DNA from: Pseudomonadota bacterium
GTDB lineage: Bacteria > Pseudomonadota > Gammaproteobacteria > Burkholderiales > Sulfuriferulaceae
Assembly: GCA_021795395.1 (NCBI GenBank)
Contig: JAJYPN010000024.1
Span: forward strand, 1-41,148
Length of the DNA: 41,148 bases
Reading direction: 5' to 3'
Positions 1-41,148 of the stretch are shown piece after piece (position 1 is the first letter of the stretch; every line of letters begins with the position of its first letter). A program made the position numbers and the translations under genes. Below the pieces are notes generated by a model. It did not search any database. It saw only the letters and a list, made by a program, of their open reading frames with translations, and was not told the DNA's origin.

Positions 1-390
1 TTCCGATCTGACATTATTATCGCCGGCGGTCGCGGCATGAAAAAACCGGAAAATTTCCAGCTGATCCGCGATCTGGCGCACGTGCTGGGCGCCGAAGTCG
101 GCGCGACGCGGCCGGTGGTGCAGGCCGGATGGGTAGAAGCCGCACGCCAGGTCGGTCAATCGGGCAAGACCGTGCGGCCCAAACTCTATATCGCGGCCGG
201 TATTTCCGGTGCAATTCAGCACCGCGTCGGGATGGAAGGCTCGGATGTCATCATTGCCATCAACAACGACCCGGCTGCGCCTATTTTCGATTTCGCCACT
301 TACGGTATCGTCGGCAATGCCATGAGCATACTGCCGGCGCTGACGGAAACCTTCAAGCAACAATTAGCTGTCACCCGCATGGCGGGTTAA
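1..390 (+). CDS. fixB: Electron transfer flavoprotein alpha subunit FixB (EtfA-type), C-terminal part
   Basis: The reading frame is open from the first base and ends with TAA at 388-390, so only the C-terminal ~129 residues are present and the true start lies left of the window. The visible part is the FAD-binding domain of the EtfA/FixB family, with [12 protein letters not shown], the [22 protein letters not shown] stretch and [17 protein letters not shown]. In FixABCX this subunit binds FAD and, with FixA, takes electrons from NADH and splits them between quinone (through FixC) and ferredoxin or flavodoxin. The next gene, fixC, starts 10 bases downstream behind the SD AAGGAGA, so the two are co-transcribed. 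The choice of FixB over a housekeeping EtfA rests on the fixC and fixX genes that follow. Confidence 0.93.
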
Positions 391-400
391 GGAGAACATC

Positions 401-1699
401 ATGGCCGAAAAATTTGATGCTATCGTCGTCGGCGCCGGGCCTTCCGGCAATGCCGCCGCTTATACCATGGCAAAAGCCGGACTGAAAGTGTTGCAACTGG
501 AGCGCGGCGAATACCCCGGTTCCAAAAATGTACAGGGCGCCATCCTGTATTCGGATGCGCTGGAAAAAATCATTCCCGATTTCCGCGACGATGCGCCGCT
601 CGAACGCCACATTATCGAGCAGCGCATGTGGGTGCTGGATGATGAATCCTATATCGGTACGCACTATCGCTCGGACGATTTCAATAAACCGCCGTACAAC
701 CGCTACACTATTATCCGCGCTCAGTTCGACAAGTGGTTTTCCGAAAAAGTGCAGGAAGCGGGCGTGATGCTGATCTGCGAGACTACCGTGTCCGACCTGC
801 TGATGGACGGCAAGCGCGTCATCGGCGTGCAGACCGACCGCCTGGGCGGCTCGATCTACGCGGATATAGTCATCCTTGCCGACGGAGTTAATTCGCTACT
901 GGCCACCAAAGCCGGGTTTCACCCCGAAATCGAACCGAAAAACGTGGCGCTGGCGGTCAAGGAAATTCATTTCATGCCGCAGGAAACCGTGGAAGCCCGC
1001 TTCAACGTCAGCGGCGACGCCGGCGTGGTCATCGAGATGGCGGGCAAGATCACCAAAGGCATGATGGGCACGGGGTTTCTCTACACCAACAAGGAATCGC
1101 TGACTATCGGCGTGGGCTGCATGCTGTCCGACCTCAAATACCAAAAGATATCGCCTTACCGGTTGCTCGAAGAGATGAAGGCGCACCCTTCCATCGCACC
1201 GATACTGGAAGGCGGCGAGATGAAGGAATATACCGCGCACCTGATTCCGGAAGGCGGATACAAGGCGATTCCGCAATTATGCGGAGACGGCTGGATGATC
1301 GTCGGCGATTCCGGCATGTTCGTCAACGCCATGCACCGCGAAGGTTCCAATCTGGCGATGACTACCGGTTGCTTTGCCGCGGAAACGGTCATTGAGCTTG
1401 CCGCCGAACAAAAGCCTTATTCCGCAAAAAATCTGGCGCGCTATCGCGAAAAACTCGATGCCTCCTTCGTTATCAAGGATCTGAAAAAATACAAAAACAT
1501 GCCGGATGTATTCCATGCCAATCCGCAATTTTTTACCACGTATCCGGAAATGCTTAATCAGGCCGCACACAAAATGCTGCGGGTCGACGGTATCGACAAG
1601 AAAACCAAGGAGAAACAGATCATGGCCGATTTCAAACATCGGCGTTCGCTGTTCGGTCTGATGGGCGACGCCTACAAACTTTGGAGGGCTTTCGAATGA
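401..1699 (+). CDS. fixC: FixC, FAD-dependent ETF:quinone oxidoreductase-like protein
   Basis: A 432-residue flavoprotein of the FixC/ETF-QO family. The N-terminus has the dinucleotide-binding motif [13 protein letters not shown] (residues 10-22) followed by an acidic end of beta-2 (LQLERG). [20 protein letters not shown] near residues 300-320 is the second FAD-contact region typical of FixC. In the bifurcating Fix complex it passes the exergonic electron branch to the quinone pool at the membrane. The start ATG at 401 has the SD AAGGAGA 6-7 bases upstream, next to the fixB stop. The C-terminal codons overlap fixX by ATGA. Length is normal for the family (about 430 residues). Confidence 0.95.
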
Positions 1700-1992
1700 A
1701 CGCCAACGCAAAAGTCGAAGAGAAACTATTCCAGAATCGCTACCGCGTCGATTCCGGCCGTCCGCATATCCGCATCAAGGACGAAGAACTGTGCGCGACG
1801 CAGTGCGGTACCCAGCAATGCACCATATGCTGTCCGGCCGGCTGCTACACGCTGGAAGGTAACGGGCGCGTGGTGCTGATCACCGACGGCTGTCTGGAAT
1901 GCGGCACCTGCCGGATCATCTGTAACGATTTCCGTAACGTAGCCTGGGAATATCCGCGTGGCGGTTACGGCGTGCTGTTCAAATTCGGCTGA
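1696..1992 (+). CDS. fixX: FixX, ferredoxin-like protein
   Basis: A 98-residue FixX ferredoxin-like protein that works with FixC. The C-terminal [11 protein letters not shown] (Cys66, 69, 72, 76) is a classical [4Fe-4S] ligand set. The N-terminal half has a second dense cysteine group (Cys33, 37, 42, 45, 46, 50), as usual in FixX/ETF-QO iron-sulfur domains. I place the start at ATG 1696 and not at the in-frame TTG at 1681. ATG 1696 overlaps the fixC stop as ATGA and has GGAGG 8-9 bases upstream (1683-1687). The TTG would put that SD inside the coding region. The flavodiiron protein gene starts 4 bases after its stop, implying coupled translation. Confidence 0.93.
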
Positions 1993-1996
1993 GATC

Positions 1997-3268
1997 ATGT
2001 CCACGCGCAATGAGGTGCTCGAGCCCATAACCGTGACCGATCGGGTACACTGGATCGGTGCGTTCGATCCTAAAATGCGTACCTTCGACGTAATCCTCAA
2101 GACACCGAACGGCACGACCTATAACGCCTACCTGGTACGCGGCTCGGAAGGGGTAGCGGTGATCGATACCGTCAAGGCCGAGACCGCCGATCAATTCTTC
2201 ACCCGGCTCGAGGCGGTCGCCCGTTACGACGAAATCAGGGTGATAGTGCTCAACCATCTGGAGCCCGATCACTCCGGCGCATTGCCCGAACTGATGCGGC
2301 GTGCGCCGCAGGCAGCGCTGTATATTTCCGAAGCGGCGCAACTGATGCTCAAAGCCTTGCTCAATAACAGCGACATCGCCTACACGCCGGTAACCACCAA
2401 TGACCGGGTGAATCTGGGCGACCGCACCCTGCGTTTTCTGAACACCCCCTACCTGCATTGGCCCGACACGCAATGCACCTATCTGGAAGAAGAAGGCGTG
2501 CTGTTTTCCGGCGACGTATTCGGTTGCCATTATTGCGACGAGCAGGTATTCAACGACTGCGTCGGCGATTTCCGCTTTTCCTTCGAATATTATTATGCGC
2601 ATATCATGCGGCCGTTCAAGCAATACGTACTCAATGCGCTGGCGCTCATCGAACCGCTGGAGATCAGGCTCATTGCGCCCACTCACGGCCCCATCCTGCG
2701 CGACCACCCGCGTTATTACGTCGAACGTTACCGCGAGATGTCGACGCCGCACTTGCATCTGGAAATCGACCATGGCATAAAAACCATGATCATTTTTTAT
2801 ATCAGTTCCTATGGCAACACCATGCACATGGCCGAAGCGATACGCGACGGCGCGGCTGAAATAGGCGGCTTCCGTATTTCGCTGTACGACCTGGAAGGGG
2901 GCGAAGTCGAGCCTTTTGTCGATCTGGTCGAAGAAGCCGACGCGATACTGGTCGGCTCGCCCACGATCAACGGCGACGCGGTAAAGCCGGTCTGGGACCT
3001 GCTGTCTTCATTCGCCAAAATCAACGTCAAAGGCAAGGTTGCCGGAGCCTTCGGTTCCTACGGCTGGTCCGGCGAGGCGGTGCGCATGATCGAAGACCGG
3101 CTGCGCGGTCTGAAAATGCGCGTACCGGCTGGCGGCTTGCGCGTCAAGCTGATACCCAGCCCAGGCGAACTGGAAAACTGTCGCGATTACGGGCGCGATG
3201 TAGGCAGCTTTCTCATCGGCAAACCGCGGGCAAGAGAAATAGATATGTCGCAATTGCCGGCAGGATAA
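1997..3268 (+). CDS. Flavodiiron protein (class A, FprA/FDP)
   Basis: A 423-residue flavodiiron protein: an N-terminal metallo-beta-lactamase-like diiron domain (about 1-250) joined to a C-terminal flavodoxin domain (about 260-400). All expected iron ligands are visible: His87-x-Glu89-x-Asp91-His92 in NHLEPDH, His154, Asp173 in SGDVFG, and His230 in PTHGP. The FMN domain shows IFYISSYGNT, VGSPTINGDAV and GAFGSYGWSGEA. Such proteins reduce O2 to water or NO to N2O with electrons from rubredoxin or NADH systems. No rubredoxin domain is fused. The start ATG 1997 lies 4 bases after fixX; an upstream in-frame start at 1958 would run inside fixX. The setting in a fix operon suggests protection of O2-sensitive electron carriers or nitrogenase, or use of Fix-derived electrons. 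That role is inference. Confidence 0.93.
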   Translation: MSTRNEVLEPITVTDRVHWIGAFDPKMRTFDVILKTPNGTTYNAYLVRGSEGVAVIDTVKAETADQFFTRLEAVARYDEIRVIVLNHLEPDHSGALPELMRRAPQAALYISEAAQLMLKALLNNSDIAYTPVTTNDRVNLGDRTLRFLNTPYLHWPDTQCTYLEEEGVLFSGDVFGCHYCDEQVFNDCVGDFRFSFEYYYAHIMRPFKQYVLNALALIEPLEIRLIAPTHGPILRDHPRYYVERYREMSTPHLHLEIDHGIKTMIIFYISSYGNTMHMAEAIRDGAAEIGGFRISLYDLEGGEVEPFVDLVEEADAILVGSPTINGDAVKPVWDLLSSFAKINVKGKVAGAFGSYGWSGEAVRMIEDRLRGLKMRVPAGGLRVKLIPSPGELENCRDYGRDVGSFLIGKPRAREIDMSQLPAG

Positions 3269-3340
3269 AGCTATTTCATAGTGCAATCCCGGGAGCAAAG
3301 AGCGTGTCCGCATTATCTTTTTTAATTTTTTGGAAAAATC

Positions 3341-3700
3341 ATGGCTAAAGCGAAAATCAAGTTTGCAGACGTCAATGTCACCGTCACGGTGCCGGTAGGT
3401 ACGCGCATCATCGAAATTTCGGAAAAGGTCGGCTCGTATATCGCCTATAACTGCCGCGAAGGCGATTGCGGCAGTTGCTTCTTCACCGTGCTCGACGGCG
3501 CGGATCATCTTTCCAGGCCTTCGGCGCTGGAAAAAAATACTTTGTTCGCCCATTTCCAGTCGATTCTCGATGGCTGGCGCGGCGCGGGTGATATCGAATC
3601 GTTACAGGCGATGATGCGACGCGAAAATTTCGCCGGCAAGGAATGTCGTCTTGCCTGCCAGACGCAAGTATTCGGCGACGCCACGGTGTCGCCTCTATGA
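3341..3700 (+). CDS. [2Fe-2S] ferredoxin with a ~25-residue insertion
   Basis: A 119-residue plant/bacterial-type [2Fe-2S] ferredoxin. Ligands are Cys38, Cys43 and Cys46 (CREGDCGSC) and Cys106 in RLACQ; an extra Cys102 precedes the last ligand. The first 46 residues are nearly the same as in the next gene (MAKAKIKFAD, PVGTRIIEISEKVG), so the two are tandem paralogues. Relative to its neighbour it carries about 25 additional residues between the third and fourth ligand (around 68-95). It resembles the small nif-linked ferredoxins of the FdxC/FdxD kind known from Rhodobacter. The electron partner (FixABCX, nitrogenase or the flavodiiron protein) is inferred. The 72 bases after the flavodiiron gene hold no obvious terminator. 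Confidence 0.88.
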   Translation: MAKAKIKFADVNVTVTVPVGTRIIEISEKVGSYIAYNCREGDCGSCFFTVLDGADHLSRPSALEKNTLFAHFQSILDGWRGAGDIESLQAMMRRENFAGKECRLACQTQVFGDATVSPL

Positions 3701-3761
3701 ATCCGCCAAACCCGGGGTGGGGCAAGTTTGACAGCGCCCGTCCTAATGAAGGAGAAATATC

Positions 3762-4049
3762 GTGGCCAAAGCAAAACTGACCTTCGCCGATATCGGCGTA
3801 TCGGTAACGGTGCCGGCCGGCACCCGCATCATCGAGGTCTCGGAAAAAGTCGGTGCGGGCATCGTCTACGGCTGCCGCGAAAGCGATTGCGGCACCTGCC
3901 TGACCGTTGTAGTTGACGGAATGGACAACCTGTCGGAACCGTCGAATTTCGAACTCGCCACCCTGGCCGAAAAAAAGGCCGGCCCCAACATGCGCCTTGC
4001 TTGCCAGACCCTGGTGCTGGGGGACGTTACCGTTAAACCCGGCGCCTGA
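3762..4049 (+). CDS. [2Fe-2S] ferredoxin, FdxC-like
   Basis: A 95-residue [2Fe-2S] ferredoxin with ligands Cys38, Cys43, Cys46 (CRESDCGTC) and Cys81 (RLACQ). It starts with GTG at 3762, preceded by AAGGAG about 8 bases upstream. The size and sequence fit the short ferredoxins found in nitrogen-fixation regions (Rhodobacter FdIV/FdxC is of this size). It is the shorter paralogue of the gene just upstream. It probably carries electrons in the fix/nif system. Gaps of 61 and 39 bases to its neighbours support operon membership. Confidence 0.9.
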   Translation: MAKAKLTFADIGVSVTVPAGTRIIEVSEKVGAGIVYGCRESDCGTCLTVVVDGMDNLSEPSNFELATLAEKKAGPNMRLACQTLVLGDVTVKPGA

Positions 4050-4088
4050 TTCTCATACACACTCACTTACTTGCCCTGAGGAAAACAA

Positions 4089-4412
4089 ATGACCCAGCCC
4101 GTCAAACACGTATTCGTCTGTTCGCAAACGCGACCTGACGGACATCCGCGCGGCTCCTGTGCCCAAAAAGGCGCAAATGACGTATTGCAGGCTTTCTGGC
4201 AGGAATTGCAAAAACGCAATGCTTACGATCGGATTGCAATCACGTATTCGGGCTGTCTGGGGCCCTGCGACCAGGGCGCAAACGTCCTGGTCTATCCGGA
4301 AGGAGTGCTCTACGGCGCCGTTACCAAAGAGGATGTAGTGGAAATTTTCGACTCACACCTGATTGACGGCGTACCGGTCGAACGCTTGCGGGTAGCGGCT
4401 GAGAGCTGGTAA
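4089..4412 (+). CDS. Thioredoxin-like [2Fe-2S] ferredoxin (Shethna protein I type)
   Basis: A 107-residue protein of the thioredoxin-fold [2Fe-2S] ferredoxin family (Azotobacter FeS protein I, Aquifex Fd4, Clostridium pasteurianum 2Fe-2S ferredoxin). The ligand pattern is Cys11, Cys24, Cys56 and Cys60, within VFVCSQTRP, GSC and YSGCLGPCDQG. The C-terminal VYPEGVLYGAVTKEDVVEIFDSHL is the usual second half of the fold. In Azotobacter this protein is encoded near nitrogen-fixation genes and can contact nitrogenase, although its exact job is unsettled. Here it is the last gene of the fix-flavodiiron-ferredoxin run. AGGAAAAC lies just upstream of ATG 4089. Confidence 0.9.
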   Translation: MTQPVKHVFVCSQTRPDGHPRGSCAQKGANDVLQAFWQELQKRNAYDRIAITYSGCLGPCDQGANVLVYPEGVLYGAVTKEDVVEIFDSHLIDGVPVERLRVAAESW

Positions 4413-4628
4413 TGAAAGGGCTGGCCTTCATACGCCTGCGGCAGGGACGGCAGGCTGAAAGCCTGACCCTGCTCGATAAACTGCAGGAACATACCGTCTC
4501 AATTAAACACATTAAAAAAATTTGACGATCTCAATGCCCTGGCAGGGACCTGGAACGCAGGTGAAGCTCAAGATTTCGAACGCAACACAGCGCCTTTTGC
4601 TGATGTAGATGCGGCATTATGGCAATAA
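4412..4628 (+). pseudogene. Degenerate antitoxin-like remnant
   Basis: A short frame from ATG 4412 (overlapping the preceding TAA) ends with TGA at 4523-4525 after 37 codons, in the middle of an A-rich run (4514-4520). The next frame continues from 4515 to TAA 4626-4628 and reads KKFDDLNALAGTWN, then FADVDAALWQ. This resembles the C-terminal end of small type II toxin-antitoxin antitoxins, which often finish with LAGTW...ID..LW. No toxin gene and no full N-terminal DNA-binding half are visible. I read it as a decayed or frameshifted gene end. The family call is from recall only and is weak. Confidence 0.35.
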
Positions 4629-4639
4629 GCAATGCGTCC

Positions 4640-5500
4640 TTATTCCAGATTCTGCACCTGTTCGCGCATCTGCTCTATCAATACTTTCAGCGCCATCGCA
4701 ATCCGGGTCGTTTCCACACTGACCGATTTGGAGCCCAGGGTATTGGCCTCGCGATTCAGTTCCTGCATCAGAAAATCCAGCTCCTTGCCTATCGCGCCAC
4801 GACGTTGCAGGATATCGCGTACAGCCTGCATATGTGCCTTCAATCGCGAAATTTCCTCGCCTACATCGATTTTCTGGGAAAAAAGAGCGAGTTCCTGCAT
4901 GATCCGGTCGTTATCGGCTTCAAACGTCAATTCGTCGAAACGAAGCTTGAGTTTCTGTCTGTACGTTGCAATCAGTTCCGGCAACATCGGTTCCAGACCG
5001 GCTATTTTCGATTGCATGGCGTCGAGCCGCGCAATGATATACTCGGCAAGTTTCGCGCCTTCGCGTTGACGGCTGGCGATAAATGCCGGCAATGCCTGAT
5101 CGAGCAGCGCAAGGCACGGCTCCGTCATATCGCGTTCTTTCTGCTGCTGAACCAACATACCGGGCCAACGGAGGATATCGGCAACGGAAAGCGGAGCGGC
5201 ATCGGAAATATCGCCCTGAATTTGCTCTGACCACCGCGCCAATTGCTCCAGCATATTGCGGTTCAAATCGCTACCGATGTCGGCCGATCCCGCTGCTGAG
5301 CTCGTGATTCTGCATTCGATCTTGCCGCGCTGTGTCGATTGCTGCAAACGTTCGCGCAAAACCGGTTCCAGAGCACGGAATTCGTCGGCAATGCGAAAAT
5401 TGATTTCCAGATAGCGGGAATTCACTGCTCGCAATTCGAGGCTCAGATTCATTCCGGCAAATTCTCCCGATGCGGCAGCATAGCCTGTCATACTATTCAT
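4640..5500 (-). CDS. yicC: YicC-family endoribonuclease
   Basis: A 286-residue YicC/YloC family protein. The N-terminus MNSMTGYA is the family signature, and the C-terminus with GKELDFLMQELNREANTLGSK...ALKVLIEQMREQVQNLE is the conserved DUF1732 end. Family members are Mn-dependent endoribonucleases involved in RNA turnover and stationary-phase survival. The start at 5500 is preferred over an upstream in-frame ATG at 5515. It has GAGG about 10 bases upstream and it begins with the conserved SMTG motif. It is transcribed divergently from the kinase gene with 78 bases between them. In many betaproteobacteria yicC lies near rph, rdgB and hemW, as here. Confidence 0.93.
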   Translation of the reverse strand: MNSMTGYAAASGEFAGMNLSLELRAVNSRYLEINFRIADEFRALEPVLRERLQQSTQRGKIECRITSSAAGSADIGSDLNRNMLEQLARWSEQIQGDISDAAPLSVADILRWPGMLVQQQKERDMTEPCLALLDQALPAFIASRQREGAKLAEYIIARLDAMQSKIAGLEPMLPELIATYRQKLKLRFDELTFEADNDRIMQELALFSQKIDVGEEISRLKAHMQAVRDILQRRGAIGKELDFLMQELNREANTLGSKSVSVETTRIAMALKVLIEQMREQVQNLE

Positions 5501-5578
5501 CACTAAATACCTCATATTTTATGTTAAAGTAATCCGATCATTTTATTATCGGCTTGTCGATACGATATAACACGCTGC

Positions 5579-6520
5579 ATGGCTTCCCATTCCATATACG
5601 CCTTACCGAACGGCTATCAGCTCAACGATTATCGCATTGTGCGTAAAATTGGGGGTGGTGGTTTCAGCCTGGTTTACCTGGCTTACGATGCCAAGGATCA
5701 GGCGGTGGCGATCAAGGAGTATCTGCCAGCGAATCTGGTCAAACGGGGCGAAAACGATGCGGTAGTGCCGATAACGGAGAGCAATGTACAATCTTTCCGC
5801 TACGGTATGCGGTTTTTTTTTGAAGAAGGCCGATCGCTCGCACGTATCCTGCATCCGAATGTCGTCCGCGTGGAGAATTTTTTTCGCGCCAACGATACGG
5901 TTTATATGGTAATGCGCTACGAACGCGGTAAAACTTTGCAGGAATACATACGTTCCCATCGCACCGATATCCGCGAAAGTTTCTTGCGCCGTATATTTGC
6001 CGAACTGCTCAACGGCCTGCGCCAAGTTCATGCGCAAAAACTGCTGCATCTGGACATTAAACCTTCCAATATCTATATCCGTATGGACGGCTCGCCGGTG
6101 CTGATCGATTTCGGCGCGGCGCGGCAAACCATCGCTATCGAGCAGCCTAAATTGATGTCCATGTATACGCCTGGGTTCGCTGCGCCGGAACAATATACCG
6201 ATCCGGCATTATTGGGGCCGTGGACCGATATTTACAGCATAGGCGCTACGATGTACGCCTGTCTGGCAGGTGGCGCTCCCAATGCCGCAGACACTCGCTT
6301 GACGAACGACAAACTGATACCGGCTGTCAGACAGTGGCGCGGAAAATACGCCCAGGAAATGCTGGCAATCATCGACTCCTGTTTACAGCTTGACCATTTG
6401 GCCCGTCCGCAAAGTGTTTTTACGCTGCAAAAGGCGATTATGGAAACAACTGACCTGGTTATCAAACCGCCAACCATACTGGAAAGCATCCGCAATACCT
6501 TGTACAAGGATATTTTCTAA
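5579..6520 (+). CDS. Serine/threonine protein kinase
   Basis: A 313-residue Hanks-type kinase with no transmembrane segment, so probably cytoplasmic. Visible motifs: glycine loop GGGGFSLVY (25-33), VAIKEYLP with Lys46, acidic helix-C residues at 82-83, catalytic loop HLDIKPSN (157-164), DFGAAR (177-182) and APEQY (202-206). The catalytic loop has Leu in place of the usual Arg before Asp159, so it is a non-RD kinase. The catalytic Asp, Lys161 and Asn164 are kept, so activity is likely. There are no PASTA or other sensor domains. The PP2C phosphatase gene follows after 18 bases, and the two form a reversible phosphorylation pair whose targets cannot be told from sequence. Confidence 0.93.
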   Translation: MASHSIYALPNGYQLNDYRIVRKIGGGGFSLVYLAYDAKDQAVAIKEYLPANLVKRGENDAVVPITESNVQSFRYGMRFFFEEGRSLARILHPNVVRVENFFRANDTVYMVMRYERGKTLQEYIRSHRTDIRESFLRRIFAELLNGLRQVHAQKLLHLDIKPSNIYIRMDGSPVLIDFGAARQTIAIEQPKLMSMYTPGFAAPEQYTDPALLGPWTDIYSIGATMYACLAGGAPNAADTRLTNDKLIPAVRQWRGKYAQEMLAIIDSCLQLDHLARPQSVFTLQKAIMETTDLVIKPPTILESIRNTLYKDIF

Positions 6521-6538
6521 ATTTCCGGGGACTATCCC

Positions 6539-7447
6539 ATGCGTTTTTCCATTTATCAGGCCAGCCGTCAAGGCGGCCGCCGCTACAACCAGGATCGTAT
6601 CGCTTATTCATACAGCCGCGACGCCTTGTTGATGGTTATCGCCGACGGCATGGGCGGCCATTTGCATGGCGAAATCGCGGCTCAGCTAACCGTCAAGACG
6701 CTGGCGGAATCGTTTCAGCGGCACACCCGGCCAAAATTGCGCGATCCGGTCAATTTCCTGTACGGGGCTATCCAGCGCGCGCACGATACCATCAACGAAT
6801 ACGCGCGCAAGGAAAATCTCCCCGAAGCCCCGCATACCACCTGCGTCGCCTGCGTCGTCCAGGACGATACCGTCTGGTGGGCGCATGTCGGCGATTCGCG
6901 TTTATACCTATTCAGCGATAACGGGCTCGTTGCGCGCACCCGCGACCATTCGACGGTACAGCAATTATGCGATGACGGCCTGATCACGGAAGAAGACATG
7001 AAAGATCACCCCGACCGCAACAAGGTCTATAATTGCCTGGGCGGTTTTCTGGTGCCGGAAATCGAGATTTCGCGTCCCATACCGCTGACCGAGCAGGATA
7101 ATATCATGATCTGTACCGACGGCCTGTGGAGCCAGCTCACAACCGAGCAGATCGCGATGACGCTACGCCGGTTTCCGCTGGCGCGCGCGATCGAATTTCT
7201 CATGGATCATGCGGAATTGCGGGCCGGGCGGCACGGCGACAATCTGTCGGTCATCGCCATGACTTGGGAATCGCACGATACCAATGACGGACAAACCATT
7301 TCCACGGTCGCAATGCCCATCGATACGTTTACCACCAAGATGGATACATTTATTCCCAGCTCGGCGGATCTGGCCGAAGACGAAGTCGAGCGAGTCATAG
7401 CAGAAATTCAGAACACGATCAAAAAATTCTCCGAAAACAACAAATAA
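6539..7447 (+). CDS. PP2C-family Ser/Thr protein phosphatase
   Basis: A 302-residue Mg/Mn-dependent protein phosphatase. Metal ligands appear in RRYNQDR (Asp19), VIADGMGGH (Asp36-Gly37), ICTDGLW (Asp194) and GDNLSVIA (Asp234). [10 protein letters not shown] (116-125) and RDHSTVQQL are further family motifs. The catalytic part ends near residue 243. A hydrophilic tail of about 60 residues, rich in Thr, Asp and Glu, follows and has no recognisable domain. It probably reverses the action of the kinase encoded just upstream. The rph start is 8 bases after its stop. Confidence 0.93.
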
Positions 7448-7455
7448 GGAAAGCC

Positions 7456-8175
7456 ATGCGTCCAAGCCAGCGTGCAGCCGAAGAACTGCGCCATTTCACC
7501 ATTAGCCGACATTACACCCGTCATGCCGAAGGCTCCGTGCTGATCTGCTGCGGCGATACCAAAGTCATCTGTACCGCCAGCATCGAAGAAAAGGTTCCCG
7601 CTTTTCTCAAGGGCAAGAATCAAGGCTGGCTCACCGCCGAATACGGCATGTTGCCGCGATCCACGCACAGCCGTATGGACAGGGAAGCGGCGCGGGGCAA
7701 ACAGTCCGGACGCACCCAGGAAATTCAGCGTCTGATCGGGCGCTCGCTGCGCGCCGCCATCGATCTCGATCTGCTCGGCGAACGGACGTTGCATATCGAT
7801 TGCGACGTAATCCAGGCCGACGGAGGTACGCGCACGGCGTCGATCACCGGCGCATTCGTCGCCACTCACGATGCCATCAGCCTGTTATTGCGGCAGGGTT
7901 TGCTGACCGTCACGCCGATCCGCGATTTCGTCGCGGCAGTGTCCGCCGGCATCTACCAAGGCTTGCCCATACTCGATCTGGATTACGAAGAAGACGCGGC
8001 CTGCGATACCGACATGAATATCGTCATGACCGGTAGCGGCGGTCTGGTCGAGGTGCAAGGTACGGCCGAAGGCGTGACCTACAGCCGGCAGGAACTGAAC
8101 AGCTTGCTCGATCTCGCCGAACAAGGCATCAAGCAGTTAATTGCGTTGCAGCACTCGGTATTATCGAGCTCATGA
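7456..8175 (+). CDS. rph: Ribonuclease PH
   Basis: A 239-residue phosphorolytic 3'-5' exoribonuclease that trims tRNA 3' ends. It begins with the family motif [12 protein letters not shown] and shows [14 protein letters not shown], the arginine-rich [18 protein letters not shown] stretch that binds phosphate and RNA, and [19 protein letters not shown]. Length matches the family (about 238). AAGGA precedes ATG 7456. Its stop overlaps the rdgB start (ATGA), so the two are translationally coupled. Confidence 0.97.
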
Positions 8176-8762
8176 ACAGCGTGATCGTAATCGCCAGCAA
8201 TAATGCGGGTAAATTGCGCGAGATAGACAATCTGTTGTCACCGCTGGGATATACATTGAGGCCGCAAGCGGATTTTGCGGTAACGCAAGCTTGCGAACCG
8301 TATCCGACGTTTATAGAAAATTGTCTAGGTAAAGCCCGCCATGCCGCTAAATCTACCGGCCTACCAGCGCTGGCGGACGATTCCGGCTTGTGCGTACGCG
8401 CCCTCGGCGGCGATCCCGGCGTGCATTCGGCGCGCTATGCCGGGCAAACAGCTACGGATGGCGCCAATAACGCCAAACTGCTTGCGTCATTAGCCGGCAT
8501 AGCACAACGCGATGCGTATTATTATTGCGTGATGGTCTACCTGCGTCATGCCGACGACCCGCAACCCTTGATCGCCGAAGGGCGGTGGCATGGCATGATT
8601 ATCGACGAAGCGCGCGGCAGCGGAGGTTTCGGCTACGACCCGCATTTTTATATCCCGCAACTCGATAAAACCGCCGCCGAACTCGGCATGGCCGAAAAGA
8701 ACGCCATCAGCCATCGCGGAAAAGCTCTGTCGAGTCTGGCAGCGCAACTCAAACATCTCTGA
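8172..8762 (+). CDS. rdgB: XTP/dITP diphosphatase (Ham1/RdgB)
   Basis: A 196-residue non-canonical purine NTP pyrophosphatase that hydrolyses XTP, dITP and ITP to monophosphates and so keeps these bases out of DNA and RNA. Family motifs: [12 protein letters not shown] at the N-terminus, [15 protein letters not shown] with the catalytic acidic pair, [10 protein letters not shown], and [12 protein letters not shown] near the C-terminus. The start overlaps the rph stop by 4 bases. The order rph-rdgB-hemW is common in betaproteobacteria. Confidence 0.97.
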
Positions 8763-8777
8763 ACGCCGAGATCTGCC

Positions 8778-9938
8778 ATGCCTATGGAACCTGCCCTGAC
8801 TGCCTTGCCGCCCTTGTCGCTGTATATCCATATACCGTGGTGCGTTAAAAAATGTCCGTACTGCGATTTCAACTCGCATAACGCAGCAGACGAATTGCCC
8901 GAGCAACGCTATGTCGATGCGCTGGAACGCGACCTGGAAAGCGCGCTGCCCATGATCTGGGGACGCAGCATACAGAGTATTTTTTTTGGCGGCGGGACGC
9001 CGAGCCTGTTTTCTGCTGCCGCCATTGACCGGATTCTTGCCGTGGTACGCAGTCTCGTCAGACTGGAATTTTTTGCCGAAGTCACGCTGGAAGCCAACCC
9101 CGGTACGGTTGAAGCCGTCAGATTCGCGGAATTCAAATCTGCCGGCATCAACCGGCTGTCGCTGGGCATACAGAGTTTCGATGCACGGCATTTGCAGGCG
9201 CTGGGCCGGATACATGACGACCGGGAAGCGCACGCTGCCATAGCAATCGCCGCTGGCAATTTCGACAATTACAATCTTGATTTAATGTACGCGTTGCCCG
9301 GCCAGACGCTTGCCGGGGCGCAAGCGGACTTGACGACGGCGCTCGGATATCGCCCGCCGCATCTGTCGTGTTACCATCTGACTCTGGAACCCAATACGCC
9401 TTTTTATTCACGGCCGCCCGACTTACCCGACGACGATCTGTCGGCCGATATGCAAGTCATGATAGAAGACCGGCTTGATGACGCCGGATATCTCCATTAC
9501 GAAACCTCCGCCTTTGCGCAACCGCGGCGCGAGGCCAGGCATAACCTGAATTACTGGCAATTCGGCGATTATCTGGGAATTGGCGCCGGCGCGCACAGCA
9601 AGTTATCCTTCCACGATCGCATCCTCCGTCAAATGCGACATAAACACCCGCGCGCGTACATGGAACAGGCGTTGGCCGGGCATCCGGTGCAGACCGAAAA
9701 CAGGGTCGCGCCCGCCGCGCTCGGCTTCGAATTCATGATGAATGCATTGCGACTGAACCAGGGCTTTCCGACCGCGCTATTTACGGATCGTACCGGCCTA
9801 CCCGTCACTGTCCTGCAAAATCAGCTTCAATTAGCCGAAGAGCGCGGACTGTTGCAGCGAGACCATCTTCGCATGGTGCCGACTCCGCTCGGCCGTCGCT
9901 TTTTAAACGATTTGCTCGAATTGTTTCTGCCCGCATGA
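8778..9938 (+). CDS. hemW: HemW, radical SAM heme chaperone
   Basis: A 386-residue radical SAM protein. The cluster motif is WCVKKCPYC (Cys22, Cys26, Cys29) inside YIHIPWCVKKCPYCDFNSH, followed by FFGGGTPS and LEANPGTV. The HemN C-terminal domain follows. HemW (formerly annotated as HemN-like coproporphyrinogen oxidase) binds heme and delivers it to respiratory enzymes; the proteins lacking the extra N-terminal residues of true HemN belong here. The start may be ATG 8778 or ATG 8784. The stop overlaps the tcdA start. Confidence 0.93.
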   Translation: MPMEPALTALPPLSLYIHIPWCVKKCPYCDFNSHNAADELPEQRYVDALERDLESALPMIWGRSIQSIFFGGGTPSLFSAAAIDRILAVVRSLVRLEFFAEVTLEANPGTVEAVRFAEFKSAGINRLSLGIQSFDARHLQALGRIHDDREAHAAIAIAAGNFDNYNLDLMYALPGQTLAGAQADLTTALGYRPPHLSCYHLTLEPNTPFYSRPPDLPDDDLSADMQVMIEDRLDDAGYLHYETSAFAQPRREARHNLNYWQFGDYLGIGAGAHSKLSFHDRILRQMRHKHPRAYMEQALAGHPVQTENRVAPAALGFEFMMNALRLNQGFPTALFTDRTGLPVTVLQNQLQLAEERGLLQRDHLRMVPTPLGRRFLNDLLELFLPA

Positions 9939-10663
9939 TGACTACGCCGCCGCAATTCGAACGCACCGGAATATTGATCGGACCGGCCGGCATCGCGCGA
10001 CTTGCCGGCAAACATGTCTTTGTCGCCGGTCTCGGCGGCGTGGGTTCGTACTGCGCGGAAGCGCTGGCGCGCGCCGGCATCGGCAAACTCACGCTGATAG
10101 ACCATGATACCGTCGCCATCAGCAATATCAATCGCCAGCTCCCGGCGCTACTATCGACCGTCGGCAGCAACAAAATCGACCTGATGCGATCGCGCATTCT
10201 GGACATCAATCCCGCATGCGTACTGACGACGCACCGGGTTTTTCTGAATACGGAAAACATGGAACTGTACGTGCCCGGCGATGCCGATTACGTCATAGAC
10301 TGCATCGATTCGCTCAATTGCAAGGTCGCCCTGGTAGCAAGCAGCCTGAAACGCGGCCTGCGCGTCGCTTCGAGCATGGGCGCGGGCAACCGGCTCGACC
10401 CCGCTCGCATCAGACTGGCCGACATCAGCAAAACCGAAATGTGCCCGCTCGCCCGCATCATGCGCAAACGTTTGCATAGAGTCGGGATCAAAACCGGCAT
10501 CTTGACGGTTTTTTCCGACGAACTCCCCTATGCGCCTTTGCCGCCGGTAGCGGTAGAAGGTCCCGGTCGCGCCCGCGCGGTAAACGGCACGATCAGCTAT
10601 ATGCCGCCGTTATTCGGCTTGATGCTGGCGGGGGAAGTGGTGAGGCGATTGCTGACCGAGTAA
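9935..10663 (+). CDS. tcdA: tRNA threonylcarbamoyladenosine dehydratase (TcdA/CsdL)
   Basis: A 242-residue E1-like (ThiF/MoeB fold) enzyme that cyclises t6A37 in tRNA to ct6A using ATP. The nucleotide-binding motif GLGGVGSYCAEALARAG (32-48) and the following DHDTV, SNINRQ and IDCIDSLNCK stretches are the TcdA pattern. SSMGAGNRLDP and the PLARIMRKRL region are also typical. It is the last gene of the + strand housekeeping run; the next gene is convergent. Two overlapping start codons are possible (9935 or 9938). I chose 9935 because of the ATGA overlap with hemW. Confidence 0.94.
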   Translation: MMTTPPQFERTGILIGPAGIARLAGKHVFVAGLGGVGSYCAEALARAGIGKLTLIDHDTVAISNINRQLPALLSTVGSNKIDLMRSRILDINPACVLTTHRVFLNTENMELYVPGDADYVIDCIDSLNCKVALVASSLKRGLRVASSMGAGNRLDPARIRLADISKTEMCPLARIMRKRLHRVGIKTGILTVFSDELPYAPLPPVAVEGPGRARAVNGTISYMPPLFGLMLAGEVVRRLLTE

Positions 10664-10740
10664 GGTATCCCGTGGTTGCAGGCACTATCCTGATAGCAAG
10701 GAGGTGTATTTTCGCTATGCTCGACACGATTACCGGCTGC

Positions 10741-11820
10741 TTAGCCTGCCTTTACAGGAAGAACTCTATCTTTCCTGAAAAAATAGTTCGAAATTCGTTT
10801 GCGCAATGGAATATCGTAATATTTTTCCAGCCAGAGCGATAGTGCAAAAAGAATTAAAACGAGAATGACCCCACTAATGGGAGCAAATGTTTGCACTGCT
10901 CCCTTGATTGGATAGGCCAAAATTCCACCGATAGGTATATGCAGCACATAAATGGGGTAACTGGCAGAACCCAGCATAACCAGCAAACCTTGTAATTTCA
11001 TACTCTTGCCATGGGAAGCGGCCAACACCGCCATGGGAAATATAATGACAACCGAAATCAGATCGATCAACCAATTCAACCCGTGTACGCTGGGCGAAGC
11101 CAGAACCAGCGCGATAACAAAAACAGCTATCCATGCTACATAGGGCCTGTCCAGGAAACGTTTAAACCTGGAATGATGCCTAAATAATAATAGTCCTAAA
11201 AAAATACCAAATATCGAACGCGCAAAACCCGCAATAAGTGACGCTTTTTCCCAATAAAAGCCGGTATTCAGATTTCCATTCAAATACGAGGATTGTGCCA
11301 GCAGGAACCCGGCAACCAGAACAATACTTATTAAAACATAATTATTCAGAATTGGCCGGATTGCCGCGTATAAAAAATTCACTACCAGTTCAAAGAAGAG
11401 ACTCCAATAAACACCATTAATTGGAAAAAGACCATTATCACCGGCAAGATGCGAAGGAAGAAACAAGGCTGTAATCGCCACCACGCTTAATATACCTGAT
11501 AAGTTGGTACTGTCTATTTCGTGTTTCAGGACCAGCCTGCCAATAAAAAGCGCTGATGAAATCAGCAAGGACAAGATAAATACAGGGTATAGCCTGATTA
11601 GGCGAATCAAAATAAATTTTGGAAAAGTGATAATACCGGTTCTAATCTTTTCGTCATAGGCATAGGCAATAACGAATCCGCTTAAAATGAAAAACAAATC
11701 CACCGCGAGATAGCTTCGGTAAAAACTAAAACGCCAGTAATCCACGGTATGACGTGTCATCACAAATAGGGCTGCCATGCCTCTGATGCCATCAAGAAAT
11801 GCGTATCGGTTATGATTCAA
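10741..11820 (-). CDS. Acyltransferase family 3 membrane protein (first of three)
   Basis: A 359-residue integral membrane O-acyltransferase of the OafA/NodX family. It starts with LDGIRGMAALFVMTRH, which holds the conserved Arg13 and the putative catalytic His24, and continues with about ten hydrophobic segments, DLFFILSGFVIAYAY among them. Such enzymes add acetyl or similar groups to sugars of surface polysaccharides. It is the last minus-strand gene of the exopolysaccharide region, 62 bases after a GT4 gene, and it ends convergently with tcdA. The acyl group and target sugar cannot be read from sequence. Confidence 0.88.
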   Translation of the reverse strand: MNHNRYAFLDGIRGMAALFVMTRHTVDYWRFSFYRSYLAVDLFFILSGFVIAYAYDEKIRTGIITFPKFILIRLIRLYPVFILSLLISSALFIGRLVLKHEIDSTNLSGILSVVAITALFLPSHLAGDNGLFPINGVYWSLFFELVVNFLYAAIRPILNNYVLISIVLVAGFLLAQSSYLNGNLNTGFYWEKASLIAGFARSIFGIFLGLLLFRHHSRFKRFLDRPYVAWIAVFVIALVLASPSVHGLNWLIDLISVVIIFPMAVLAASHGKSMKLQGLLVMLGSASYPIYVLHIPIGGILAYPIKGAVQTFAPISGVILVLILFALSLWLEKYYDIPLRKRISNYFFRKDRVLPVKAG

Positions 11821-11882
11821 TTTTGCCCCTTACGTAGCAATTCAGTCTGATCTTTCCGAAAATTCATACGAATGTTGACATG

Positions 11883-13133
11883 CTAAGCTACCGTTCTCGA
11901 TAGTATTGTCTGATAGCGCTCAAACACCAGATCGGCGATTCGTTCATAGCTCCGGTTCTGCTTTACCCAAGCAGGTCCGAGCTGCCCCATCCTGGCGGCC
12001 TGAGCGGGATTCGACATCAATTTGACGATCGCCTCCGAAAATGCTTCGGCCGACCACGGTACGCATATCCCCGCACCGCTTTCGGCAATGATGCGTGACT
12101 GCTCGGGATGATCGTTAACCACGACGGGTTTGCCTAGCGCCATGTATTCGATGATTTTGGTTGGCGATGTGGAACGCAGTACCGGGGTCGGATAAAAAGG
12201 CGATACGCAAATAGCAGCGCTGTCGACGATCCTCCACGCATCCTCCATCGGCAGAAATCCCGTGAACCTGACTACTTCTTCCAGGCCGAGACGCTTTACT
12301 TCCGCTTCCAGAAATTGCCGGTCTTCGGGGGCATCGCCATCGCCAACAAACAGCAGTCTCGCATGAGGCACGGTTTTGACGACCTCAAGCATCGCATGCA
12401 GCAATACGTCCAATCGCCGCACCCGCGCCAGCGTGCCAAGATACACGATGGGGCCCTCAATCGATTCGGTACTTTGCCTGAGAAATACCTCATCGGCAAC
12501 GCCCATCGGCACTGCTGTCATTTTTTCGGCAGGGATACCATGATCCATGATGTCCAGTTTCATTTGCTCGCTTTGAACAAATGCATGATCGGCATTAGGC
12601 AGAATGACGCGGTACAATAGCCAGGATGTGCTGTGTCCCATCCACCGCGTATAAACAGGATAACGGCTTCTTTTTTCTTTCGCATCCAGCAAACGGGATT
12701 CGGGGAAAGGATAGGACAGCCAGAATACGAACGGTATGCGTTTTATCCGGGCAATGATTAATCCTATGACGGCCGCATAAAAGATATCGCGCGCCTGAAC
12801 CACATCGTAATTACCCGTCAAGCCTACCGGTACCGACTTCAACATTCCAAGAAACTCATGCAGCTTGCCGAAAATCTTACCTAATGTGCCTTTGACGTTC
12901 TCCTTACCCACTATATAGGCGGTCTGATTTCGCCATATTGTTTTTTTCCACCCTCCGGCGAACGGAGAACTCAGCATGATCCAATCGATATCGAATCCCC
13001 TGCGCGCCAGCCGTAGCGCAAACAGATCACTTACATCTACCCGTTCGCCCATCTCCCAGCTTGGCAAAAAGCTGAGCATTCTTATAGTATTGGGTGTTTG
13101 CGGAGCCTGATTATTCGGCTTTGATAACATCAT
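11883..13133 (-). CDS. Glycosyltransferase family 4 (GT-B)
   Basis: A 416-residue GT-B glycosyltransferase. The C-terminal donor-binding half has IVYLGTLARVRRLDVLLHAM, LLFVGDGDAPED, RFTGFLPMEDAW and the ...SPTKIIEYMALGKPVVVNDHPEQ region with its conserved Glu. The N-terminal half carries the acceptor domain (MLSFLPSWEMGERVDVS...). It would add one sugar from a nucleotide donor to the lipid-linked repeat unit at the cytoplasmic face of the membrane. Two adjacent ATG codons (13131 and 13128) could start it; AAGGA lies about 10-15 bases upstream. Confidence 0.88.
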   Translation of the reverse strand: MMLSKPNNQAPQTPNTIRMLSFLPSWEMGERVDVSDLFALRLARRGFDIDWIMLSSPFAGGWKKTIWRNQTAYIVGKENVKGTLGKIFGKLHEFLGMLKSVPVGLTGNYDVVQARDIFYAAVIGLIIARIKRIPFVFWLSYPFPESRLLDAKEKRSRYPVYTRWMGHSTSWLLYRVILPNADHAFVQSEQMKLDIMDHGIPAEKMTAVPMGVADEVFLRQSTESIEGPIVYLGTLARVRRLDVLLHAMLEVVKTVPHARLLFVGDGDAPEDRQFLEAEVKRLGLEEVVRFTGFLPMEDAWRIVDSAAICVSPFYPTPVLRSTSPTKIIEYMALGKPVVVNDHPEQSRIIAESGAGICVPWSAEAFSEAIVKLMSNPAQAARMGQLGPAWVKQNRSYERIADLVFERYQTILSRTVA

Positions 13134-13199
13134 GAGCCATTTTCCTTTTCAACTGGCAATACTACTTTCCGATTTTGCCATAACGATATAATGTTCTTT

Positions 13200-14744
13200 C
13201 TAATCAAATAGTTCTACCCATATTATACCACTTCCATATTCACCCACAAACTTGCGGGATGAGAATATCCGGGATCGAATCAAATCTTGCGGATCATACT
13301 GGTTGATTTCTCCCTTATCCTTCCGTTCAATAAACCATACCCGATGGTGATCATGAAGCGCGTTATCAATCAATTGCCTGTCGGCCGGAACGATTTGCGG
13401 TGCTCCCAGATTGCCTATATAGCGCCGGTTTAATCCGAGCGCCGGGTAAGGCCCCGGGATATACAGTACATCAGGAAAGGAAGTACGCCTGCTAGCATAA
13501 TAGCTAATGGGCAATTCAATCTCGTTCGAAAAGGTTATCACGAGATCGCCAGGCCGGGCATTGGAAGCAATGAAGTTTAACCAATGCCGCCAGTTTTCCG
13601 TAGGATAAATATAATATCGGTAAACTGACACCAGTGAGAGCAACAGGATTGCGAGTGTCATCCACTTGCGCAAGGCGACGCGCTGCAGACCGACCATCAC
13701 TCCAATCGCTACCAACACCATAACAGAGGGGGCCATCCATTCAAACAAACGATCGATAAAAATGGGTTTTACCAGATAGTTCACAAACAGGATAAATGCT
13801 AACGGCAGTAATAATATCGTAATCAAATGGACTGACAGTATCCGCGCACTATGCCAAAGTGCGACGAATCCAGCCAAGCCGATCAGCCCGTCAAGCAACA
13901 ATAAAGGCTTGCCTATACCGACAGCAAGATTCCAAGCTCCGATCAAATCGCTCCAATGGGATCTAATCCAAAACGGCATAGTCTGTACATGGTTGGCTTG
14001 AGCAAGAAAGAGCGGCAGAAACGGCGACCAGACAAGAAGAGCAACGATCCCGGGAACGCCGATCGCAACGGCCTGAACCAAACGATTCCCCGGCACGAAA
14101 ATCAATACCGATAAGATCAATCCTGCCCATATGCCGAATGCAATGATTATAGCGGTATCGTGTAACCAAAGCGTCATGCCGACAGCCAGGCCAAGCCCAA
14201 GCATAACGGGTAATAGTTTATGCAGATTCAAATTGCCGCTCTGCGTCTGCATGGCCCGCAGCAGGATTACCGACAACAGGATCGAAACCGATGCAGCCAG
14301 AGTTTCCAGCGCATAAGGTCGTGCCTGTTGCGCATACTCTATATGACCGGCGTTCACTGCCAACAATAAGGCGGCCAGCAGAGCGACCCGATCTCCGACT
14401 CCTCCGGCTCGCAATAGTTTGCCCGACACGGCAAGCAGCAGAATCGTCATGACGCTGGCCAGCACCGACAGGGATCGCATTGCGATCTCAGTGGTTCCAA
14501 ATAATGTGCTCCATCCCTTGAGCAGCGTGTAATACATCGGTGGGTGGGTCTCGTACAGCGGCACTTTGGTCCAAAGTTCATGCACAGGCAAGGCTGAAAA
14601 CCAGGCGCTGTACGTTTCATCCAACCATAATGAACGGTCCAGAGTAGGGAGTCTCAACGCAAACCCGATCAGGCAGACGATCAGGCAAGCTATCCAGAAA
14701 TAGCGTGGGTCCAGTGGTTCGCGACTTGAAAAAAACGTGTTCAA
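13200..14744 (-). CDS. GT-C (family 39-like) polytopic glycosyltransferase
   Basis: A 514-residue membrane protein of the ArnT/PMT-like GT39 superfamily. The first extracytoplasmic loop has LDRSLWLDETYSAW with the catalytic-type Asp42-Glu43 pair, followed by ETHPPMYYTLLKGW, both family signatures. About ten hydrophobic helices follow, then a soluble periplasmic C-terminal part of ~120 residues. These enzymes take a sugar from a polyprenyl-phosphate donor and transfer it outside the cytoplasmic membrane. The two preceding genes encode a GtrB-like donor synthase and a GtrA-like flippase, so it probably acts as the third member of that module. Confidence 0.85.
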   Translation of the reverse strand: MNTFFSSREPLDPRYFWIACLIVCLIGFALRLPTLDRSLWLDETYSAWFSALPVHELWTKVPLYETHPPMYYTLLKGWSTLFGTTEIAMRSLSVLASVMTILLLAVSGKLLRAGGVGDRVALLAALLLAVNAGHIEYAQQARPYALETLAASVSILLSVILLRAMQTQSGNLNLHKLLPVMLGLGLAVGMTLWLHDTAIIIAFGIWAGLILSVLIFVPGNRLVQAVAIGVPGIVALLVWSPFLPLFLAQANHVQTMPFWIRSHWSDLIGAWNLAVGIGKPLLLLDGLIGLAGFVALWHSARILSVHLITILLLPLAFILFVNYLVKPIFIDRLFEWMAPSVMVLVAIGVMVGLQRVALRKWMTLAILLLSLVSVYRYYIYPTENWRHWLNFIASNARPGDLVITFSNEIELPISYYASRRTSFPDVLYIPGPYPALGLNRRYIGNLGAPQIVPADRQLIDNALHDHHRVWFIERKDKGEINQYDPQDLIRSRIFSSRKFVGEYGSGIIWVELFD

Positions 14745-14810
14745 CAGATACTCCCTGCCAAAATTAAATGATGGACGCCTGTAATCTTTTTGATTTCTGC
14801 CGGTGTTTTC

Positions 14811-15212
14811 TCATATTCGGCCGGTACCAGTGCGCCTGAACGTCCAGGCCAAATTAATGATGTAGGTAAGTACCAGTACGACTGCTGTCGATATGATCTG
14901 GGCCAGCAGATAATACATCGCAAAAAAATCGATCAAAAGCTTCATCAATACGCCATTCACCAATACACCTAACAATGCTGTAATCGCAAATTTGGGCACA
15001 GCGGACGAATGCGCATTGCTGCGGAAGGTTATCCGCGCATTCAATAGATAATTGATAATCGCCCCCACAGTCGCTCCCATGACCGATGCCATAACCGGCG
15101 TCAGCCAGTGCATCGATACCGACACCACCAGAATCGCATATTGCGCGAGCGTTCCCACCGCGCCCACCATGGCGTACGTCGCAAATTGCACCAAATTGCG
15201 CCGTTTAGTCAC
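14811..15212 (-). CDS. GtrA-family membrane protein (putative polyprenyl-phosphate-sugar flippase)
   Basis: A 133-residue protein with four hydrophobic helices and the GtrA motifs FATYAMVGAVGTLAQYAIL near the N-terminus and NYLLNARITFRS in the middle; TYIINLAWTFRR closes the repeat. GtrA proteins are thought to flip bactoprenol-linked glucose across the membrane. Its start overlaps the GT2 stop by 4 bases, and the GT-C gene follows after 66 bases, giving a complete GtrB-GtrA-GT-C order. Confidence 0.9.
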   Translation of the reverse strand: MTKRRNLVQFATYAMVGAVGTLAQYAILVVSVSMHWLTPVMASVMGATVGAIINYLLNARITFRSNAHSSAVPKFAITALLGVLVNGVLMKLLIDFFAMYYLLAQIISTAVVLVLTYIINLAWTFRRTGTGRI

Positions 15213-16276
15213 GATTTCTTCGATTCATGCCGACGTTTGATCAAATAAACCGGGCGCCTTTTTGATTCGAAATAAATGCGCCCCACGTACTCGCCCAATA
15301 TACCGATACCGATCAGCTGTATCCCGCCAAGCAAGAGCACTGCCGTGGCGAGCGATGCATAGCCGGGCACATCGACGCCTTGTATCCAGGTTCTCAGAAC
15401 CAGGAAAACGGCTCGGGCTATCGCAAATAAAGCAACGAACGTACCGACATAGCTCCAGATACGCAAGGGCAAGGTGCCGAAACTGGTAAAGCCCTCCAAG
15501 GCAAAATTCCACAGTTTCCAGGCCGAAAATTTGGTGGCTCCGGCGACGCGCGATTCACGTGAGTATTCTACCTCGGCGGTTTCATAGCCTACCCAGGCAA
15601 AAAGACCCTTCATAAAACGCCGAGTTTCAGGCAGGCTTTTTAATGCATCAGCGACTTCTCGCGTAATGAGACGAAAATCCCCGACATTTTCGGGGATTTT
15701 TACATCAGACACGGCATTATGAATACGGTAAAACAATAACGCGGTCCAAGCTTTTGATGGCGAATCGGACAGCCTGCTGGCTCTTTTGGCGACGACCACA
15801 TCGTACCCTTCCCGCCATTTTTCAACGAGCTTGGCAATCATGTACGGCGGATCCTGCAAATCAGCATCGAACGGCACGATAATGTCGCCCCGCGCTTCAT
15901 CGATTGCAGCCGACAGTGCGGCTTCCTTTCCGAAATTTCGGGTCAAATCGATAACCCGGATGCGCTCGTCGTTCAGGGAATATTGCACCAGCAGGCGCAG
16001 GGTCTGATCGCGGCTTCCATCGTTCACGCAGACGATTTCAAACCGTACGCCGGGGATGGTTTCGAGTTCTGGAATGACTTGGTCAAAAAAATGCGATATG
16101 GCTTCTTCTTCGTTATAAAATGGAACCACTAAAGATAACAAGGTGATCAGGCTATCTTCTTCAGTCGATGCGCATAAATTATTCCGAGCGGAAATAGCGC
16201 TGAATGTTTGCGTCGAACATGCCGTCCTGGAATAGGCGTCTTCGCTGACGGGCTTCATTTGGTGTGGATCTTCCAT
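15209..16276 (-). CDS. GtrB-like family 2 glycosyltransferase (polyprenyl-phosphate sugar synthase)
   Basis: A 355-residue protein. Residues ~45-280 are a GT-A domain: LVVPFYNEEEAI, VNDGSRD, LTRNFGKEAALSAAIDEA and the metal-binding FDADLQDPP. Two C-terminal hydrophobic helices (LWNFALEGFT... and LATAVLLLGGIQLIGIGILG) and the ending GEYVGRIYFESKRRPVYLI are typical of GtrB/DPM1-like enzymes, which make undecaprenyl-phosphate-linked glucose or a similar donor. The N-terminal ~44 residues are an unusual hydrophilic extension; no internal Met allows a later start near the domain. AAGG lies upstream of the ATG at 16276. Confidence 0.9.
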   Translation of the reverse strand: MEDPHQMKPVSEDAYSRTACSTQTFSAISARNNLCASTEEDSLITLLSLVVPFYNEEEAISHFFDQVIPELETIPGVRFEIVCVNDGSRDQTLRLLVQYSLNDERIRVIDLTRNFGKEAALSAAIDEARGDIIVPFDADLQDPPYMIAKLVEKWREGYDVVVAKRASRLSDSPSKAWTALLFYRIHNAVSDVKIPENVGDFRLITREVADALKSLPETRRFMKGLFAWVGYETAEVEYSRESRVAGATKFSAWKLWNFALEGFTSFGTLPLRIWSYVGTFVALFAIARAVFLVLRTWIQGVDVPGYASLATAVLLLGGIQLIGIGILGEYVGRIYFESKRRPVYLIKRRHESKKS

Positions 16277-16340
16277 AATTTAACCTTATATCATTAGCTA
16301 CCGGTCAAACAAAAACGCAATTCCATAACTTGTTGGCCAT

Positions 16341-17357
16341 TTACAGAACAAATCTCCTTGTTATTTTCCCCATGGACAAGATATACACTATAACCATGGA
16401 ACATAATAACACCAGCACGGGATAACCAAGGTTTCGGAACAAGAGGCCGGAAGATTGCGCAACCGAACTGAAATTATCTACAAACAGGTAATGGATCGCA
16501 TAGATTCCCAGCGTCAATTGACCTATTTTACTTAGAATACGGTTTTTAAATATATTGACATTGGAGAGCGCTGCCATTGCAGTTCCGACCCCCATCAAAT
16601 ACGTGCCCACCACATAGTCCTGTATAGGAGTAACGCCATACCATTTCCAAAGAATATATATCTCGGTTAAATGCATGACGGTTCCAGCCACGAAAAGCAT
16701 CCCTCCCATTGCAAACCAGCCCTGATTTGGTTTACGGCCTGAAAGCAGATAGCCGGAAACGAAAAACAGGGTGCCGAAAAACGGCCCGTTTCTGGTATTA
16801 AAATCAATATTGATCCCGAATGGTGTAAACGAATAGGCTTTTGCCAGCAATCCAAATACATACAATGCGATGGAGAGTGCAATCAAGGTTTTAACGTGTT
16901 TATTTCGTATCAAAATGGTGCTGATTCCAAGGGAATACAGCAATGCAATCAAAAACCATAAATGTACTTTGGTTCCTCTCATGTATACGGTTTTGGGATG
17001 GTGGATTATTATTCTTAACCTCTGGTAAATCTCCTGAAGGTATTCGACCCATGTAACATGCAGAATATGATCGATTTTATCCGGCAGAAGATAAAACGCG
17101 GACCAGGCGACAAGAATAATGGATATCTTTTTAGCCATATCGAAAGAAATGGAAACAGGTGAATCGCTGTTCCTTATTTTCACCCCCCAAAAATAGCCTG
17201 AGATGACAAAGAAGAATGGCACGGCGAATCTAGCAAGTGCGTTAATAAAAACGTACAGATCATCCGCATTTTGCTGCTTGAACGGCTCCGTATGAATTAC
17301 AACTACGGCAGCAATTGCCACAAATCTGAATACATCAACGCTTTCTATTCGATCCAA
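16341..17357 (-). CDS. Acyltransferase family 3 membrane protein (second of three)
   Basis: A 338-residue polytopic protein of the acyltransferase 3 family. It has the conserved N-terminal VDVFRFVAIAAVVVIH with Arg11 and His22 as putative active-site residues, FFFVISGYFWG, and about ten hydrophobic helices. Probable role: O-acylation of a sugar in the exopolysaccharide repeat. It is followed after 64 bases by the gtr-like module on the same strand. The ~480 bases upstream contain a perfect inverted repeat that may belong to its promoter. Confidence 0.87.
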   Translation of the reverse strand: MDRIESVDVFRFVAIAAVVVIHTEPFKQQNADDLYVFINALARFAVPFFFVISGYFWGVKIRNSDSPVSISFDMAKKISIILVAWSAFYLLPDKIDHILHVTWVEYLQEIYQRLRIIIHHPKTVYMRGTKVHLWFLIALLYSLGISTILIRNKHVKTLIALSIALYVFGLLAKAYSFTPFGINIDFNTRNGPFFGTLFFVSGYLLSGRKPNQGWFAMGGMLFVAGTVMHLTEIYILWKWYGVTPIQDYVVGTYLMGVGTAMAALSNVNIFKNRILSKIGQLTLGIYAIHYLFVDNFSSVAQSSGLLFRNLGYPVLVLLCSMVIVYILSMGKITRRFVL

Positions 17358-17836
17358 TTGAAAAGGTCCTCAATATTCATACCCTATTTCACAAATTTCC
17401 ATTCTTACCGTTATACCAAGCCGCATTTTGATAGCAATACTACGATATTATCTGTTAAGAATGTAAGAATATATCTTACATTAAGGATAACAGAGTAATC
17501 ACAACCCTGACTAGTCATAATGCAGTTTTTTGTTAGCAAATCAGAAGGCAATGAAACGCAGGCGTGTTCGAATACGTATGGCGACAGGCGCTTTTTTAGA
17601 TTTTAAGTTTGACTTGCATGCGGCGAAGGGAGCCGATATCGAATCCATGTTGCCGCGCAGGGCCTGGAGGAGCTGGCATCCGACGATTTTGGCTGTACCG
17701 ATGCCGAGCTCGCCCACGGTGACAAGCATCAATCTGGTTAACGGGATGGCCTGCATGCGTCAGCATATTCTGCAACCCGGCAATCGAATTGCAAAAAATA
17801 CTGAACACATCCATGCCCTGTCCGGAACCCTTTTTA
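17358..17836. other. Gene-free stretch between acyltransferase and glycoside hydrolase genes
   Basis: No convincing gene. A + strand frame at 17530-17865 and minus-strand frames at 17541-17814 exist, but none has a recognisable motif or a good ribosome-binding site, and they overlap one another. The AT-rich right-hand flank of the acyltransferase (17380-17520) carries a perfect inverted repeat listed separately. The remainder (about 17560-17830) has higher GC and could be a decayed gene I cannot identify. Confidence 0.5.
17460..17482. repeat. Perfect 9-bp inverted repeat upstream of acyltransferase
   Basis: AATGTAAGA (17460-17468), spacer ATATA, then TCTTACATT (17474-17482) form a perfect dyad about 100 bases upstream of the minus-strand acyltransferase start at 17357. 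The position and AT-rich setting fit a regulator-binding site. No poly-T follows on either strand, so a terminator is less likely. Confidence 0.55.
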
Positions 17837-19417
17837 TTATTTTTGGTACCGATCTCCCAAGATGATAGAAAAAGTAGAATAAGGCGGGATACAAACCCCG
17901 GGTGACGCCGTAACCGGGGAATAATTATAAGTCGACGTTTTCATGAAGAATTTATTCTGGGCGCTGTCGGTATTATCGGTACCAACCTGATCGCCCTGCG
18001 TAACAGCCACCTCCATTTTGACCGTGCCCGGAGGAATGCCCTGGGCCTTTAACGTCAGCACCCGGGCGATACCGCTACGATTTACGCCCATCAAGGAAGT
18101 ATTACCGGTACTATTCTTCATTGCCACCATTCTGATGTCATACCCATAATAGGATGTACCAGCTATCATCGATGGACTTACTTGCACTACATCATCAAGA
18201 AAGCCCTCCCGTAGCGTCCTGGTTGCCCAGTAAACCCCGCTTGGATATACGGAGTCGTTAGCTGGATCCACATGAATCAGTTCCCATGGGCTAACCGATG
18301 CCAAGGATTGCCACTGCGCTCCGATAACGTTGGGATCGGTCAGCGACATCAAAAGAAAGTCTGCAGTGGATAGTCCCCCGCCGGTCCCAGAAGCTTGATA
18401 CCAGTTATTTTGCCAGGGCCCAGTAGCGGGCATGGAAGGCCAACGACCATGTTCGGTGATAAGAACTTTGACAGCAGGATTTATCGCATGGTAAAGATTG
18501 GCAAGTCTGTCAATATAGCTTTGCATTCCAGGAATATCTATGCCATCGTAGTATGGGTGGATAGTCACGGCATCGGCTATGGAAGCCAATTGGCTCGAAA
18601 CCCCTTGATCAAAGTTCTGGCCTGCGCTATCCGTCTCACCGCCCCATGGTCCGGTTTTACCAAGGACCGCAAATTTGATCTGGGGATAAGCTGCCTTTGC
18701 AGCCAGGATTAATGGCTTGACTCGCGCGACATATTGCGCCGCAGAATAATTGGTAGGACCCATGTCTAATTCGTTTCCCAATTCGAAATAGGTTATCGGA
18801 CAATTCGGGCCACCAACACAATGCGGACCATTTTTGGCCAACCAGTTTATATAGCCCATATTGTCTTTGATCATGGCATTTTCATCCAGCGGGGAATCTA
18901 AGACATTCAGAAGAATGACTGCTTGCCCATTAACCGTTTTCAAAAAATTAAAAAACTCTGCCGGGCCGAACAACGGCAATTGATTGCCAGAATCGATCGC
19001 GGGAACGGGTTTCCGCACCGAAATTGGTCCCACGGTATTACTCCAAATAAAATTGTTACCGCCAGAATATCGGTATGTTGCGCCACTAAAAGGAGCAAGC
19101 CAACTGACCACTTGCGGCCGGACCGCGTTATTCCGCCAGTAGCCCATTTGAAATAAATACCAGTCAACCGTAAAACCGAATATGCCTGGCGGTGTAGCTG
19201 GACGAAGCACATTCTTGGTATTGACGGTCACTGCGACGGCGGGAGAAGAGGCATTGCAGGCAGAATTAACGGCATAGGTCGAATAAACGGGACCTTTTAC
19301 ATTTTTATAGGCCACATTTTCCTTGAAGATTCCGCCGACGAATCCTCCGGCTGTCGCCGAGCCGGCCAGCGCGGCTAAGGTTGCACCGACAGTTAATTTA
19401 AGTACAAAATTTTTCAT
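17837..19417 (-). CDS. Secreted glycoside hydrolase, clan GH-A (GH39/GH51/GH79-like)
   Basis: A 526-residue protein with a clear Sec signal peptide (MKNFVLKLTVGATLAALAGSATAGG; cleavage after about residue 23). The fold is inferred as a (beta/alpha)8 clan GH-A enzyme. TYFELGNELDMG holds the acid/base Glu216 in the usual Asn-Glu context, HPYYDG (287-292) follows, and VLITEHGRW holds the probable nucleophile Glu322. A C-terminal beta-sandwich-like part (about 430-526) ends the chain. Related families cleave arabinofuranosides, xylosides or glucuronides; I cannot fix the family. Inside the exopolysaccharide locus it could trim or release the polymer in the periplasm or outside. GAGGA stands about 7 bases upstream of the ATG at 19417. 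Confidence 0.8.
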   Translation of the reverse strand: MKNFVLKLTVGATLAALAGSATAGGFVGGIFKENVAYKNVKGPVYSTYAVNSACNASSPAVAVTVNTKNVLRPATPPGIFGFTVDWYLFQMGYWRNNAVRPQVVSWLAPFSGATYRYSGGNNFIWSNTVGPISVRKPVPAIDSGNQLPLFGPAEFFNFLKTVNGQAVILLNVLDSPLDENAMIKDNMGYINWLAKNGPHCVGGPNCPITYFELGNELDMGPTNYSAAQYVARVKPLILAAKAAYPQIKFAVLGKTGPWGGETDSAGQNFDQGVSSQLASIADAVTIHPYYDGIDIPGMQSYIDRLANLYHAINPAVKVLITEHGRWPSMPATGPWQNNWYQASGTGGGLSTADFLLMSLTDPNVIGAQWQSLASVSPWELIHVDPANDSVYPSGVYWATRTLREGFLDDVVQVSPSMIAGTSYYGYDIRMVAMKNSTGNTSLMGVNRSGIARVLTLKAQGIPPGTVKMEVAVTQGDQVGTDNTDSAQNKFFMKTSTYNYSPVTASPGVCIPPYSTFSIILGDRYQK

Positions 19418-19641
19418 ATCATCCTCATTATGTAATGCATGGCTGCTACGGATAGGCTAACCAAATTACGTCTCATTTACTGTTAAAAAAGCTTACTCAA
19501 TTGGGTATCGGTTATTACGATCAGATTCATGATTTGCTGTCACGTTGCCGGTCGCTTGATGAAGAGTGTTGATAGTCGTCCGCATGATCGATCACTTTAT
19601 TCTCCTCGCTGACAGCAGCCGACGGAAGACCTTCCAGCCCG
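19418..19641. other. Intergenic region upstream of the glycoside hydrolase
   Basis: 224 bases between two minus-strand genes. Next to the hydrolase start it is AT-rich and holds the SD GAGGAT; the promoter for the hydrolase could lie here. No hairpin with a T-run is evident after the beta-helix gene, so read-through from the upstream gene is possible. Confidence 0.4.
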
Positions 19642-21648
19642 TCAAAGCGGCATGAATTCGATGGCAGCCGGTGCGGAGGTATAAGAGAGTGCAACCGTAT
19701 CGCCGGGATTGACAGGAATAATTGCGCCAGTTAACGAAACGGTCGTATTGGTTGCGACGCCGCCCCGGGTAATTCCGATCACGGTTAATACGCCACCGCT
19801 GACCAAGTACATGCCTTTTACGATTGCGGCAGGCAATGCAACGCCACTTGCAGGAACTGTCACTGAACTGGCAGCAGTAGTTGCGATTCCTTTGACAGCC
19901 CAGATTGTGCCATCCCAAACGTATTCGTACTGAGTATTCGGATGGGTTATGGGTAAACGTACTGTGTCTCCAACCGTATAGTTTCCACCGGAGGGAAGCG
20001 TAGCTGGCGGCAGTGATGGGGCCAGGATCGTCGCCAGGTTTTTGTTGGGGGAATTGGTACCGTTAGCGTTAATGAAACTTAACTCAAGTCCGTTTATCGG
20101 CATGAATGGATCTGCTGGACCGGCGGTTCGGGTTAACCACTGCCTTCCGTTTACAAAATTCCCATCTTCGAATAGTAGTGTGGATGTTCCACAGCTAGGG
20201 ACGTCTACATAGTGATCGTAACTATTCGCTGCCAAGCCCCGATAGACGCGCACAATAGCAGGAAAACCACCAGGCAGCCACATAAACGCGCTCAGTCCAT
20301 TGGTTCCGACAGTCACCGCATAATCACCACCCCCACCAAGCCCTAAAAAACGTTCCTTATCCTGTATGGCAAAAAGCGAGTAGTGGTACGTCCCTGCTGC
20401 TATCGTCCACGACAATGAAGTATTGACGATAAACTCATTAGGGGCAAAACCATTATTACCAGCGTCGATACTGTTATTACCTGAAACCACGTTCCAGCCT
20501 ATCAGTTTGCAGGAAGCAGATAATAGATGCGAATAATTGTTAAATCCCGTTAAGTTCGCTGTGGTGCTTCCATTGCTGTCACACAGTACTATACCGTCAC
20601 TGTTTGAATGACCTAAATAGTTGGAATAGTATGTGCTCGAACAATTTTCTAAAGAAAGGTTCAAGGAATACATGGTCTGTATATCGGGCTTATTCAATGC
20701 GCTTGCGGGATTGAAATTGAAGATGCCACTGCCCAGAGTTGTCTCGGTCATAATATCGGCGAACTGGGCATTTTTAATTGATACAGTTCGTTGACTTTCA
20801 TCATCGCTCGCGGTAATTACAATGGAACTCGTGATGGTGTTTCTGTAAGCGAATATTCCGTCGATCTCAACATCGGAATCCTGTATTGTAATCACCGAAT
20901 TCCCCTCATAATGCACCCCCATTATTTTAAACGCGGAGCAATCTGTGACAGTAATCGATGAATTAATAAGACCGTTTACAACCCCGCCCCGGCATCCGGA
21001 TACATTTATATTGCAGCCGTTGATGTTTTTCAGGTGTAGATTGTCGCCTAGAAATGGCCCCGTAATGGTCGACACACTACGATTTTTATAAACCATCACA
21101 TTTTCCACGACAAACGAATCCATATATTCACTGGTTGCTGTTATAAGGCCGGCCGGATAATCGGCGCGAATATCAGTCACTCTGTGAGGTGCGGCCAAAT
21201 AAATCGGGGTTGGAAGTTGAGTCGCCGCCTGGTCGTTTGCGCAGTTCCAATACATACCTTGTATCGTTGCTGCGTGCAAATTCGGAAACGTCCATGTCCA
21301 GCCCGTTCCCGTTGTAGAGTTAACCAGAAAAATATAACCCTGAATATAAGATGCCATATTTAATGGGTAACCCGGCAGCGAAGAATTCAGAATGGCTCCC
21401 GTTTCAAAAATAAGCGACACGTTTGCCGGGACGTATACGGATGTCTCCATACAATATTGTCCTGTCGTAAATACCACGCTTCCGCCCTTCGATCCACCCC
21501 AAGCCAACAATTGTGCTGGCGTAGTGGCGCTTATGCCGAATGTCGACATGATCATCGTATTCAATTGGGCGGCGGTTGTGCCCGGGAAAATGATCAGTTG
21601 CTGGGGCTGATTGATGGCAACTTGAACGAAGCTGGGACAATTGGACAT
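19642..21648 (-). CDS. Right-handed beta-helix protein, tailspike / polysaccharide-lyase-like
   Basis: A 668-residue protein. Residues ~45-100 (GGSVVFTTGQYCMETSVYVPANVSLIFETGAILNSS in pieces) are the entry to a pectate-lyase-type parallel beta-helix, and residues ~150-360 consist of short Asn/Ser/Val-rich turns such as VVENVMVYKNRS, LHLKNINGCNINVSG and SSITVTDCS. The remainder is beta-rich and repetitive, with a Gly/Thr/Val-rich C-terminus like those of phage tail fibres. No signal peptide is visible, which is odd if the protein acts outside. It starts at ATG 21648 after AAGGATC. Candidate roles: depolymerase/lyase or structural protein for the exopolysaccharide. Catalytic residues could not be assigned. 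Confidence 0.65.
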   Translation of the reverse strand: MSNCPSFVQVAINQPQQLIIFPGTTAAQLNTMIMSTFGISATTPAQLLAWGGSKGGSVVFTTGQYCMETSVYVPANVSLIFETGAILNSSLPGYPLNMASYIQGYIFLVNSTTGTGWTWTFPNLHAATIQGMYWNCANDQAATQLPTPIYLAAPHRVTDIRADYPAGLITATSEYMDSFVVENVMVYKNRSVSTITGPFLGDNLHLKNINGCNINVSGCRGGVVNGLINSSITVTDCSAFKIMGVHYEGNSVITIQDSDVEIDGIFAYRNTITSSIVITASDDESQRTVSIKNAQFADIMTETTLGSGIFNFNPASALNKPDIQTMYSLNLSLENCSSTYYSNYLGHSNSDGIVLCDSNGSTTANLTGFNNYSHLLSASCKLIGWNVVSGNNSIDAGNNGFAPNEFIVNTSLSWTIAAGTYHYSLFAIQDKERFLGLGGGGDYAVTVGTNGLSAFMWLPGGFPAIVRVYRGLAANSYDHYVDVPSCGTSTLLFEDGNFVNGRQWLTRTAGPADPFMPINGLELSFINANGTNSPNKNLATILAPSLPPATLPSGGNYTVGDTVRLPITHPNTQYEYVWDGTIWAVKGIATTAASSVTVPASGVALPAAIVKGMYLVSGGVLTVIGITRGGVATNTTVSLTGAIIPVNPGDTVALSYTSAPAAIEFMPL

Positions 21649-22015
21649 TATCGATCCTTTCTGTATGTGATCATTCTCTTACGAGAAATAAAGTTACTTA
21701 CGTGGGGATGTTGGAAATAATGTAAGCGATCAAGTCAAAATTTGTTGAAAAATCCTTTTTCGGTCTTCAATAGCCGGGTTTTCAACAGCAGATGGATCAC
21801 CGCTTCTCAACCCCTTCGTCAGTCCATCCTGACCGTTCAACGCGACCGTCTTCCCGAGCAGAAGCGGTAGCTACACCACCATACTCATAGCTGGCTACGA
21901 CGTAACCGATATTGCCCTACGCGCTAGGGCATATCTCCAATAAATCTTAGTATAGTAAAGATTAGGTTTTTTGCCGAAAAGATTCTTTGCTCTTAAACCA
22001 GTGCGCCGTAACGCA
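21649..22015. other. Gene-free stretch between GT gene and beta-helix gene
   Basis: 367 bases without a convincing gene. It contains a GC-rich stem-loop (TGCCCTA-CGCGC-TAGGGCA, 21913-21931) just downstream of the glycosyltransferase gene on the minus strand, without a T-run. A weaker AT hairpin (AATCTT...AAGATT) lies at about 21943-21963. The part near 21800-21900 could be a decayed coding fragment; short minus-strand frames there have no recognisable family. The right flank of the beta-helix gene has its SD and probably a promoter. Confidence 0.45.
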
Positions 22016-23134
22016 TTACCGTATGGCAGTTACGCCGGTATAATTCAATAAAAGATCCTCGTATTCCTTCAGCACCTTTCCCCAGGTAAATTCCTGTCGA
22101 AAACGGTCTTTACTGGCCTGCTTTAACAAGTGGAGCTCATGTTGATTGTCGAGCAGCAAATCCAGTACGGTCGCAGCCTCCTCCTCGCTACCGAAATACT
22201 TTGCTCCATCGCCCGCGACCCAGCGGTTGAAAATATTGTCGTGTGCCAGCACCGCATTGCCTGCACCCAGCGATTCGACCAGAGACGGATTGGTGCCGCC
22301 GACCTGATGGCCGTGGATATACAATTGGGCGTAGAATCTGAGCGCGGCTACGGTGGGTTTATCGTATACGGCGCCGATAAAGCGGATTTCGTTCGAAGCA
22401 GCGGTTTTTACCGCGCGCTGATACGCATGTTCCGGATCGTATTTGCCCAATATCACTAATGCCATGCCGCGCGATCGCCTCGACCAGGCGCGCACCACTT
22501 CCAGGATGGAATTCTCGGGCTCGGCGCGCGCAATCAGGATGGCGTAACGCCCGGGCTCCAGTCCGTATTGCGTTACCAGGGAGCGCTCTGCGCTATCGAC
22601 CGAATCCGCACCGTAAGGAATCGTAGTGATCTTGTTGCGATTGACCCGCGTAGCAAGATGCTCCTTGATAGCGGGATGATCGGCGATCAAATGGTTCCCC
22701 AGCCAGCAGCCGGCCCAATCGTTCATCCAGAACCAGGTTTTGGCGATGGCGCCCCATTTTTGCCGGTGCCACTCGATGCCATCCATGTTGATGAGGTTTT
22801 TATGCCCGCTCAGACGATATAATGCGCAAAATACAGCGGTATTGTAACCCAGCGTCAACACCAGCCCTTCCCGCTTCGAGGCATGCACCGTCGATTTCCA
22901 GTCGAAGATTATGGTGCTCTTTGCCCCCGTAGCCGCTACCGAGATTCGTATCCGGCGTACGCCCTGCCAGTGATCTTCGAATATCGGGCCCGTCCCGTCT
23001 TCCTGGCAATATACCGTTACGTCCCAGTTTTGCTTAACGAGATACAGCGCAAGATGCTCGGCGAAGGTTTCAAAACCGCCGTGCGCCGCCGGGACGCCCC
23101 GAGTACCCAGAATCATTATCTGTTTTTTTATCAT
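22016..23134 (-). CDS. Glycosyltransferase family 4 (DUF1972/rhamnosyltransferase-like)
   Basis: A 372-residue GT-B enzyme. The N-terminal ILGTRGVPAAHGGFETFAEHLA is the DUF1972 signature shared with WchF-type rhamnosyl or glucosyl transferases. Later motifs are YAILIARAEPENSILEVVRAW and GHQVGGTNPSLVESLGAGN with the donor-binding Glu. It would add an early sugar to the lipid-linked unit. It overlaps the preceding GT gene by one base at 23134, implying coupled translation. The sugar is not known. Confidence 0.88.
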   Translation of the reverse strand: MIKKQIMILGTRGVPAAHGGFETFAEHLALYLVKQNWDVTVYCQEDGTGPIFEDHWQGVRRIRISVAATGAKSTIIFDWKSTVHASKREGLVLTLGYNTAVFCALYRLSGHKNLINMDGIEWHRQKWGAIAKTWFWMNDWAGCWLGNHLIADHPAIKEHLATRVNRNKITTIPYGADSVDSAERSLVTQYGLEPGRYAILIARAEPENSILEVVRAWSRRSRGMALVILGKYDPEHAYQRAVKTAASNEIRFIGAVYDKPTVAALRFYAQLYIHGHQVGGTNPSLVESLGAGNAVLAHDNIFNRWVAGDGAKYFGSEEEAATVLDLLLDNQHELHLLKQASKDRFRQEFTWGKVLKEYEDLLLNYTGVTAIR

Positions 23135-24360
23135 TATGTTTTCACTCCCAATTCCGCATACATAGTCAAAGTAGCCTGGACGTAAGCCGCGCGGTTGAAT
23201 CTCGACTCCACCATCGCTCTCGCCGCTTTGCCTAACGCGGCAAGGGCGTCATCGGTCATCGCCTGGACCTGAGACAATACGGCACTTAATTCAGCGACAT
23301 TTCTGCTCTCGAATTGCCAGCCGGTTTCACCCTCCACGATCATTTCGGGGATGCCGCCGATATTCGCCCCGATTACCGGTTTGCCGAAGGCGTAGCTTTC
23401 CAGAATGCTCATGGGCGCATTTTCATACCATTCGGAAGGCAGGACGATAGCGCGCGCACCGCGTATCAGCGCATGCAGGGCTTCCCCCGATTGATAACCG
23501 AGAAATTCCACATCGGACTTCAATTCCAGCACGAGCGCGTGCAGCATGGCCTGCTCCGGTCCCGTGCCCGCCAGTTTCAACGTGACGCCCGCCGCGTGCG
23601 CCGCCCGTATCAAGGTATTCACTCCCTTTTCCGGCGCCAGACGTCCGAAAAACAGAAAGTAATCGCCGGGTTGGTACGCAGGTGTAAAACGGGTAGCGTC
23701 CACGTAATTTGGGATATGGGTAAATTTCTCTCGCGGCCATCCCCATTCAATGAATTTTTCCATGAAAAACCGGCTGGGGACGACGACTTTACTCACATGT
23801 TTCCTGTAAGTCTTCAGCCGGTAATGCAGCATGCTTTCAACCGCGACCACTGCGCTCGCGCCCATCGATCCGCGCACGCAACGATGTTTGATCACATTCA
23901 GAAAACTGCCGTCCTTGCATCGTTCGCAGATTCCGCCTTCATTCAGCATCTTGTAAGCAGGACAGGCGATTTTGAGATCGTGCGCGGTCATCACTACCGG
24001 CACACCGGCCTTCGCGAGTTCAGGAATAATCGATGGTGAAAGATGATGATAAATGCAATGCAGATGGGCAATGTCGGGCTGGTAGCGCTGCATGAGCAGG
24101 CGTAATTTTTTTTGCGCTTCGAACGAATAGATGACTTTCGATACCATCGATATTTTTTCGGCTAGCGAATAGGTATGCCCGAATTCGATTTCATCGACGA
24201 AATATGGAGACCATTCCGATTCGATATTCTTGGGATGATGCATCGAAAAGAAAGCGTTTTCCCAATTCATTTCTTCCATCAGCGCGGCATGTTCCAGATA
24301 CACCACGTCCGAACCGCCGCGCCGGTAATGATAGTTATTGATACTTAATAGTTTGGCCAC
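23134..24360 (-). CDS. Glycosyltransferase family 4
   Basis: A 408-residue GT-B glycosyltransferase. Acceptor domain: LLSINNYHYRRGGSDVVYLEH at the N-terminus, typical of GT4 enzymes. A Cys-containing loop (KIACPAYKMLNEGG then CERCKDG) lies in the middle. Donor domain: FFGRLAPEKGVNTLIRAA and VLPSEWYENAPMSILESYAFGKPVIGANIGG (given in parts), with the E-x7-E type motif. Its stop overlaps the next GT start by one base, and 87 bases separate it from the GT gene upstream. Confidence 0.9.
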   Translation of the reverse strand: MAKLLSINNYHYRRGGSDVVYLEHAALMEEMNWENAFFSMHHPKNIESEWSPYFVDEIEFGHTYSLAEKISMVSKVIYSFEAQKKLRLLMQRYQPDIAHLHCIYHHLSPSIIPELAKAGVPVVMTAHDLKIACPAYKMLNEGGICERCKDGSFLNVIKHRCVRGSMGASAVVAVESMLHYRLKTYRKHVSKVVVPSRFFMEKFIEWGWPREKFTHIPNYVDATRFTPAYQPGDYFLFFGRLAPEKGVNTLIRAAHAAGVTLKLAGTGPEQAMLHALVLELKSDVEFLGYQSGEALHALIRGARAIVLPSEWYENAPMSILESYAFGKPVIGANIGGIPEMIVEGETGWQFESRNVAELSAVLSQVQAMTDDALAALGKAARAMVESRFNRAAYVQATLTMYAELGVKT

Positions 24361-24447
24361 ATTCCGCTTTCGTCATATAGTTGTGACTATATTATCGAAC
24401 AGTTTCATAAAAGCAACTTTAATGAGTCAGATTCAATGCATGCATCC

Positions 24448-25680
24448 TTAGCCACGATGGCCTATTAAAACAGATCCGTAAATACGATCAATCAAGGCAT
24501 CCCAGGTAAACTCGGCTGCCCGTGCATAACAGGCCGAGGGGAGCCCGGGTTCGTTACGGGCGCGCGCCAATGTCGCCAATACCGCTTGGGCATATCGTTC
24601 CACGGTTTCAGCCATATCGGGGCTCGCCTCGACAGCGGCGCCGCAGCTATCGACCACGACGACTCCGGGTCCACCCAATCGGAACGCCACCACCGGCAAT
24701 CCGCATTGCAAAGCCTCGAGCACGACAAAGCCGCCCGAATCGCGCAGGCTGGGATAAAACAGCACATCGAATTTCGCATACAAATCGAGTACGGCCAATT
24801 TCGACAGCCAGCCCCGCCAGTCGATAGCGTGCGCAACGCCAAGTTCCCTGGCTTTTTCCATCCAGCGTGCGCGGTCGACGCCATCGCCTATGACTGTCAG
24901 GGTGATGTCCGGCCTGATCTGGCGGATTTTGGCAAACACCAGCAAACCGATATCCATCCCTTTCCAGCCGATACAGCGGCCGACAAACAATAAGCGATTG
25001 CCTTGTCGCGCCGGCTCGGCGTGATTGGCTAACGTATCGACTTTGCGCCTGTCGCAACCGATTGCCAGCTCCACGGCGGCTTTCGATCTGGCGAATTGCG
25101 GCACTCGTTGCAAATGCTCTTGCGAGGTAAAAAATATTTTCGAGGCGTTCCTATACGTCATGCGCATTAAAGGATCGAAACGCGTCAAAATATTGGCCCA
25201 GCCGCGTAAATGCTCTGCCATGCGTTGATTAAAAGAAAAAGCCCGGGCATATCCTTTCGGAATTTCGTCGCCGCCGGCGACCGGGCCGAAATACATGGGA
25301 GTTCCCAACAGCCCCATAAAACTCGGCTGCCGAAAACTCACCCATGTCACATGATGCACCAGATCGAATGGGGCCATTGCATGCAGACGGGCTGCTGTCC
25401 GATACGCTGCCCACTGCCAAAAATAATAATAAATGTGATTGCGGCGGTTAATGCGATGCAGAACGGGATGAAGCCAGTCAATATCGACATAGATGAAATG
25501 GACATTCTTGCATTGCCCGGTAGCTTCGACATGCTTTTCGATGGCCGGTCGATGCGATTTCCGGGTAATAACGGTTATACCCACGTTGCGCATGGACAGT
25601 TCCCTGGCCCATTGCCAGCCTACCTCTTCGTCGGAACCAAGAATGGGATCACAGGCAAAAGCGGAAAGTAATACTTTCAT
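24448..25680 (-). CDS. Glycosyltransferase family 4
   Basis: A 410-residue GT-B protein starting MKVLLSAFACDPILGSDEEVGWQWA, a known start for GT4 enzymes of exopolysaccharide clusters. The donor half shows LLFVGRCIGWKGMDIGLLVF, LTVIGDGVDRARW and FYPSLRDSGGFVVLEALQ, with the conserved Glu, followed by CGLPVVAF. It probably adds one sugar of the repeat. AGGA stands about 9 bases upstream of ATG 25680. Confidence 0.9.
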   Translation of the reverse strand: MKVLLSAFACDPILGSDEEVGWQWARELSMRNVGITVITRKSHRPAIEKHVEATGQCKNVHFIYVDIDWLHPVLHRINRRNHIYYYFWQWAAYRTAARLHAMAPFDLVHHVTWVSFRQPSFMGLLGTPMYFGPVAGGDEIPKGYARAFSFNQRMAEHLRGWANILTRFDPLMRMTYRNASKIFFTSQEHLQRVPQFARSKAAVELAIGCDRRKVDTLANHAEPARQGNRLLFVGRCIGWKGMDIGLLVFAKIRQIRPDITLTVIGDGVDRARWMEKARELGVAHAIDWRGWLSKLAVLDLYAKFDVLFYPSLRDSGGFVVLEALQCGLPVVAFRLGGPGVVVVDSCGAAVEASPDMAETVERYAQAVLATLARARNEPGLPSACYARAAEFTWDALIDRIYGSVLIGHRG

Positions 25681-25738
25681 TCAGATCGATCCTGGCTATA
25701 ATTTTATTAGAACCCTTATTGGAATTTTTGCCTTCGCA

Positions 25739-26860
25739 TCAAGCTGTTATTTTACGTGAATTGCTTTCCAGTCCTGTAACCGGCAACGATTTATGCGATA
25801 ACAGATAAGGCTTGGCCAACTTCCTGAAAAATTTCGTTAACGGCAGCTCCAGATACCGATAAATAAGCCAGCCGCCAATGACGGCACAGACAATCATTAC
25901 CGGAAATATCAATGTAGGTTTATAAATGTGAATGCTCACTAAAACAAAAGCCATCACTCCAAAAATAAAAGGATGAAATAGATAAAGCGAATAAGTGCTA
26001 TCACCTAATTGCCGTAAAGTCACAGGAATCCAATGTTGCAGTTTAGGTTCCAACAGCGCCACTCCTCCGACTATCAATGCCGATGGGATACCGACCACCA
26101 AAAACGATTCCCATCCCAAATCGTACGCTGGAACTTTCACGGTCAAATCAATATATAACCCAATCATCAGCATTAATACCAGAATGTAGGTATTGACTTT
26201 CCATCCTTTTACACAAACATAACCAATGAACATCCCGAGAAGAAATTGCAGCACGATAGGTTGAAGATATGCTACAAATGCCGGAGTCGTAAAAGGATCG
26301 AAAAATAAACCGGCGATAACCAAAGCAATAAGTATGCCGCCCACAAAAAACAAAGGGCTTTTCTTGAAATGCAAGGCGATGGCAAATAAAAAATAAAAAA
26401 ACATTTCATAATTCAAGGTCCAGCCTACAGCATGAAGGGGAGAAATATCACCGGCCTCGTTGCGTGCCGCGATAAATAAATAAGAGGCTATCGTATGGAA
26501 AGGCATAAACGAAGAATGGAACGTCTCGGATGGAATGAATAATACAATTAATAATTTCAGAGTGGTGGCAATCCAGTAAAGAGGCACAAGCCGAATTATC
26601 CGGCGCAGGGCAAAATCTTTCCCGGACCCGTTTACCCCTATCAAATACGGCGTAGACACATACATTACAAAACCGCTGATAACAAAAAAAATCGCCACGC
26701 CGGTAAAACCAATATCGGAAATTGGGAAAGCGGGTTTCCCAAACCGCTCATGGATTATGAGTGTAATATGAGCCCAGAGAACGGCAAGAGCGGCAAAAAA
26801 ACGGAGTGACTGGACTCCGATATAGATACCCGGCTGATCTATATACGACTCTGGTTTCAT
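25739..26860 (-). CDS. Acyltransferase family 3 membrane protein (third of three)
   Basis: A ~373-residue polytopic O-acyltransferase: SLRFFAALAVLWAH with conserved Arg20 and His31 (from the start used here), GVAIFFVISGFVMYV, and about ten hydrophobic helices. I chose the internal start at 26860 (MKPESYID...) because AGGT stands about 8 bases upstream. The longer frame from 26896 adds 12 residues but has no visible SD. It lies between the polymerase/ligase and the three GT4 genes. Probable role: O-acetylation or similar decoration of the repeat unit. Confidence 0.87.
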   Translation of the reverse strand: MKPESYIDQPGIYIGVQSLRFFAALAVLWAHITLIIHERFGKPAFPISDIGFTGVAIFFVISGFVMYVSTPYLIGVNGSGKDFALRRIIRLVPLYWIATTLKLLIVLFIPSETFHSSFMPFHTIASYLFIAARNEAGDISPLHAVGWTLNYEMFFYFLFAIALHFKKSPLFFVGGILIALVIAGLFFDPFTTPAFVAYLQPIVLQFLLGMFIGYVCVKGWKVNTYILVLMLMIGLYIDLTVKVPAYDLGWESFLVVGIPSALIVGGVALLEPKLQHWIPVTLRQLGDSTYSLYLFHPFIFGVMAFVLVSIHIYKPTLIFPVMIVCAVIGGWLIYRYLELPLTKFFRKLAKPYLLSHKSLPVTGLESNSRKITA

Positions 26861-26927
26861 CTTTGTTACCTTTTGTTCATGACTGGAACTAACCATTACG
26901 CAAATTATGTCCAGATTAAAATTGCAA

Positions 26928-28424
26928 TCAAGTTCTGCCCAATTTCATTTTTTCTTTATTTTCACGGGCTACCGCAATACCAAAAAAGAGGCCGGGAAAA
27001 AATAAAAGCAATAATTCCTGAAATGCCGGTGAAGTAGGTGAATTAAACAATACCCAGGTAAACGAACCAGCAGCCCAAAGCCATGCCATTCTGAGTTCCA
27101 TCGATGGCGACTTTGCCGCTTTTAAAAAAAGATATATCGAAAATAGTACATAATGAAGTAAAAGCAACCCAAATCCTATTACGCCTCCTTCAGCTATCGA
27201 ATTCGGCCAATACGTATCCAGTAAATAGTCTTCGTGTTCCGGCCACCACCATTGCTGGCCCATGCCTAATTTATAATACATCGACAGATCATACTTGGTA
27301 GATCCAACGCCGCCGAATGTCCCGAGTCCTGAACCCAAAGGGAAATATGTACGTGCTATACTTTCAGCGCCATCATAAAGCAATGCGCGCGGATGCGTTG
27401 CAGCCTCGATCGACCCTATACCCCATAATGAAGCCTCGCGCACAAAAGTCTGCTCATACACAACAAGAAATATCATAATAAGGGTCGCAAAAATCACCAG
27501 GGATGACATTAATCGCATGCCCATTCCCTGTTTTGTTGCAAGAACATACACTGCGATAATAACCAATAAAAAAGCGAATATTTCCTGGCGCTGGTTTGAC
27601 GCAATCAGTAAAAATACGAACGCCAGAAATTTCAACCACGCAGAACCCGATGCTTTTCCCAATATGCGCCATTGGGTAAATGTGTAAATAGCCAGTGCCG
27701 CCGAAGCGGCCGCGAGTATCGACGGATGCAAGAAAACCGATACGCCGGGAGAGGGTAAGATATCGGTAGACTCCGCGGCAAGCTGAGCAACATTAAAAAT
27801 GCTCATGTAGACGCCAGGCGCCCCCCACTGCACCAACAGAAAAAATAGCAAGATTATTATTATGGGTAACAGCGCACGATCAATGATGGCGGCAATATTG
27901 ATTCTGGATGCCATATACAGCCCAAAACCCAATGTCAGCAGTAATTTCAAATCCGAAAAGAACTGAAAAATTGCTGCTACAGGCTTTGAATTTCCTTCTA
28001 CAAATGCAGAAATAATGGTGATCAGCAGAAATCCGCAAAAGGCCAGAATCGACATTATGAATAGTTTCGATTGAGAAATAACCGCTGATAAGCGGCTGAT
28101 TCCCCAGAACCCGGTAATCAAAACGGCAAATTCCCAGAAAGTAAATACAGGTAACCTGAATTTGCTTTGTATGAAAAAGTACAGGTAATAGAGAACAAAA
28201 AGCAGCATGAATACCATCTGGGGAATCGACCATCGAAACGCCGACGCCGTAACAAACATCAGGATACCCAGCACCCCTGCTCCCGCCAGGATGAAGAGCG
28301 GAATAATGAAGCCTATGGCTGCGGCAACGCCCACCACCAGGCCAAAAAATATCGTTCCCAGCACAAAAAACAGCAAAATAATCCGTTTGCCAGCCGTATT
28401 TAACGTTATCGGAATCGTCAGCAC
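26928..28424 (-). CDS. O-antigen polymerase/ligase-like (Wzy/WaaL) membrane protein
   Basis: A 498-residue protein with about twelve hydrophobic helices and one large loop (around 340-420) holding HPRALLYDGAESIA, FPLGSGLGTFGG and EHEDYLLDTYWPNSIAEGG, the pattern of the Wzy_C/O-antigen ligase superfamily. It starts with GTG at 28424, with GAGGAT about 8 bases upstream. In a Wzx/Wzy pathway it would polymerise flipped repeat units in the periplasm. Its place beside the flippase gene supports polymerase over ligase, but sequence alone cannot separate the two. Confidence 0.85.
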   Translation of the reverse strand: MLTIPITLNTAGKRIILLFFVLGTIFFGLVVGVAAAIGFIIPLFILAGAGVLGILMFVTASAFRWSIPQMVFMLLFVLYYLYFFIQSKFRLPVFTFWEFAVLITGFWGISRLSAVISQSKLFIMSILAFCGFLLITIISAFVEGNSKPVAAIFQFFSDLKLLLTLGFGLYMASRINIAAIIDRALLPIIIILLFFLLVQWGAPGVYMSIFNVAQLAAESTDILPSPGVSVFLHPSILAAASAALAIYTFTQWRILGKASGSAWLKFLAFVFLLIASNQRQEIFAFLLVIIAVYVLATKQGMGMRLMSSLVIFATLIMIFLVVYEQTFVREASLWGIGSIEAATHPRALLYDGAESIARTYFPLGSGLGTFGGVGSTKYDLSMYYKLGMGQQWWWPEHEDYLLDTYWPNSIAEGGVIGFGLLLLHYVLFSIYLFLKAAKSPSMELRMAWLWAAGSFTWVLFNSPTSPAFQELLLLFFPGLFFGIAVARENKEKMKLGRT

Positions 28425-28566
28425 TTGAAATCCTCAATTCTTCTGCAAATGGATAGAGCGGCAAACGCGGTAACGCTACCCGACAGCGCAGCATACCGGT
28501 CATGCCGCCAATTCGACCGGATAATCAGAGGATCGTATTGAGGTACATGAAAAATGACATGGGATC

Positions 28567-30093
28567 TCATTGCGGTGTGCCTTTTAGAAAACGGCCGACA
28601 GGCAATACCGAAAGCAGCCAGCCTTTTTCCCGGCTGGAAAACGGCGATACAATAAAAACCCCCAACAGAAACAGCAATGCCGATAAGGGTGCCAACACAA
28701 ACCATGACGTATGTAATAGCACTAATGGAGTACAGAAAACAATCGCAACCAGACCCGCGCCCAACATTTTCACGAATCCTGCCCAGTCAGGCCGCAAGGC
28801 TTCTTTGGTAAAAAAATGCAGAACAACGAGGCAGGTGCCTGACCACACTAATTCAGTCCCCCCAAATGCAACGGCCATACCGCTCGCACCGTATAATTTC
28901 GCCAAAAACGTGCCCATGGGCAAACCGATCGTACTAACCCCGGTTGCGATCAATACCGGCCAGGATATTTCTCTGGCCATACAATACATCGATAATGTTA
29001 AATTCGTAGCCAAAGGTAATAACCCCCCGATCAGGATGACCACGACTGGGCCGGCGTGCGCATAATTACCGTGCGACAGTATCGACAGTACCGGCGAACC
29101 CGCAAAATACATGAAGGCGATAATCGGCAATACCATCAGCCAGTTTATCTTGATAATGGTTCCTACCAGATCCGACAGCAATGCGGTACCATCCGGTTTT
29201 TTAGCTGTCGCAACAAAAATCGGCCTGAAAATTCCCGTTAGCAGAATAGCGGGCATATAACGTTGAATGACAGCGGTCAGAGCGTAGGCAAAACCGAATA
29301 CCGCCAGCATACTTGAGCCCGAGACGCCGGCCAAAGCCAATTTCAATGCGTCAGGTCCATAAACCAGCGCTAACAGATCCGAGGCAAAAGCGGGTAAAGC
29401 AAATTTCATCATTCTTCGGATAGTGACATATTCCGCCTTTTCATCATCGGCGTAGTTGCTGGCCCGGCGATATATACCGAGCAACAGCGCTAGCGCAATC
29501 GAGGCGCCAATAAATGTAGCAACCACTTCGACTTGCACAACCTGCCGAATCGTTATGCCGCCCTGTAAAACAAAGAAACCGATGCCCAGCACTCTTAACC
29601 AGGTGCGAGTGATGAGCGTGGACTGACTGCGGCTTTGACATAACATGGAATCGAATATGGCTTCTATAAATCGGGCCATGCCTTCGCAAAACACGATGAT
29701 CGCCAACAGGGGAATGAGACCGATAGTCTGCGCTGACCGGCCGGAAAGAGAATGCAGCAGCGTAGGGAATAACGTAAGACTGCCCGCCACCAGCAATAAA
29801 CTCACGGTGCGCCAGCCTACTAAACCCCATACCGGCCCGCGCGGATGAATTTTACCGTCGATCGCCTCATCGGCACTTACGTAGCGGTAGACGGAATAGA
29901 GCAGGCCGAAGTTACTGGCAAGTATCAAAATCTCGGCGCTCGCCCATAAAGCAAAATAAATTCCGTATTCCGGCGCGCTTAATTTACGCGACAATAGCAC
30001 CAATACCAGCAAACCGCCAACCGCCGACAAGGGTCGCGCGATCAGCATGGAGCCCATGCTTTGTTTGACGCGATGGGTGGTATTTTTTTTCAC
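28567..30093 (-). CDS. Wzx-like polysaccharide flippase
   Basis: A 508-residue MATE/MOP superfamily lipid-linked oligosaccharide flippase. About 12-14 hydrophobic helices are seen, with the N-terminal GSMLIARPLSAVGGLLVLVLLSRKLSAPEYGIYF in the style of Wzx (shown here as a family feature) and KFALPAFASDLLALVYG starting the second half. It would move the undecaprenyl-linked unit to the periplasmic face. It follows epsI after 45 bases; 142 bases without a gene separate it from the polymerase-like gene. Confidence 0.87.
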   Translation of the reverse strand: MKKNTTHRVKQSMGSMLIARPLSAVGGLLVLVLLSRKLSAPEYGIYFALWASAEILILASNFGLLYSVYRYVSADEAIDGKIHPRGPVWGLVGWRTVSLLLVAGSLTLFPTLLHSLSGRSAQTIGLIPLLAIIVFCEGMARFIEAIFDSMLCQSRSQSTLITRTWLRVLGIGFFVLQGGITIRQVVQVEVVATFIGASIALALLLGIYRRASNYADDEKAEYVTIRRMMKFALPAFASDLLALVYGPDALKLALAGVSGSSMLAVFGFAYALTAVIQRYMPAILLTGIFRPIFVATAKKPDGTALLSDLVGTIIKINWLMVLPIIAFMYFAGSPVLSILSHGNYAHAGPVVVILIGGLLPLATNLTLSMYCMAREISWPVLIATGVSTIGLPMGTFLAKLYGASGMAVAFGGTELVWSGTCLVVLHFFTKEALRPDWAGFVKMLGAGLVAIVFCTPLVLLHTSWFVLAPLSALLFLLGVFIVSPFSSREKGWLLSVLPVGRFLKGTPQ

Positions 30094-30138
30094 TTGCCGC
30101 TCACGCTCAACGGCATCAATTTGAATCGCAGGAAATTA

Positions 30139-30831
30139 TCAGGACGCATTTTTGACTCCTATGATTCTGTTTCTGTCTTTTGCATTTAACGATTCCACCA
30201 GCTCATCGACGAAATTATTTTGCAAGGCGTATGCGTGCTGTACGTTGTTATCGATAGAAGAGACCCGAAACAATAAGCCGTCGGGAATTACTCCGGTAAG
30301 ACCGTAACGTAATTGAGCGATCTTCCAGCGCAAGCCGTCAACTTCGACTTCATTTCCTACCGTGGTCCAGTAAGTGATCGGTTCAATGCGGTGATCGTGG
30401 CTCGCCACCATACGCTTTACGGGAATCATGCGATGATTGGGCAACGCCATGACTGTTTTGACCAGTCCGGTAACTTGAAAGCCTTGCGTCGGATAGCAAT
30501 TTTCAGGCTTGTGTACCTGCATGTCGTCGCTCTGATTGCTGCCGTACGCAATTGCCAGCATGACGCGTTCACCTGCCGGATTGATGTATGTTCGCGATAA
30601 GGTCTGGTTATAAACGGTATTGATACGCTGCTGCGTGGCAGGGTCGATTACCATGAGATTAAGTTCGGGCTGCTCTTTCCACTCGCCGAACTGCGCCGGA
30701 ATCATCGTTTTCAAATCGATCATCGCGCCGGTGCGCACCCTTTGCACATGGGGCGTTGCGACCTTGGTCAAGCCGACTGCGGCGATCATCAGCAAGCCTA
30801 TCATATAGTAACCGCCATTACGAAGTAACAT
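30139..30831 (-). CDS. epsI: EpsI, exosortase B-associated protein
   Basis: A 230-residue EpsI-family protein with one N-terminal membrane anchor (about 8-24) and a periplasmic domain. The family motif HKPENCYPTQGF (His107 to Phe118) includes Cys112. EpsI proteins always accompany exosortases or are fused to them; their biochemical job is not settled. It overlaps the end of xrtB by 14 bases and has its own SD GGAGGT inside xrtB, so the two are co-translated. Confidence 0.93.
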   Translation of the reverse strand: MLLRNGGYYMIGLLMIAAVGLTKVATPHVQRVRTGAMIDLKTMIPAQFGEWKEQPELNLMVIDPATQQRINTVYNQTLSRTYINPAGERVMLAIAYGSNQSDDMQVHKPENCYPTQGFQVTGLVKTVMALPNHRMIPVKRMVASHDHRIEPITYWTTVGNEVEVDGLRWKIAQLRYGLTGVIPDGLLFRVSSIDNNVQHAYALQNNFVDELVESLNAKDRNRIIGVKNAS

Positions 30832-31723
30832 GACTGACCTCCGCCTTACGATCGGGGAATGGGATTCCCAGAAGATTGTCGAGCAGGAAATGGTTCAATA
30901 TACTGGCGGTAAACATGACGATTCCGGCGAATTGGTGCAGATAACTTTGCCCTACTTCATCGCCGAAATAATAGGTAAGCAGCACCAGAAACAGGACGCG
31001 TATGACGTTGGAAATAAACGCGACGGGCAGTATGGTCGCCAGCAATATCGCATTGCGCATGAAACTGGTACGCTGCATGACCTGCATATAAAGTATCCCC
31101 AGCGCGCTGAGCGAAAACATCGAATTCAATCCCGAACACGCATCCGCCACCAGCAGTTCATAATAGCCTATCGATATGGTGACGCCGGTGCGCGCAATCG
31201 GATAGCCGGCTGCATAAAGAAGCTTGACGACAATGACGGATATATAATATTTCAGCGGACCGGTTAGCGCATCGACTATGAACCCGGGAACGGGTACCAT
31301 AAAAACGAGAAAAAACAATGGGAACCATAATCGCAACACGGTAGGGACGCCCAATGTGATCAAAAGCGTTCCCACCAATATCGGTATCTCCGCACCGATT
31401 TCGAATATGAGTATTTGCTGCGACCGGCCGACTATATACAGCAGTAAACCGAATATCAGCAAAATCGAGCCAAGTACCGGTTTGGTCCGCGTCGGCGGCA
31501 ACAGCAAGGCGGAACGCTGCATCCATGCCTGCCAGATCACGACCAGCAGGATGATCGGGCCATGCCCGTTCTCTTCCGTGTTCCAGATAGTCTGGCTGAG
31601 GTCGTAATAGGTTGGGAGAAATAAGGCCGCCAACCCTATAATGACAGGCAACCATTTGAGATTTATGCCGTTATTGCCGCCCCAATAACCGTAGCGGCCA
31701 ATTATTTGGTCATTTGCTTGCAT
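30818..31723 (-). CDS. xrtB: Exosortase B
   Basis: A 301-residue polytopic membrane protease/transpeptidase of the exosortase family. The catalytic triad residues are seen as Cys196 in LVADACSGLNSMFSL, Arg242 in NVIRVLFLV and His263 in YLHQFAGIV. Exosortases cleave C-terminal sorting signals of the PEP-CTERM class at the inner membrane. The EpsG-XrtB-EpsI order is that of the B-type systems of betaproteobacteria. Candidate substrates in the window are the small proteins at 38219 and 38785. Eight bases separate it from epsG. Confidence 0.94.
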   Translation of the reverse strand: MQANDQIIGRYGYWGGNNGINLKWLPVIIGLAALFLPTYYDLSQTIWNTEENGHGPIILLVVIWQAWMQRSALLLPPTRTKPVLGSILLIFGLLLYIVGRSQQILIFEIGAEIPILVGTLLITLGVPTVLRLWFPLFFLVFMVPVPGFIVDALTGPLKYYISVIVVKLLYAAGYPIARTGVTISIGYYELLVADACSGLNSMFSLSALGILYMQVMQRTSFMRNAILLATILPVAFISNVIRVLFLVLLTYYFGDEVGQSYLHQFAGIVMFTASILNHFLLDNLLGIPFPDRKAEVSHVTS

Positions 31724-31731
31724 GATCGAAA

Positions 31732-32610
31732 TCAGAATTGGTTAAGAACCGTGCCCACCACACTCACGCCGGTTTCGTTGAGGTTATTCGCCAGAGCGGA
31801 AATATCGCCTACCTTGGTGTAGTCCTGTCGGGCTGCAATCAATGCGCCTTCCGTGCGCAAGCATATGGTTGCCGTTTCGGAAAAAGTACCGGGCGAAGTA
31901 TCGACCAAAATCACATCGAAATATTCCTTATAGGAATTGAGCAGGCTGACCACACCCAGCCTCGACAGCAGTTCCGCCGGATTGGGCGGGATCGTGCCCG
32001 CGGTCAGTACTGATAATCCGACAAAGGAAGGTATCCTGATTGCCGCCGTAAGTTCAGCCCGGCCTATCAATATATCGGACAATCCCTGACGACTGCCGAG
32101 ATTGAAAATGGCGTGCTGGCGAGGTTCGCGCAAATCGGCATCAATAAGCAGCGTGCGTTCGCCCAGTTGGGAAAACACCACCGCCAGATTCGCCGCCAGG
32201 CTGCTGACGCCATCATTTCTCTGTGCGCCGACCACGCTCAGCGATTTATGGCCGAAAGCAAACCAGCGCAGCATCAGTTGGCTACGCAAGGCGCGCAATT
32301 GATCCACTTGTGGTGAAAAGGGCGAATACGCTGCTGTGAGTTCAGGGCTGAAACCGCCTTCGCCGGACGAAAGATACGGATAATCGAATTGTTGCGCCAA
32401 CGCGTATCGAATATCGCTCTCGGTAACCAGACCAAGCTTTACGGCAGCGTCGCCAAAGCGCAGGTTATCGCTTTTTTGCAAACGCAGAATTTTTTCCGCA
32501 TCGGCAGGCGCCAGTTTGCCCGCATCGAGTAAAAGCTTGCCCAGTTTTTGCTCGACGTAAGGAATCTGCAGCTTGTTTTCTCTGCCGATCTCACTATTCA
32601 ATTCTTTCAT
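31732..32610 (-). CDS. epsG: EpsG, BY-kinase-like chain-length ATPase
   Basis: A 292-residue cytoplasmic protein. Residues ~20-80 (LGKLLLDAGKLAPADAEKIL, VKLGLVTESDI) resemble the N-terminal domain of type II secretion ATPases. The rest is a ParA/BY-kinase-type P-loop domain with a Walker A-like VGAQRNDGVSS (127-137), Walker A' TLLIDADLREPRQ (153-165) and ILVDTSPG. The P-loop has Val where the usual Lys would be, and no tyrosine-rich tail is present, so kinase activity is doubtful. It partners EpsF to control chain length and export. Confidence 0.92.
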   Translation of the reverse strand: MKELNSEIGRENKLQIPYVEQKLGKLLLDAGKLAPADAEKILRLQKSDNLRFGDAAVKLGLVTESDIRYALAQQFDYPYLSSGEGGFSPELTAAYSPFSPQVDQLRALRSQLMLRWFAFGHKSLSVVGAQRNDGVSSLAANLAVVFSQLGERTLLIDADLREPRQHAIFNLGSRQGLSDILIGRAELTAAIRIPSFVGLSVLTAGTIPPNPAELLSRLGVVSLLNSYKEYFDVILVDTSPGTFSETATICLRTEGALIAARQDYTKVGDISALANNLNETGVSVVGTVLNQF

Positions 32611-32651
32611 ATCCTTGCCCGATCTTCAAATAATTACAAGCCATTAAGGAA

Positions 32652-34064
32652 TTAACGCCCGATAAGCCGCGCTGAACCGATCTGGCGCGGCGTATATCCC
32701 ACTGAACCCACAACGACTCCGAGTACTGGCGCGGATAACACTTGCGCAAGGTCATCCACACCGCGAACACGACGATCCATCATCTCCAGCAACAGGCCGA
32801 AGCCCATGCCGAGCAGGCCACCCAGGAGCAATGAGGCGATTACGATCAGGATTTTGCTGGTGCCATTCGGTTTCACTGGCGGTACCGCTGGATTCAGTAC
32901 CGATATATCGCTTTGATTCGCCTTCGACTGCAACTTGAACTGCCCATAAGTACGCATACCGGTATCGTACATACGCTGCGCATTATTGACGTCGCGCAGC
33001 AATACGGCACCTTCATCCTGCTGGTTCTCAAGAGAAATAAGCCGCGATTTTTGTGCAGCCAGCGCATTGCGTAACGAAGCTTCGCTTTGCTGCGCGACAT
33101 TTGCGTTGGTGGCAATGCTTTGGCGAGCCTGTTCGGTCTGGGCTGCCAATTCCTGCCGCAATTTATTTACTTCTGCCAGCGTGCTTTTATATTCAGGATT
33201 GTTCGGGCCGTCCGTACTGGCCAGCTGGCTGAGCTTGGCCTCCTCTTGGGAAAGCGCTATGTTAATGCTTTGCACCGTGGGGTTATTGATGACATCGGGT
33301 AAGTTTTTACCGGCGCTTTGGCTTTTGGACTGGCTGTTATAACTTTTGGCTTGCGCTTCCACCAGCAGAGACGACAACGCATTGAAGCGCGCGGTGTCAG
33401 CACTGCCATGACCGCTGGAAGCTCCGCTGGCACTGGATTCGCCGCTAATTACAATCCCATGGGTCTTTTCGTACTGCGCCAGTTTATTCTGGCTATTTTC
33501 CAGATTATCCCTCAGTTCCTTGAGCTGCTGATCGTACCAGGCGGCTACTCCTTTTGCTGGCTGGGTTTTTAAATCCAGATTGGTCTGGATATAAGCGGTG
33601 ACAAATGCGTTGGCGATAACCGCGGCCGATCTTGGACTTGCGCTGGTATAACTGATTTCAATCACATTGCTTTCATGCGAAGGTTTGACATAAAGCTGTC
33701 TGGAAAGTAGCGTATCCGCTATCCAGTCGCGGATATTCTCGTGGCCGTGCGTCTGATGCAGAAAAGCCTGTTTTACTTTCGGGTCATTCGTCAAACCTAA
33801 ATTATCCACAACCCGTGTCGCCACACTATGACTTTTGATAATATCGACTTGCGTGGCGATATACGCAGGCAAGGTTTGCGTGGCCAGCCGGGTACCGGTA
33901 ACCAGGTCCATGCTTGGAGTATCGATTACCACCTCAGCCGTTGCTGTATACGCTTTTGATAATAGCAGGCTGGAAATAATAGTTCCGATTACTGTTAGCG
34001 CCAACGTGCTTAAAATAATTTTTTTTCGCGCTTTCAAGACCAACAATAGCTGAGATAAGTTCAT
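32652..34064 (-). CDS. epsF: EpsF, Wzz-family chain-length determinant
   Basis: A 470-residue inner-membrane polysaccharide co-polymerase. It has an N-terminal helix (about 14-33), a large periplasmic region with coiled coil (about 180-370), and a second helix near 400-425 preceded by the proline motif NPAVPPVKPNGTSK. The N-terminus MNLSQLLLVLKARKK fits the EpsF family. It lacks its own ATPase domain, which EpsG provides. It starts 13 bases after the epsE stop, behind AAGGTGGGG. Confidence 0.93.
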   Translation of the reverse strand: MNLSQLLLVLKARKKIILSTLALTVIGTIISSLLLSKAYTATAEVVIDTPSMDLVTGTRLATQTLPAYIATQVDIIKSHSVATRVVDNLGLTNDPKVKQAFLHQTHGHENIRDWIADTLLSRQLYVKPSHESNVIEISYTSASPRSAAVIANAFVTAYIQTNLDLKTQPAKGVAAWYDQQLKELRDNLENSQNKLAQYEKTHGIVISGESSASGASSGHGSADTARFNALSSLLVEAQAKSYNSQSKSQSAGKNLPDVINNPTVQSINIALSQEEAKLSQLASTDGPNNPEYKSTLAEVNKLRQELAAQTEQARQSIATNANVAQQSEASLRNALAAQKSRLISLENQQDEGAVLLRDVNNAQRMYDTGMRTYGQFKLQSKANQSDISVLNPAVPPVKPNGTSKILIVIASLLLGGLLGMGFGLLLEMMDRRVRGVDDLAQVLSAPVLGVVVGSVGYTPRQIGSARLIGR

Positions 34065-34076
34065 GATAACCCCACC

Positions 34077-34868
34077 TTAAAATAAACTTTCCTTGACGTA
34101 AACCACGTCGTTAGGCTGCAATAATTCGGATTGAGTTGCCTTGGTCGTGGAAATCTTTCCATCCGCGCCATCCTGCCGGCGAATTTCCACGCCTCTTTCG
34201 GTGCCGCGCGGCGTGATGCCGCCACCCAATGAAATCGCTTCCATGATATTCATGTTTTTCTCCAGCCGGTATGCGCCAGGATGCTGAACTTCGCCGTAGA
34301 TATAGAACACTTCAGCCTGCGGTACATAAAGAATGTCACCGCTACCCACCGCATAGTCCAGGCTGGTTTTACCTTCCTTGAACAAGGCAATCGTGTCGAT
34401 GGGTATACGTTTAACCTGATTGTCGGCTTTATGCAGCAATATAACCGTGTCGGATCCGTGAGGGCCGATGCCGCCGGCCAACGCCAGCAAATCGCTTACC
34501 GTAGTGGCTGATTCCAGCGCATATTTCCCCGGCTGATTAACATTTCCCAGGACAGAAGCCTGTTTGCTCCTGTATTTTTGTACAAGCAGATTAACGTTAG
34601 GTTTGATGATATAACCGCCCTTTTCCAGCGCCAGGCTGACGCGCTTGCGCGCTTCGTTGGGCGTAAGGCCGACCACCGAAATTTCGCCTACGAGAGGAAC
34701 GGCTATATTGCCGTTGCCGTCTACCCGAGCTTCATCCACCTGCATGTCCGGATGTCCGTAGACATTGATGCTTACTATGTCGCCGACGCCGAGATGATAA
34801 TCCCCTGCAAAAGCCGGCGCTGTCACCAGCGACGCGATCAGAATCAATAAATAAGTTATTAAGCGCAT
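34077..34868 (-). CDS. epsE: EpsE, polysaccharide export (Wza-type) protein
   Basis: A 263-residue secreted protein with signal peptide MRLITYLLILIASLVTAPAFA. It has the Poly_export motif DYHLGVGDIVSINVYGHPDM (23-42) followed by two SLBB domains (VLGNVNQPGKYAL..., YIYGEVQHPGAYRL...). No lipobox cysteine is present, unlike classical Wza. It should form or contact the outer-membrane export channel. SD GAGAGGGA precedes ATG 34868. It sits directly between epsL and epsF. Confidence 0.94.
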   Translation of the reverse strand: MRLITYLLILIASLVTAPAFAGDYHLGVGDIVSINVYGHPDMQVDEARVDGNGNIAVPLVGEISVVGLTPNEARKRVSLALEKGGYIIKPNVNLLVQKYRSKQASVLGNVNQPGKYALESATTVSDLLALAGGIGPHGSDTVILLHKADNQVKRIPIDTIALFKEGKTSLDYAVGSGDILYVPQAEVFYIYGEVQHPGAYRLEKNMNIMEAISLGGGITPRGTERGVEIRRQDGADGKISTTKATQSELLQPNDVVYVKESLF

Positions 34869-34917
34869 AATTTCCCTCTCGTCTTTCCTTGATTTTTGAA
34901 AATGCCCTTGCAGGCGA

Positions 34918-36144
34918 TTAAAAACTTTGTTTCACACCTGCTGAAACACTGTTGTAAGTATAACTATAGCCATAAATATTCGAAGCTTCATCGCCTCGTT
35001 CGAGATTAAAAAAGAATGCGGTGTTTCTCAGAATCTGATAATTGACTCCCAAGGTGGCGATATGCAACTGATCATGCCTGGCGGCAAACGCTTGCGGAAA
35101 TAATCCCGCAATGTTTGGGTAATCAACCGTGTCGTCCAATATGCGCAAGTTGGTGGATATCTTGGCCGTGGGTTGCCAGGTAAGCATCAAGGTGCCGCCC
35201 TGCACGAGCTGGAAACTGGTAGTGGCGGTATTGAATGCCTGGATATTCCGGTAAATCGCAAAATCCAGCGAGGTCTTGCCGGTCATGAGCCAATTTGCTT
35301 CCGCGCGCCCGGTTATTCCGGAAAAATCTTCTGCGGGATAGGTAGGAACAAGGTGCTGGGTATAATCCACAGTTCCTGTCAAATGAATTTGTTCAGTTGG
35401 CAGCCAGTCGAATTTCACCCCGTAATCGGATTCGGTAAAATTGGCATTAAAAGGCAGAAATCCGCTCACGACAGCAGAGGGAAAAGACCCTTGGGTCTGA
35501 CGGCCGTCGAGTTCTATTTTAGTTCCCGCTGGCGTCGTGTACTGAAGCCCTGCAGTTACATTCGTCATATTCAGACTAAATGCCTGCTGGCTTACTGCAC
35601 TGTTTGTGAAATCGGAGGAATTGGCCCCGGCGAGAATCTGCCAACGATCATTGAGTTTCAAACCAGCGGTAACATACTCGGTTTGTGTCGTAAAAATATC
35701 ATTGATCGGCAGCTGGATAAACGTCAAGTTTGCGAGTTGCTTGGTCTGGCTGGCGCCTGCGGTGCCATGCAATAGATCGTCGACCGCCCAATCCCATTCC
35801 AGCCCGAGATCGCTACCATTGTTATCGAGATTTTTATAGGTGTTATACCACGACTTATTCACAATGATATGCCCGGTAAATACCTGCTGGCTTACCTTCC
35901 AGTTCATATTGACGCCTGCGGTCAGCATGGTAATAAAATCGGCCGTGTCCGTACTGCCTAATATGGCCTGGGCCACCCCGGTATTCTGCAACGCGAACAA
36001 ATTGCTGTTGTAATTGAAATCGGTGGATACGAACGGAACGAACGTATCGACCGGAGCAGCATAGGCAGCTGCGGTATTGGAATCGGCGTACGATAAGGTG
36101 CTCGCCACAGAACCGCACAATATTAAAAGATAGCGTTTTTTCAT
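34918..36144 (-). CDS. epsL: EpsL, outer-membrane beta-barrel exopolysaccharide protein
   Basis: A 408-residue protein with a signal peptide (MKKRYLLILCGSVASTLSYA). Alternating beta strands with aromatic girdles fill the rest, and it ends in SAGVKQSF, a C-terminal Phe typical of outer-membrane barrels. It matches the EpsL family found in exosortase B loci, thought to help polymer export. It is the first gene of the minus-strand eps run, divergent from the priming transferase with 514 bases between them. Confidence 0.9.
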   Translation of the reverse strand: MKKRYLLILCGSVASTLSYADSNTAAAYAAPVDTFVPFVSTDFNYNSNLFALQNTGVAQAILGSTDTADFITMLTAGVNMNWKVSQQVFTGHIIVNKSWYNTYKNLDNNGSDLGLEWDWAVDDLLHGTAGASQTKQLANLTFIQLPINDIFTTQTEYVTAGLKLNDRWQILAGANSSDFTNSAVSQQAFSLNMTNVTAGLQYTTPAGTKIELDGRQTQGSFPSAVVSGFLPFNANFTESDYGVKFDWLPTEQIHLTGTVDYTQHLVPTYPAEDFSGITGRAEANWLMTGKTSLDFAIYRNIQAFNTATTSFQLVQGGTLMLTWQPTAKISTNLRILDDTVDYPNIAGLFPQAFAARHDQLHIATLGVNYQILRNTAFFFNLERGDEASNIYGYSYTYNSVSAGVKQSF

Positions 36145-36658
36145 TGTGGTTATTCTTACTCAAAGTTACTGTAACCGTGATTCATCCGTCCTGTCCCGGA
36201 GTCAATTATCACGTCGATCAATTAAAACAGATATTACAAAACACCTTTCGCAAGCACTTTCAATGCCACCAGGAGCACATCGTCACCAATGCCGGTCAAA
36301 ATGCTTTTCTTTACTGGTTCGCTCTGCTTAATAATATCCATCCATGCTAAGCTGAGCGTGCCCATTGAAGTCCAACTCGCAACTTTCCAACATTATGTAC
36401 TATATATTACATCTTTGTATTATGATAACAGTGCAATATTACACCGAAATGTCTTACAAATAGTAATAATTTTTATAAAACCTTATGCAGAGTTAATCCT
36501 ACACGATTTCGTTTAATTGTCATACTTGTTACTTACACTTGCTTGCTGGGCATGCGGAATATGAAAGTATAAAATAGGCCTATTTTATGGATTTACGAGC
36601 AAAAAAATAACATCGGACCTTGGCGTCAGGAAAATAAAAGAACATATAGGCATTTATC
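36145..36658. promoter_or_regulatory. Divergent control region between epsL and the priming transferase
   Basis: 514 AT-rich bases with no convincing gene. It must carry the promoters for the minus-strand eps run and for the + strand transferase. Landmarks: palindrome GTTACTGTAAC at 36165-36175 close to the epsL start; an exact GTTAATCCTAC at 36492-36502 that recurs upstream of the first small secreted protein; and the 20-bp palindrome at 36569-36588. No -24/-12 sigma-54 site was found. Confidence 0.65.
36569..36588. promoter_or_regulatory. Perfect 20-bp palindrome, candidate operator
   Basis: ATAAAATAGGCCTATTTTAT is a perfect dyad ending 70 bases before the ATG of the priming transferase (36659). 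Two imperfect copies, 17/20 and 14/20 by eye, occur at 38072-38091 and 38591-38610 upstream of the small secreted proteins. Repetition at three nearby promoters on the same strand argues for a regulator-binding site rather than chance AT-richness. Confidence 0.6.
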
Positions 36659-38050
36659 ATGAACGACAATTATGAACATCCGGCTTTAAGCTTGGCAAAA
36701 AGGCTAGTGAATCCGTCTGTCATCCTGGCATCCTTGTTTTTGGCAGTTCTGATTACTGACCCTCCCTTTTCCGGCACGGATTTATTGTTCGGCATCCTGG
36801 CATTTTTAATTGGAGCCGAGGTGTTTGACGGGTTCAAGTTTTTTGATGTGAGCGCAGACAATAATTGGAACCTTCTGTTAAGCCTGGTCAGACTTTTAAC
36901 GGCCTGGCTTATCGTATTGGGCCTTTTATTGGCGCTGGGCTTTGCGACCGATATCTATAAACAATTCAAGATCAGTACGATATTGGTTTGGGTGTTATTT
37001 ACTCCCGTTCTTCTTGCGCTGAGCCAGGCCATCGTACGCAATCATCTGGAATCGTTACGCCATCGCGGGCAAATCAGGCGCGCGATCGTGGTCGGAGCGG
37101 ATGATCTGGGCTGCAAACTGGCCAATCATATCCATCGCGAACGCAACCTGATGATACGGGTAGATGCCTTTTTCGATGACCGTCTTGACGAGCGCAGCGA
37201 TAAAAGACTGCTTCCCATCATTACCGGCGGCCTGAGTGAAGTAGCGGATTATGTCGCAAAGTCCGGGATTGACCTGGTTTATATTACGCTACCCATCATG
37301 AAACAGCCACGTGTACTCGAACTTGTGAATACGCTACGCGATACGACGGCTTCGGTATATTTCGTTCCCGATATTTTTCTTTTCGATTTTGTACAAACCC
37401 GTTTTGATGAAATCAACGGCGTTCCAGTACTGGCGGTTTTCGAATCTCCATTAATAGGCATTAATGCCGTTCACAAACGGATCTTCGATGTATTGGTATC
37501 CGGCATGATTCTGTTAATGATCGCGCCCGCTCTTTTAATCATCGCAGCATTGGTAAAACTCACATCCCCAGGCCCGGTTTTTTTTAAACAACGCCGGTAT
37601 GGTCTTGATGGCGAAGAAATCATGGTGTTCAAATTCCGCTCCATGACCGTTTGCGAAGATGGGGATCGCGTTACCCAAGCGACCAGAAATGATGCGCGCG
37701 TGACCCCTTTGGGTGCGATTCTTCGCAAAACCTCCCTGGACGAATTACCGCAATTGATCAATGTGCTACTGGGCACGATGAGCATAGTCGGACCCCGACC
37801 TCATGCCGTTTCTCACAACGAGCATTATAGAAAATTGATACATGGTTACATGTGGCGGCATAAAGTAAAACCGGGCATTACCGGATTGGCGCAAGTCAAC
37901 GGCTTTCGCGGGGAAACCGATACGCTTGAGAAAATGGAAGGGCGCGTGCAACACGATATCGCCTATCTCAAAAATTGGTCGATAGGACTGGATATCGTCA
38001 TCATATTAAAAACCGTACGTCTCGTATTCAAGGATAGTCAGGCTTATTAA
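36659..38050 (+). CDS. Undecaprenyl-phosphate sugar-1-phosphate transferase (WcaJ/EpsB-like priming enzyme)
   Basis: A 463-residue polyisoprenyl-phosphate hexose-1-phosphate transferase. Four N-terminal hydrophobic helices (about 18-130) are followed by a nucleotide-binding-like CoA_binding_3 domain (RRAIVVGADDLGCKLA onward) and the catalytic bacterial sugar transferase domain. Motifs there: KRIFDVLVSGM, PGPVFFKQRRYGLDG, MVFKFRSM, SLDELPQLINVLLG, SIVGPRPHA and KPGITGLAQVNGFRG. It probably transfers glucose-1-phosphate (or another hexose-phosphate) to the lipid carrier, the first step of repeat synthesis. It is transcribed divergently from epsL. The SD is weak (TATAGGCA). Confidence 0.93.
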   Translation: MNDNYEHPALSLAKRLVNPSVILASLFLAVLITDPPFSGTDLLFGILAFLIGAEVFDGFKFFDVSADNNWNLLLSLVRLLTAWLIVLGLLLALGFATDIYKQFKISTILVWVLFTPVLLALSQAIVRNHLESLRHRGQIRRAIVVGADDLGCKLANHIHRERNLMIRVDAFFDDRLDERSDKRLLPIITGGLSEVADYVAKSGIDLVYITLPIMKQPRVLELVNTLRDTTASVYFVPDIFLFDFVQTRFDEINGVPVLAVFESPLIGINAVHKRIFDVLVSGMILLMIAPALLIIAALVKLTSPGPVFFKQRRYGLDGEEIMVFKFRSMTVCEDGDRVTQATRNDARVTPLGAILRKTSLDELPQLINVLLGTMSIVGPRPHAVSHNEHYRKLIHGYMWRHKVKPGITGLAQVNGFRGETDTLEKMEGRVQHDIAYLKNWSIGLDIVIILKTVRLVFKDSQAY

Positions 38051-38068
38051 TCAATTCTTCTTCGGCTC

Positions 38069-38118
38069 GTCATAAAATAGGCATATTTTCTGCTTAAACT
38101 ATAAGTGTTAATCCTACG
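38069..38118 (+). promoter_or_regulatory. Shared 50-bp promoter element, copy A
   Basis: Aligned without gaps to 38588-38637 it is identical at 39 of 50 positions. It begins GTCATAAAAT, contains ATAAAATAGG-CATATTTTCT (38072-38091, a variant of the 36569 palindrome) and ends AGTGTTAATCCTACG. It lies 100 bases before the ATG at 38219. A perfect hairpin ATTCAGT-AGC-ACTGAAT (38149-38165) sits in the leader after it. Confidence 0.65.
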
Positions 38119-38218
38119 TTTTGTCGTGTGACTTTTATCTGGATGCCCATTCAGTAGCACTGAATCGGCTAACGGATACATAAGGTGCGCTCAACCCTAA
38201 CACTTACAGGAGGAAAAA

Positions 38219-38485
38219 ATGCTCCGATTTATTAAAATAGCGATTCTGGCGATTATTTTGTTCACCATCGTCAGCATTTCTTCTATCCAGAATCGATCTA
38301 TCCAATCCTATGACATCGCAGCAATAAATATTTCCAGCTTAATCTCTAACAAGCCAATTTTCACCCATACTGGCGGCGGCTTTATAACCCATCCTTCCAC
38401 CTCCAAATTTTCCGGGATCAATATCTGGTCTTTGATAGCAGCAGGCATAGGCTTGGTCGGGTTACGGCTGCGTCGAAGAAACTAG
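38219..38485 (+). CDS. Small secreted protein with exosortase-like C-terminus lacking PEP (1)
   Basis: An 88-residue protein with strong SD AGGAGG before ATG 38219. The N-terminus (residues ~5-24, IKIAILAIILFTIVSIS) is a signal peptide or anchor. The middle ~35 residues are Ser/Ile/Asn-rich with no known motif. The C-terminus SLIAAGIGLVGLRLRRRN is a hydrophobic helix followed by an Arg cluster, the tripartite layout of PEP-CTERM sorting signals. In place of Pro-Glu-Pro it has SGIN just before the helix. The same ending (GLRLRR) occurs in the gene at 38785. Probable substrate or relative of substrates of exosortase B; function unknown. Confidence 0.72.
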   Translation: MLRFIKIAILAIILFTIVSISSIQNRSIQSYDIAAINISSLISNKPIFTHTGGGFITHPSTSKFSGINIWSLIAAGIGLVGLRLRRRN

Positions 38486-38587
38486 CCAATTTACTCGTGT
38501 ATCCGATACGTCAGACCAACAAACCTGCCTGTCTTTTTATAGTTAGCATTTGCATGCAAACAACGAAACGTATATTTTTTTTAGTCT

Positions 38588-38637
38588 GTCATAAAATCTG
38601 CATATATTCTGTATATAATGTCAGTGTTACTCTTACG
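38588..38637 (+). promoter_or_regulatory. Shared 50-bp promoter element, copy B
   Basis: Second copy of the element at 38069-38118. It contains ATAAAATCTG-CATATATTCT (38591-38610), then a perfect -10 hexamer TATAAT (38614-38619), then AGTGTTACTCTTACG. No good -35 hexamer stands at the proper distance; the palindrome occupies that place, as in activator-dependent promoters. It lies 147 bases before the ATG at 38785. Confidence 0.65.
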
Positions 38638-38784
38638 ATTGATTGCGTATTCGTATGCGTCAATATGAGCAGTAACAATCGTAGAGGGTGGCGATGAAAG
38701 CCAAATGGCCGTTCCGGCTATACCGCATTTACCGCAACCTCTTAAGCGATAAGTCTTTACTTAACCTTTGAAGGAGATCTAAAA

Positions 38785-39072
38785 ATGCGTAATCTATTAA
38801 AACCTGCTACGCTTGCTCTTGTACTGATTGCCGCCGGATCTGCTGGCGTAGCAAATGCAGCCGAAGTACATGAAATGACTGCGGAACCGATCGTTGGTGA
38901 TGTGGTCTGGAACGGTCAGACCATGCCACTGGATGCTGACGATGTGTATACCAACTCTACCGGCATGCATGTTTATATGCCTGATCCAGTGCTGCCAGAA
39001 GCCGACACGCTGTCCTTGATGGCAGTTGGCCTGGGACTTATCGGCTTACGTTTACGTCGTAAAAACAAGTAA
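38785..39072 (+). CDS. Small secreted protein with PEP-CTERM-like C-terminus (2)
   Basis: A 95-residue protein; SD GAAGGAGA precedes ATG 38785. Signal peptide: MRNLLKPATLALVLIAAGSAGVANA, with a likely cut after AlaAsnAla (residue 25). The mature part is acidic (EVHEMTAEPIVGDVV...). C-terminal signal: LPEADTLSLMAVGLGLIGLRL, then RRKNK. This is PEP-CTERM-like, with Pro-Glu-Ala in place of Pro-Glu-Pro, a helix and a basic tail. It is paralogous at the C-terminus to the protein at 38219. Predicted to be processed by XrtB and surface- or matrix-located; function unknown. Confidence 0.78.
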   Translation: MRNLLKPATLALVLIAAGSAGVANAAEVHEMTAEPIVGDVVWNGQTMPLDADDVYTNSTGMHVYMPDPVLPEADTLSLMAVGLGLIGLRLRRKNK

Positions 39073-39115
39073 TAGCGATTAAGTCCCGTGCCCGTGAGCT
39101 GGGACTTTAGCTAAT

Positions 39116-39158
39116 CGGCCGATATAAAGTCGCGGTTTCGCCGCACTTATTTCGGCCG
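39116..39158 (+). terminator. Long stem-loop downstream of the small secreted protein gene
   Basis: CGGCCGATATAAAGT with CGCGG (39116-39135) pairs with CGCCGCACTTATTTCGGCCG (39139-39158) over about 18 positions with few mismatches, around a short loop. TATCTTTATACTTT follows, a modest T-rich tail. It begins 43 bases after the stop at 39072. A smaller hairpin AAGTCCC...GGGACTT (39081-39107) stands before it. Confidence 0.55.
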
Positions 39159-39312
39159 TATCTTTATACTTTCACCTTATTGCATCAGCCCGGGCCTTCA
39201 TTCCCTTATGCAGACAGATTTATTTCTGGACACCGTCAGAGTCTGAGGTTATTCTTTAGCAATACCTTGGTTATTTTGTCTAAGCGCTATATTTCCATAA
39301 CCACATAGCCGC

Positions 39313-39939
39313 ATGATTTCATGGTTCACCATTACTACAACCGGAAGCTTTACCGTTATGGCACCTGCCGGCATGGCAATAACGGCATGGTTGGCACTTA
39401 ATCGTGCCTGGAAATTGGTTATGTGGTGGATATTGCTGTTTATTGGCGGCATGGGTCTGGTAGTTGCTACCAAAATCGCTTTTGTCGGCTGGGGTATAGG
39501 AATACGCTCGCTGAATTTTACCGGATTCAGCGGTCATGCCATGCGCGCAACCGCGGTTGCGCCCGTATTTTTCTATATGCTGCTCGAAAAAAATTCGCGT
39601 CCTTACAAAATCGCAGGAATTATAACGGGCCTTGCATTTGGCGTACTGATCAGCTACTCAAGGCTGGTTGTACATGCCCATTCGGTATCGGAAGCCGTGA
39701 CAGGCTGCCTGCTGGGCGGCGCTATCGCGCTTGTCTTTATCGGCATAATCGATCAATGCAAACTCGAGCTCAATCGCTGGGTAATTGTAATGAGCATAGC
39801 TGTCCTGTTGGCTTCCCCTTCTATTCCACCCGCTCCTACGCAACGCTGGATCACCGTGACCGCACTGTACCTTTCCGGTCACAGTTCTCCTTATACACGA
39901 GCCAACTGGAGAAACTCGAGCGATCTCGAAGTTTTTTGA
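39313..39939 (+). CDS. PAP2-superfamily membrane phosphatase
   Basis: A 208-residue protein with about five hydrophobic helices. It keeps the acid-phosphatase motifs in variant form: FTGFSGHAM (catalytic-type His in SGH) and SRLVVHAHSVSEAVTG (SR-x5-H, with Glu in the usual Asp place). The first motif (K-x6-RP) is degenerate: KIAFVGWGIGI. The ending LYLSGHSSPYTRANW is typical for this subgroup. Possible role: recycling undecaprenyl diphosphate or another polyprenyl phosphate in exopolysaccharide synthesis. An in-frame stop lies just upstream at 39298, so 39313 is the first possible ATG; there is no clear SD. It is convergent with epsD. Confidence 0.8.
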   Translation: MISWFTITTTGSFTVMAPAGMAITAWLALNRAWKLVMWWILLFIGGMGLVVATKIAFVGWGIGIRSLNFTGFSGHAMRATAVAPVFFYMLLEKNSRPYKIAGIITGLAFGVLISYSRLVVHAHSVSEAVTGCLLGGAIALVFIGIIDQCKLELNRWVIVMSIAVLLASPSIPPAPTQRWITVTALYLSGHSSPYTRANWRNSSDLEVF

Positions 39940-39969
39940 AGTTTTATCAAACCCATTAAGATTGACCTG

Positions 39970-40788
39970 CTATTGATCCAGATACTGAATTTTTGCATGA
40001 GCGCGTAATTTTTGTATTATTGCTTCTTTGGCTCGTGCTTGTTCTTCGGCATTTAATAAAGCGGTAATTTTCAATTGCGCCCGGTTTAAGGGTATGGGAG
40101 CCGGAATTTTGCTTATGAGCAGCAACAATTCCATATCCTTACGTGTTTGGCTCACAACCAGAGCTCCATCTATCGGCATCTTCGCCAAAGCCTTTAATTC
40201 AATATCGCTCATGTCTTCCGGAATTTTAACCGTCTGCCGTTGATCGTAGGTTATATTTGCGTGACTTAATGCGTTAAAAAATTCCGTCGAGTTATTGCTG
40301 GCTTCCAATTGCGACAGCAATTTCTGTTGCTGCTCAATATCGGCCTCTATATCGTAATAATTTACTACATACAAAGTGCGATCAGCGAACAATAAGGGAT
40401 GATTTTGATAATAGCCGCTAATTTCAGCAGAGCTGGGCGGTGGCAGCGTCTTGAACTGCTCGTCCAGATACGCCTTGATCAAAGCTTGCTTTTGACTTAA
40501 CAATAGCATTTGCATAACGACAGGATTTTTATCCAGCCCTTCATTTTTGGCCGCAGCAATCAATAAATGCTGATCAATCACTGCATTCACTGCATTTCGC
40601 CGGATTTGTGTTTTGGATCCGCGATAGGATTTCATCTGATCTATATATTGATTTACTTCGGGAACAGTAATTTCTTTACCATTTACCTTTGCCATCACCT
40701 GATATTTCCCCGGCTCCTCTTTTGGGTTACAGGCTGCAAGCAAAAATGGCAGTAGGCAAATCAAAGCTAATCGGCCGTTTCGACGCAT
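39970..40788 (-). CDS. epsD: EpsD-family peptidyl-prolyl isomerase-like lipoprotein
   Basis: A lipoprotein of 272 residues from the start used here. MRRNGRLALICLLPFLLAACNP holds a lipobox (LAAC). The chain then follows the SurA/PpiC N-terminal pattern: VMAKVNGKEITVPEVNQYI, AVIDQHLLIAAAKNEGL. A parvulin-like domain follows. An in-frame ATG at 40833 would add 15 residues before the signal peptide, so I prefer 40788, though no strong SD favours either. EpsD proteins belong to exosortase B exopolysaccharide clusters and probably help fold or insert the export proteins. Here it is set apart from epsL/E/F/G at the far end, next to the rRNA operon. Confidence 0.85.
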   Translation of the reverse strand: MRRNGRLALICLLPFLLAACNPKEEPGKYQVMAKVNGKEITVPEVNQYIDQMKSYRGSKTQIRRNAVNAVIDQHLLIAAAKNEGLDKNPVVMQMLLLSQKQALIKAYLDEQFKTLPPPSSAEISGYYQNHPLLFADRTLYVVNYYDIEADIEQQQKLLSQLEASNNSTEFFNALSHANITYDQRQTVKIPEDMSDIELKALAKMPIDGALVVSQTRKDMELLLLISKIPAPIPLNRAQLKITALLNAEEQARAKEAIIQKLRAHAKIQYLDQ

Positions 40789-40853
40789 TTGGACGCATCG
40801 ATTTCCTGTTTTTGATGGGCTAGCCAAATCCATATCTAATTTCTTTCGAAGAG

Positions 40854-40883
40854 TGCAAAATGGCTATTGTATGATATTTTGCA
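40854..40883. repeat. Inverted repeat upstream of epsD
   Basis: TGCAAAAT (40854-40861) and ATTTTGCA (40876-40883) form perfect 8-bp arms with a 14-base spacer, just upstream of epsD on the minus strand. This could be a promoter-linked operator. Confidence 0.45.
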
Positions 40884-40999
40884 TTTAGAAAGAATAGATG
40901 AGCATTGCAGGCGCTCGCAAACGCTCAATGCGGTCTGCGCATTCGTGACGGCAAAGTTCAAACCAATCCCGAGAACGGAGGCTGGCACCCAAAGCGAAA

Positions 41000-41020
41000 C
41001 GCCCAACACAAGGTTGGGCG
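41000..41020 (-). terminator. Rho-independent terminator of the rRNA operon
   Basis: Read on the minus strand, CGCCCAAC-CTTGT-GTTGGGCG forms a perfect 8-bp GC-rich stem, followed by GTTTCGCTTT. It lies about 16 bases after the 5S 3' end. Confidence 0.8.
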
Positions 41021-41036
41021 GTTGGCGGGATAGGAG

Positions 41037-41148
41037 TCTGACGATGACCTACTTTCACATGGGTAATCCACACTATCATTGGCGCTGTCCCGTTTCACGG
41101 CCCTGTTCGGGATGGGAAGGGGTGGTTCCAGGACGCTATGGTCGTCAG
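41037..41148 (-). rRNA. rrf: 5S ribosomal RNA (5' end at or just beyond the window edge)
   Basis: The minus strand reads CTGACGACCATAGCG..., with CACCCCTTCCCATCCCGAAC in the 5S loop region and ...GAAAGTAGGTCATCGTCAG at the 3' end. The terminal stem CTGACGA/TCGTCAG closes correctly. About 112 bases are present; one to three bases of the 5' end may be cut off. The 23S gene should lie right of the window. Confidence 0.95.

Follow-up and report, generated by a model that had tools for sequence, protein, structure and literature searches.

A repeated element beside an exosortase B polysaccharide cluster reads as a probable sigma-54 promoter

Upstream of three genes in a Sulfuriferulaceae genome, those for a polysaccharide priming transferase and two small proteins, lies a repeated element that is a perfect palindrome in one of its copies. 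The question raised by this locus is whether these copies are the operators of one dimeric regulator, as a preliminary description had proposed, or signals of another kind. Judged from the DNA sequence, we consider the repeated element to be a sigma-54 (RpoN) promoter of the exosortase-linked kind and not a dimeric regulator's operator, with a probability of roughly 0.78.

The locus and its palindromes

The window, meaning the whole 41,148-nucleotide stretch of DNA that was analyzed, is contig C49 of a 2.54 Mb genome whose completeness is rated at 92.78%. Profile searches of the window identified an XrtB polysaccharide cluster in which every named family member scored above its family cut-off. 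The minus strand encodes XrtB, EpsI type B, EpsG, EpsF, EpsE and EpsL, the plus strand the priming transferase, EpsB. The top named match of EpsB is from a Sulfuriferula metagenome bin (73% identity), which suggests a Sulfuriferula-like organism. Rfam searches identified only 5S rRNA in positions 36000–41148 of the window and no matches in the loci of five relatives. The genes and palindromes of interest are these:

30818–31723, minus strand: exosortase B, XrtB (TIGR03113; 335.8 bits, cut-off 275)
34918–36144, minus strand: epsL, XrtB-associated outer membrane protein (TIGR03014; 276.4 bits, cut-off 275)
36659–38050, plus strand: epsB, undecaprenyl-phosphate glucose phosphotransferase (TIGR03023; 503.8 bits, cut-off 410.75)
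38219–38485, plus strand: 88-aa protein (PF07589, 13.6 bits, under the cut-off of 20.7)
38785–39072, plus strand: 95-aa PEP-CTERM protein (PF07589, 30.0 bits, cut-off 20.7)
36569–36588, no strand assigned: palindrome A, within the leader of epsB; the epsB sigma-54-like element lies 33 nt upstream of it
38072–38091, no strand assigned: imperfect palindrome B, overlapping the putative copy-B sigma-54 promoter
38591–38610: palindrome C, matching A at 15 of 20 positions and pairing at 7 of 10

The product of the 38219 gene has the hydrophobic and basic C-terminus of exosortase substrates and no PEP tripeptide, and it had no Pfam match at 1e-5.

The elements reported in the preliminary description were all confirmed in the sequence: palindrome A, copies B and C, the 39 of 50 identities between the copies at 38069–38118 and 38588–38637, and an exact pair of GTTAATCCTAC. 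Palindrome A is perfect over 20 bp and is the sole such palindrome in the window, compared with a mean of 0.05 in shuffled windows. Palindrome B is identical to A at 18 of 20 positions and pairs at 8 of 10. When the three leaders were joined (981 bases) and their dinucleotides shuffled 2000 times, no 20-mer within two mismatches of A was produced, so the likeness of A and B is not a matter of chance under that null. As judged by eye, this likeness ends at the boundary of the 20-mer.

Sigma-54 elements in the window and in relatives

Several elements resembling sigma-54 promoters, together with one candidate activator box, were located around the palindromes:

38079–38096, plus strand: predicted sigma-54 −24/−12 promoter AGGCATATTTTCTGCTTA (GG-N10-GC) of copy B, 140 nt before the start codon
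36518–36535, plus strand: epsB sigma-54-like element TGTCATACTTGTTACTTA, with TTAC in place of TTGC
36445–36458, plus strand: PrsR-type activator box CGAAATGTCTTACA, with 59 nt separating it from the epsB sigma-54-like element downstream
36252–36268, minus strand: exact match to the sigma-54 pattern, TGGCATTGAAAGTGCTT, ahead of the divergent epsL and 108 nt from its start codon
38587–38604, plus strand: TGTCATAAAATCTGCATA, the epsB-type sigma-54-like frame in copy C
38598–38615, plus strand: CTGCATATATTCTGTATA, apparently the equivalent, now decayed, of the promoter in copy B; it overlaps palindrome C
38614–38619, plus strand: TATAAT, found in the third copy only (within 38000–38700)

Copy B (AGGCATATTTTCTGCTT) has one mismatch to TGGCAYN6TGCTT and carries the GG-N10-GC dinucleotides. 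At up to one mismatch this pattern was not enriched across the genome (92 sites versus 85 for the control), so copy B alone proves little and the case rests on relatives. In five related genomes the exact TGGCAY-N6-TGCTT was found on the coding strand of 8 of 17 leaders of PEP-CTERM genes behind epsB and on the opposite strand of none; in 500 shuffles the mean count was 0.004 and the highest 1. The other nine leaders were without an exact site. The eight are not independent, as near-identical paralogues (e.g., G013 p2–p4) are among them. The 17 leaders belong to PEP-CTERM genes lying close behind epsB in genomes G009 and G011–G014, and their XrtB-type label comes from position and C-terminus, XrtB itself having been searched in the window alone. 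In G009, the nearest genome by EpsB identity, a counterpart of copy B (TGTCATAAAACTGGCACATTGTGTGCTTATACTATAAGTGTTA) has both the GG and the GC and forms 5 of 10 palindromic pairs. The window's own genome has 11 exact sites, three of them before PEP-CTERM genes and one before epsL. The −24 GG and −12 GC of AGGCATATTTTCTGCTTA are the part of copy B that recurs in relatives, and we suggest that the palindrome arose incidentally, from AT-rich DNA flanking a core of partial symmetry.

The element before epsB, TGTCATACTTGTTACTTA, keeps the sigma-54 register, with GT for GG, AC for GC and a weakened −12. Of 16 epsB upstream regions, eight have TGTCAT-N5-TTGCTT and none has it on the opposite strand. 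The 16 regions came from the genome studied here, eight others of the genus and seven named loci. Left aside were the regions of G005 (contig start) and G010 (start unclear), a fragment in G003, loci L019, L020, L025 and L028 (upstream sequence identical to that of genus members), and the more distant L041–L059. L200 and L201 were not used in the analysis. Upstream of the epsB element, CGAAATGTCTTACA ranked fifth of 82270 window positions when scored with a matrix made from eight sites of other genomes, the four other positions scoring at least as high, and its score was reached by 15 of 1000 shuffled intergenic regions. The matrix sites precede PEP-CTERM genes and were chosen by eye, one per gene, with the present genome excluded. 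Copies B and C have no PrsR-type box within the preceding 200 nt, where the best scores were 1.9 and 2.2. For other PEP-CTERM genes, 14 of 43 loci were kept as having a sigma-54-like core before a suitable reading frame, and a box was present in nine of these presumably XrtA-type loci.

The preliminary description regarded the regulon as undescribed, which does not agree with the literature. Sigma-54 promoters with an activator box before PEP-CTERM genes were predicted in 2006 by Haft et al. (PMC1569441), and that paper gives the distance from motif 1 (ending TTTACA) to motif 2 as 62.8 nt (S.D. 10.6). In common with the element as set out there, the present locus has a sigma-54 −24/−12 before exosortase substrates, a PrsR-type box approximately 60 nt upstream at epsB (here 59 nt), and PrsK, PrsR and RpoN in the genome. 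In contrast, the exosortase here is XrtB, copies B and C have no upstream motif 1 and instead have a TCTTAC-like box downstream, and four nearly complete relatives have the promoters with no PrsR above cut-off. A promoter of this kind, that of Aquincola tertiaricarbonis pepA, was mapped by primer extension and found to be rpoN1-dependent in 2023 (PMC9850573). Both systems have the hexamers TGGCAC and CTGCTT ahead of a PEP-CTERM gene, the evidence being experimental there and from sequence here. Among the matches listed in our literature search, most subscription literature being outside its scope, there was no paper whose main subject was the control of XrtB loci by sigma-54.

The sigma-54 pattern is not shared equally by the three palindromes. 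Palindrome A read as a promoter gives GG-N10-GG, not GG-N10-GC, and appears unlike a working promoter. As A has no GC, its near-identity to B is left unexplained by the sigma-54 reading, under which A would presumably not function as an operator either. Copy C gives TG-N10-GT, both dinucleotides of GG-N10-GC being gone, and is a poor fit to sigma-54; it appears to be a paralogous promoter that has decayed. The same genome has a further copy (C48), which lies before a PEP-CTERM gene encoding a protein with 48% identity to the 38785 product. This copy has a canonical sigma-54 promoter (TGGCATGTTATCTGCTTATAATGTAGGTGTTGCACTTACA) in register with the 50-bp copies.

Other explanations of the repeats

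With GG and GC gone from copy C while a perfect TATAAT stands at 38614, it is conceivable that this copy has turned into a sigma-70 promoter. The preliminary description had a palindrome at the −35 position before TATAAT in its "copy B", by which the copy at 38588–38637 must be meant, since this holds the sole TATAAT in 38000–38700. The TATAAT is indeed there. At a spacing of 17 nt the −35 hexamer is ATAAAA, which lies within palindrome C but is unlike TTGACA. In addition, an intact sigma-54 promoter is followed by the same TATAAT in the C48 copy, so that in copy C the TATAAT may have been simply inherited. We therefore regard a sigma-70 promoter in copy C as doubtful.

A second alternative, which we rate as unlikely, is that B and C are alike by common descent through tandem duplication of genes together with their promoters, that the likeness of A and B arose by chance in AT-rich DNA, and that there is no co-regulation with epsB. 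Duplication would fit the gap-free alignment of the B, C and C48 leaders and the runs of PEP-CTERM genes behind epsB in G011–G014, and a chance origin of A gains something from the 2 of 40 shuffled windows that held a perfect 20-bp palindrome. However, the A–B match was better than anything in the 2000 shuffles, and sigma-54-like elements are present at epsB, epsL and PEP-CTERM genes alike.

The least probable explanation, to which we give only a small chance, is that one dimeric regulator controls epsB and the two small genes and that the 20-bp palindrome, which overlaps their promoters, is its operator. The perfection of A, the closeness of B to it and the ending of their likeness at the 20-mer (again by eye), as in a binding site, are what would be expected of an operator, but relatives do not bear this out. 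At nine of their sigma-54 sites the dyad has 2–7 of 10 pairs, the highest being 7/10 at G014_p1, which does favor an operator, and the mean of 4.1 exceeds the background of 2.5; the letters that recur are those of the sigma-54 −24/−12. The best A-like match was at shuffle level in 13 of 15 other epsB regions, the exceptions (G013 and L024) being equalled by 3 of 100 shuffles each, and nothing in the relatives' epsB regions was comparable to palindrome A. The same was true of 16 of the 17 PEP-CTERM leaders of relatives, where the exception, G009_p2 (14/20; 1 of 100 shuffles as good), is the sigma-54 counterpart already described. Scans at up to three mismatches likewise gave no excess: in the own genome only A and B were matched (two places versus one for the reversed control), and the 18 genomes of the genus gave three places, two of them A and B, versus four. 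EpsA (TIGR03020), which we take to be the LuxR-type regulator of XrtB loci, would be a plausible dimeric regulator for such a locus. It was rejected as the regulator here as a search of the own genome (G000; 92.78% complete) gave no matches at E ≤ 1e-10. As the dyad is not conserved in relatives, a palindromic operator is not supported.

Candidate regulators and the leader box

The sigma-54 reading calls for RpoN and an activator, and the preliminary description was probably right in placing the regulator gene outside the window. The best candidates are RpoN (469.4 bits, cut-off 277.35), PrsR (733.9 bits, cut-off 502.6) and PrsK, adjoining PrsR (786.6 bits), all encoded on other contigs of the genome. 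Across the genus, PrsR was above cut-off in 5 of 18 genomes. In G011–G014 (96–99% complete) PrsR is not above cut-off, yet PEP-CTERM genes there are preceded by sigma-54 promoters, so if these promoters work another activator must act there.

Among the seven strongest activator-type matches in the own genome, PrsR, NtrC and NifA pass their family cut-offs, one is GlrR-like and below its cut-off, and two contain a PAS and a GAF domain, respectively. The gene of the GAF-type activator adjoins rhodanese, OsmC and NMT1-like genes. The last of the seven, C55, presumably PilR-like, has counterparts of 67–81% identity, which are also present in genomes without PEP-CTERM matches. Outside the own genome's seven, G011, G012 and G014 have an activator with a PrsR-like DNA-binding end, which in G011 adjoins secretin and pilus-ATPase genes. 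No candidate was accepted as the activator in genomes without PrsR.

A second short motif, GTTAnTCyTAC, accompanies the palindromes:

36492–36502, plus strand: GTTAATCCTAC, upstream copy, not scoring as a PrsR box
38107–38117, plus strand: GTTAATCCTAC box, beginning at approximately +3 given a transcription start 12 nt past the GC
38626–38636, plus strand: GTTACTCTTAC, leader box

In sigma-54 promoters transcription starts approximately 12 nt after the −12 GC, which would place the copies before the two small genes in the transcribed leader; these are instances of a TCTTAC-like leader box. The motif is not the PrsR box, as its three copies rank 1373, 9013 and 1668 of 82270. The genome scan that the preliminary description had suggested for GTTANTCYTAC gave seven exact matches versus 12 for the control, with four of the seven lying within 2.5 kb of one another on contig C49 and three of those four being the ones that define the pattern. 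At 7 of 15 sites (shuffle expectation 0.31), or 4 of 12 without the three own-genome leaders, the 45 nt that follow the promoter include a TCTTAC-like box; none of 14 leaders belonging to other PEP-CTERM genes has one. Two of the 15 sites (G014 p3 and p4) have non-exact promoters and one (G009_p1) was placed by eye. The pattern was picked after the sequences had been viewed, and with this and the lower count of 4 of 12 we treat the box as a lead rather than a test.

A tentative extension, which we think will probably prove wrong, is that the sigma-54 promoters of the XrtB branch are driven by an activator different from PrsR, which works through a TCTTAC-like box inside the transcribed leader and not upstream. 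In such an arrangement the leader box would be a downstream enhancer or a leader RNA element.

Returning to the sigma-54 reading, the XrtB cluster, the RpoN, PrsK and PrsR encoded in the genome, and the PrsR-type box before epsB make a shared regulon likely, one of the type set out by Haft et al. Common transcriptional control of the priming transferase and the small PEP-CTERM genes, as first proposed in the preliminary description, is therefore likely on these sequence grounds. RNA polymerase with RpoN would be held closed at these promoters until an NtrC-type activator opened them. This activator would most likely be PrsR, phosphorylated by PrsK, acting at epsB through the box 59 nt upstream of its own sigma-54-like element. 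The exact pattern before epsL would belong to the same set, and copy C would be a paralogous promoter that has lost both dinucleotides. In this way the polysaccharide would be synthesized at the same time as the proteins that exosortase B sorts.

What had the appearance of a new operator thus becomes a prediction, namely that RpoN jointly switches on polysaccharide priming, export and the substrates of exosortase B. Should the absence of PrsR from these relatives be confirmed, the XrtB branch would fall outside the reach of the regulator put forward in 2006 for the exosortase systems of proteobacteria, and the activator of that branch would be an open and findable target.

Features of the exosortase B locus contig

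36149-36159, strand opposite to epsL: fourth match to GTTANTCYTAC, GTTATTCTTAC
38219-38485, + strand: first small gene behind epsB
41036-41148, - strand: 5S rRNA, at the contig end

The fourth match to GTTANTCYTAC, a motif of the preliminary description, lies directly ahead of the epsL start codon. The product of the small gene had a hydrophobic and basic C-terminus with the shape of an exosortase substrate; the PEP tripeptide was absent from this C-terminus, and PF07589 scored 13.6 bits against the product, under its cut-off.

A predicted hairpin in the leaders of related genomes

A TGGGGC...GCTCC hairpin was common to the PEP-CTERM gene leaders G011_p1, G012_p2, G013_p2-p4 and G014_p1 (loci L103, L101, L100 and L102), close to the predicted mRNA 5' end. 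Its six predicted pairs showed no two-sided changes among the six sequences, and an Rfam search returned no match.

Sigma-54 activators and promoters

L147:7859-9708 (own genome G000, contig C45): GAF-type sigma-54 activator gene
L199:224-6157 (relative G011): response-regulator-type sigma-54 activator and neighbours

The GAF-type gene, whose neighbours are rhodanese, NMT1-like and OsmC genes, is flanked by two outward-facing exact sigma-54 patterns. The G011 activator has a PrsR-like DNA-binding end and adjoins secretin and pilus-ATPase genes, with MshL, slightly under its cut-off, as the nearest match. PrsR itself was not identified above its cut-off in the nearly complete genomes G011-G014, in which predicted sigma-54 promoters precede PEP-CTERM genes.
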